IMG/VR virus record: IMGVR_UViG_3300028025_004319
Coordinates: 1 to 31,856 of that record
Strand: one strand, 5' to 3'
Length of the DNA: 31,856 nucleotides
Source of the DNA: a virus
Shown here: piece after piece, positions 1-31,856 of the stretch
Layout: each line of letters starts with the position of its first letter
Numbering within the stretch: the first letter of the stretch is position 1
Notes under the pieces: generated by a model
Told to the model about the DNA's origin: nothing
Database searches by the model: none
Seen by the model: only the letters and a program-made list of their open reading frames with translations
Made by a program: the position numbers and the translations under genes

Positions 1-2
1 CT

Positions 3-383
3 GATCCAACAAAAGACTTATCTTTCGTTCTTAGGGAAGCCCGACTTCAAGATACGAAGAATCGTCAAAATAGTGTTGAGAATACGAATCTAGCATTGGC
101 TACTTGGTGGGAAGAAAGACAAAAGCGAGTGATAAGAGAAGCTGAAGAAGCGTATGCTTGGGCAATCGAAAATGGTATTGCAAAAGAACAAGCAAGAGTA
201 GTTCTTCCAGAAGGATTAACTGTTTCTCGTTTATACATGAATGGTACATTGCGTAGCTGGATTCATTTTATCGAACTCCGATCTGCAAATGGTACACAAA
301 AGGAACATCAAGAAGTCGCACGACAATGTGCAAAAGTTATTGCTGAGGTATTTCCTTTGGCAAATGAATTAGTAAAACTATAA
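3..383 (+). CDS. thyX: Flavin-dependent thymidylate synthase, 3' part
   Basis: C-terminal 126 codons of a ThyX-type enzyme, which methylates dUMP to dTMP using methylenetetrahydrofolate, FAD and NADPH. The frame is open from the left edge, so the true start lies outside the window; the TTG at 96 is internal. The recognisable piece is the conserved ThyX C-terminal segment ARVVLPEGLTVSRLYMNGTL followed by RSWIHFIELR, where the substrate- and FAD-contacting residues lie in the family. The RHR motif should lie upstream of the window. It is followed 16 nt later by nrdA, so ThyX, NrdA and NrdB form one deoxynucleotide-supply cluster. Family assignment is confident; activity is inferred. Confidence 0.9.
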   Translation, partial: DPTKDLSFVLREARLQDTKNRQNSVENTNLALATWWEERQKRVIREAEEAYAWAIENGIAKEQARVVLPEGLTVSRLYMNGTLRSWIHFIELRSANGTQKEHQEVARQCAKVIAEVFPLANELVKL

Positions 384-399
384 TAATATTGGGGCAAGT

Positions 400-2196
400 A
401 TGGAAATTGTGCATGGCATAAAGGTTGACTACAACCGAGATAGTTTGTTTGACGAATTAGGTAGAATTAGATTAAAAGAAAGTTACATGAAGGATGACGA
501 GGTTAGTCCTCAAGAAAGGTTTGCTTATGTTTCGAGTGTTTTTGGAAGTAATCCTGACCATGCTCAGCGTTTGTATAATTACTCCTCTAATCATTGGCTC
601 AGCTATTCTACTCCAATTCTTTCTTTTGGTCGTAGTAAGCGTGGGTTACCCATTAGTTGCTTTCTTAACTACATTGAAGATACTGCGGAGGGACTAGTTG
701 ATAATCTATCAGAAACTAATTGGCTTTCTATGCTTGGGGGTGGTGTTGGCATCGGTTTTGGTATTCGTTCAGCAGACGATAAATCTACTGGTGTCATGCC
801 TCACCTCAAAATGTATGACGCAAGTTCATTGGCATATCGCCAAGGTCGTACTCGCAGGGGCAGTTATGCTGCTTACCTGTCTATTGATCATCCAGACATT
901 ATAAATTTCTTAGAGATGCGCAAGCCGACAGGCGATCAAAACATGCGTACTCTAAACATGCACCATGGTATTAACATTCCTGATGCATTTATGGAAATCA
1001 TTGAGCAGTGTATGATTGATCCAGAGTTTGATGACTCTTGGAAATTAGTGGATCCTGCTTCCAATGAAGTTCGTGAAACAGTATCCGCAAAAGAATTATG
1101 GCAACGGATCCTTGAGATGCGTATGATGACAGGTGAACCATACCTACATTTTATTGACGAATCAAATCGTCAAATGCCACAATGGTTAAAGGATCTTGGA
1201 CTAAAGATTAATCAATCAAACCTTTGCTCTGAGATTATTCTACCAACAAATGAGAAACGAACAGCAGTATGTTGTTTATCATCTTTGAATTTGGAGTATT
1301 ATGATGAATGGAAAGACGAACCGAATTTCCTCCGTGATGTTGCTGAAATGCTTGACAATGTTCTGCAGTATTTTATTGATCATGCTCCTTCCTCAATTAA
1401 GCGTGCAAAGTACTCAGCAACTCGTGAAAGAAGTATCGGCATTGGTGCGCTAGGTTGGCATGCATATCTACAGAAGAATAATCTTCCATGGGAATCATCA
1501 TTGGCAGTTGGTAAAAATAAACAAATCTTTAAAACAATAAGAGAGAAATTAGATGTTGCGAATAAAGAACTGGGATTGGAGAGAGGTGAAGCACCTGATG
1601 CAGTGGGTACTGGGAATCGCTTTAGTCATCTTATGGCTATTGCTCCCAATGCTTCTTCTTCCATTCTTATGGGCAATACTAGTCCTAGCATTGAACCTTA
1701 TCGTGCCAATGCTTATCGTCAAGATACTCTTTCGGGTTCTCACCTAAACAAGAATAGGTATCTAGATGAAATCATCCAAAAAGAATCAGCCAATCATAAA
1801 GAGGGTTGGGCAGACGAAGTGTGGTCTAGCATCATTGCGAACGATGGTTCAGTTCAGCACTTGGATTGGATGGAAGACTGGACAAAAGATGTTTTCAAGA
1901 CTTCTATGGAAATCGACCAGCGTTGGGTCGTTCAACACGCTGCCGACAGGCAACAATATATCGATCAAGCACAATCGTTGAATGTATTCTTTAGACCAGA
2001 TAGTCATATCAAGTACATCCACGCTGTTCACTTCCAAGCATGGAAGTCTGGATTGAAGACTATGTACTACTGCCGTAGTGATAAGATTGCTAAAGCAGAC
2101 AAGGTATCAAAACGAATTGAACGAGACATTATTAAGGAAATTGACTTGACAGCATTGACCACAGATGATGGTGCGTGCATGGCTTGTGAGGGATAA
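400..2196 (+). CDS. nrdA: Ribonucleoside-diphosphate reductase, class Ia large subunit
   Basis: Alpha subunit of class I RNR, reducing ribonucleotides to deoxyribonucleotides with NrdB. The active-site set is visible: C87 (SCFL), the N274-x-C276-x-E278 triad in NLCSEI (thiyl radical Cys plus Asn/Glu), the partner Cys at 291/292 (AVCCLSSLNL) and a C-terminal redox pair C593/C596 in CMACEG. At 598 aa it is clearly shorter than the roughly 760 aa of E. coli NrdA, and it starts directly in the catalytic region, so the N-terminal ATP-cone is absent. Loss of the cone means dATP feedback inhibition is probably missing, which suits a phage that needs maximal dNTP output. nrdB follows one base after the stop. 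Confidence 0.96.
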   Translation: MEIVHGIKVDYNRDSLFDELGRIRLKESYMKDDEVSPQERFAYVSSVFGSNPDHAQRLYNYSSNHWLSYSTPILSFGRSKRGLPISCFLNYIEDTAEGLVDNLSETNWLSMLGGGVGIGFGIRSADDKSTGVMPHLKMYDASSLAYRQGRTRRGSYAAYLSIDHPDIINFLEMRKPTGDQNMRTLNMHHGINIPDAFMEIIEQCMIDPEFDDSWKLVDPASNEVRETVSAKELWQRILEMRMMTGEPYLHFIDESNRQMPQWLKDLGLKINQSNLCSEIILPTNEKRTAVCCLSSLNLEYYDEWKDEPNFLRDVAEMLDNVLQYFIDHAPSSIKRAKYSATRERSIGIGALGWHAYLQKNNLPWESSLAVGKNKQIFKTIREKLDVANKELGLERGEAPDAVGTGNRFSHLMAIAPNASSSILMGNTSPSIEPYRANAYRQDTLSGSHLNKNRYLDEIIQKESANHKEGWADEVWSSIIANDGSVQHLDWMEDWTKDVFKTSMEIDQRWVVQHAADRQQYIDQAQSLNVFFRPDSHIKYIHAVHFQAWKSGLKTMYYCRSDKIAKADKVSKRIERDIIKEIDLTALTTDDGACMACEG

Positions 2197-2197
2197 G

Positions 2198-3187
2198 ATG
2201 ATAACTAAAACAAAATCAAGACTAACAGATCAAAGAACATACTTCAAACCATTCAACTATCCATGGGCATATGATGCTTGGTTGAAACATGAACAAGCAC
2301 ATTGGCTCCATTCAGAAGTGCCAATGGCAGAAGATGTTAAAGATTGGAAGAAGAAACTAACTGCTGAGGAAAAACTATTCCTCACAAACATCTTTAGATT
2401 CTTCACTCAAGGAGACATTGATGTGGCTGGTGGTTATGTTAATAATTATCTACCGTATTTCCCACAACCTGAAGTAAGAATGATGTTGATGGGTTTTGCA
2501 GCAAGAGAAGCATTACATATTGCTGCTTACTCACATTTAATTGAAACTCTTGGTATGCCAGAATCTACATACAATGAGTTTCTTGAATATCAAGAGATGA
2601 GAGATAAACATGACTATGTACTTGACCTTTCTAGTCGCAATGGTACTATCGCTAGTACTGCTGAGCATATTGCTGTTTTCAGTGCCTTTACTGAAGGTAT
2701 GCAGTTGTTTAGTTCTTTTATCATGTTGCTTAATTTTCCTCGTCATGGTATGATGAAGGGTATGGGTCAAATTGTTACTTGGTCTATTGCTGATGAAACA
2801 ATTCATGCGGAGTCAATGATTAAATTGTTCCGTGAGTATATCAAAGAAAATCCTGAGATCTGGAATGATGAACTAAAGGGTAAGATATACACAATTGCTG
2901 AGAAGATGGTAGAGTTAGAAGATAAGTTTATTGATCTTTGCTACCAAGGTGCAGACATGCGTGAGTTATCTGCAGCAGATGTTAAACAGTACATTCGTTA
3001 CATTGCAGATCGTCGTCTAATCTCTCTTGGCATGAAAGGTATCTTTAAAGTTAAAAAGAATCCACTACCATGGGTTGAAGAAATGATCAACGCACCAGTA
3101 CACGGAAACTTCTTTGAGAATCGTGTTACTGATTATGCAAAGGGTGCATTGTCTGGCACATGGGGTGATGTTTGGGGGAAAGCATAA
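2198..3187 (+). CDS. nrdB: Ribonucleoside-diphosphate reductase, class Ia small subunit
   Basis: Beta subunit carrying the di-iron tyrosyl radical cofactor. The ATG one base after the nrdA stop is preferred over an in-frame start inside nrdA at 2165, giving 329 aa. Metal-ligand motifs are in order: an acidic residue near D73 in TQGDID, E104-x-x-H107 (REALH), the glutamate of FTEG, and ExxH in ADETIH. Tyr111 sits four residues after H107, the spacing of the radical tyrosine of E. coli R2, so a normal Tyr radical enzyme (class Ia) is expected rather than a Tyr-less Mn/Fe type. It is translationally linked to nrdA. Confidence 0.96.
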   Translation: MITKTKSRLTDQRTYFKPFNYPWAYDAWLKHEQAHWLHSEVPMAEDVKDWKKKLTAEEKLFLTNIFRFFTQGDIDVAGGYVNNYLPYFPQPEVRMMLMGFAAREALHIAAYSHLIETLGMPESTYNEFLEYQEMRDKHDYVLDLSSRNGTIASTAEHIAVFSAFTEGMQLFSSFIMLLNFPRHGMMKGMGQIVTWSIADETIHAESMIKLFREYIKENPEIWNDELKGKIYTIAEKMVELEDKFIDLCYQGADMRELSAADVKQYIRYIADRRLISLGMKGIFKVKKNPLPWVEEMINAPVHGNFFENRVTDYAKGALSGTWGDVWGKA

Positions 3188-3188
3188 A

Positions 3189-3824
3189 ATGATTTCTGGG
3201 TGGTTTACTCCAAGTAATTTTGATATTCTAGAAAGCAGATTACCAAATGATTTATTTTTGCAATTGAAACAGGAATGTATCGAGGCTGAGAAAACTAGAT
3301 ACAACGATGGATCCTTAGTAGAAATGGCATCAGGATTATCTGGTACAGGAACTGCTAAACATTATCTTATTAAAAATAATGAAAATTTAAAAAAATATGT
3401 TTTAGGTTTATCTGAGTTGTATATACAGCAGAATACTGATTTTGTCAAAAAACATAAAACCAACTGCCATAAAACACAATCTATTGCACTTGATCCATGG
3501 ATAAATGTGCAAGAGCGAGGTGAATATATACCAAGTCATGATCATGATGGAGTTTTATCATATAGTATCTGGATGACTATACCGTATAATATTGAGGAAG
3601 AACTAACCAATTCAAAATTTGCATCAACATTCCAATTTTCATATCTTTCTATAGTTGGTGACCAATTACATCATACTATTGCAGTTGATAAAAGCATGGA
3701 AGGAACTCTTATAATGTTCCCCGCAAATTTAAAACATTGTGTGTATCCATTTTATACAACAGAAAATCGTAGAATTTCTATTTCTGGAAATATAGCATTG
3801 GACGCATTAAAGGAAACCATTTAA
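3189..3824 (+). CDS. Putative 2OG-Fe(II) oxygenase
   Basis: A 211-aa protein whose C-terminal half looks like the double-stranded beta-helix fold of 2-oxoglutarate/Fe(II) oxygenases common in marine T4-like phages. Candidate iron ligands are the H/D-rich SHDHDG at 116-121 and H183 in LKHCVYPF; R194/R195 in ENRRISISGN would bind 2-oxoglutarate. The middle (DPWINVQERGEYIPSHDHDG) follows the usual W-N-x-Y-x-x-G-x-x-P-x-H order. The start is the ATG one base after the nrdB TAA. The substrate is unknown; phage members are proposed to hydroxylate proteins or nucleotides. A second, different family member lies at 19059. Confidence 0.7.
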   Translation: MISGWFTPSNFDILESRLPNDLFLQLKQECIEAEKTRYNDGSLVEMASGLSGTGTAKHYLIKNNENLKKYVLGLSELYIQQNTDFVKKHKTNCHKTQSIALDPWINVQERGEYIPSHDHDGVLSYSIWMTIPYNIEEELTNSKFASTFQFSYLSIVGDQLHHTIAVDKSMEGTLIMFPANLKHCVYPFYTTENRRISISGNIALDALKETI

Positions 3825-3825
3825 A

Positions 3826-3972
3826 ATGACAACTAAGATTTTTGAATGTAATGAATGTCAGGCAAGAGGTAAGATTATACTCAAGTCAGAAGAACGATTG
3901 GAAGACATCGTTTACTGCCCTATTTGTTCTGCCGATATTTACGAAGAAGACGACTACGACGAGGAAGAATAA
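3826..3972 (+). CDS. Small zinc-ribbon-like protein
   Basis: A 48-aa protein with two CxxC knuckles (CNEC at 8-11 and CPIC at 31-34) separated by about 20 residues, the layout of a minimal zinc ribbon, followed by a strongly acidic tail (EEDDYDEEE). It begins one base after the preceding stop and is followed by a 6-bp TTAT-loop hairpin at 3975-3990. The function is not known; an acidic zinc knuckle of this size could be a nucleic-acid or RNA polymerase-binding adaptor, which is only a guess. Confidence 0.75.
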   Translation: MTTKIFECNECQARGKIILKSEERLEDIVYCPICSADIYEEDDYDEEE

Positions 3973-3974
3973 AT

Positions 3975-3990
3975 AGTAGTTTATACTACT
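3975..3990 (+). other. Short hairpin after zinc-ribbon gene
   Basis: AGTAGT/ACTACT (6 bp) with a TTAT loop right after the stop codon. There is no T-run, so it is not a classical intrinsic terminator; it may protect an mRNA 3' end. An AATAAATA late-promoter-like octamer (3968-3975) abuts it. Confidence 0.4.
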
Positions 3991-4000
3991 GATTATTCTA

Positions 4001-4426
4001 ATGTGGCTTTATAATAACGAAATTATTGAGGAACTACCTGATGATTGTGTTGGCTTTGTTTATTTAATTACGAACAAAGCCAGTAGTCGTATGTATGTTG
4101 GTAAGAAGTTATCTAAGTTTGCCAAGACTACATACAAGATGGTGAAACAGAAAAACGGAACTAAGAAACGCAAAAAGATCCGTAGCAAAATAGACTCTGA
4201 TTGGATGGAGTACTATGGTTCGAGTATAGAACTAAATAAAGATGTAGAGTCTCTCGGAAAGGACAACTTCCTTCGTGAGATTCTTTTCTTTTGTAAATCC
4301 AAAGCTGAATGTTCTTACATAGAAGCACGAGAACAGTTTGCACGAAAGGTGTTGGAGTCAGACGACTACTACAATGGACAGATTTCTGTCCGAGTCCATG
4401 GCTCTCATATTAAAAACAAACTATGA
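4001..4426 (+). CDS. GIY-YIG-type protein (Seg-like, probably not homing)
   Basis: A 141-aa protein with an N-terminal GIY-YIG-like core: GFVYLITN (18-25) stands for GIY and RMYVGKK (about 30-36) for YIG, followed by a basic KKRKK stretch and the DWMEYYGSS segment that recurs in this phage family. Such genes are annotated as Seg-like homing endonucleases in T4-like phages, but here the gene is compact, in an ordinary operon position and not inserted in another gene. I therefore read it as a resident conserved phage protein with a nuclease-like fold. It overlaps the next gene by 4 nt (ATGA). Confidence 0.7.
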   Translation: MWLYNNEIIEELPDDCVGFVYLITNKASSRMYVGKKLSKFAKTTYKMVKQKNGTKKRKKIRSKIDSDWMEYYGSSIELNKDVESLGKDNFLREILFFCKSKAECSYIEAREQFARKVLESDDYYNGQISVRVHGSHIKNKL

Positions 4427-5589
4427 CATATTTACTTTTTACAGTTGCACTTTCTTTGTCGGCTCTAGCTGCATATTACGCAGTGATGGGTCTCATCGCA
4501 ATTTTTGCTGCAGCTGTTGTACCGATTGCTCTTATGGGTTCTTTGCTTGAAGCATCGAAACTCGTAGTTGCATCATGGCTCTATCGAAACTGGAAAGAAA
4601 TTCCAAAATTGATGAAGTCATACTTTGTAGTTGCCTTGGTAGTGTTAATGTTATTAACATCTATGGGCATTTTCGGATTCTTATCAAAGGCACACTTGGA
4701 TCAGGCAATTCCTACGGGAGATGTTCAGTCTAAGTTAGCATTACTTGATGAGAAGATTAAAACAGAAAAGGAAAATATCAATGCAAATCGTAAAGAACTT
4801 TCTCAACTCGATGCTCAAGTTGATCAAACCATCGCAAGAACAGACGACACCAAAGGAACAGAGCGAGCCATTACCGTCCGTAGAGCCCAGCAAAAAGACA
4901 GAGCCAGAATCCTCAACGAAATCGGTACAGCGCAAGCCAAGATCGCCAAGTACAACGAAGAGCGTGCGCCAATCGCCAGCGAAGTCAGGAAAGTCGAAGC
5001 AGAAGTTGGACCAATAAAATACATTGCTGCATTGATATATGGTGACGAAAGTGCGAATGACACAACCATGCTTGAGAAAGCAGTTCGCATCGTCACCATT
5101 CTCATTGTTATTGTATTTGATCCATTGGCAGTTTTATTATTAATCGCTGCAAACTGGAATCTTAAACATACTGGTGGAAGGAAGTGGAATGACTTCTTTC
5201 AAAAACCACCTGTTGAAGACTTTCCAGAAAAAGTAGAAATTAGACTTAATGACGAAATAAAAATCAATGAACCGAGCACAACTCCTGTGTTTGATCATAT
5301 GACAGAACATCTTTCCAAAGAACAACCAGAAACAACTGTTGTTCCAGAAGAAATTAAAAAAGAAGTTAATGACTTGTTGGAGTCTGAAATTCCAGAAATT
5401 GAAGTAGACGAACCAACTAAGGATTGGGAACCAGAACTATATAATCGAAAACAAGTTGGTCGATATATGGAAGAAACTGGTCAACAACCCTCGAAAGCAC
5501 AATCATTCTTGAACAAAGTCCAGAGTGTGTTTTCATCTCCAGGTGTAAAAACTATCGAAAAAGAAGTAGATGAGTTGCAAAAGAAGTAG
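4423..5589 (+). CDS. Membrane protein with coiled coil
   Basis: 388 aa. Two or three hydrophobic helices at the N-terminus (residues about 1-45 and 65-90), then about 100 residues of charged heptad-like sequence (LDEKIKTEKENINANRKELS, then QLDAQVDQTIARTDD), a further hydrophobic helix (about 220-245, VRIVTILIVIVFDPLAVLLL), and a long acidic, Pro/Glu-rich cytoplasmic-looking tail. Proteins with this layout are conserved but uncharacterised in T4-like marine phages. It shares a 4-nt overlap with the GIY-YIG gene. The architecture suggests an inner-membrane scaffold; the role is unknown. Confidence 0.75.
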   Translation: MTYLLFTVALSLSALAAYYAVMGLIAIFAAAVVPIALMGSLLEASKLVVASWLYRNWKEIPKLMKSYFVVALVVLMLLTSMGIFGFLSKAHLDQAIPTGDVQSKLALLDEKIKTEKENINANRKELSQLDAQVDQTIARTDDTKGTERAITVRRAQQKDRARILNEIGTAQAKIAKYNEERAPIASEVRKVEAEVGPIKYIAALIYGDESANDTTMLEKAVRIVTILIVIVFDPLAVLLLIAANWNLKHTGGRKWNDFFQKPPVEDFPEKVEIRLNDEIKINEPSTTPVFDHMTEHLSKEQPETTVVPEEIKKEVNDLLESEIPEIEVDEPTKDWEPELYNRKQVGRYMEETGQQPSKAQSFLNKVQSVFSSPGVKTIEKEVDELQKK

Positions 5590-5597
5590 TCGTATTT

Positions 5598-5623
5598 CCG
5601 ACCAATAAATAAATATTCGTCGG
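5598..5623. other. Hairpin with AATAAATA element
   Basis: The 120-base gap before the exported block. CCGAC (5598-5602) pairs with GTCGG (5619-5623); the loop is AT-rich and contains AATAAATAAATA (5604-5615), which resembles the T4 late promoter TATAAATA apart from its first base. It could serve as terminator, late promoter or both. Evidence is weak but the position, directly upstream of the exported/lysis-type block, fits a late promoter. A second near-match, CTAAATAA, lies at 5639-5646. Confidence 0.35.
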
Positions 5624-5709
5624 ATAACACACTACTCCTAAATAATTGTAGATGTGAGTTGCATTACTTAATGAATCTCTTATAACTATAATTACAAAAA
5701 GGTTTCAAA

Positions 5710-6189
5710 ATGATCAAAAAGATCGCTACAGCGGTGCTTTTTATCATGGCTACATCACTTACAATGGCAGATCCCATTGTAACCGACTCGACAAGTAGAA
5801 GCACGACAGATTCAAATTCTAATTCTACAAGCACAACAACAGTAAAATCCCCTCCACCAACTGCAGTGGCTCCAGCAGTAACAGTCATCAACTCCGATGT
5901 TTGCGCAGTCGGTGTATCAGGTGCAGCACAAACTCAAATTCTAGGTATTAGTTTTGGTTCTACCATGACCGATACAAACTGCGAAAGACTTAAACTTGCT
6001 CGTGGTGTTTACGACATGGGTATGAAAGTTGCCGCAGTTGCCATTATGTGTCAAGATGAACGAGTATTCTCAGCAATGATGAATGCAGGAACTCCTTGTC
6101 CAGTCGATGGTAAGATCGGTGAATCTGCCAAGGAAATTTGGACAGCAGATCCTAAGAGACAACCTCAAAAAGTCAAGAGTAGAGAGTAA
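5710..6189 (+). CDS. Exported Ser/Thr-rich small protein
   Basis: 159 aa with a clear Sec signal peptide (MIKKIATAVLFIMATSLTMA, cleavage probably before DPIV). A low-complexity Ser/Thr/Asn linker (about 25-55) leads into a compact domain with four cysteines (INSDVCAVGV, TNCERL, IMCQDE, GTPCPVDG) likely to form two disulfides in the periplasm. It overlaps the next exported gene by one base (TAATG), so the two products are probably made together. I know the shape from other T4-like phages as an unnamed conserved protein. Function unknown; an envelope or virion accessory role is inferred. Confidence 0.75.
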   Translation: MIKKIATAVLFIMATSLTMADPIVTDSTSRSTTDSNSNSTSTTTVKSPPPTAVAPAVTVINSDVCAVGVSGAAQTQILGISFGSTMTDTNCERLKLARGVYDMGMKVAAVAIMCQDERVFSAMMNAGTPCPVDGKIGESAKEIWTADPKRQPQKVKSRE

Positions 6190-8096
6190 TGCGTTACCTT
6201 GTAGTATTTCTGCTAATGATTATTTTAGTGGCAATACTGCCGAAGGCACACGCACAAGTACAAATTCCAGGAACTAACTTAACTGTTACCACTGTTAATG
6301 GTGGTACTGGTAGTTTAGTATCAATTCCAATTCCTGGAGATTCTGGACTATCAATAACTGTTGGTCATGGTTCAGCTGCACTTCCACTTCAGAACATCAA
6401 TAATATGACAGATTCCACTCTCATCCAACTTGGCGATGATGGGTGGAGAAATGTACCATTACCATTTCAATTCCCTTATTGGGGACAGGTATTTGATCAA
6501 TCAACAATGTATAGCAATGGTGTTGTACAATTTGGTAGACCAGTTCCTGCAGGTGGCTGGCCAAATTGGAACAATTCTTTCTGTTGTCATGGAGCAAATC
6601 TAACAACCAACACGAATACTGGGCACAATTATTCAATTATGCCACTATGGACAGATTTGGTGGATTATTCTGGACAGACTACTTACTATCGTGGAACATC
6701 AAATTCTATGACTTATGGTTGGTACAACACAAGTCAATATGGACAAACAAATAATCTCAATACATTTGAACTGCAAATAAACAATACAGGTACATTTGAT
6801 GTTCGTTATGGTGGAACATTTATTTCACCATCACAAGGTGTTACCATCGGTATGACTGGAGATTTATCTAAGGGTGAGTATGTCCAGTACTATAATGGAC
6901 TGGGATTTCAAGGTCCAACTACAGGGTTTAGTTGGAGTGCTCTTAATGGTACTGGTGCTGTTGATCAATGTATTATCAATCCACTATCATCGCCATCTTG
7001 TTCAGGATACCAAGCAGCATATACGGTTCAACAGTGCGCAATTAGCTCGTTATTCGATCCAACATGTCCTGGATACCAAAATGCGTATTTTAACTATCAG
7101 TGTTCTTTAACTGCGCTTTATGATAGAAACTGTCCAGGTTATGCAAATGCTTATCATGATCAACAATGTTATGCAAATGCTCTTTATGCTACTGACTGCG
7201 CTGGCTATGCTTCAGCATATCTACAACAACAATGTACAGCAAATCCACTATATTCAACAACCTGCGATGGATACGCTGCAGCATACAAAGCACAACAATG
7301 CGCTTTAGATGGATTATACGATAGAACTTGTCCTAATTACTCTACCGCTTATGCTACAAGAATGTTACTTGAACAACAGAACATGGCATCAACTGTAGCA
7401 ACAGCAGGTGTAATTGCTCAAACTGCACCATCAGTAACATCAACAACTTCATCTACTACATCTGCTTCTACAACAATTAGTACCGATGGTACAGTTTCTA
7501 CTGGTGTTTCTAGAACAGGCGATACTAATGTGGATAGAGTGATTGCCACCCCAGTACCAACAACGAACTCTACTGCAGCACCTGCTGCTGCAGTTCAATT
7601 AGCTCCACCTCCACCTGCTCCACAACAACAAATGGCTCAGAATGAACCAAGAGGTGGCGGTAATAAACAAGAGGATAGAAAAGATGATGCTCCGAAAGGC
7701 ACTGGAGGCAGTTCTCCGACACAGAATACTAATACTACTCAAGCGTCATCTGATAAACCAGCAGCACCAACTGCTCGACAAGCAATTCAAGAAAGAAGAG
7801 AAGCAGCAGCAAAAGCAGAAGCAGTAGAAAAAGGTAAAAATCTTGCTGGTGAAATGGGCAAAGCATCAGATTTAGAAGCACAGAAAGCAGTTCAGAATGT
7901 AGTTATCCAAGCAATGGGGTTCACTCCTGGATTTGATGCTTATAGCAGACAGATGATAGTTCAACAACAATTCTATAAACCATATCAAGTTTATGGAAAT
8001 CAAAAGACAATTGATAATCGTGCCAATCTGAGAATGTTTGGTGGTACTGATAAACTTCACAATGAGATGGTGGAGAAGCAATATGAAAGTAAATAA
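6189..8096 (+). CDS. Large exported protein with six 22-aa Cys repeats
   Basis: 635 aa. A signal peptide (residues 1-22, cleavage after AHA) precedes a beta-rich domain (about 50-240) whose LPFQFPYWG, MYSNGVVQFG and PLWTDL pieces resemble a nidogen/NIDO-like fold. Next come six exact-length 22-residue repeats (residues 260-391, bases 6966-7361) of form QC-x4-LY-x3-CxGY-x2-AY-x2-Q, two Cys each. Then follow a Thr/Ser/Pro/Gln-rich linker, an Ala/Lys/Glu-rich helical stretch, and a C-terminal globular tail (FTPGFDAYSRQMIV). It looks like a surface or virion-associated adhesin/stalk built on disulfide-linked repeats. The function is not established. It is TAATG-coupled to both neighbours. Confidence 0.8.
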   Translation: MRYLVVFLLMIILVAILPKAHAQVQIPGTNLTVTTVNGGTGSLVSIPIPGDSGLSITVGHGSAALPLQNINNMTDSTLIQLGDDGWRNVPLPFQFPYWGQVFDQSTMYSNGVVQFGRPVPAGGWPNWNNSFCCHGANLTTNTNTGHNYSIMPLWTDLVDYSGQTTYYRGTSNSMTYGWYNTSQYGQTNNLNTFELQINNTGTFDVRYGGTFISPSQGVTIGMTGDLSKGEYVQYYNGLGFQGPTTGFSWSALNGTGAVDQCIINPLSSPSCSGYQAAYTVQQCAISSLFDPTCPGYQNAYFNYQCSLTALYDRNCPGYANAYHDQQCYANALYATDCAGYASAYLQQQCTANPLYSTTCDGYAAAYKAQQCALDGLYDRTCPNYSTAYATRMLLEQQNMASTVATAGVIAQTAPSVTSTTSSTTSASTTISTDGTVSTGVSRTGDTNVDRVIATPVPTTNSTAAPAAAVQLAPPPPAPQQQMAQNEPRGGGNKQEDRKDDAPKGTGGSSPTQNTNTTQASSDKPAAPTARQAIQERREAAAKAEAVEKGKNLAGEMGKASDLEAQKAVQNVVIQAMGFTPGFDAYSRQMIVQQQFYKPYQVYGNQKTIDNRANLRMFGGTDKLHNEMVEKQYESK

Positions 8097-8866
8097 TGGA
8101 TCCATTAACTTTATTTGCTCTCGCTAATGGTGCAGTATCAGCTATAAAGGCAGGGTGTAAACTTTACAAAGACATAAAGGGTGCAGCTGGTGATATAAAG
8201 GATGTACTCAAAGATCTAGATGAGCAGTTCCATGGTGCTTATGCCGCAAAAGGTAAAACACCACCACCAGCTGCAGTTAAACAATTAAATGAAGAGAAAG
8301 CAAGAGTAAAAGAATTAAACAAGAAAGATTCAGGTGATGTTTATTTTGAGTTGGGTCAACATCTTGGTGCTTTCTTTGATAATCAAGCGAAATGTATAGC
8401 AGTATTTGAGGCAGAAGAAAAAAGATCATATCAATTATACACTGGTGATGCTTCCGTAGGTAGTCGTGCTCTTCAAAGAGTATTGATGAAGAAAAAATTG
8501 GAGCAGATGGAAGTTGAGTTGCGTGAGATAATGGTATACCAAAGCCCACCAGAATTGGGTGCTCTTTGGACAGAAGTATTACAGCAGTCTAAAATATTAA
8601 ACGCACGACAAGCAGTTGCATTAAAGAAACAAATTGAACTACAACATAAACACGATGTCCAACACGCTAGATTTATGAAAAAAGTCTATGTATGGACTTG
8701 GTGGATTGGCGGATTTATAGGAATATTATTATTTACTTTTGTTATAATGGTATTCGTTGCTCAAGATAGAATGAAGAAGTATCCTCAGTTGGGTTATGAT
8801 TTATTCCCAAAAACTGAGAAACAAAGAAAAGAAGATGCACAACCTAAACATTACATAGGAAGATAA
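8096..8866 (+). CDS. Membrane-anchored phage protein, MDPxxxFALA family
   Basis: 256 aa. It begins MDPLTLFALANGAVSAIKAG, a signature N-terminal amphipathic segment, followed by a charged helical body and one transmembrane helix near residues 200-225 (VYVWTWWIGGFIGILLFTFV) with a short basic tail. A paralogue is encoded on the minus strand at 25555-26046 with the same opening (MIDPFTAFALAQGAVAGIKK), the same RALQ/QALQ and EL+DI(L/M)V core and the same C-terminal membrane helix. The start is fixed by TAATG coupling to the preceding gene. Function unknown; the block around it is envelope-directed. Confidence 0.8.
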   Translation: MDPLTLFALANGAVSAIKAGCKLYKDIKGAAGDIKDVLKDLDEQFHGAYAAKGKTPPPAAVKQLNEEKARVKELNKKDSGDVYFELGQHLGAFFDNQAKCIAVFEAEEKRSYQLYTGDASVGSRALQRVLMKKKLEQMEVELREIMVYQSPPELGALWTEVLQQSKILNARQAVALKKQIELQHKHDVQHARFMKKVYVWTWWIGGFIGILLFTFVIMVFVAQDRMKKYPQLGYDLFPKTEKQRKEDAQPKHYIGR

Positions 8867-8876
8867 AGGAATTAAG

Positions 8877-9386
8877 ATGTCAGAAGAAATAAAAGATGTC
8901 AATGCTAAGATTGACGAAGCAGAAGCAGCAGTAAAGAAGTACGCTAGTAAAGATACAGTTATTAGTATCGGTGGATATGAGTTCACTCCAGCCAAACTAA
9001 TGATTGCTTTCACTATCGTTTCTTCTACACTGGGTGGTCTTTATGGTTGCTTTGAAGTTTATAAAGACTATCAGAGCATGAAAGATAAAATCGCCAAGTA
9101 TGTGACTCCAGATTTAACAGAAGTTTATAAGAAACTTGCTGTTATTGAAGAGAACAGCCAAAAGACTAGCGACTATACTCGTGATATCAAGAACGACTTA
9201 AAGAACGATATTCGTCGTCTAGAGGGAGTTGTTGAGACTGTAGAGCGTAGTTCTAAACAGAGCCAACGAGAAACTGAGCAAGAAGTTAGAGCAGTTAGAA
9301 AAGAAGCTGAATCTTCTGCTAAAAACCTAGAGAAAGAAGTAGAACGCAAGATTCAAAGAGCGTTAGATAACCCTTTAGCTAAATAA
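8877..9386 (+). CDS. Membrane protein with C-terminal coiled coil
   Basis: 169 aa with a good Shine-Dalgarno (AAAGGAA). One hydrophobic segment at about 40-65 (LMIAFTIVSSTLGGLYGCFE) is followed by almost entirely helical, charged sequence with heptad character (residues 80-160, for example RRLEGVVETVERSSKQSQRE). The layout, a short cytoplasmic head, one membrane pass and a long coiled coil, recalls spanin-like or scaffold proteins, but there is no lipobox partner next to it, so I do not call it a spanin. It belongs to the same run as the exported and holin-like genes. Confidence 0.7.
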   Translation: MSEEIKDVNAKIDEAEAAVKKYASKDTVISIGGYEFTPAKLMIAFTIVSSTLGGLYGCFEVYKDYQSMKDKIAKYVTPDLTEVYKKLAVIEENSQKTSDYTRDIKNDLKNDIRRLEGVVETVERSSKQSQRETEQEVRAVRKEAESSAKNLEKEVERKIQRALDNPLAK

Positions 9387-9415
9387 TTCATAATAATAAC
9401 AATAAGTGGGTTGAA

Positions 9416-10177
9416 ATGAAGAAATTTTTAGGTATATTTTTAGCATTATTCGCATCGCTATCATTAGCAAATCCGATTGATGCATCTTGTCCCCAACATG
9501 TAGTTTGGGGTGCTCCACAGGTAGCAGTTGAGGGTAATAACCAGTACCTATGTCGTACTGGTTATGCCGTTAATTACAACTATCAAACTAAAGTCGCTTA
9601 CTGGGTAGCTGAAGTTATCAAACCAGAACTGCTAGTAACTAAGGCAGTCTCTCGTAAAGATGATTTCCGTGAAGATCCAGAAATCCCAGCACCATATCGT
9701 GTAACTCTAAAAGACTATGTCGGTTCAGGTTTGGATCGTGGTCACATGGCACCTGCAGCAAACTTCACTTACGATGCAGGAGTAATGAGTGAAAGTTTTT
9801 TGCTAACAAATATGATGCCACAAAGTCCAGGAAACAATCGTGGCATTTGGAAGTATCTAGAAGAGAACACGAGATTTTGGGCATCCAAATATGGGCACTT
9901 AAATATTATTACAGGTACGATTTTTGACGCTAACTCTCAGACTATGGGTAATGGTGTAAAAGTTCCATCTTTCGTTTATAAGATCGTTATTGATCCAAAA
10001 CGAAATGCATCAATTGCATTCATGTTTCCGAATGCTAAGTTGGATCCAAAAGAAATAGAAAAATATGTTGTGTCAATCTCTGACATCGAAGCATATACTG
10101 GAATTAACTTCTCACCGATGATTCCAGCAAACTTGAAATCATTAGAAACAAACAAAGGCAACTATAAGGATTGGTAA
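9416..10177 (+). CDS. Exported DNA/RNA non-specific endonuclease (NUC1 family)
   Basis: 253 aa. Signal peptide MKKFLGIFLALFASLSLA, then a beta-beta-alpha-metal nuclease domain. The catalytic DRGH motif is at 107-110 (GLDRGHMAPAANF) and the metal-binding Asn region at about 131-145 (TNMMPQSPGNNRGIWKYLEE), both standard for the Serratia nuclease/NUC1 family. The signal peptide places it in the periplasm or outside the cell, where it could degrade host or extracellular nucleic acid, or competitor DNA, at lysis. It is adjacent to a membrane protein and the 3TM holin-like gene, consistent with release-stage expression. The fold call is strong; the biological role is inferred. Confidence 0.93.
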   Translation: MKKFLGIFLALFASLSLANPIDASCPQHVVWGAPQVAVEGNNQYLCRTGYAVNYNYQTKVAYWVAEVIKPELLVTKAVSRKDDFREDPEIPAPYRVTLKDYVGSGLDRGHMAPAANFTYDAGVMSESFLLTNMMPQSPGNNRGIWKYLEENTRFWASKYGHLNIITGTIFDANSQTMGNGVKVPSFVYKIVIDPKRNASIAFMFPNAKLDPKEIEKYVVSISDIEAYTGINFSPMIPANLKSLETNKGNYKDW

Positions 10178-10178
10178 T

Positions 10179-10763
10179 ATGGCACTCATAGATTCAGTAT
10201 TAAATTTAGTAACTAAACAACCAAAAGATCCAGACGCACCAAAGCATCCAGTGGGTTCTCGTTCAGAGCGAGAAGCAAAAATCAAAGACAAAGCAGGTAT
10301 GGTCATTTCTGTGTTTGCTTTGTTGCTCGCAGTGAACGCATATTTTGGTGGTTCATACTCTAGCACTATTCTTGGTAATACTATCAAGGCAGGTAGTGAA
10401 TGGAGTTTCTATCAAGCAAAGAGCATTAAGAAAACTGCAGCAGAGTATGCATTGCATGATGCAGAAGTTCGTGGCGATAAGAAATATGCAGAACAATTAA
10501 AGAAAAAAATTGATCGTTACGAGAGTGAACCAAAAGACGGCATGAGAGATATTCGTGCTCGTGCTGAGAAATTAGAAGCGGAAAGAGACGCTGCAAAACT
10601 ACGCAGTCCATGGATGAGTTATGCATCAACTGCATACCAGTTAGCAATTGTATTACTATCAGCATCTATTCTTGCTGTTAGTATGACTATGTTCTGGGCT
10701 AGTTTTGGTGTAGCAGGAATTGGTATTGTGTTAATGTCACAGGGCTTATGGCTCTGGTTCTAG
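10179..10763 (+). CDS. Membrane protein with central helical domain
   Basis: 194 aa starting one base after the nuclease stop. Hydrophobic helix at about 35-55 (AGMVISVFALLLAVNAYFGG), a central charged helical part containing AEYALHDAEVRGDKKYAEQL, and two hydrophobic helices at the C-terminus (about 145-194, AIVLLSASILAVSMTMFWAS). DUF4337-like proteins have this order (TM, helical domain, two TMs), but I hold that family name loosely. It lies between the nuclease and the holin-like gene, so a membrane role during late infection is plausible. Confidence 0.7.
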   Translation: MALIDSVLNLVTKQPKDPDAPKHPVGSRSEREAKIKDKAGMVISVFALLLAVNAYFGGSYSSTILGNTIKAGSEWSFYQAKSIKKTAAEYALHDAEVRGDKKYAEQLKKKIDRYESEPKDGMRDIRARAEKLEAERDAAKLRSPWMSYASTAYQLAIVLLSASILAVSMTMFWASFGVAGIGIVLMSQGLWLWF

Positions 10764-10772
10764 GAGAAAAAG

Positions 10773-11189
10773 ATGGCAGAAGAAGTTAAAAAAGACGAAG
10801 ACTGGATGCAGAAGAAATGGCGTCCAGCCATGGGTTGGATGTACATGTTAGTCTGTATGATGGACATGGTTATATTTCCAATTTTATGGGCACTGATCCA
10901 AGTATTCACTAAACAACAAGTGACTCAATGGAATCCATTAACTCTGCAAGGCGCAGGATTGTTTCACCTAGCAATGGGTGCAGTTCTTGGTATTGCAGCA
11001 TTCGGTAGAACACAAGAAAAGGTAGCAGGAGCAGCAGCAAATGCACCAACACCAAGCATGCCAACAACACCTAGCGTACCTGCGCCAGTCGCAATGGCAC
11101 CAAGACCAATGCCAATGGCTCCACCTCCAGCCCCATCGATGGACTTACTACCCGATGATCCTCCAACAAGGAACACTCGAAACGACTAG
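10773..11189 (+). CDS. Holin-like 3TM protein
   Basis: 138 aa, strong SD (TAGGAGAAA). It matches the look of the GTA_holin_3TM family: KKWRPAMGWMYMLVCMMDMV followed by a second helix at the FPILWALIQVF stretch and a third at LFHLAMGAVLGIAAFGR, with a Pro/Ala-rich cytoplasmic tail (about 95-138). These proteins are thought to permeabilise the inner membrane so a lytic enzyme can act; no endolysin is visible in this window. Last gene before the strong terminator at 11225. Confidence 0.75.
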   Translation: MAEEVKKDEDWMQKKWRPAMGWMYMLVCMMDMVIFPILWALIQVFTKQQVTQWNPLTLQGAGLFHLAMGAVLGIAAFGRTQEKVAGAAANAPTPSMPTTPSVPAPVAMAPRPMPMAPPPAPSMDLLPDDPPTRNTRND

Positions 11190-11214
11190 ATAACCCCACA
11201 ACCTGTAGGGTTAT
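11190..11214 (+). terminator. ATAACCC/GGGTTAT hairpin (cassette copy 1)
   Basis: ATAACCC pairs with GGGTTAT (7 bp, 11-nt loop) starting at the holin stop codon. It is one of five related hairpins in the window (others at 20381, 22172, 31279, 31541). Confidence 0.5.
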
Positions 11215-11224
11215 TAACCCTCCT

Positions 11225-11251
11225 AAACCCCTGTATCTACAGGGGTTTTTT
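11225..11251 (+). terminator. Strong intrinsic terminator
   Basis: Perfect 11-bp stem (AAACCCCTGTA with TACAGGGGTTT), only 2 nt between the arms, followed by Ts. It closes the exported/holin block; promoter P1 follows 16 nt later. Confidence 0.9.
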
Positions 11252-11266
11252 ATTGCCAAAAAGTGC

Positions 11267-11295
11267 TTGTCTTTAATTGCAATATACTGTATAAT
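11267..11295 (+). promoter_or_regulatory. Promoter P1 (TTGTCT-17-TATAAT, TTAATT type)
   Basis: -35 TTGTCT, 17-bp spacer beginning TTAATTGC, -10 TATAAT. The next ATG (11302) is 6 nt beyond the -10 box, at the predicted transcription start. Confidence 0.8.
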
Positions 11296-11301
11296 AGGTG
11301 T

Positions 11302-11574
11302 ATGAAAAATGAAAATGTGATTAAAAAGTTAGGTGCAATAAGTGGTTGGGTTGGAATGATACTGATTCATGGTGCGACTCTCCCAACAACACTTGGTGTG
11401 ATTATGGGTTATTCAGACAGGGTTCCACCAGTAAGCATGGTGATTCTGGTCTGGTCTGGTTTGATGTTGTTCTTGTTTAGGGCAATCGTGCAAAAAGATA
11501 CGCTGTATATCGTATCAAATGCAGTCGGTTTCTTCTTTAACAGTATCTTGTTGGCTTTGATAGTTTTTAAATAA
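11302..11574 (+). CDS. Small membrane protein, possibly leaderless
   Basis: 90 aa, two to three hydrophobic helices (AISGWVGMILIHGATLPTTL, then VSMVILVWSGLMLFLF, then VGFFFNSILLALIVF). The ATG lies at the position where transcription from P1 should begin, so the message would have a leader of only 0-6 nt; an upstream in-frame codon (11263) would precede the promoter and is rejected. First gene of the early-type run. Function unknown. Confidence 0.65.
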   Translation: MKNENVIKKLGAISGWVGMILIHGATLPTTLGVIMGYSDRVPPVSMVILVWSGLMLFLFRAIVQKDTLYIVSNAVGFFFNSILLALIVFK

Positions 11575-11583
11575 GGATTGATT

Positions 11584-11793
11584 ATGAAATATCGTGTGAT
11601 TGTGAATGGCGTATCTTTTTATACGACTGGTGCAGCCATTAAGCGTGGAGTCGGTGATTCTGTTGGGGTGAATGCAGCAGTGCGTCAGTTGTTTGAATGC
11701 ATGTTTAATGCAGTGGGTGTTTCGTCAACGATGACAGTGTATGACCACAAGATGAATCGTATTTCTTACAATGTTCAAATTTCAAAGGTATAA
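11584..11793 (+). CDS. Small conserved-looking protein, unrecognised
   Basis: 69 aa (MKYRVIVNGVSFYTTGAAIK start), SD AAGGA 7 nt before the ATG. A mixed alpha/beta composition, a single central Cys and no membrane segment. It sits in a chain of short genes separated by 0-10 nt, suggesting one polycistronic early message from P1. I do not recognise the family. Confidence 0.65.
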   Translation: MKYRVIVNGVSFYTTGAAIKRGVGDSVGVNAAVRQLFECMFNAVGVSSTMTVYDHKMNRISYNVQISKV

Positions 11794-11795
11794 TT

Positions 11796-12011
11796 ATGAG
11801 TAAAATGGCTGAATTAGCAATGGAAATTGATGACTTAATTGAACAAGGTATGTCCGTTAAGTTTATCGCAATTAAACTTAACATTCCAATTCAAATGGTT
11901 CAAGACGCATTTGAACAGCGTGAAAATTTAGAACTTGAAAAACAATACGAATACTTGTCGTATGCCGATGAAGTGGCAAACGATGATGCTCAATATTATG
12001 GAGAACAATAA
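11796..12011 (+). CDS. Small helical protein, possible HTH
   Basis: 71 aa, mostly helical and acidic. Residues about 15-40 (LIEQGMSVKFIAIKLNIPIQ) have the spacing of a helix-turn-helix of the Sigma70-region-4/transposase type (GxxxxxIAxxLxIPxxxV), so a small regulator is possible. Its TAA overlaps the next ATG by one base. No family name can be given. Confidence 0.65.
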   Translation: MSKMAELAMEIDDLIEQGMSVKFIAIKLNIPIQMVQDAFEQRENLELEKQYEYLSYADEVANDDAQYYGEQ

Positions 12012-12253
12012 TGATTAGAATGACTTATAAAGAAGCACAAGCACTGACTTCAATGTTTGACAAAAGCCATGGATCATTCTTTGATCGTGGTTCAGCTGAC
12101 TCTTACTACCATCGTGCTCGTGACCCACATCGTGGTGGAGTTGGTGGTGGATCTGGTCCAAGAATAGAAGCAACTGAACCAGATGAATTGGAAGCATACC
12201 ATGCTGGTTACGATTACAATGAGCAATACGGTGATAAGAAAGATTGGGGTTGA
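12011..12253 (+). CDS. Small hydrophilic protein, Gly/His/Tyr-rich
   Basis: 80 aa, TAATG-coupled to its upstream neighbour. The centre is low-complexity (RARDPHRGGVGGGSGPRIEA) and the C-terminal EAYHAGYDYNEQYGDKKDWG is a motif style seen in many small phage proteins (xAYxAGYxxNxxxGxxKDW). Function unknown; no membrane or metal motif. Confidence 0.7.
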   Translation: MIRMTYKEAQALTSMFDKSHGSFFDRGSADSYYHRARDPHRGGVGGGSGPRIEATEPDELEAYHAGYDYNEQYGDKKDWG

Positions 12254-12255
12254 TT

Positions 12256-12405
12256 ATGAATGATGAATTGAGAGCATTGGTAGTTAAAGCAGGTGCTCCA
12301 GCACCACTGCTGAATGAACTGTGGTTTAGTATTTTCTGTCAGCAATTTGCAAATGTGCTGTTGACTGAAGCTGAAAAAGAAGTTTTTGGAGAAAAATGTG
12401 AATAA
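12256..12405 (+). CDS. Tiny phage protein, unrecognised
   Basis: 49 aa (MNDELRALVVKAGAPAPLLN start), beginning 2 nt after the preceding stop with the ATG inside a TTGATTATG context shared with the gene at 11584. Helical, slightly acidic. The last codons overlap the GTG start of the MazG-like gene, so translation is probably coupled. Confidence 0.55.
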   Translation: MNDELRALVVKAGAPAPLLNELWFSIFCQQFANVLLTEAEKEVFGEKCE

Positions 12406-12697
12406 ATTTGCAGTGAATAGAATGAAGTCGGCACGACAGGAAGAAATAATGCTTATCTGTCAAGAAGAATGTGCTGAAGTTGCGCAAGCGATAAGTAAGG
12501 TGTTCCGATTCGGAGTTGATGGTGAGCACAATGGTGCTACCAATCGTGAACGACTCGAAGAAGAAATTGGTGATTTACTTTGCATGATTGAGATGCTAAC
12601 AGAAGAAGAAATCATCGATGCAGGTGCAGTTGCAAGAGCAGCACAAGCCAAACGAATAAAGTTAGCCAAGTGGTCAAACATTAAGGAAATGGTATGA
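12398..12697 (+). CDS. mazG: MazG-like nucleotide pyrophosphohydrolase
   Basis: 99 aa from a GTG start, chosen because GGAG at 12388-12391 is correctly spaced; a TTG at 12386 is less likely. The all-alpha NTP pyrophosphatase signature is visible: EECAEVAQAISKVFRFG (EExxE) and NRERLEEEIGDLLCMIEML (ExxD), which coordinate magnesium in the MazG/phosphoribosyl-ATP pyrophosphatase superfamily. Phage MazG proteins hydrolyse (d)NTPs to monophosphates or affect host alarmone signalling. Its ATGA overlap ties it to the next gene. Confidence 0.82.
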   Translation: MNKFAVNRMKSARQEEIMLICQEECAEVAQAISKVFRFGVDGEHNGATNRERLEEEIGDLLCMIEMLTEEEIIDAGAVARAAQAKRIKLAKWSNIKEMV

Positions 12698-12915
12698 TTC
12701 AAATAGAAAACCTGACTGAGTATCAAGTTGAGATGCTTGATCATATGTGGACTTTAGATTCTATGGAAGAATACGAAGAATGGTATGATCTATTAGATGA
12801 GGAAGACCAGCAACTTGCAGATAGCCTGCAACAAATGATTATTCTCGCAGAGATGGATAATGTAATGGGCAACTGCAACGATGCAAAAGAAGTACTAAAG
12901 AAATTTGCCTTGTAA
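12694..12915 (+). CDS. Small acidic phage protein
   Basis: 73 aa, strongly acidic and helical (EYEEWYDLLDEEDQQLADSL), starting in an ATGA overlap with the MazG-like gene. The sequence style recurs as an unnamed small protein in T4-like phages. Promoter P2 begins inside its last codons (12905). Such acidic helices can act as DNA mimics or adaptors, but nothing here proves it. Confidence 0.7.
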   Translation: MIQIENLTEYQVEMLDHMWTLDSMEEYEEWYDLLDEEDQQLADSLQQMIILAEMDNVMGNCNDAKEVLKKFAL

Positions 12916-12933
12916 GGAAAGATCGTGTATAAT
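12905..12933 (+). promoter_or_regulatory. Promoter P2 (TTGCCT-17-TATAAT)
   Basis: -35 TTGCCT inside the end of the preceding gene, 17-bp spacer, perfect -10. The next ATG starts 6 nt after the -10 box, so the message would be leaderless or nearly so. Confidence 0.7.
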
Positions 12934-12939
12934 AGAACA

Positions 12940-13062
12940 ATGAAACCTAGAAATCCAATAGCAAAGGATTTACGCACTCCAAAATATCGCATGCGAAAAG
13001 TGGAGAGCAAGGTTCAGTACATTCGTCAACCTAAGCACAGAAAGGCAACAGATGAACTATGA
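12940..13062 (+). CDS. Tiny basic protein, possibly leaderless
   Basis: 40 aa, very basic (MKPRNPIAKDLRTPKYRMRK start, then IRQPKHRKA), which suggests nucleic-acid binding. The ATG lies at the expected transcription start of P2. The related motif NPxAKxLRxPKYRxRVVxxK occurs in small phage proteins I have seen but cannot name. Its stop overlaps the next gene by 11 nt. Confidence 0.6.
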   Translation: MKPRNPIAKDLRTPKYRMRKVESKVQYIRQPKHRKATDEL

Positions 13063-13294
13063 GTATGAATTAGTTCGGGAAGGTTTGCGCAGGGTAATTA
13101 CTGTTAAGTCACATCCATGGGATTTAGTGGAGTTTTCAATCAAGCAAACTTCACATAAAGAAGATGGAAAGATTTTAACAGACCATGGGCATACTACATT
13201 TTATGATACCAAAGAATTCATAACATTTTTTGGTCCAATTATTGAAGATTTGAAAAGGGAAATTGACAATGCAAACAGTGTTCAAAACGGATAA
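13052..13294 (+). CDS. Unrecognised small protein
   Basis: 80 aa, alternating beta-like N-terminal half (MNYEYELVREGLRRVITVKS) and a helical end. An SD-like AAGG (13042) precedes the ATG. It overlaps the basic mini-protein upstream and the DUF2693-like gene downstream, so it is part of the same translational chain. No family recognised. Confidence 0.65.
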   Translation: MNYEYELVREGLRRVITVKSHPWDLVEFSIKQTSHKEDGKILTDHGHTTFYDTKEFITFFGPIIEDLKREIDNANSVQNG

Positions 13295-13565
13295 AGAGTT
13301 TGACGAATTTAAAACATGGACTCTTGGAGTACTACACGATGAAAACATCAAAGACTTGTGCGTTACTTTTACCAAAAAAGATGGTACAAATAGAGATATG
13401 CGATGCACTCTCGTTGAAGGACGAATTCCAACAGACAAGCACCCAAAAACAGAAGGGGCAAGTAGCAAGGATTCTGGTTCCGCAGTCCGAGTATTTGATA
13501 CAGAAAAGCAAGAATGGAGATCCTTCCGATGGGACTCCGTAACTAAAGTGAGTTTTAATCTATGA
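13269..13565 (+). CDS. DUF2693/WYL_2 family SH3-like phage protein
   Basis: 98 aa. The N-terminal helix leads into ENIKDLCVTFTKKDGTNRDM, then RCTL, and the family-typical end SAVRVFDTEKQEWRSFRWDS plus VTKV. This VxVxDxExxxWRSFRxDSV pattern defines the small Sm/SH3-like phage family (DUF2693, also called WYL_2), often present in several copies in T4-like genomes. It probably binds nucleic acid or protein; the role is uncharacterised. The ATG at 13269 has the better ribosome site (AAAAGGGAA). Confidence 0.8.
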   Translation: MQTVFKTDKEFDEFKTWTLGVLHDENIKDLCVTFTKKDGTNRDMRCTLVEGRIPTDKHPKTEGASSKDSGSAVRVFDTEKQEWRSFRWDSVTKVSFNL

Positions 13566-13753
13566 AAATTTTATTCGTATTTATAGTAATATTGGTGTTG
13601 TTGGTTATATTCCCAATAGCAACTATTTGGTCACTGAATACATTATTCCCTGCATTGGCAATCCCAGTTACACTTGAAACATGGATGGCAACAGTCATTC
13701 TTGGTGGTGTAGTTGGTGGAACTAATGGAGTATCATTTGGAGGTAAGAAATGA
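13562..13753 (+). CDS. Small membrane protein
   Basis: 63 aa with two transmembrane helices (residues 1-25, FVFIVILVLLVIFPIATIWS, and about 42-58, TWMATVILGGVVGG). ATGA-coupled on both sides (previous and next genes). No recognised family; small membrane proteins of this kind in early phage operons often affect host envelope or exclusion, which is only context. Confidence 0.65.
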   Translation: MKILFVFIVILVLLVIFPIATIWSLNTLFPALAIPVTLETWMATVILGGVVGGTNGVSFGGKK

Positions 13754-14004
13754 ATTACGCATTAACACCTGAACAGAAGAAAACTTTACAAGATGCAATT
13801 CAAGAGATTAGCAACTCAATGATTCGTACTGAGGCAGAACGAGATCTAATTCGTGAGATCGTTAAAGAACAGTCTGATACATTGCAAATTCCCAAGAAAG
13901 TTATTTCCAAGATTGCAAAGACATATCACAAACAGAATCTCGCCCAAGAGGTTGCAGACCACGAGGACTTCGTGGAACTATACGAGAAAATTACTTCAAA
14001 ATAG
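13750..14004 (+). CDS. dsbA: DsbA-like double-stranded DNA-binding protein
   Basis: 84 aa. It resembles the T4 DsbA family of small dsDNA-binding proteins: an N-terminal helix with AIQEISNSMIRTEAERDLIR, a middle IPKKVISKIAKTYHKQN, and the acidic end VADHEDFVELYEKI. In T4, DsbA binds late promoter regions and supports late transcription. The order helix, loop, AKxYHxQNxxxE, FxELYE is maintained, so I am fairly confident of the family, though homology is judged by eye only. P3 follows directly. Confidence 0.75.
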   Translation: MNYALTPEQKKTLQDAIQEISNSMIRTEAERDLIREIVKEQSDTLQIPKKVISKIAKTYHKQNLAQEVADHEDFVELYEKITSK

Positions 14005-14007
14005 TGC

Positions 14008-14036
14008 TTGTCTTTAATTGCGAATTGCGGTATAAT
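14008..14036 (+). promoter_or_regulatory. Promoter P3 (TTGTCT-17-TATAAT, TTAATT type)
   Basis: Its -35 and the first nine spacer bases are identical to P1 (TTGTCT then TTAATTGC). The message has a normal leader with GGAGG before the ATG at 14066. Confidence 0.85.
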
Positions 14037-14065
14037 AGATATTATATTATGGAGGTTACAAACCT

Positions 14066-15178
14066 ATGGCTGTGAATACTGCAAAGCGTCGTGCAAAGAA
14101 TCAATCAATTCTGTTGTCACAAAAGAAGTTCGAACCAACACTCGACCAACTGGACTTTACGACCAGTCTGAGTCGTGCGTTGACATACTACTCTGTCAAC
14201 ACTGGTGCGAAAGAACAGAAGATGTTTACAATTGATTTCTTCACAAAGAAGGAACTAAAAATTGCTAAACAACTCAAGAAACTCCCTGACTACAAATTTA
14301 CAACATTTGGTTCACTATGTCGTCTCATGTCAAATGAGCAGACAGACTTGAAACAACTGAGTAATATTAGTCCATTCTACACTAACAAGTTGAAAGAATT
14401 GTTAGAGGATGCTAAGAAAATTGTTGAACAGGTTGAAGTAGAAAAACTACCAACTAATGTCATCTCCATTCAACAGCGAATGGAAGAGAAAGCACATGAC
14501 CTTGCTGGAGAAATAGATGGAGCAATAGATGAATTCACTCAAACGAAAAAGTCTGACTTCTCGACAAAGAACTATCTACTATCAAATGAAGTGGCAGCAC
14601 CAATTGCAAAGCGAATCGGAGAGTTCTATGTTGGACAGTTGGAAGAAATTCGTGAAGCCATCCAAGGTGATGACGAACAACTCATCGAAGGATATTCCAA
14701 CTTCACCAAACGAGAATTAAAGAAGTTTGCTGAGTTCTTGGAAGGTATTATTGCTGATTGTAGTCAGCAAGTACAGACTGCCAAAGCGAATCGTGCTCCA
14801 CGAAAGCGTAAAGCACAACCACCAAGTAAAGTGGTTGCCAAGATGAAGTACATGAAAGAATTTGCTGATTTGAATCTCAAGTCAATTAAACCAGAGACGA
14901 TTGTTGGATCGTCTGAAGTATGGGTATACAACACGAAGTATCGTAAGGTAACTGTTTACAAAGCAATCAATGATGTGCTCACAGTTAAGGGTACTACAAT
15001 TATCGGATTCGATGTGAAAGAATCCAAAACACAGATGTTGCGTAAGCCAGATGTATTCTTTAAAGGATTAACATTGGGCAAGCGACCATTGAATGGTGCA
15101 ATGAAACCATTAACCACTACGGTAACTGTACCGAATGGTCGTGTCAATGAAGAATGTATTTTGCTGGGAGCATTTTAA
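14066..15178 (+). CDS. Conserved T4-like phage protein of unknown function
   Basis: 370 aa, basic N-terminus (MAVNTAKRRAKNQSILLSQK), long helical middle with charged repeats, a basic linker (RAPRKRKAQPPSKVVAKMKY) and a beta-rich C-terminal domain (SEVWVYNTKYRKVTVYKAIN, TIIGFDVKESKTQMLRKPDV). The segment YNTKYRKxTVYxA followed by GTTIxGFD is a recurrent signature of an uncharacterised family next to rnh in marine T4-like phages. It probably belongs to the replication/DNA-handling set given its neighbour. It ends one base before the RNase H start. Confidence 0.75.
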   Translation: MAVNTAKRRAKNQSILLSQKKFEPTLDQLDFTTSLSRALTYYSVNTGAKEQKMFTIDFFTKKELKIAKQLKKLPDYKFTTFGSLCRLMSNEQTDLKQLSNISPFYTNKLKELLEDAKKIVEQVEVEKLPTNVISIQQRMEEKAHDLAGEIDGAIDEFTQTKKSDFSTKNYLLSNEVAAPIAKRIGEFYVGQLEEIREAIQGDDEQLIEGYSNFTKRELKKFAEFLEGIIADCSQQVQTAKANRAPRKRKAQPPSKVVAKMKYMKEFADLNLKSIKPETIVGSSEVWVYNTKYRKVTVYKAINDVLTVKGTTIIGFDVKESKTQMLRKPDVFFKGLTLGKRPLNGAMKPLTTTVTVPNGRVNEECILLGAF

Positions 15179-15179
15179 T

Positions 15180-16073
15180 ATGATATTAGTTGATTATAGT
15201 CAGGTGGCACTTGCAGCCATCCTTACTTTCCAGCGTGAGTTGAAAGGTAGTGAAGCAGAGGTGAAGAATCTTATTCGTCATGTGACTCTGTCCACATTGA
15301 AGTCATACAAGAAGAAGTATGGTAAAGATTACGGAGAGTTAGTCATCTGTTGCGATGGTCGTAAGTACTGGCGTAAGGAATACTTTGAGTTCTACAAAGG
15401 TATGCGTAAGAGCAATCGAGATAAATCAGATCTGGATTGGACTCTGATCTTTGACACACTATCAGAAATGCGTACTGACCTTGCAACACACTTTCCTTAT
15501 CGTGTATTGCATGTGGATCGTGCAGAAGCAGACGACATCATTGCAGTGATGGTAAAGTATTTACAAGAGAATCTTCTAGTACAAGAAGGACTTGTTGAAG
15601 ATCCACAGAAGGTATTGATTCTGTCCTCTGATAAAGACTTCAAGCAGTTACAGTTGTTCAACAATGTGAAGCAATGGTCTCCGATGCAGAAGAAATATAT
15701 CACTGCAACGCATAAGGAAATTATTGAGCATAAGATCGAGCATATCGTTAAGGGTGATACTGGTGATGGAGTGCCAAACATTCTTAGTAAAGACGATGTA
15801 TTCATGAAGGGTGAACGACAAAAGCCAATGAGTGCTAAACGACTACAAGAGTTCTTTGATAATGGATTCATTGCATGCAAAACTGATGAAGAACGACGCA
15901 ATTGGCAACGCAATAGTGTACTGGTTGACTTTGATCATATCCCACCAGATGTTTCTGAGGACATTATCAAAGCATACATAAATACACAACCGAGTGGTGA
16001 TAAGATGACTATCATGAATTATTTGATTGAGCATCGTTGCCGTTTACTATTAGACGAACTAGAGGATTTTTAA
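15180..16073 (+). CDS. rnh: RNase H / 5'-3' exonuclease, T4 Rnh type
   Basis: 297 aa FEN-family nuclease that would remove RNA primers and flaps on the lagging strand. Acidic metal-site clusters are in place: D5 in MILVDYS, ICCDGRKYWRKEYF, DRAEADDIIAV, LSSDKDFKQL and GDTGDGVPN (the helix-hairpin-helix DNA-binding region). The order and length match phage T4 RNase H (about 305 aa). The in-frame start at 15135 would lie within the previous gene, so the ATG at 15180 is used. Its TAA overlaps the next ATG. Confidence 0.93.
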   Translation: MILVDYSQVALAAILTFQRELKGSEAEVKNLIRHVTLSTLKSYKKKYGKDYGELVICCDGRKYWRKEYFEFYKGMRKSNRDKSDLDWTLIFDTLSEMRTDLATHFPYRVLHVDRAEADDIIAVMVKYLQENLLVQEGLVEDPQKVLILSSDKDFKQLQLFNNVKQWSPMQKKYITATHKEIIEHKIEHIVKGDTGDGVPNILSKDDVFMKGERQKPMSAKRLQEFFDNGFIACKTDEERRNWQRNSVLVDFDHIPPDVSEDIIKAYINTQPSGDKMTIMNYLIEHRCRLLLDELEDF

Positions 16074-16504
16074 TGAAACAATATGTGACCGAAATACTTA
16101 AAGAAATCAATGACGATCCTAAGACACTTGAGAAACACAAAGATGAATTTCTACTAAAGGTATTGTTTGCTCACAACTTCTTACCATCACACAAGATGCT
16201 ATTACCAGAAGGTGAGCCACCATTTAAACCTGCTGATCAACCAGTTGGAATGTGTGACACAAACTTGTTTCTGGAAGCAAAGAAGATGTATGTCTTCATG
16301 CGTCAAGACTTGAAGCCAATCAAACGAGAAGGATTGTTTATTGGTCTGTTGGAAGGTATCCATCCTACTGAGGCTGCAATTCTTATTGCAGTTAAAGACC
16401 AGAAGTTGCAGAAGATGTATCCAAAGATTACATGGAAACTTGTATCTGATGCTGGAATCATTCCTGCAATTGCTCAATGGAAAGAGAAACTTGCAACAAA
16501 ATAA
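16073..16504 (+). CDS. Conserved T4-like phage protein (DUF6433-like)
   Basis: 143 aa. The central LLPEGEPPFKPADQPVGMCD followed by NLF, and later REGLFIGLLEGIHPTEAAIL plus IAVKDQKLQKMYPKITWKLV, is a highly typical T4-like pattern (LPEGxPPF, LFxxLLExIHPxEAxLLxAxK...ITxxLV), which I recall as DUF6433. Function unknown. TAATG coupling to rnh suggests a replication-associated role. Confidence 0.75.
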   Translation: MKQYVTEILKEINDDPKTLEKHKDEFLLKVLFAHNFLPSHKMLLPEGEPPFKPADQPVGMCDTNLFLEAKKMYVFMRQDLKPIKREGLFIGLLEGIHPTEAAILIAVKDQKLQKMYPKITWKLVSDAGIIPAIAQWKEKLATK

Positions 16505-16507
16505 TGC

Positions 16508-16536
16508 TTGACATGCAACATGGTTTGTAGTATAAT
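16508..16536 (+). promoter_or_regulatory. Promoter P4 (TTGACA-17-TATAAT)
   Basis: Consensus sigma70-type boxes with a 17-bp spacer starting TGCAA, a feature shared with P9 (26721) and approximately with P7. It drives the DUF1281-like gene with a 25-nt leader. Confidence 0.85.
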
Positions 16537-16571
16537 AGATTAACTGAAACATATTATGAATGGAGTGAACT

Positions 16572-17285
16572 ATGCCGAATTGGTGTTATAACAGTGCCAC
16601 AGTGCACCACGATAGTAAAGAAGTGATTGATGGTCTTGAGCAAGAGTTGCTTAAAGAAGATGCTCAACCATTTAATTATTTGAGACCTAATCCTGCTGGT
16701 GAGTGGGATTATGCTTGGTCTTGTGAGAACTGGGGTTGTAAGTGGGATGTTTCCATGATGGATTGGGAACGAGAAGACGACAACACTATTGTTATGCACT
16801 TTGATTCTGCATGGTCACCTCCAGTGACACTCTATGAATACTTGGAAACAGAAGGTTGGTCTGTTCGTGCAATGTATCATGAACCTGGAATGGGATTCGC
16901 TGGTCGTTTTGAAGATGGTTGTGATGACTACTACGAAATGGATTGGACAGATCGTGCTTCGATTGAAGAATTACCTGAGGACATTCTTGACTTTACCAAT
17001 GCTCTTGAAGATCTAGAACGATACGAAGAAGAGCAGTTTGAAGAAGAACTAAACGATTTAGAACGCACTGATTGGTTCGGTGTTGCAACTAATCCAGACA
17101 AAGTTGGTCGCTATGAAGTAACAACTACGCAGTACTTCGAACCACAGTATTGTAATTGGGATGGTACGACTTGGAGTCGCTGGGAAGGTGACGAAGTTGA
17201 AGTGGTTAAGTGGCGAGGTCTTGCAGAAGAGTACTGGGATGCAGCTGCAGCATTAGATAAGATCATCGAGGATTCGAAAGCATAA
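16572..17285 (+). CDS. Api92/DUF1281-like ferredoxin-fold protein
   Basis: 237 aa with SD TGGAGTG. The MPNWCYNSATV start, the FNYLRPNPAGEWDYAWSCEN segment followed by WGCKWDV, and the WSPPVTLYEYLETEGWSVRA segment are the hallmarks of the family annotated Api92-like/DUF1281 (YubB of plasmids), which has a ferredoxin-like fold. It is found in phages and conjugative elements; the molecular function is not known. The acidic insert of about 125-170 is longer than a minimal domain. Own promoter P4; the next gene starts one base after the stop. Confidence 0.8.
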   Translation: MPNWCYNSATVHHDSKEVIDGLEQELLKEDAQPFNYLRPNPAGEWDYAWSCENWGCKWDVSMMDWEREDDNTIVMHFDSAWSPPVTLYEYLETEGWSVRAMYHEPGMGFAGRFEDGCDDYYEMDWTDRASIEELPEDILDFTNALEDLERYEEEQFEEELNDLERTDWFGVATNPDKVGRYEVTTTQYFEPQYCNWDGTTWSRWEGDEVEVVKWRGLAEEYWDAAAALDKIIEDSKA

Positions 17286-17286
17286 A

Positions 17287-17985
17287 GTGAAAGCACTTGC
17301 TATATTATGTTTGGCTGTATGCACCAATGCTTACGCAGATGTTTCGTTTGGAACTGGTGAAGACAGAGACTGTAATATAGCCAGAGCATCTGCTATTAGC
17401 GATGCACTTGAGCAGTATGCTGTTAAAGAATTTGAAGTAAAGAAGCAGTATGTTTGTAAGGAAAGAAATGCTGAGGGGATTGAATGTCAGTACATAAAAA
17501 AGACTGAGATTGAATCTGCTGGTACTCTGCGGAAAGTTCTTAATGAAACAGTTAAGGACAGACGAGATAGTTGTGTTGTCGAAGTAAAGATTGAAGTTGA
17601 ACAAGGTCGTCAATTGGCAGGAGATATACTCAATGCTCAAGAGATCGCCCTTGATGGTAAACTCTATCGATTCGATGTCATAACTAAAGAGCCATTGTAT
17701 GTTTACTTGTTCAGTGTTTATGGTGACAAGATGCATCTGATGTATCCTTACGATGGAATTAAGAGCAATCTTATTGATGGTAGGCTGACATTACCTAGAG
17801 GATGGAATGCAGTTGTCCCCGATGGTATCAATGAAAGTAAAGAAACATTGATGGCAGTTTTCACCAAACATAAGATTACTTTTAGAAGCAGTATGACGAG
17901 AGATGAGATTTATCGACAGATATCGTCAGTGCCGATTTATTCTAGGCGAGTAGTTTATCACAATTTTGTAATTAGGAGAATTTGA
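17287..17985 (+). CDS. Exported protein, DUF4384-like
   Basis: 232 aa from a GTG start. A signal peptide (residues 1-17, cleavage after AYA) precedes a region with four or five cysteines (DRDCNIARAS, YVCKERN, GIECQYI, RDSCVVEV) and a beta-rich C-terminal half (KLYRFDVITKEPLYVYLFSV, MHLMYPYDG, then PDGINESKETLMAVFT) that resembles DUF4384, a domain of periplasmic proteins usually found beside LPP20/FlgP-type lipoproteins. The next gene is exactly such a lipoprotein, strengthening the call. In bacteria these pairs belong to envelope or flagellar outer-membrane structures; in a phage the purpose is unknown. Confidence 0.7.
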   Translation: MKALAILCLAVCTNAYADVSFGTGEDRDCNIARASAISDALEQYAVKEFEVKKQYVCKERNAEGIECQYIKKTEIESAGTLRKVLNETVKDRRDSCVVEVKIEVEQGRQLAGDILNAQEIALDGKLYRFDVITKEPLYVYLFSVYGDKMHLMYPYDGIKSNLIDGRLTLPRGWNAVVPDGINESKETLMAVFTKHKITFRSSMTRDEIYRQISSVPIYSRRVVYHNFVIRRI

Positions 17986-17986
17986 A

Positions 17987-18637
17987 ATGAAATATATTAT
18001 GACATGCACCCTTGCATCTTTGATAGTCTTATCTGGTTGTTCAACCTTCAAGGCAGATCCCAACAAAACAGTTGAGGTTCCAGCCAATAAAATAGACAAT
18101 ATCCCCCAGTGGTATCTTGCAAAAGATCCCGATGACAATAAGTTCATCGTGGTTACTGCCACAGACACTTCAAAAGATATGCAGTTTGCAATTGACAAGG
18201 CAACTATCAATGCTAAGATTCAGATCGCTGAACGACTGAAGACAGATGTAAATTCTGTTACTCGTGAGTCTACTCTTGAGAGTGGACAAACAGTTGAACG
18301 AGAAATTGATCGTGTATCAAAGGTTCAAGTGAAACAAGCGATTGGATTCTTCAAACGAGAGAATGTTGCTGTCTTCAAAGAGGGTGATGTGTATCGTGCA
18401 TATGTGCAGTTTAAGATTGCAACAGAAGATGCACAACGACTAACTCGACCAGCAAATAATGGCAGGACTCGTGATGATCGATTTAAGAATCTTGATGAAG
18501 AGCCAGCACCAGTAGTTTCTGCAGTGCAACCAAGAGGTATTGAATTGTTACCAGTCGAAAACGAAGAATATAAAAAGCGTCGTGAAGAAGCACTACAGAA
18601 ACCTGGAGCAGTTGTTGGACAAACAACAATACGATGA
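17987..18637 (+). CDS. Outer-membrane lipoprotein, LPP20/FlgP-like
   Basis: 216 aa, SD TAGGAGA. Type II signal peptide with lipobox LSGC (MKYIMTCTLASLIVLSGCST), Cys18 being the lipidated residue. The body has PQWYLAKDPDDNKFIVVTAT followed by DTSKDMQFAIDKATINAKIQ, the LPP20 pattern (P-x-W, a G/A-rich strand, then a helix with A-x-x-x-A-x-x). The tail is Pro/Arg-rich. A Gram-negative host is implied because lipoprotein sorting is needed. It follows the DUF4384-like gene by one base and overlaps the dCMP deaminase start by 4 nt. Confidence 0.8.
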   Translation: MKYIMTCTLASLIVLSGCSTFKADPNKTVEVPANKIDNIPQWYLAKDPDDNKFIVVTATDTSKDMQFAIDKATINAKIQIAERLKTDVNSVTRESTLESGQTVEREIDRVSKVQVKQAIGFFKRENVAVFKEGDVYRAYVQFKIATEDAQRLTRPANNGRTRDDRFKNLDEEPAPVVSAVQPRGIELLPVENEEYKKRREEALQKPGAVVGQTTIR

Positions 18638-19062
18638 AACAAAAATGGGTTGATGCTTTCATGGACACTGCGGAGAGATTCGCCCAGTTGTCCAGTGCAG
18701 TTAGATTGCAGGTCGGTGCGGTTGTCGTGAAAGACAATCGGATCATCTCTATTGGATATAATGGAATGCCCTCTGGTTGGACAAACGAATGTGAGAACAT
18801 CGTGCAACATTCAGATGACACAGTAACTACAGTAACGAAAGATGAGGTTATTCATGCTGAAGCAAACGCAATTATCAAATTGGCTCGTGATGGTGAATCA
18901 GGCAATGGCTCCAGTTTATTCTGCACTCATGCTCCTTGTATTCATTGCGCTAAGTTGATACATGGAGCAGGTATAAATACAGTGTACTACCGAAACTCTT
19001 ATCGTGATGAATTCGGAATAGATTTTTTAAACAAATGTAAAATTGAGGTGAATAAAGTATGA
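18634..19062 (+). CDS. cd: dCMP deaminase
   Basis: 142 aa. Zinc and catalytic residues are plain: H74-A-E76 (IHAEANAI) and C102-x-x-C105 (HAPCIHC). The N-terminal RFAQLSSAVRLQVGAVVVKD followed by NRIISIGYNGMP is characteristic of phage and ComEB-type deoxycytidylate deaminases. It converts dCMP to dUMP, the substrate of the ThyX at the left edge, so it completes the dTTP supply route with NrdAB. A TATAAATA late-promoter octamer happens to lie inside the gene (18972-18979). ATGA overlaps on both ends. Confidence 0.95.
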   Translation: MKQKWVDAFMDTAERFAQLSSAVRLQVGAVVVKDNRIISIGYNGMPSGWTNECENIVQHSDDTVTTVTKDEVIHAEANAIIKLARDGESGNGSSLFCTHAPCIHCAKLIHGAGINTVYYRNSYRDEFGIDFLNKCKIEVNKV

Positions 19063-19736
19063 GTGAAGAGCAACAAAAAGCAACTGGAGAAACTAATTAC
19101 CTAGTTAATGCAGGTATAACTGCACTGTTTCCTACACCACTAATTACTGGAGAGTTGGAAGACACATCCATTTGTGATAAGTTAGAAAAACGAATCTTGG
19201 AAATGCGAGATAATAAACAAGGTAATTTTGAAGCAGGTAATTTTGTTACAAGCGATGACTTACACAGTCCAGAAATGGGAGAGCCTTTTATTGAATTTGG
19301 TAAGATTGTTCTTGCTGAGACTCAAAACTTTTTAGATTTTCTCGGTGTTAAAAGAGATGCACACTACATCAGTGGTATGTGGGCAAATGTAACTAATCCA
19401 AATCACAGACATCCAGTGCACCTGCACCCAAATAGTCTTGTGTCTGGTTTATTGTATGTTAAAACACCAGAGAAATGTGGTTCAACTGCATTTGTCGATC
19501 CCAGACCAGCTGCAAGAGTTTTTGAACCATCCTATGATCGTATGTTTGAATTCAATGCTGGATTGTTTAGATTCCCACCAAAGCGAGGCACATTGTTGAT
19601 GTGGCCAAGCTGGATGTACCATGGTGTGGACAAAGGATTTACTGAAGATGAAACCGCAGATAGAATTAGCATAGCATTTAATGTTATGATTCTTGGAAAA
19701 ATTGATACACCTACAGCTAGATTGGAATTAAATTAA
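19059..19736 (+). CDS. 2OG-Fe(II) oxygenase (TIGR02466-like)
   Basis: 225 aa. It has the family pattern of cyanophage-type putative oxygenases: ALFPTPLITGEL at the start, SGMWANVTNPNHRHPVHLHP followed by NSLVSGLLYV, and MWPSWMYHGVDKG. Iron ligands would include H121 (or H118) and H188; R202 in DRISIAFN would hold 2-oxoglutarate. These genes are frequent in aquatic T4-like phages and their substrates are unknown. It overlaps the deaminase by 4 nt and the peroxiredoxin by one base, so the three form a unit. Confidence 0.83.
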   Translation: MSEEQQKATGETNYLVNAGITALFPTPLITGELEDTSICDKLEKRILEMRDNKQGNFEAGNFVTSDDLHSPEMGEPFIEFGKIVLAETQNFLDFLGVKRDAHYISGMWANVTNPNHRHPVHLHPNSLVSGLLYVKTPEKCGSTAFVDPRPAARVFEPSYDRMFEFNAGLFRFPPKRGTLLMWPSWMYHGVDKGFTEDETADRISIAFNVMILGKIDTPTARLELN

Positions 19737-20308
19737 TGGCACATAATATTGAAATGCAAAAGGGTCATACCCGAATCATTGGAAACAACTTTCCTAAATG
19801 GATTAGACAAGACCAGCATCCTGCTGCAGTTCCTGGAAAAGACGAACCAGAAATGGCATCATTCTTAACACCTGGAAAGTGGAAGATCGTTTACTTCTAT
19901 CCAAAAGACTTCACATTTGTATGTCCAACTGAAATCGTAGACTTTGACAATCTTGTACCAGAGTTTGAGAAGTTAAACGCAGTAGTGTTTGGTGTTTCAC
20001 CAGACAACGAATATGTTAAATTAGCGTGGAAGAAATCCAATCCACTATTGACTAATCTAAAACATACTCTAATTGCAGACGCAAATAATGAATTGGCATT
20101 TGACATGGGCATCATTGATGAAGATGGTGTTCCGTTCAGAGCGACATATATTGTTGATCCAGATGAAACTATTCAACATGTCAGTATGAATAATGGATCT
20201 GTTGGTAGAAATGCAGCAGAAATTTTACGAATTCTGGATGCATGTCAACAAGGTGATAAGGGGATGCTCTGTCCTGCAGCAAGAAAAGTTGGTGGTGAAA
20301 CTATTTGA
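19736..20308 (+). CDS. 2-Cys peroxiredoxin (AhpC/TSA family)
   Basis: 190 aa thioredoxin-fold peroxidase that reduces hydrogen peroxide or organic peroxides. The peroxidatic Cys is C63 in the canonical FTFVCPTEI; the preceding YFYPKDFT is standard. A resolving Cys candidate is C179 in GMLCPAAR (VCPA-like), with an additional C170. Later segments GVPFRATYIVDPDETIQHVS and VGRNAAEILRILDA match AhpC. Full length, so likely active. An unusual cargo gene for a phage: it may protect infected cells or the phage RNR (a radical enzyme) from oxidative damage, which is inference. It needs an AhpF- or thioredoxin-like reductant from the host. Confidence 0.95.
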   Translation: MAHNIEMQKGHTRIIGNNFPKWIRQDQHPAAVPGKDEPEMASFLTPGKWKIVYFYPKDFTFVCPTEIVDFDNLVPEFEKLNAVVFGVSPDNEYVKLAWKKSNPLLTNLKHTLIADANNELAFDMGIIDEDGVPFRATYIVDPDETIQHVSMNNGSVGRNAAEILRILDACQQGDKGMLCPAARKVGGETI

Positions 20309-20325
20309 AAATAAATTCAAAATAG

Positions 20326-20354
20326 TTGACTTTAATTCAAATCTGAAGTAAAAT
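20326..20354 (+). promoter_or_regulatory. Promoter P5 (TTGACT-17-TAAAAT, TTAATT type)
   Basis: 17-bp spacer starting TTAATT. Downstream there is no ORF, only a long hairpin (20372-20416) before the next promoter. Confidence 0.6.
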
Positions 20355-20371
20355 CTTGTCTAAATAGATTA

Positions 20372-20416
20372 CTGTCTGGAAGAAAACCCTACAAGTTGTA
20401 AGGTTATTCCAGACAG
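20372..20416 (+). ncRNA. Long hairpin RNA between two promoters (cassette copy 2)
   Basis: CTGTCTGGA (20372-20380) pairs perfectly with TCCAGACAG (20408-20416); inside, AACC and TAC (20385-20392) pair with GTA and GGTT (20398-20405) around one C-A mismatch, leaving a 5-nt loop. The inner part is a relative of the ATAACCCT hairpins elsewhere. P5 lies upstream and P6 begins 4 nt downstream. It may be a terminator or a roughly 60-nt stable RNA; there is no T-run. Confidence 0.5.
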
Positions 20417-20419
20417 TGC

Positions 20420-20448
20420 TTGACAAATAATCAAAGGTGTAGTATAAT
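20420..20448 (+). promoter_or_regulatory. Promoter P6 (TTGACA-17-TATAAT)
   Basis: Perfect consensus at both boxes with a 17-bp spacer. An ATG starts 6 nt after the -10 box. Confidence 0.88.
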
Positions 20449-20454
20449 TCAATC

Positions 20455-20580
20455 ATGAAATCGAAAATCATATCCAAACCGATGCAGAGACATCTACCAC
20501 TCTTAAGTGGCTGGACATGCTCACGCACATCAATTGGATATAATGCGTTTGAGATTGATAGTGGGGGTTTTGGAAAGTAG
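20455..20580 (+). CDS. Mini-ORF at the P6 start site (or part of a small RNA)
   Basis: 41 codons (MKSKIISKPMQRHLPLLSGW start, then ISIDSGGFGK-like end EIDSGGFGK). The ATG coincides with the predicted transcription start, so it would be leaderless. The transcript from P6 would end at the 20608 terminator, about 185 nt long, and contains hairpins such as CCACT/AGTGG, so it may instead be a non-coding small RNA. I cannot decide; coding status is tentative. Confidence 0.35.
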   Translation: MKSKIISKPMQRHLPLLSGWTCSRTSIGYNAFEIDSGGFGK

Positions 20581-20607
20581 ACTAGACAACAAGTCTGTTT
20601 CCCAAAG

Positions 20608-20638
20608 CCCTCTGAGATGAAAGTCCAGAGGGTTTTTT
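20608..20638 (+). terminator. Intrinsic terminator before the tRNA array
   Basis: CCCTCTG / CAGAGGG 7-bp stem with an 11-nt loop followed by six Ts. It ends the P6 transcript; the gap 20639-20691 up to the first tRNA shows no convincing promoter. Confidence 0.85.
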
Positions 20639-20691
20639 GTTTTATAGCCATCGTGCTAGTAACATTGTTCTTTTACAATTCGGGATTCTGT

Positions 20692-20765
20692 TGGGGATTG
20701 GTGTAGTGATAGCACAGGAGACTTTGACTCTCTTAGTACAAGTTTGATTCTTGTATCCCCTGCCA
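20692..20765 (+). tRNA. tRNA-Gln (TTG)
   Basis: Anticodon stem GGAGA/TCTCT with loop CTTTGAC. The first base pair would be T1-T72, a weak end like the T1-A72 of glutamine tRNAs. T-arm ACAAG/CTTGT; CCA encoded after G73. First gene of the array. Confidence 0.88.
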
Positions 20766-20804
20766 AACAAATGTACATTTGTACGAGGAAGTGTGCATCT
20801 GTTT

Positions 20805-20878
20805 GGGAGTATAACTTAATGGTAAAGTAGTAGGCTTTTAACCTATTAATCAGAGTTCAATTCTCTGTGCTCCTACCA
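20805..20878 (+). tRNA. tRNA-Lys (TTT)
   Basis: Acceptor GGGAGTA pairs with TGCTCCT; anticodon loop CTTTTAA; T-arm CAGAG/CTCTG; CCA encoded. Confidence 0.92.
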
Positions 20879-20884
20879 ATTTAT

Positions 20885-20959
20885 GGTGTCGTTAGTTTAG
20901 TGGTAAAACTGCGGGTTGTGATTCCGCCATCATGAGTTCGATCCTCATACGATACCCCA
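20885..20959 (+). tRNA. tRNA-His (GTG)
   Basis: Anticodon loop TTGTGAT. The extra G at position -1 faces C73, the histidine-specific identity pair, so the gene start is set at that G. CCA encoded. Confidence 0.94.
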
Positions 20960-20967
20960 ATTTTTAT

Positions 20968-21043
20968 GCCAAGATAGCTCATCAGGTAGAGCACTAGTTT
21001 GAAGCACTAGGTGTGGTTGGTTCGAGTCCAACTCTTGGTACCA
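20968..21043 (+). tRNA. tRNA-Phe (GAA)
   Basis: Anticodon stem CTAGT/ACTAG with loop TTGAAGC. G follows the anticodon (position 37), where bacterial Phe tRNAs carry A37. CCA encoded. Confidence 0.9.
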
Positions 21044-21049
21044 AATTAT

Positions 21050-21124
21050 TCCCGATTAGCTCAGCGGTAGAGCACTCGCTTGATAAGCGATAGGTCAGTG
21101 ATTCGAATTCACTATTGGGAACCA
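21050..21124 (+). tRNA. tRNA-Ile (GAT)
   Basis: Acceptor TCCCGAT/ATTGGGA; anticodon loop TTGATAA; T-loop TTCGAAT; CCA encoded. Confidence 0.92.
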
Positions 21125-21131
21125 AAGTTAT

Positions 21132-21223
21132 GGAAGATGATGCAGCGGTGATGGTACTGCGACCAGCCTTGAAAACTGGGTCTCGAGAAATCGGGTGGGG
21201 TTCGACTCCTCCGTCTTCCGCCA
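21132..21223 (+). tRNA. tRNA-Ser (TGA)
   Basis: 92 nt with the long variable arm of a class II tRNA (GTCTCGAGAAATCGGG region). Anticodon loop CTTGAAA; G73; CCA encoded. Confidence 0.92.
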
Positions 21224-21231
21224 TATTATGT

Positions 21232-21306
21232 GCCTCGTTAACTCAGTGGTAGAGTGTCTCTTTTACACGGAGAAGGTCGGCAGTTCGAATCTGTCACGAG
21301 GTACCA
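21232..21306 (+). tRNA. tRNA-Val (TAC)
   Basis: Acceptor GCCTCGT/ACGAGGT; anticodon stem TCTCT/GGAGA, loop TTTACAC; CCA encoded. Confidence 0.93.
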
Positions 21307-21312
21307 AGTTAT

Positions 21313-21388
21313 GCCCGATTGGTGAAATGGATGATCATACTGTGCTACGAACGCAGAGGTAGAGGTTCAATTCCTCTATTGGGTACCA
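21313..21388 (+). tRNA. tRNA-Arg (ACG)
   Basis: Anticodon stem CTGTG/CGCAG with loop CTACGAA; A34 is presumably converted to inosine by host TadA as in bacterial Arg2. CCA encoded. Confidence 0.93.
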
Positions 21389-21395
21389 AGATTTT

Positions 21396-21469
21396 CTGGG
21401 TGTAGGATAATGGTAGTCATCGAGTCTTGGAGTCTCGAAGCGCAAGTTCGATTCTTGCCACCCAGACCA
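21396..21469 (+). tRNA. tRNA-Pro (TGG), first copy, unusual A37
   Basis: Acceptor CTGGGTG/CACCCAG; loop CTTGGAG gives TGG. Bacterial proline tRNAs have G37, methylated by TrmD; here the base is A, and the top anticodon pair is T-T. The second TGG gene at 24007 has G37. Identity is therefore somewhat uncertain. Confidence 0.75.
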
Positions 21470-21475
21470 GAGTTA

Positions 21476-21565
21476 GGAAGATGGGCAGGACGGTAATGCA
21501 GCAGTTTGCTAAACTGTAGATTCACGGAAGTGGGTCATAGGGTTCGATTCCCTAATCTTCCACCA
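21476..21565 (+). tRNA. tRNA-Ser (GCT)
   Basis: 90 nt, long variable arm; anticodon stem GCAGT/ACTGT with loop TTGCTAA; acceptor GGAAGAT/ATCTTCC; CCA encoded. Confidence 0.93.
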
Positions 21566-21570
21566 GTATT

Positions 21571-21645
21571 GGGCTGGTAGCTTAATGGTAAAGCAGTGAA
21601 CTCATAATTCATTGAGTCTGTGTTCAATTCACAGTCAGCCCACCA
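21571..21645 (+). tRNA. tRNA-Met or Ile2 (CAT), first elongator type
   Basis: Acceptor GGGCTGG/TCAGCCC is fully paired at 1-72, so it is not an initiator. Loop CTCATAA. CAT could be elongator Met or a lysidine-modified Ile tRNA; the sequence alone does not settle it. Confidence 0.9.
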
Positions 21646-21650
21646 ATACC

Positions 21651-21727
21651 TGATGCTGTGCAGGTTAAGGCGCAGCAGTCCTATCCCAAGGATCACTGAC
21701 ACTAGAATGTCAGACCGATGAGCATCG
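21651..21727 (+). ncRNA. tRNA-like cloverleaf RNA in a tRNA spacer
   Basis: TGATGC (21651-21656) pairs with GCATCG (21722-21727), enclosing three arms in tRNA order: TGTGC/GCGCA (8-nt loop), GTCCT/AGGAT (6-nt loop) and TGACA/TGTCA (6-nt loop). It differs from a tRNA: no T-loop consensus, 9 unpaired bases between arm 3 and the closing stem, and no CCA. Either a decayed tRNA or a separate structured RNA. Confidence 0.55.
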
Positions 21728-21745
21728 CAAGTCCTACCACGGATG

Positions 21746-21767
21746 CCGATGGACGATAAATTGGGAA
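21746..21767 (+). repeat. Partial duplicate of a tRNA 5' half
   Basis: CCGATGGACGATAAATTGGG plus AA repeats bases 21812-21830 of the neighbouring tRNA, with a 3-nt insertion (GAT). A GGATT/AATCC hairpin (21787-21799) follows. It looks like a remnant of an unequal tRNA duplication; the rest of 21728-21808 holds no gene. Confidence 0.55.
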
Positions 21768-21808
21768 GCAGTAGTTAGCAGTGGGAGGATTTTTAATCCG
21801 CAGTTTAT

Positions 21809-21886
21809 ACCCCGATGGACAAATTGGGAAAGTCGTCTCTCTCAAAAGGAGAAATGTTGTGAGTTCGAATCTCACTCGGGGTACCA
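21809..21886 (+). tRNA. tRNA with CAA anticodon (Leu), short variable loop
   Basis: Acceptor ACCCCGA/TCGGGGT, D-stem GAC/GTC, anticodon stem TCTCT/GGAGA with loop CTCAAAA, T-arm GTGAG/CTCAC, A73, CCA. CAA reads the Leu codon TTG, but the variable region is only about 6 nt, whereas bacterial tRNA-Leu is class II with a long arm. All other helices are intact. Confidence 0.8.
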
Positions 21887-21891
21887 AGATG

Positions 21892-21920
21892 TTGACTTGC
21901 AAGATTGCTTGCGGTATAAT
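21892..21920 (+). promoter_or_regulatory. Promoter P7 (TTGACT-17-TATAAT)
   Basis: 17-bp spacer starting TGCAA. The -10 box ends 8 nt before the first base of tRNA-Leu(TAA), so the mature 5' end is almost the transcription start. Confidence 0.85.
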
Positions 21921-21928
21921 AGAGATAT

Positions 21929-22012
21929 GCGAGTGTGGTGGAATGGTATACACATCAGACTTAAAATCTGACGCTTAATTGATTGAGGGTTCAAGTCCCT
22001 TCACTCGTACCA
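21929..22012 (+). tRNA. tRNA-Leu (TAA)
   Basis: 84 nt class II tRNA with a normal long variable arm; anticodon stem TCAGA/TCTGA, loop CTTAAAA; CCA encoded. Directly downstream of P7. Confidence 0.95.
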
Positions 22013-22014
22013 AT

Positions 22015-22089
22015 ACGGCATTAGTATAATGGATAATACAGTAGGCTTCTACCCTACGAATGTGGGTTCGATTCCTGCATGCCGTGCCA
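22015..22089 (+). tRNA. tRNA-Arg (TCT)
   Basis: Acceptor ACGGCAT/ATGCCGT; anticodon stem GTAGG/CCTAC with loop CTTCTAC; CCA encoded. Only 2 nt after tRNA-Leu. Confidence 0.93.
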
Positions 22090-22096
22090 GAATTAT

Positions 22097-22170
22097 GTAG
22101 GTGGAGCCAGTTGGACAGGCACTGGATTGCAAACCCATGGAAGTGAGTTCGATTCTCACCACCTACTCCA
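22097..22170 (+). tRNA. tRNA-Cys (GCA)
   Basis: Acceptor GTAGGTG/CACCTAC, loop TTGCAAA and T73, the Cys identity base; the anticodon stem has an A-C mismatch. CCA encoded. Confidence 0.92.
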
Positions 22171-22171
22171 G

Positions 22172-22196
22172 ATAACCTTACAATGTTGAGGGTTAT
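22172..22196 (+). terminator. ATAACC/GGTTAT hairpin (cassette copy 3)
   Basis: Bases 22172-22179 pair with 22189-22196 (8 bp including one G-T) directly after tRNA-Cys, 12 nt before the -35 box of P8. Confidence 0.55.
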
Positions 22197-22208
22197 TGAA
22201 ATGAGATG

Positions 22209-22237
22209 TTGACTTATAATGATGTTTGCTGTATAAT
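22209..22237 (+). promoter_or_regulatory. Promoter P8 for the structured RNA region
   Basis: TTGACT-17-TATAAT. No ORF follows; the predicted start (about 22244) is the 5' end of a long structured non-coding stretch. Confidence 0.85.
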
Positions 22238-22243
22238 TATGTC

Positions 22244-22450
22244 TTAGTTGGTTAGGAATTCAAAAGTCCCTTCTAGGTCTTTGTTGCGAAACAAAGCATA
22301 GGGCACAGTGGTCTGAATGTTGCAACTCGCTTACATTCTCCCACTAGGTTGTTTCAAAACGCAAAGCACGCAGAAATGCAAAACGCTGAGCAGGAAACAT
22401 TAAATGAGCTGGTCTCAGCCAAGAGTTTGGTGGTTCTCTAAAAACCACCA
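22244..22450 (+). ncRNA. Structured RNA, domain 1 (own promoter)
   Basis: No ORF. Local helices: CTTTGTT-GCGA-AACAAAG (22279-22296) inside CCCT/AGGG (22268/22300); AGTGG/CCACT (22307/22341) enclosing GAATGT/ACATTC (22315/22333); GCTGAG/CTCAGC (22385/22414); GGTGGTT/AACCACC (22429/22443). CTAGGT occurs twice (22273, 22345). No terminator separates it from tRNA-Glu, so the transcript should continue. See the finding on a GOLLD/ROOL-type RNA. Confidence 0.65.
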
Positions 22451-22454
22451 CCAT

Positions 22455-22529
22455 ACTCGATTCGTCTATCGGTTAGGACAGTGGGTTTTCAGTCCATTAA
22501 GAGGAGTTCGACTCTCCTATCGAGTACCA
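22455..22529 (+). tRNA. tRNA-Glu (TTC), embedded in structured RNA
   Basis: Acceptor ACTCGAT/ATCGAGT; anticodon stem GTGGG/TCCAT, loop TTTTCAG; T-arm GGAGT-type with CCA. It lies between domain 1 (ends 22450) and domain 2 (begins 22531), with 1-4 nt separating them. Confidence 0.92.
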
Positions 22530-22530
22530 G

Positions 22531-22759
22531 ATTTAATTGCATTGGTTACCAAGCCAGTAGGTGATTCAGTTAGTGAGTAACCAGTTGACGGACTGGCACT
22601 TCTGAGTTACACGAAAGATGGAAACGAAGCCGAAAGGTGGATACGGTGGTCACGCTGGAACAACTTGGAATGTAATGTGTGCGACAGACAAGTCCATGGA
22701 CGGCATGGTAGGGCAGGTTCAAAACTGTTTATTCTGTCAAACACCCAGTGTAATTAAAT
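22531..22759 (+). ncRNA. Structured RNA, domain 2 (13-bp closing helix)
   Basis: ATTTAATTGCATT (22531-22543) pairs with AGTGTAATTAAAT (22747-22759), 13 bp with two G-T pairs. Inside: TGGTTAC/GTAACCA (22543/22577), the alternative GCCAGT/ACTGGC (22553/22592), CCGAAAGG tetraloop (22630), CCATG/CATGG (22694/22704), and GTGT plus GACAGA (22677-22688) with TCTGTC plus ACAC (22733-22744). No usable ORF, no match to tmRNA or RNase P landmarks. Confidence 0.7.
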
Positions 22760-22760
22760 G

Positions 22761-22913
22761 TGGTATTAGTTTAGTGTTATCAAGGTATGTGGTCTGATCA
22801 ATCACTACTCGACAGTAAGGGTGCGACCGACACTGTCTGATATAACTGTTATTCGCTTGTCAGTGCTAGCTACATTGTTGACAAATTGGCACGATAACAC
22901 TAAACTAATATCA
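22761..22913 (+). ncRNA. Structured RNA, domain 3 (21-bp closing helix)
   Basis: Bases 22761-22781 pair with 22893-22913 over 21 bp (20 Watson-Crick, one G-T), far beyond chance. The 111-nt interior has GACAGT/ACTGTC (22811/22832), TTGTCA/TGACAA (22857/22879) and an anticodon-arm-like GTGGT-CTGATCA-ATCAC (22789-22805). tRNA-Tyr begins 1 nt later. Could also be read as an inverted-repeat element. Confidence 0.75.
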
Positions 22914-22914
22914 T

Positions 22915-23007
22915 GGAGGTATTGTAGATATGGCGTGTTCTGCAGCGGACTGTAAATCCGTTCCCGTGTGGTAAACAATGTTGGTTCGACTCCAACTACC
23001 TCCACCA
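22915..23007 (+). tRNA. tRNA-Tyr (GTA)
   Basis: 93 nt class II tRNA; acceptor GGAGGTA/TACCTCC, anticodon stem GCGGA/TCCGT with loop CTGTAAA; long variable arm; CCA encoded. Confidence 0.94.
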
Positions 23008-23015
23008 AGTTTTTA

Positions 23016-23090
23016 GGCTCGTTAGTATAATGGTCATTACAGCGGATTGTCTATCCGCTTATGGGAGTTCGATTCTCCCACGAGTCGCCA
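23016..23090 (+). tRNA. tRNA-Asp (GTC)
   Basis: Acceptor GGCTCGT/ACGAGTC, anticodon stem GCGGA/TCCGC with loop TTGTCTA, G73 as expected for Asp; CCA encoded. Confidence 0.95.
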
Positions 23091-23096
23091 AGTTTT

Positions 23097-23222
23097 GTAA
23101 GTGTCAGCAAGAGAAAGACTCGCTAGGAAGATTCTTCGAAGGTCAACTTAGTGTAAAAGTAGATTCGGTTCGAATCCGACTAGGCTACGGAGCGTCTATG
23201 TCAAGTATCCAAAGTGACTTAC
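23097..23222 (+). ncRNA. Structured spacer with tRNA-like arms
   Basis: GTAAGT (23097-23102) pairs with ACTTAC (23217-23222). Inside, CGCT/AGCG (23121/23191) encloses GAAG/CTTC, ACTT/AAGT with a 7-nt loop, and TCGG/CCGA with a perfect T-loop TTCGAAT (23165-23179). The arms copy the style of a tRNA D-arm and T-arm without an anticodon arm or CCA. Probably a relative of the other structured spacers. Confidence 0.55.
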
Positions 23223-23227
23223 CGATT

Positions 23228-23278
23228 CCCGCTCGAGCTTGTTAATTCGGGTGAATGGTTCCAATAATGTGGTGGAAC
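23228..23278 (+). other. Hairpins before the gene at 23313
   Basis: CCCG/CGGG (23228/23248) around a GCTCGAGC palindrome, then GTTCC/GGAAC (23258/23274). No T-run; possibly processing signals or leader structure of the next gene. Confidence 0.35.
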
Positions 23279-23312
23279 AACTTACAAATTCAATGTTGTT
23301 GAGGAAATGAAT

Positions 23313-23657
23313 ATGGAAAAGATGTTAGGAAAGGTGTTCACTTCGGTGACACAAGATGGTAGCGAGATGGTGTTTGCGAACGAAACTGAGAGATTCAGAT
23401 TCTTCCACTATCAAGATTGTTGCGAGTCAGTTCACATCGATGACATCGTTGGTGATTTGTCTGACTTAGTAGGTGAACCACTGTTGATGGCTGAAGAAGT
23501 ATCTGGTGAAGCACCTGTGTTAGATGATTATCATGATGTGGTTGAGTGGACATTCTACAAGTTTGCCACTCGCAAAGGATATGTTGATGTGCGTTGGATG
23601 GGTGAGTCAAATGGCTACTACTCAACTAGCGTTGACATGGAACATGAGTTAGTATAA
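23313..23657 (+). CDS. Small phage protein, DUF7448-like
   Basis: 114 aa inside the tRNA array. GAGGA is 7 nt before the second ATG, which is therefore preferred over the ATG at 23307. The pattern FRFFHYQDCCESVHIDDIVG followed by DLSDLVG, and the end FYKFATRKGYVDVRWMGESN plus GYYSTSVD, recurs in many phage genomes under the name DUF7448 as I recall it. Function unknown. Its last base is 7 nt from tRNA-fMet. Confidence 0.78.
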   Translation: MEKMLGKVFTSVTQDGSEMVFANETERFRFFHYQDCCESVHIDDIVGDLSDLVGEPLLMAEEVSGEAPVLDDYHDVVEWTFYKFATRKGYVDVRWMGESNGYYSTSVDMEHELV

Positions 23658-23664
23658 AGTTTAT

Positions 23665-23741
23665 CGCAGAGTATGGAAGTGGTCATCCGTCTGGTCTCAT
23701 AAGCCATGAAATCGCAGGTTCGAATCCTGCCTCTGCAACCA
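23665..23741 (+). tRNA. tRNA-Met (CAT), initiator-like
   Basis: The C1xA72 mismatch (CGCAGAG against CTCTGCA), CAACCA end, 77-nt length and loop CTCATAA resemble bacterial initiator tRNA. The three G-C pairs of the anticodon stem are only partly present (G29-C41, G30-C40, then T-G). Confidence 0.85.
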
Positions 23742-23755
23742 AGTTAGAAATGAAT

Positions 23756-23839
23756 GCCCCGATGGTGGAATGGTAGACACGCTGGTCTTAGAAGCCAGTG
23801 TCGCAAGGCGTGAGAGTTCGAGTCTCTCTTGGGGCACCA
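23756..23839 (+). tRNA. tRNA-Leu (TAG)
   Basis: Class II with long variable arm; acceptor GCCCCGA/TTGGGGC; anticodon stem CTGGT/GCCAG, loop CTTAGAA; CCA encoded. Confidence 0.95.
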
Positions 23840-23845
23840 AATTTA

Positions 23846-23920
23846 GGTGATGTAGCACAACGGTAGTGCATCTGCTTCATACGCAGGAGGTTAGTGGCTC
23901 GATTCCACTCATCACCACCA
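23846..23920 (+). tRNA. tRNA-Met or Ile2 (CAT), second elongator type
   Basis: Acceptor GGTGATG/CATCACC fully paired; loop TTCATAC. The T-loop starts with C instead of T54 (CTCGATT). One of the two elongator-type CAT genes is likely to be Ile2 for ATA codons. Confidence 0.9.
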
Positions 23921-23926
23921 TATTAT

Positions 23927-24001
23927 TCCAGTGTAGCACAGCGGTAGTGCAGTTGACTGTTAATCAATTGGTCGTAGGTTCGATCCCTGCCACTGGAGCC
24001 A
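23927..24001 (+). tRNA. tRNA-Asn (GTT)
   Basis: Acceptor TCCAGTG/CACTGGA; anticodon stem GTTGA/TCAAT, loop CTGTTAA; G73; CCA encoded. Confidence 0.94.
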
Positions 24002-24006
24002 AGTTT

Positions 24007-24083
24007 CGGAGTATAGCGCAGTCTGGTAGCGCATCTGCTTTGGGAGCAGAGGGTCGTAGGTTCGAATCCTACTACTCCGACCA
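24007..24083 (+). tRNA. tRNA-Pro (TGG), second copy
   Basis: Acceptor CGGAGTA/TACTCCG; anticodon stem TCTGC/GCAGA, loop TTTGGGA with the normal G37. It resembles bacterial tRNA-Pro much more than the copy at 21396. Confidence 0.95.
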
Positions 24084-24085
24084 TT

Positions 24086-24093
24086 TATAAGTA
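24086..24093 (+). promoter_or_regulatory. TATAAGTA late-promoter-like element
   Basis: TTATAAGTAGT lies between tRNA-Pro and the ATG at 24102. The same 11 bases occur at 27629-27639, again just before a gene start. It differs by one base from the T4 late consensus TATAAATA. Confidence 0.35.
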
Positions 24094-24101
24094 GTGGTGA
24101 T

Positions 24102-24755
24102 ATGAAACGCATGGCATTATTTTTGCATCATCCTGAATGCTCAGAAGACTGTGCATTTGCGATGGTACATTCGTTGTCGTCAGAGTATCAGGTAAGAATT
24201 TTCACTGAGAAGGAATTAGATGATGATAATTTCTTTGACAATCTTGATGTTATTGCTTTTCCTGGGGGTATTGGGGATAGCGACAGTTATCCTAATTTCT
24301 TCACTAGAACAAGAGCGAATCGAATCGCCAGATTCTTGGATGGTGGTGGTCACTATCTTGGCATCTGCATGGGTGCTTATTGGGCTGGAAGCAGGTATTT
24401 CGATATACTTACTGATGTTAGTCCAGTTCAGTACATAAGGCGACCAAATGCAACTGTTCGCAGAAGTTATGGAACAGTGGCAGAGATACAGTGGAATGGA
24501 ATAAAAGAACAGATGTACTTCTATGATGGTTGTGCACTGATTGGAGACGAAAGTAAATTTAAGACTGTCGCACGATATGCCAATGGTGATCCAATGGCAA
24601 TCATACAGGGAAGAATAGGATTGATAGGTTGCCATCCAGAAGCACCTTTGTATTGGTATGAGAAACCATGGCAATACATAAACAAACATTGGAATGATGG
24701 AAGACACCACACACTGTTATTAGATTTTGTAAATGAATTATGCTCTGTTAGTTAA
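24102..24755 (+). CDS. Class I glutamine amidotransferase-like / BPL_N protein
   Basis: 217 aa. Nucleophile-elbow motif GICMGAYWAG with C89, preceded by FPGGIGDSDSY, and a candidate His in GLIGCHPEAPLYW; the arrangement matches the biotin-protein-ligase N-terminal (BPL_N) branch of the class I glutamine amidotransferase fold. The substrate is unknown; in phages and bacteria such stand-alone domains are orphan. It sits inside the tRNA array behind TATAAGTA, and its last 14 bases form the 5' end of tRNA-Thr(TGT). Confidence 0.8.
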   Translation: MKRMALFLHHPECSEDCAFAMVHSLSSEYQVRIFTEKELDDDNFFDNLDVIAFPGGIGDSDSYPNFFTRTRANRIARFLDGGGHYLGICMGAYWAGSRYFDILTDVSPVQYIRRPNATVRRSYGTVAEIQWNGIKEQMYFYDGCALIGDESKFKTVARYANGDPMAIIQGRIGLIGCHPEAPLYWYEKPWQYINKHWNDGRHHTLLLDFVNELCSVS

Positions 24756-24815
24756 ATGGTAGAACATCGGTTTTGTAATCCGAGGATGGGAGTTCGATTC
24801 TCTCACGGAGCACCA
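24742..24815 (+). tRNA. tRNA-Thr (TGT), overlaps a CDS
   Basis: Acceptor GCTCTGT/ACGGAGC; anticodon stem TCGGT/TCCGA, loop TTTGTAA; CCA encoded. The first 14 bases are also the final codons and stop of the preceding protein gene. Confidence 0.94.
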
Positions 24816-24834
24816 ACTATTACTGGAGAATGTC

Positions 24835-24972
24835 GTGTCACCAAAAGAAATATTAGAGAAAGCATACGGAAACATTCCCAAAGAAGTAGGAATGTATCAT
24901 AATTGGGGTGTCCCAACATGGAGAGGTTTTAAGTATTACTGGTATAAGTTTACCAGAAAAGTAACAAGATAA
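24835..24972 (+). CDS. Small basic protein between tRNAs
   Basis: 45 aa from a GTG start with GGAG 7 nt upstream (VSPKEILEKAYGNIPKEVGM start). The ATG at 24830 is out of frame and hits a stop early. The C-terminal WRGFKYYWYKFTRKVTR is aromatic and basic. Family unknown. Confidence 0.5.
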   Translation: MSPKEILEKAYGNIPKEVGMYHNWGVPTWRGFKYYWYKFTRKVTR

Positions 24973-24977
24973 GTTTC

Positions 24978-25052
24978 GGGGGATTGGTATAATTGGGAAC
25001 ACAGTAGCCTTGCAAGTTACAGTTAGCGGTTCGATTCCGCTATCCTCCACCA
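24978..25052 (+). tRNA. tRNA-Ala (TGC)
   Basis: Acceptor GGGGGAT/ATCCTCC with the G3-T70 pair, the alanine identity element; anticodon stem GTAGC/GTTAC, loop CTTGCAA; A73; CCA encoded. Confidence 0.95.
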
Positions 25053-25056
25053 GTAT

Positions 25057-25132
25057 GCCCACATAGCTCATTTGGTAGAGCAACGCACTAGTAATGCGTA
25101 GGTGGTCAGTTCGAATCCGACTGTGGGCACCA
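25057..25132 (+). tRNA. tRNA-Thr (AGT), unusual A34
   Basis: Acceptor GCCCACA/TGTGGGC; anticodon stem ACGCA/TGCGT, loop CTAGTAA. AGT would read ACT; A at position 34 is normally seen only in Arg(ACG) in bacteria. All helices are sound. Confidence 0.88.
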
Positions 25133-25153
25133 GATTAATTTTAGGAGAATTAT

Positions 25154-25324
25154 ATGAGTGATGGTGGCAAAGGTAGCAAAGCAAGACCATTCAGTGTAAC
25201 ACAAGATGAATATGAGAATCGTTGGAATGCAATTTTCCAACGAGACGATGTTGTGAGTAAGTCAGAAGCGAAAAGAATAGCCACTATGGAAATGGCTAAT
25301 GAAGAAGTAGAAGATAAAGATTAA
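25154..25324 (+). CDS. Small phage protein, GxKGSKxRPFSV type
   Basis: 56 aa, SD TAGGAGAA. Start MSDGGKGSKARPFSVTQDEY and following ENRWNAIFQ form a pattern (GGKGSxxRPFSVxxxxFxxxWxxIF) that recurs in small phage proteins of unknown role. The C-terminal half is acidic. Its stop is followed by one base and then tRNA-Trp. Confidence 0.68.
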   Translation: MSDGGKGSKARPFSVTQDEYENRWNAIFQRDDVVSKSEAKRIATMEMANEEVEDKD

Positions 25325-25325
25325 T

Positions 25326-25399
25326 ATCTCTCTGGTGTAATGGCAGCACGATGGTCTCCAAAACCATTAGTCGGGGTTCGAGTCCCTGGAGGGGTGCCA
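25326..25399 (+). tRNA. tRNA-Trp (CCA)
   Basis: Acceptor ATCTCTC/GAGGGGT (two G-T pairs); anticodon stem ATGGT/ACCAT, loop CTCCAAA; G73; CCA encoded. Confidence 0.93.
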
Positions 25400-25432
25400 G
25401 TAAAGTCCACTGAATATAAAGAGGTGGCAGAT

Positions 25433-25473
25433 TAATCACCGAAAGGTTTGATTAGCGCAGGTGGAAACCCTGC
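25433..25473 (+). ncRNA. Twin hairpin spacer between tRNA-Trp and tRNA-Gly
   Basis: TAATC-a-CC-GAAA-GG-ttt-GATTA (25433-25454) followed by GCAGG/CCTGC (25457/25469, 7-nt loop). A GNRA-capped hairpin inside a tRNA spacer, like the larger structured spacers. 25400-25432 shows nothing further. Confidence 0.45.
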
Positions 25474-25479
25474 ACCAAT

Positions 25480-25553
25480 GCGGGGTTAGTTTAATGGTAA
25501 AACTGTAGATTTCCAATCTTCCGTTGAGAGTTCGATTCTCTCACTCCGCTCCA
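25480..25553 (+). tRNA. tRNA-Gly (TCC)
   Basis: Acceptor GCGGGGT/ACTCCGC; loop TTTCCAA; T73 as in Gly tRNAs; CCA encoded. It ends one base before the converging minus-strand gene. Confidence 0.93.
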
Positions 25554-25554
25554 A

Positions 25555-26046
25555 TTATGTGTGTTTAGATATTAGTATATTAAACATGATAGTGACCAAT
25601 GGAATTATGATCATTAGAGAAGCCATGATCCAAAGAGTAGCCATCAGCACTTGTGCTTTTAGTTCTCTGTCTTTTTGTTTTTGTTTTTCTATTCTGGCAT
25701 CATTTGCAGTTCGTTCGTCAAGCATTCGTTTTCGTTCAGCCATCATCTCTTGCCAAACTGGAGCATTACCTGACCAAACCAAAATGTCTTTGAGTTCTCT
25801 TTCATAGTCCCGCAATGCTTTTGATGCCATTGCCAACTGTAATGCCTGAGCACCGATTTGTGCATCGCTTAATCGGATGCTCTGAACCTTTAATGTGATG
25901 CTTGCTCTATGAACTTCGTCAGCGTGATGATAAAATTGACTAAACTCGCCAATAAGACTATTGATGTCTTTACCAAGTGCGACTGCCTTTTTGATACCTG
26001 CGACTGCTCCTTGAGCCAGTGCGAATGCTGTAAATGGATCAATCAT
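25555..26046 (-). CDS. Membrane protein, paralogue of the gene at 8096
   Basis: 163 aa (MIDPFTAFALAQGAVAGIKK start). The N-terminal signature, the ALQLAMASKALRDYERELKD segment followed by ILVW, and the C-terminal transmembrane helix (MATLWIMASLMIIIPLVTIM) match the 256-aa protein at 8096, of which it is a shorter version lacking about 60 internal residues. It is one of only two convincing minus-strand genes here, and starts in an ATGA overlap with the small gene upstream. Function unknown; likely late and envelope-associated. Confidence 0.85.
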   Translation of the reverse strand: MIDPFTAFALAQGAVAGIKKAVALGKDINSLIGEFSQFYHHADEVHRASITLKVQSIRLSDAQIGAQALQLAMASKALRDYERELKDILVWSGNAPVWQEMMAERKRMLDERTANDARIEKQKQKDRELKAQVLMATLWIMASLMIIIPLVTIMFNILISKHT

Positions 26047-26201
26047 GTTCTAAATACAAATGGTTTATCTTTTAATTCCCACTGTAAACAGGTAACATTA
26101 CCATCAACGGCAGATGAAACCCATTTCCATCGAATACAAACATATTCTTTGTTTTTATCCAGTGGAGGTGGTGGTGGAGCAATAACCAAGAGAATGGACA
26201 T
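26043..26201 (-). CDS. Small Pro-run protein upstream of the minus-strand membrane gene
   Basis: 52 aa (MSILLVIAPPPPPLDKNKEY start) with a short hydrophobic N-terminus, a five-proline run, and a Trp/Cys-rich body (VCIRWKWVSSAVDGNVTCLQ). The stop TGA overlaps the next ATG. An in-frame ATG at 26225 sits at the predicted transcription start of the TATAAATA promoter and would add 8 residues; neither start has a clear SD. Probably a small envelope protein expressed together with its neighbour. Confidence 0.6.
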   Translation of the reverse strand: MSILLVIAPPPPPLDKNKEYVCIRWKWVSSAVDGNVTCLQWELKDKPFVFRT

Positions 26202-26229
26202 TGCACAAGAAGAGAATTTAATCATTAGG

Positions 26230-26237
26230 TATTTATA
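26230..26237 (-). promoter_or_regulatory. T4-type late promoter (TATAAATA) on the minus strand
   Basis: An exact match to the T4 late consensus, pointing left into the two minus-strand genes; transcription would start near 26224. Confidence 0.6.
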
Positions 26238-26247
26238 AGGAAGCGTT

Positions 26248-26724
26248 ATGCGTAAAGACATCAACATTGATGAAGTAAAAGATTTCATCTTGGCACAGAC
26301 TCCCGAATCAAAGATCTATATTGGTGGAGATTCTGAACGATTTAATATCGGTGATGAATTCTATGCTGATTATATCTTAGTGATTGTTGTTCATATCAAC
26401 GGTAATAATGGTTGTAAAATCTTCGGTGAAGTGTCTCGTGAAAGATGCTACGACCAGAAAAAAGATAAACCAAGAATGCGATTAATGAATGAAGTATACA
26501 AGATTGCAGACTTATACCTTAAACTGCATGATGTTCTGGAGGACAGAGAAGTCCAAGTGCATCTGGACATCAATCCAGACGAAATGCATGGATCATCTTG
26601 CGTAATCAACGAAGCAGTTGGTTACATTAAGGGTATGTGCAATGTTGTACCATTTGTTAAACCAAATGCGTTTGCTGCAAGTTATGCAGCAGATAGATAC
26701 AAGTCATACATGCGTGCTGCTTGA
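26248..26724 (+). CDS. RNase H-like fold protein, DUF458/YkuK-like
   Basis: 158 aa, SD AAGGAAG. SKIYIGGDSERF at about 20-31 is the first acidic strand of the RNase H-like fold; VQVHLDINPDEMHGSSCVIN carries the second acidic cluster, and VVPFVKPNAFAASYAADRYK ends with the last Asp. This arrangement matches DUF458 (YkuK), a predicted RNase H-like family without known activity. It runs divergently from the late minus-strand pair. Confidence 0.78.
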   Translation: MRKDINIDEVKDFILAQTPESKIYIGGDSERFNIGDEFYADYILVIVVHINGNNGCKIFGEVSRERCYDQKKDKPRMRLMNEVYKIADLYLKLHDVLEDREVQVHLDINPDEMHGSSCVINEAVGYIKGMCNVVPFVKPNAFAASYAADRYKSYMRAA

Positions 26725-26749
26725 CATGCAATGAATATTGATGTATAAT
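26721..26749 (+). promoter_or_regulatory. Promoter P9 (TTGACA-17-TATAAT)
   Basis: Consensus boxes; spacer starts TGCAA as in P4. It overlaps the stop codon of the DUF458-like gene and drives the gene at 26782 with a 25-30 nt leader containing AAAGGAG. Confidence 0.9.
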
Positions 26750-26781
26750 AATGTTATTGAATTGAATTAAAGGAGTTAAAT

Positions 26782-27369
26782 ATGCAAACAATTAATCTAC
26801 GCAAAGCCAATGCGTTGCAAAGCGAGATCCGTAAAGCGATCTCTAGTTCTGGTGTTAGCGATACTGCTACCATCACTGAGTACAGCAAAGACATTGCTGG
26901 TGGTCTTGAGAAAGCAATGGCAGATTATGCCAGCGATGTCATGCGCAAGTTGGCATTGAACACTGCGTTGTTTAACATTCGTAAGAGTGTTGCTCAAGCA
27001 AATGCGAGTAATGGTATTAGCGATATCCTTACAGATGTTGAGTTGATCGATGCCAAAATGGCAGTATACAGCGCAGTTGCTACCAAAGCAGTCGCTAAGA
27101 CTCTAGACGAGATTAATGCTCGTGTTGAGAAGTTGAAGGCAACACCAACTGATGCTTCTCGTGCATCTGCCATCTATGGTGATCGTTACAGCACTGTGGA
27201 AACATCTGTTGTTGAGCAAAGCACTATTGATGGTGCCAAGCTAAATGTCAAACAATTGAAGCGTGAAAAACAAACTCTTCAAGATAAGTTGTTGGCTCTA
27301 AATGTCAACACAGTAATTGATATCGATACTGTTGATGAGATGGTATTGAAGGTAGAAGGAATTCTTTAA
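26782..27369 (+). CDS. Conserved phage protein, mostly helical
   Basis: 195 aa with its own promoter P9 and strong SD. Basic N-terminus (MQTINLRKANALQSEIRKAI) followed by long amphipathic helices and a C-terminal coiled-coil-like stretch (KLNVKQLKREKQTLQDKLLA). I have seen proteins of this shape in T4-like phages of alpha- and other proteobacteria without a function. A strong promoter and direct linkage to the structured RNA at 27376 are notable: the RNA would form its 3' untranslated region unless cut off. Confidence 0.72.
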   Translation: MQTINLRKANALQSEIRKAISSSGVSDTATITEYSKDIAGGLEKAMADYASDVMRKLALNTALFNIRKSVAQANASNGISDILTDVELIDAKMAVYSAVATKAVAKTLDEINARVEKLKATPTDASRASAIYGDRYSTVETSVVEQSTIDGAKLNVKQLKREKQTLQDKLLALNVNTVIDIDTVDEMVLKVEGIL

Positions 27370-27375
27370 AGTTTA

Positions 27376-27625
27376 GAGGAACAGTGCGAATAAGAGAGCA
27401 GATGGATAGTTGCAAAAACTAATATCCTACAAAGATATTGGCTTGGTCTTGAAAACCAAATCCGAACCATCTGTCCGACCCTTGTTTTTGCTCCACGATT
27501 ACACTAGACTGTTATAGTCGCTGCTTGTTGCTTCGTGGTTTTATAACTTTTGTGGACTGTTTATTGAATGTTGTTGCTTGCATATTGCATAGCGACTATT
27601 CGCTTGAATTGACTCATTGTTCCTC
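27376..27625 (+). ncRNA. Candidate structured RNA, nested and possibly pseudoknotted
   Basis: GAGGAACA (27376) pairs with TGTTCCTC (27618), then GCGAATA (27386) with TATTCGC (27597). Inside is a cloverleaf: CAGATGG/CCATCTG (27399/27467) enclosing TAGTT/AACTA, ATATC/GATAT and TTGGT/ACCAA arms, the latter two with 7-nt loops. Next CCACGA/TCGTGG (27493/27533), and TAGTCGC/GCGACTA (27515/27592), which crosses it as a possible pseudoknot. No ORF, no CCA, no T-loop; it fills the whole 270-base gap. Confidence 0.72.
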
Positions 27626-27629
27626 ACCT

Positions 27630-27637
27630 TATAAGTA
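27630..27637 (+). promoter_or_regulatory. TATAAGTA element before tRNA-Gly
   Basis: Second copy of TTATAAGTAGT; the tRNA starts 7 nt later. Confidence 0.35.
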
Positions 27638-27644
27638 GTAATAC

Positions 27645-27719
27645 GCAGGATTAATTCAGTGGTAGAATGTTTCGTTGCCAACGAAAATGTCATCGGTTCG
27701 AACCCGATATCCTGCTCCA
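27645..27719 (+). tRNA. tRNA-Gly (GCC)
   Basis: Acceptor GCAGGAT/ATCCTGC; anticodon stem TTTCG/CGAAA, loop TTGCCAA; T73; CCA encoded. It stands apart from the main array by 2.1 kb. Confidence 0.95.
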
Positions 27720-27732
27720 ACATGGAGATATT

Positions 27733-27936
27733 ATGACAGAAGAAATTACACTAGCACCACTATCCTTTAAAGAGCAGTGGGAACAGAAGAAAATACTGAA
27801 GAGAGCCAGAAAGAAAGCCAAGCATACTCTGCAAAGCAAAGGACTGGGTCGCAGAGAAGCAGGTAAGGCAGTCAACAAAGCTGTTAATAATCTGGCACAG
27901 AAGCCCATGAAGAAATCTGCTGGTCGAGGCAGATAA
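27733..27936 (+). CDS. Small basic protein
   Basis: 67 aa, SD TGGAG. The N-terminal third is acidic to neutral (MTEEITLAPLSFKEQWEQKK), the rest is strongly basic (RARKKAKHTLQSKGLGRREA, then KPMKKSAGRGR), suggesting nucleic-acid binding. It directly precedes a terminator, so it shares a transcript with tRNA-Gly. Family unknown. Confidence 0.6.
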   Translation: MTEEITLAPLSFKEQWEQKKILKRARKKAKHTLQSKGLGRREAGKAVNKAVNNLAQKPMKKSAGRGR

Positions 27937-27942
27937 GAACCA

Positions 27943-27964
27943 ATCCCACTCTTGTGGGATTTTT
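27943..27964 (+). terminator. Intrinsic terminator
   Basis: ATCCCAC/GTGGGAT 7-bp stem with a TCTT loop, then TTTT. Confidence 0.9.
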
Positions 27965-27981
27965 CACATTAAGGATTTATT

Positions 27982-28383
27982 ATGTTTGAATGTATCATAG
28001 CAGGTGATTCAATTGGAGTGGGAATCGCCAATGTAAGAAAAGAGTGTGTCGCCTATGTTAAGGGTGGAATCAACTCTAAGCAGTGGCTCGATAAGAATAT
28101 CAAGAACACACCGATGATTGCAAACCATGTAATTATCTCGCTTGGATCGAATGATGCATTCGTCAAGGACACTGAAGCAGAACTCAGAGTGATTCGTAAA
28201 CTAACCAAAGCAGATCGAGTGTACTGGATTATGCCATCAGATAAGTTTCCAAAGGCACAATCAGCAGTGTGGCATGTGGCAAACGAGAACAATGATATTA
28301 TTCTAAGAACAGATCGTATGCAGAAAGATAATGTGCATCCATCATGGGCAGGATATAAAGAATTAGGAGAGCAAGCCAGATGA
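27982..28383 (+). CDS. Compact SGNH-hydrolase-like protein
   Basis: 133 aa. GDS motif with Ser10 (CIIAGDSIGVG), G55-S-N57-D58 (SLGSNDAF) and D116-x-x-H119 (DNVHPSWAGY) form blocks I, III and V of the SGNH fold; block II (Gly) is in YVKGGIN. The protein is short for the family but has a complete catalytic set, so it may be an esterase/deacetylase acting on a sugar or peptidoglycan acetyl group. No signal peptide. First gene of a chain of overlapping short ORFs; no sigma70 promoter is obvious in front. Confidence 0.85.
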   Translation: MFECIIAGDSIGVGIANVRKECVAYVKGGINSKQWLDKNIKNTPMIANHVIISLGSNDAFVKDTEAELRVIRKLTKADRVYWIMPSDKFPKAQSAVWHVANENNDIILRTDRMQKDNVHPSWAGYKELGEQAR

Positions 28384-28589
28384 ATATTAAAGACTATCAA
28401 ATGGAACCAAAGAAGCCACTAACCTTTGAAGAGTGGAAGGGTAATATTGCTCCACAATACACTGGAGATAAACTCAAAGCATTCGATCGTCTGCATGGAG
28501 TAGACTACGAAAAAGAATTCAATGCCATGCTTAAATCAGAGTATGCAGAGTACCTGTCAAATCTAAATGGAGACTGGTTACTGAAATGA
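28380..28589 (+). CDS. Small protein, unrecognised
   Basis: 69 aa, ATGA overlap with the SGNH gene. Tyr/Glu/Lys-rich helical sequence (MNIKDYQMEPKKPLTFEEWK, DRLHGVDYEKEFNAMLKSEY). No recognised motif; the FEEWK and EYAEYLS parts are typical of short phage proteins. Confidence 0.62.
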   Translation: MNIKDYQMEPKKPLTFEEWKGNIAPQYTGDKLKAFDRLHGVDYEKEFNAMLKSEYAEYLSNLNGDWLLK

Positions 28590-28771
28590 CTACCTTTACT
28601 AGCGAGGACAGAGAAAACTCTGAGCCAAAACTGATTCGCTATAGAGATGCAGGAATGGCGACTTATACATACTTCTGGACTATCAATGGTCGAGTAGTAT
28701 CACCCTATTTTGACCACGAAACCGAAGCAAAGGAATGGAAATATGAAGACAATTCAACAACAGGAAACTGA
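28586..28771 (+). CDS. Small protein, unrecognised
   Basis: 61 aa, beta-rich with YTYFWTINGRVVSPYFDHET followed by EAKEWKY, the look of a small strand-turn-strand unit. ATGA coupling upstream and a 29-nt out-of-frame overlap with the next gene. Family unknown. Confidence 0.58.
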   Translation: MTTFTSEDRENSEPKLIRYRDAGMATYTYFWTINGRVVSPYFDHETEAKEWKYEDNSTTGN

Positions 28772-28898
28772 AGCCATCTTATCAATGGTAGAGAATATGA
28801 AGATGCTGGAGCAACAACTCGCAGATGCCAAGAAAAGAATTACCGAACTGGAGACAGTAATCGTAAATCAACGAGCAGTGATTAAAGAGTTGCAGTAA
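28743..28898 (+). CDS. Short coiled-coil protein
   Basis: 51 aa, wholly helical with heptad spacing (MKMLEQQLADAKKRITELET). The ATG at 28743 has GGA-type SD upstream; an earlier in-frame codon at 28710 is less likely. Its last base is the first of the next ATG (TAATG). Confidence 0.58.
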   Translation: MKTIQQQETEAILSMVENMKMLEQQLADAKKRITELETVIVNQRAVIKELQ

Positions 28899-29245
28899 TG
28901 GCTATCGTAGGAAGAACACCAAACTCCGTGCTCGCTGATTATAATTTTGGAACAGATGCATTGACCTTTAACACTTATGATTATCCCATCGGTGGAAAGA
29001 TGGTAGTGGGCAAAGCACAAATGACTGAAGAATTTAAAGTGATGATGGACGATGGAGATCTCACTGCTATCTCGCATGTGAAAGAAAAACTAACCAGAGA
29101 TCTAGTCCACCATATGCTAGAGAACAAACTGGTTGAATTCACTAGCTGGGACGATCCAATACTCGGTAAAAAACATGTTGCAATCCGAGCATATCTGGCT
29201 CCAAATGACCAAGTAAAAATCCTTAGACTATCAAAACAATTATGA
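28898..29245 (+). CDS. Unrecognised early-type protein
   Basis: 115 aa (MAIVGRTPNSVLADYNFGTD start). The VKEKLTRDLVHHMLENKLVE region followed by FTSWDDPILGKKHVAIRAYL recalls a small phage family with a helix followed by a strand pair; no catalytic motif seen. ATGA overlap with the following gene. Confidence 0.68.
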   Translation: MAIVGRTPNSVLADYNFGTDALTFNTYDYPIGGKMVVGKAQMTEEFKVMMDDGDLTAISHVKEKLTRDLVHHMLENKLVEFTSWDDPILGKKHVAIRAYLAPNDQVKILRLSKQL

Positions 29246-29442
29246 ACGAAGTACACCTACATAAAGACGACCTCATTGCAATCCTAGAGTTTGCCAACAA
29301 ATATCCCGATTCGGACTATGTCACAGTCTCCTGTGATTCTTCTTCGGGGATCGGAATTTTAGTTTCAGCATCACTAAGAGCCATCGTCAATGAAGATCCA
29401 GTAATTATTACAAAGCAGATCGTGGATGAATCATCATGGTAA
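29242..29442 (+). CDS. Small protein, unrecognised
   Basis: 66 aa, alpha/beta (DDLIAILEFANKYPDSDYVT, then VSCDSSSGIGILVSAS). Overlapping both neighbours. The GIGxxVxAS strand near the end is typical of a small regulatory-like fold but I can name none. Confidence 0.65.
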   Translation: MNEVHLHKDDLIAILEFANKYPDSDYVTVSCDSSSGIGILVSASLRAIVNEDPVIITKQIVDESSW

Positions 29443-29597
29443 AGCCGAATGAACAGTCTATTGCTAATATTCTCGAGGGAGAGAAAATTACCACAGACGA
29501 TACAACCGAGTACCAAGAATCCACTCTGGAGAAACAAGCTGAATTCGATAAGAAACGAAACTACGAGTGGGATGAGTGGAAAGCGATAGATGAATGA
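29436..29597 (+). CDS. Small acidic protein
   Basis: 53 aa, very hydrophilic, Glu/Asp/Lys/Thr-rich (MVKPNEQSIANILEGEKITT, ending EWDEWKAIDE). Probably disordered with a C-terminal aromatic/acidic motif. Overlaps the previous gene by 7 nt and the next by 4 nt. Confidence 0.55.
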   Translation: MVKPNEQSIANILEGEKITTDDTTEYQESTLEKQAEFDKKRNYEWDEWKAIDE

Positions 29598-29890
29598 AAA
29601 CCCTAGTAATTGCAGGTACACAACACGAAGCAAACTACTGGATAATCCAAGATCTCGGTAAGAAATACCCATTCAATCTCTCACTATCAATGTCAGATTA
29701 CATTATCGTCCATAGCCCAGATCAGCTACGAGGTAGACGAGATCCAAAGGGTATATTCATAGGTACATGGAGAAATCGCAAGGATATATTCGAAATACTG
29801 AATATGCTACTAGTGAATATGACGATACCAAGCAAGCATAAGATTATCCAAGATCTCCTAGTACAACATATTATAGAGACAACAAAATGA
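29594..29890 (+). CDS. Small Rossmann-like phage protein
   Basis: 98 aa. Starts MKTLVIAGTQHEANYWIIQD, a strand followed by G and a helix, then DYIIVHSPDQLRGRRDPKGI and FIGTWRNRKDIFEILNMLLV, alternating beta and alpha. Such three-layer mini-domains (IAGTxxEAxxWxxxxG) occur in phage accessory regions; role unknown. ATGA coupling on both sides. Confidence 0.68.
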   Translation: MKTLVIAGTQHEANYWIIQDLGKKYPFNLSLSMSDYIIVHSPDQLRGRRDPKGIFIGTWRNRKDIFEILNMLLVNMTIPSKHKIIQDLLVQHIIETTK

Positions 29891-30072
29891 AGTTCAGCTG
29901 CACAAAACGATCTCCAATAGATTATATCCACTGGTATAAGTGGTTTGCATGGTATCCTGTAAGAGTGGGAGATAATGACTGTCGCTGGCTGGAATTCGTA
30001 TGTAGAAGAGCCATTCCAAAAACCTATGTGAATCACGATGATTGGCAACCATATGAATACAGAGAATATTAA
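29887..30072 (+). CDS. Small Trp-rich protein
   Basis: 61 aa, rich in Trp/Tyr/Arg (DYIHWYKWFAWYPVRVGDND, then CRWLEFVCRRAI). The YKWFAWYPVRxxxxxCxWLExVxR pattern appears in small phage proteins of many genera; function unknown. It overlaps the following gene. Confidence 0.72.
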   Translation: MKFSCTKRSPIDYIHWYKWFAWYPVRVGDNDCRWLEFVCRRAIPKTYVNHDDWQPYEYREY

Positions 30073-30247
30073 ATCGTGTCACTGCCATACCTGCAGACCA
30101 ATAGACGCTACAGATCCAGAATCCGTCTATATGAGGCTATGTCCGCTATGTGGGAACAAACGATGCCCCAAAGCAACTAATCATAACAATGAATGCACCA
30201 ACTCCAATGAACCGAATCAGAAAGGAAGCATCTATGGTGGACTCTAA
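30053..30247 (+). CDS. Zinc-binding phage protein
   Basis: 64 aa (ATG at 30053; another in-frame ATG at 30038 adds five residues). CHCHTC and CPLCGNKRCPKATNHNNEC give the CPxCGNKRCPxATxHxxxC motif, a well-known signature in small phage proteins that should bind one or two zinc ions. Function uncharacterised. Confidence 0.78.
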   Translation: MNTENIKSCHCHTCRPIDATDPESVYMRLCPLCGNKRCPKATNHNNECTNSNEPNQKGSIYGGL

Positions 30248-30437
30248 TGGTAAAAGGGGAGAATACAAAGAAGGTGATCGAGTGTTCGTAATACCCTTAA
30301 AAATGGAAGCCACTGTAATCCGCCAGATATTGCATCATGATGGGGATGAAACATTCTGGGGTAATCTGGAATTACTCTATGATGATGGTGTGAAGGGAAC
30401 AAGCAATAGCTGGCAGTGTTCAAAGGTAGTGAAATGA
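30234..30437 (+). CDS. Small protein, SH3-like, unrecognised
   Basis: 67 aa with AAAGGAAG before the ATG; a longer reading from a GTG at 30150 is discarded. Sequence pattern GEYKEGDRVFVIPLKMEATV, then NLELLYDDGVKGTSNSWQCS is beta-barrel-like, close to small KOW/SH3-type binding modules. It overlaps the previous gene by 14 nt and the next by 4 nt. Confidence 0.68.
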   Translation: MVDSNGKRGEYKEGDRVFVIPLKMEATVIRQILHHDGDETFWGNLELLYDDGVKGTSNSWQCSKVVK

Positions 30438-30628
30438 AGATAACAAGAGAAATGCCTAGAGAGAATACTGAACGAACACGAAGAGTATTTGCTCTATTAC
30501 CTCACTGGTTCAATCATGGCAGTCTAAATGAACCACTAAAAACAATGGTCTGGTTCGACTATTACCTAGTGGACGAAAGGTATAGTTATGGAGAGTGGAC
30601 ATTTATAAGAAGGAAACTCGAGGAATAA
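30434..30628 (+). CDS. Small protein, unrecognised
   Basis: 64 aa (MKITREMPRENTERTRRVFA start). RVFALLPHWFNHGSLNEPLK followed by TMVWFDYYLVDERYSYGEWT is a recurrent type in phage small-gene blocks: LPxxx-x-G-x-x-WFxxYxxxExY. Starts inside an ATGA overlap. Confidence 0.65.
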   Translation: MKITREMPRENTERTRRVFALLPHWFNHGSLNEPLKTMVWFDYYLVDERYSYGEWTFIRRKLEE

Positions 30629-30685
30629 TGCATGGTGGACAGACTCGAGGAAAAACAGGGGTTGCAGTGAATACAAAGGCGAGTG

Positions 30686-30976
30686 ATGGGATATAAATCA
30701 AAAACATGCCCTAAGTGTAACGCTGTGCACAACAAGCGTGGTGAGTTCTGCAGTCGCTCGTGTGGCAATACTCGGAAGCATAAGCCTGAGACCAAAGAGA
30801 AAATCGGTAAGGCTAAGTCGGCATGGCTCACTAGTGGTACTGATGAAGCAGAAGCACAGGTGCATTCCTTCACTAGTCTCGGTGCTAATCAGACTCCAGA
30901 TCCAGTGGCACCTATTAGGGATAATATGGGCAGTGGTCGCTTTGTTCAGGATGGCGACCTGTGGGAAGAAGTCTAG
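30686..30976 (+). CDS. Small zinc-finger/NUMOD3-like protein
   Basis: 96 aa. Four cysteines in CPKCNAVHNKRGEFCSRSCG form a zinc knuckle, followed by NTRKHKPETKEKIGKAKSAW, the NUMOD3-like helical DNA-binding motif (HxxETKxKIxxA) that usually accompanies homing nucleases. No nuclease domain remains in this gene, so it could be a free-standing DNA-binding protein or a decayed homing element. The tail is hydrophilic (PDPVAPIRDNMGSGRFVQDG). Confidence 0.72.
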   Translation: MGYKSKTCPKCNAVHNKRGEFCSRSCGNTRKHKPETKEKIGKAKSAWLTSGTDEAEAQVHSFTSLGANQTPDPVAPIRDNMGSGRFVQDGDLWEEV

Positions 30977-30997
30977 TCTGCAACTTGCAATTTATAT

Positions 30998-31026
30998 TTG
31001 ATTATTACTTGACTTTGGTGTAGAAT
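30998..31026 (+). promoter_or_regulatory. Promoter P10 (TTGATT-17-TAGAAT)
   Basis: 17-bp spacer; an ATG (31031) lies 4 nt after the -10 box and opens only a 23-codon frame. Weaker boxes than the others. Confidence 0.5.
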
Positions 31027-31056
31027 CACTATGTTAGGGTTGATCGAGAACAGAGA

Positions 31057-31083
31057 AGGCAACGACTGTAATGGTGTTGCCTT
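31057..31083 (+). other. Hairpin overlapping promoter P11
   Basis: AGGCAAC (31057-31063) pairs with GTTGCCT (31076-31082), 7 bp followed by TT. It may terminate the P10 transcript or, since its right arm contains the P11 -35 box, influence P11. Confidence 0.5.
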
Positions 31084-31105
31084 TAATTCCATTCTACGGT
31101 AAGAT
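31077..31105 (+). promoter_or_regulatory. Promoter P11 (TTGCCT-17-TAAGAT, TTAATT type)
   Basis: Spacer starts TTAATTCC as in P12 and P13; drives the gene at 31125. Confidence 0.7.
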
Positions 31106-31124
31106 TATCCCTTTTGGAGTGATT

Positions 31125-31271
31125 ATGTATACAGTGACGGACAAAGACGGTAATACTTTCGTTTTCGAGACTTTTGACGAAATCGCCGAATTTTGGGGTG
31201 AGGTAGTGTGGGCTGACGGAGCAATGGATGCTTACTTAAGTATTCGCTTCACTAATCCCGCCAACGACTGA
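31125..31271 (+). CDS. Small protein, unrecognised
   Basis: 48 aa (MYTVTDKDGNTFVFETFDEI start), SD TGGAGTG. An in-frame start at 31071 would precede the promoter and is rejected. Compact beta-hairpin plus helix; no family recognised. Expressed from its own promoter and closed by the hairpin at 31279. Confidence 0.65.
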   Translation: MYTVTDKDGNTFVFETFDEIAEFWGEVVWADGAMDAYLSIRFTNPAND

Positions 31272-31278
31272 GGGGAAT

Positions 31279-31306
31279 ATAACCCTACTAATAATAGGGT
31301 TATTTT
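31279..31306 (+). terminator. ATAACCCTA/TAGGGTTAT hairpin (cassette copy 4)
   Basis: 9-bp perfect stem with a 7-nt loop and TTTT, 9-10 nt before the -35 box of P12. Confidence 0.75.
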
Positions 31307-31315
31307 AATTAGTGG

Positions 31316-31344
31316 TTGTCGTTAATTCCGTATTATAATAAGAT
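31316..31344 (+). promoter_or_regulatory. Promoter P12 (TTGTCG-17-TAAGAT, TTAATT type)
   Basis: Shares TTGTCGTTAATTCCG exactly with P13. Confidence 0.75.
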
Positions 31345-31370
31345 TCGTTATAGTTTGAGAGAGAAGAGAA

Positions 31371-31553
31371 ATGACTGAATACACGACATACGAGCAGGGA
31401 ATGGAAGACGCTAGGAATGATCTGGCTGAGGGTTGGATCTGTCTCGAGGACATCGCTCGCACCACTCCCGAGAAGCTGGCGCAGGAATTGATCGTGAATG
31501 TGGGTGCGAAACCCGACTATATTCGTGGTTTTCTGGACGGAATAACCCTCTAA
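31371..31553 (+). CDS. Small acidic protein, single-gene unit
   Basis: 60 aa with purine-rich SD (GAGAGAAGAG). Helical, acidic N-terminal part (TYEQGMEDARNDLAEGWICL) and a C-terminal GAKPDYIRGFLDG, which resembles small phage proteins of the DUF with GYxxGxxD ends. The last codons and the stop form the left arm of the terminator hairpin, so gene end and terminator are merged. Confidence 0.68.
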   Translation: MTEYTTYEQGMEDARNDLAEGWICLEDIARTTPEKLAQELIVNVGAKPDYIRGFLDGITL

Positions 31554-31567
31554 TCTGTAGGGTTATT
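31541..31567 (+). terminator. AATAACCCT/AGGGTTATT hairpin (cassette copy 5)
   Basis: 9-bp perfect stem, 9-nt loop, overlapping the end of the previous gene and lying 11 nt before the -35 box of P13. Confidence 0.7.
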
Positions 31568-31578
31568 CCAGAAAGTTG

Positions 31579-31607
31579 TTGTCGTTAATTCCGATTTAGG
31601 GGATAAT
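31579..31607 (+). promoter_or_regulatory. Promoter P13 (TTGTCG-17-GATAAT, TTAATT type)
   Basis: Spacer TTAATTCCG as in P12; transcribes the gene at the right edge. Confidence 0.7.
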
Positions 31608-31638
31608 TCTCTTATTGAATCGAGAAAAGGACTTAATT

Positions 31639-31856
31639 ATGACTACAGCAGCTATCACCTTCGACGGAACCAACTACATCGCTAAGATCGGTTCTAAGAC
31701 TATCAAATCTTACTCCAAGAAATATGTGGAGCGCAAGGTGCAAGCAATGGTCGGTGACATGGACAAACATATCGCTGCTGTTGCTGAAAAACAATCCAAA
31801 TACGACATTAACACTCGTTTCGGTTTCGTTGAGAAATTGGTGACGATGGTTGCAAC
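31639..31856 (+). CDS. Partial: probable N-terminus of conserved phage P-loop ATPase
   Basis: 72 codons before the window ends; SD AAAAGGA. MTTAAITFDGTNYIAKIGSK is followed by a helix and the segment YDINTRFGFVEKLVTMVA. In T4-like phages a segment of the type NxRFxFVExLVxMVA stands directly before a Walker A motif of an AAA-type ATPase of unknown role. The Walker A part would be beyond the edge, so the family is an inference from memory of that segment only. Confidence 0.55.
   Translation, partial: MTTAAITFDGTNYIAKIGSKTIKSYSKKYVERKVQAMVGDMDKHIAAVAEKQSKYDINTRFGFVEKLVTMVA

Follow-up and report, generated by a model that had tools for sequence, protein, structure and literature searches.

A putative new family of structured RNAs in phage tRNA arrays

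The tRNA arrays of dozens of uncultured phages contain what is, by comparison of its relatives, a previously uncatalogued RNA family, domain 2 (d2), whose kind is that of the large structured phage RNAs of tRNA islands. Here, we describe this RNA in a linear 31.9-kb IMG/VR virus record (IMGVR_UViG_3300028025_004319), which was analysed at its full length of 31 856 nucleotides (the window). An earlier note had read positions 22244–22913 as one possible giant RNA with an embedded tRNA-Glu, either GOLLD or ROOL or a new class of the same habit; it is the last of these that the analysis bears out: the RNA covaries, is uncatalogued and sits in tRNA arrays of phages. Both GOLLD and ROOL assemble into nanocages, and the function of these phage RNAs is unknown; many GOLLD members exceed 800 nt, and ROOL is found in phages and prophages near tRNA islands (PMC12286853). 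The d2 family joins the few large, structured RNAs of phages whose function is unknown, and its comparative proof is firm; structured RNAs such as d2 share operons with GOLLD. As a small form (~230 nt, with tRNA-free copies), it lends itself to experiment much more readily than GOLLD or ROOL.

A modular region within a tRNA array

The window contains 28 tRNA genes, arrayed at 20692–27719 on the + strand throughout. Between tRNA-Cys and tRNA-Tyr lie approximately 745 nt whose + strand holds no 60-aa open reading frame (ORF) and whose sole interruption is tRNA-Glu. This accords with the earlier note, in which 22244–22913 was said to lack a plausible gene (no + strand ORF of at least 60 aa is present), to follow a promoter and to include a tRNA-Glu; promoter and tRNA both lie where they had been placed (table 1). 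A near-consensus promoter is found no more than 800 nt upstream of 57 of the 85 copies of d2; 0.09 would be expected per 800 nt. The region would form the 5′ portion of a transcription unit for phage stable RNAs, comprising the promoter, leader d1, tRNA-Glu, d2, d3, tRNA-Tyr and more tRNAs.

Compared across relatives, the region is a set of three shuffling modules: the leader (d1), a conserved core of ~230 nt (d2) and an exchangeable, optional 3′ domain (d3). Each is found without the others in relatives, and the 670 nt are therefore a composite and not one molecule by descent; the idea of a single d1–d2–d3 RNA of that length was dropped. Both P1, which closes d2, and the closing helix of d3 begin at tRNA ends.

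Table 1. Features of the region in window coordinates.
Feature	Position	Strand	Remarks
sigma70-type promoter	22209–22237	+	TTGACT-17-TATAAT; precedes ORF-less stretch
leader hairpin d1a	22266–22305	+	GUCC..GGGC closing, GCGA loop; 17 distinct copies compared
second leader hairpin	22307–22345	+	AGUGG..CCCACU; from fold, alignment and pattern scan with GTTGCAACTCGCNTACA
leader module d1b	22347–22421	+	GGUUGUUUC..GAAACAUUAAAUG..CAGCC; ~75 nt
hairpin GGUGGUU/AACCACC	22429–22449	+	just 5′ of tRNA-Glu; GGUAGUU/AACUACC in relatives; from fold and alignment
tRNA-Glu (ttc)	22455–22529	+	3′ ACCA pairs into following module (d2)
CCA clamp, 5′ side	22526–22529	+	tRNA-Glu A73-C74-C75-A76 pairs with UGGU 22761–22764
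domain 2 (d2), conserved core	22531–22759	+	~230 nt; covariance model R1; one copy per contig
d2 P1, 5′ strand	22531–22545	+	pairs with 22745–22759
d2 P2, 5′ strand CCAAG-CCAG	22549–22557	+	pairs with CUGG 22655–22658 and CUUGG 22664–22668; from fold and alignment
d2 P3	22561–22610	+	22561–22569/22602–22610; apical hairpin P3a 22581–22596, loop G[AC]CG
d2 P4	22617–22651	+	interior variable (length, sequence): missing in L165, longer in L193
d2 sequence-conserved core	22652–22677	+	ACGCTGGA...GTAATG; GTAATG part kept in subfamily 2 too
d2 P5	22683–22738	+	22683–22688/22733–22738 (P5 from fold); hairpin P5a 22694–22708; invariant pentaloop GACGN
domain 3 (d3), type A	22761–22913	+	closed by 22761–22781/22893–22913; optional, swappable for types B, C
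tRNA-Tyr (gta)	22915–23007	+	5′ end 1 nt past d3

The leader hairpins were found where the earlier note had put them, and their fold beats dinucleotide shuffles weakly in the single sequence (z = −1.8, 8/200). Among the copies of d1a, the outer stem varies in a compensatory manner (CCCU/AGGG, CCAC/GUGG, CCUC/GAGG and CCUU/AAGG, as read from 17 distinct copies). Module d1b is shared by the window, L009, L161, L164, L175, L201, L203, L204 and others; it sits behind promoters, in several relatives often with a boxA directly after it.

The 21-bp helix that had been proposed to close domain 3 is confirmed, with 95% complementarity, and the fold of d3 lies well outside its dinucleotide shuffles (z = −5.2, 0/200). 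There are at least three types of d3, of which A and B retain the end helix through compensatory changes. The domain is absent in L009 and L109, and types A and B are also found right after tRNA-Asp, -Gly, -Glu or -Leu with no d2 immediately preceding.

Compensatory change, relatives and novelty of d2

Relatives were gathered via the neighbouring BPL_N-like gene (24102–24755), which gave 80 loci, five of them holding the region and four of these different. A neighbour search with the 2OG-oxygenase gene yielded few useful loci; three pattern scans of IMG/VR raised the total to 64 distinct d2 sequences of what we term subfamily 1, or 54 once redundancy was removed. These 54 form alignment A2, made with plain MAFFT and not structure-fitted, from which consensus pairs were drawn by RNAalifold.

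On this comparative evidence, d2 is a truly folded non-coding RNA, proven by compensatory change. RNAalifold predicts 54 pairs in A2, with 97.5% of cells paired and both-sided change in 41 of the 54. The covariation score of d2 is 0.494, against 0.187 ± 0.006 in shuffled alignments, a comparison inflated by kinship among the sequences, and no more than 0.073 on sliding the partners by 1–3 columns, a control that retains kinship yet favours the structure drawn from the same alignment. Scores likewise exceed the shuffled values in d3-A (0.321 versus 0.131) and d3-B (0.319 versus 0.121). The domain 2 closing helix exists and is slightly longer than the 13 bp claimed (table 1); in P1, clamp included, 15 of 17 pairs have changed on both sides and 97.6% are paired. 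Both-sided change extends to 17 of the 18 pairs of P3 and P3a and to four of the five in P5a, where 100% of alignment cells are paired. GNRA-type loops, said to recur, do exist as GCGA and GAAA; the strongly conserved loops are instead G[AC]CG (P3a) and GACGN (P5a). As a single sequence, the d2 of the window also folds better than dinucleotide shuffles, alone (z = −3.3, 2/200) and with d3 (z = −4.6, 0/100).

A covariance model, R1, scores the d2 of the window at 256 bits, the window itself being in the training set. Two loci outside that set are matched, with rough E-values: L203, a locus with no tRNA (180 bits, E ~1e-48), and L103 (67 bits, E ~1e-17). The former is laid out as promoter, d1b, d2 and next promoter, the latter as promoter, d2 with a 24-bp P1 and next promoter; tRNA-free d2 behind its own promoter also occurs in L213, L235 and others. 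A scan for the core of L103 and L083 gave further loci on contigs of up to 356 kb. R1 recognizes most of these loci (E 2e-19 to 4e-8); some (e.g. L214, L216, L224) have the core pattern yet score under the R1 threshold. Of the divergent subfamily 2, 17 distinct d2 sequences were collected. Its 15 non-redundant sequences have the same topology and helix order as subfamily 1, with double changes in 38 of 60 pairs, and share with it the hairpin loops G[AC]CG and GACGN and the core GUAAUG. When 24 whole contigs were searched, 20 held one full-length d2 each and the other four, subfamily-2 contigs, gave no R1 match. Across 1.13 Mb of contigs and with E allowed up to 0.1, R1 found nothing beyond tRNA arrays or d2 loci; second, short matches of ~100 nt proved to be other clamp-closed inserts and not d2.

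Most subfamily-1 copies are located in tRNA arrays. The clade of the window has the order Glu-[d2](-d3)-Tyr, and others have Gln-[d2]-Glu, Glu-[d2]-Lys/Asn/Asp/Cys and more. In L083, L205 and L216, which have no tRNA before d2, the 5′ strand of P1 also serves as the 3′ side of a hairpin further upstream (ATAGT..ACTATATG..CATATAGT); the two helices would therefore be mutually exclusive, a possible switch. One array that bears d2 also holds a permuted tmRNA (L150:5104–5436, − strand; RF04321, 122 bits).

The identification with GOLLD or ROOL was not supported. A cmscan of the window region against all of Rfam 15, at E up to 10, returned tRNAs and sub-threshold noise, with no GOLLD and no ROOL; the region thus falls short of the 150-bit gathering score that defines GOLLD membership (RF02032). 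The same library detects GOLLD in two relatives, L156 (201 bits) and L233 (202 bits), a positive control that applies to GOLLD and not to ROOL. Neither ARAGORN nor Rfam found a tmRNA in the region. The L156 operon runs from promoter, boxA and hairpin through d2, d3-B, tRNA-Asp, -Glu and -Tyr to a GOLLD with tRNA-Lys inside, which lies 3′ of d2–d3, ~800 nt from d2 and with three tRNAs between. As this tRNA operon bears both RNAs, d2 is a family separate from GOLLD, and a GOLLD identity of d2 is refuted as regards the conserved GOLLD domain. GOLLD was matched in two of the 24 d2 contigs (L156, L233) and not in the other 22, the contigs being fragments; on one contig of more than 350 kb, a d2 family RNA adjoins GOLLD.

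The d2 unit resembles GOLLD in being phage-borne, in or beside tRNA arrays, elaborate in structure, without a protein and able to hold a tRNA, and the window element has the setting typical of GOLLD, in a phage or prophage close to tRNAs, one of which may lie within. It differs in its conserved sequence and helices, its ~230-nt core, its modular d3 and the clamping of a tRNA CCA end, besides the missing model match. With ROOL, it shares phages, prophages and the vicinity of tRNA islands; it differs in giving no model match and in size, d2 being about one-third of the 659 nt of ROOL env-120. An abundant non-coding transcript of roughly 800 nt is described from phage ICP1 (PMC7567579). Likened by description, this too is a large untranslated phage RNA of unknown role; it differs in having been seen in a single phage and in having no tRNAs. 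The tRNA cluster of phage T4 yields the small stable RNAs C and D, which by description are similar in being stable, in not being tRNAs and in being cut from the tRNA transcript of a phage.

Searches with four d2-family queries (blastn) against 50 697 phage records gave tRNA matches or none, and no d2; two exact core patterns had no match in GTDB contigs of cellular genomes. The queries being so limited, the absence holds for them alone. R1 found no match in four whole tRNA-rich cultured phages, a number of genomes that proves little, and literature searches among open-licence papers turned up no description of a d2 RNA.

The CCA clamp and boxA leaders

Where a tRNA precedes d2, the P1 helix continues through the tRNA 3′ end in A2. 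At each of the four clamp positions (columns 4–7/296–299), at least 53 of the 54 sequences are paired. In a clade with no preceding tRNA, these positions still pair, using other bases (column 6/297: CG 43, UA 10). In 43 of 1479 distinct tRNA 3′ ends, CCA and the next 7 nt find an exact complement 20–320 nt downstream; permuted downstream sequence gave 0.97 on average and never more than 4 in 200 permutations, and moving the arms 30 or 60 nt onward left 1 and 0 cases. Homologous copies are counted separately in the 43, so that independent cases are fewer, and the inserts are nonetheless of many unrelated kinds. Of these clamps, 17 belong to d2. The others close d3 or a large variety of unrelated small inserts, among them decayed tRNAs; unrelated inserts are closed in this way after the tRNAs for Gln, Lys, Leu, Asp, Gly, Thr and Tyr. 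Four cultured tRNA-rich phages, with 50 tRNAs, have no clamp.

The earlier view of a tRNA embedded in the RNA is better recast: through its CCA end, tRNA-Glu pairs into the helix that closes the next module. In the window, the UGGUA engaged by that end is also the first strand of the d3 helix, and clamp and full d3 helix would therefore compete. The clamp argues that tRNA maturation is involved too. We know of no such mounting device, a closing helix that captures a tRNA CCA end, from the literature.

Small inserts right behind a tRNA CCA, with a closing helix that includes the CCA, occur in L107, L109, L143, L175, L201, L237 and others. Inserts of this type very often contain ..AAACACA/TGTGTTT.., and that of L107 is a degenerate tRNA. 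A clamp-type helix is also seen at a GOLLD end, where a hairpin immediately 3′ of GOLLD (L233:6206–6299) starts CCATATGCAAACACATT and ends AGTGTGTTTCCATATGG. An insert of L054 between tRNA-Glu(ctc) and tRNA-Pro was considered as d3 and rejected as another RNA: its ends are d3-like, but R1 gives no match. Behind the tRNA-Glu(ctc) of that locus, a promoter is followed by a very long hairpin, GGTTGTTTCTTCTAAAAGAGC..GCTCTTTTAGAAGAAACAAC (L054:4107–4360), and before tRNA-Pro stands a 192-nt element closed by TGTTAGGTGTGGTGTTATGG..CCATAACACCACTCCTAACA (L054:4355–4546), another uncatalogued RNA in a similar setting.

The motif TG[CT]TCTTTAA[AC]A is the antitermination box (boxA) of rRNA operons. Strand sequence totalling 5.1 Mb has 37 copies of it, of which 35 lie just upstream of a tRNA or d2; shuffled sequence has none. 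An rRNA-type boxA (TGTTCTTTAAAAA) is seen in phage tRNA operon leaders such as L156:1439, L204(−):10914 and L161:7300. In the window, the d2 leader lacks a good boxA, and a copy with three mismatches precedes tRNA-Gln at 20666. Phage tRNA arrays recall rRNA operons through their long closing helices and interspersed tRNAs and, in many relatives, a boxA ahead of the first stable RNA; they differ in that the RNAs enclosed are non-ribosomal, with RNase III processing postulated by analogy. A tentative generalization, to which we give somewhat less than an even chance, is that these arrays are more than stores of tRNAs, being rrn-like stable-RNA operons antiterminated through boxA. Behind their tRNAs, a long closing helix that captures the CCA would serve to mount a motley of structured, interchangeable RNAs: d2, types A–C of d3, GOLLD and many small ones. 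The clamp and the boxA leaders provide concrete, testable hypotheses for the expression and processing of phage tRNA arrays.

Proposed function, alternatives and neighbouring elements

We favour, with a confidence a little above even, the reading that d2 would be a trans-acting structural RNA, cut from an rrn-like stable-RNA operon and released in the infected cell. With rRNA operons as the model, boxA-type antitermination would keep transcription going across the untranslated RNA, and the long closing helices would serve as RNase III processing stalks, as in 16S and 23S rRNA. Removal of the flanking tRNAs by RNase P and 3′ tRNA processing would leave a free RNA of ~230 nt (d2) or ~385 nt (d2 with d3). 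GOLLD is a homo-oligomeric nanocage, a 14-mer, and ROOL is likewise homo-oligomeric; the freed RNA would act in trans as a structural or scaffold RNA, as supposed for these two, and its invariant GACG loops would dock it either to itself or to a partner from the host or the phage. This reading is supported by the covariation of d2 and d3, subfamily 2, the stand-alone single copies, dedicated promoters, boxA, the clamp and the operon shared with GOLLD in L156. Against it counts the want of a good boxA before d2 in the window.

That most subfamily-1 copies lie in tRNA arrays also fits a role in cis, in which d2, d3 and other inserts serve the tRNA operon: CCA pairing would set the pace of 3′ maturation or shield it, position the RNase cuts and hold the tRNAs apart, and the interior would have no function in trans. 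We consider this unlikely, if still a serious contender. The CCA is paired in nearly every tRNA-preceded copy, the same device closes unrelated inserts behind seven kinds of tRNA, and d3 types are interchangeable, all of which a cis role would explain; it sits badly with the single tRNA-free copy retained behind its own promoter, with the high conservation of the interior loops and of the core ACGCTGGA..GTAATG, and with an interior architecture common to two subfamilies. Because a stand-alone d2 gene exists without tRNAs, d2 is more than a tRNA spacer, and these copies and the conserved interior together argue against a mere spacer.

An improbable alternative is a mobile DNA element, a MITE-like inverted-repeat insertion at tRNA 3′ ends. 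It would account for the 21-bp inverted ends of d3, its clean absence from two relatives and its occurrence behind differing tRNAs in different phages, but arms and interior helices diverge between copies through paired compensatory changes, each contig has one copy, the position between Glu and Tyr is fixed in a whole clade and no target-site duplication was recognized. Habitat, similar size, a tRNA within the unit and co-residence in L156 and L233 would suit a divergent GOLLD or ROOL RNA, or a variable 5′ part of one; given the empty Rfam search, the distance between the two RNAs in L156 and the 22 fragmentary contigs with no GOLLD match, this is very improbable. Chance folding of an AT-rich spacer, or debris of decayed tRNAs, is hardly credible: degenerate tRNA pieces do occur elsewhere in arrays, as in the L107 insert, but chance folding is refuted by covariation far above shuffled and slid controls, and R1 finds L203 and L103 outside its training set.

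Several other elements of the window's array were seen. A second promoter-like site, TTGACTTGCAAGATTGCTTGCGGTATAAT (21892–21920), stands immediately before tRNA-Leu(taa), with 79% identity over 34 nt to the d1 promoter region. Spacers at 21646–21808 and 23100–23210 hold tRNA-like pieces (e.g. TCGGTTCGAATCCGACT at 23165) that were not called as tRNAs, and 23091–23306 has a partial relative in L129. Two proteins are encoded within the array: the BPL_N-like product of 24102–24755 is glutamine-amidotransferase-like (Pfam BPL_N) and matched by no fewer than 598 stretches of viral contigs, and 23307–23657, between tRNA-Asp and tRNA-Met, encodes a DUF7448 protein (phrog_2650).
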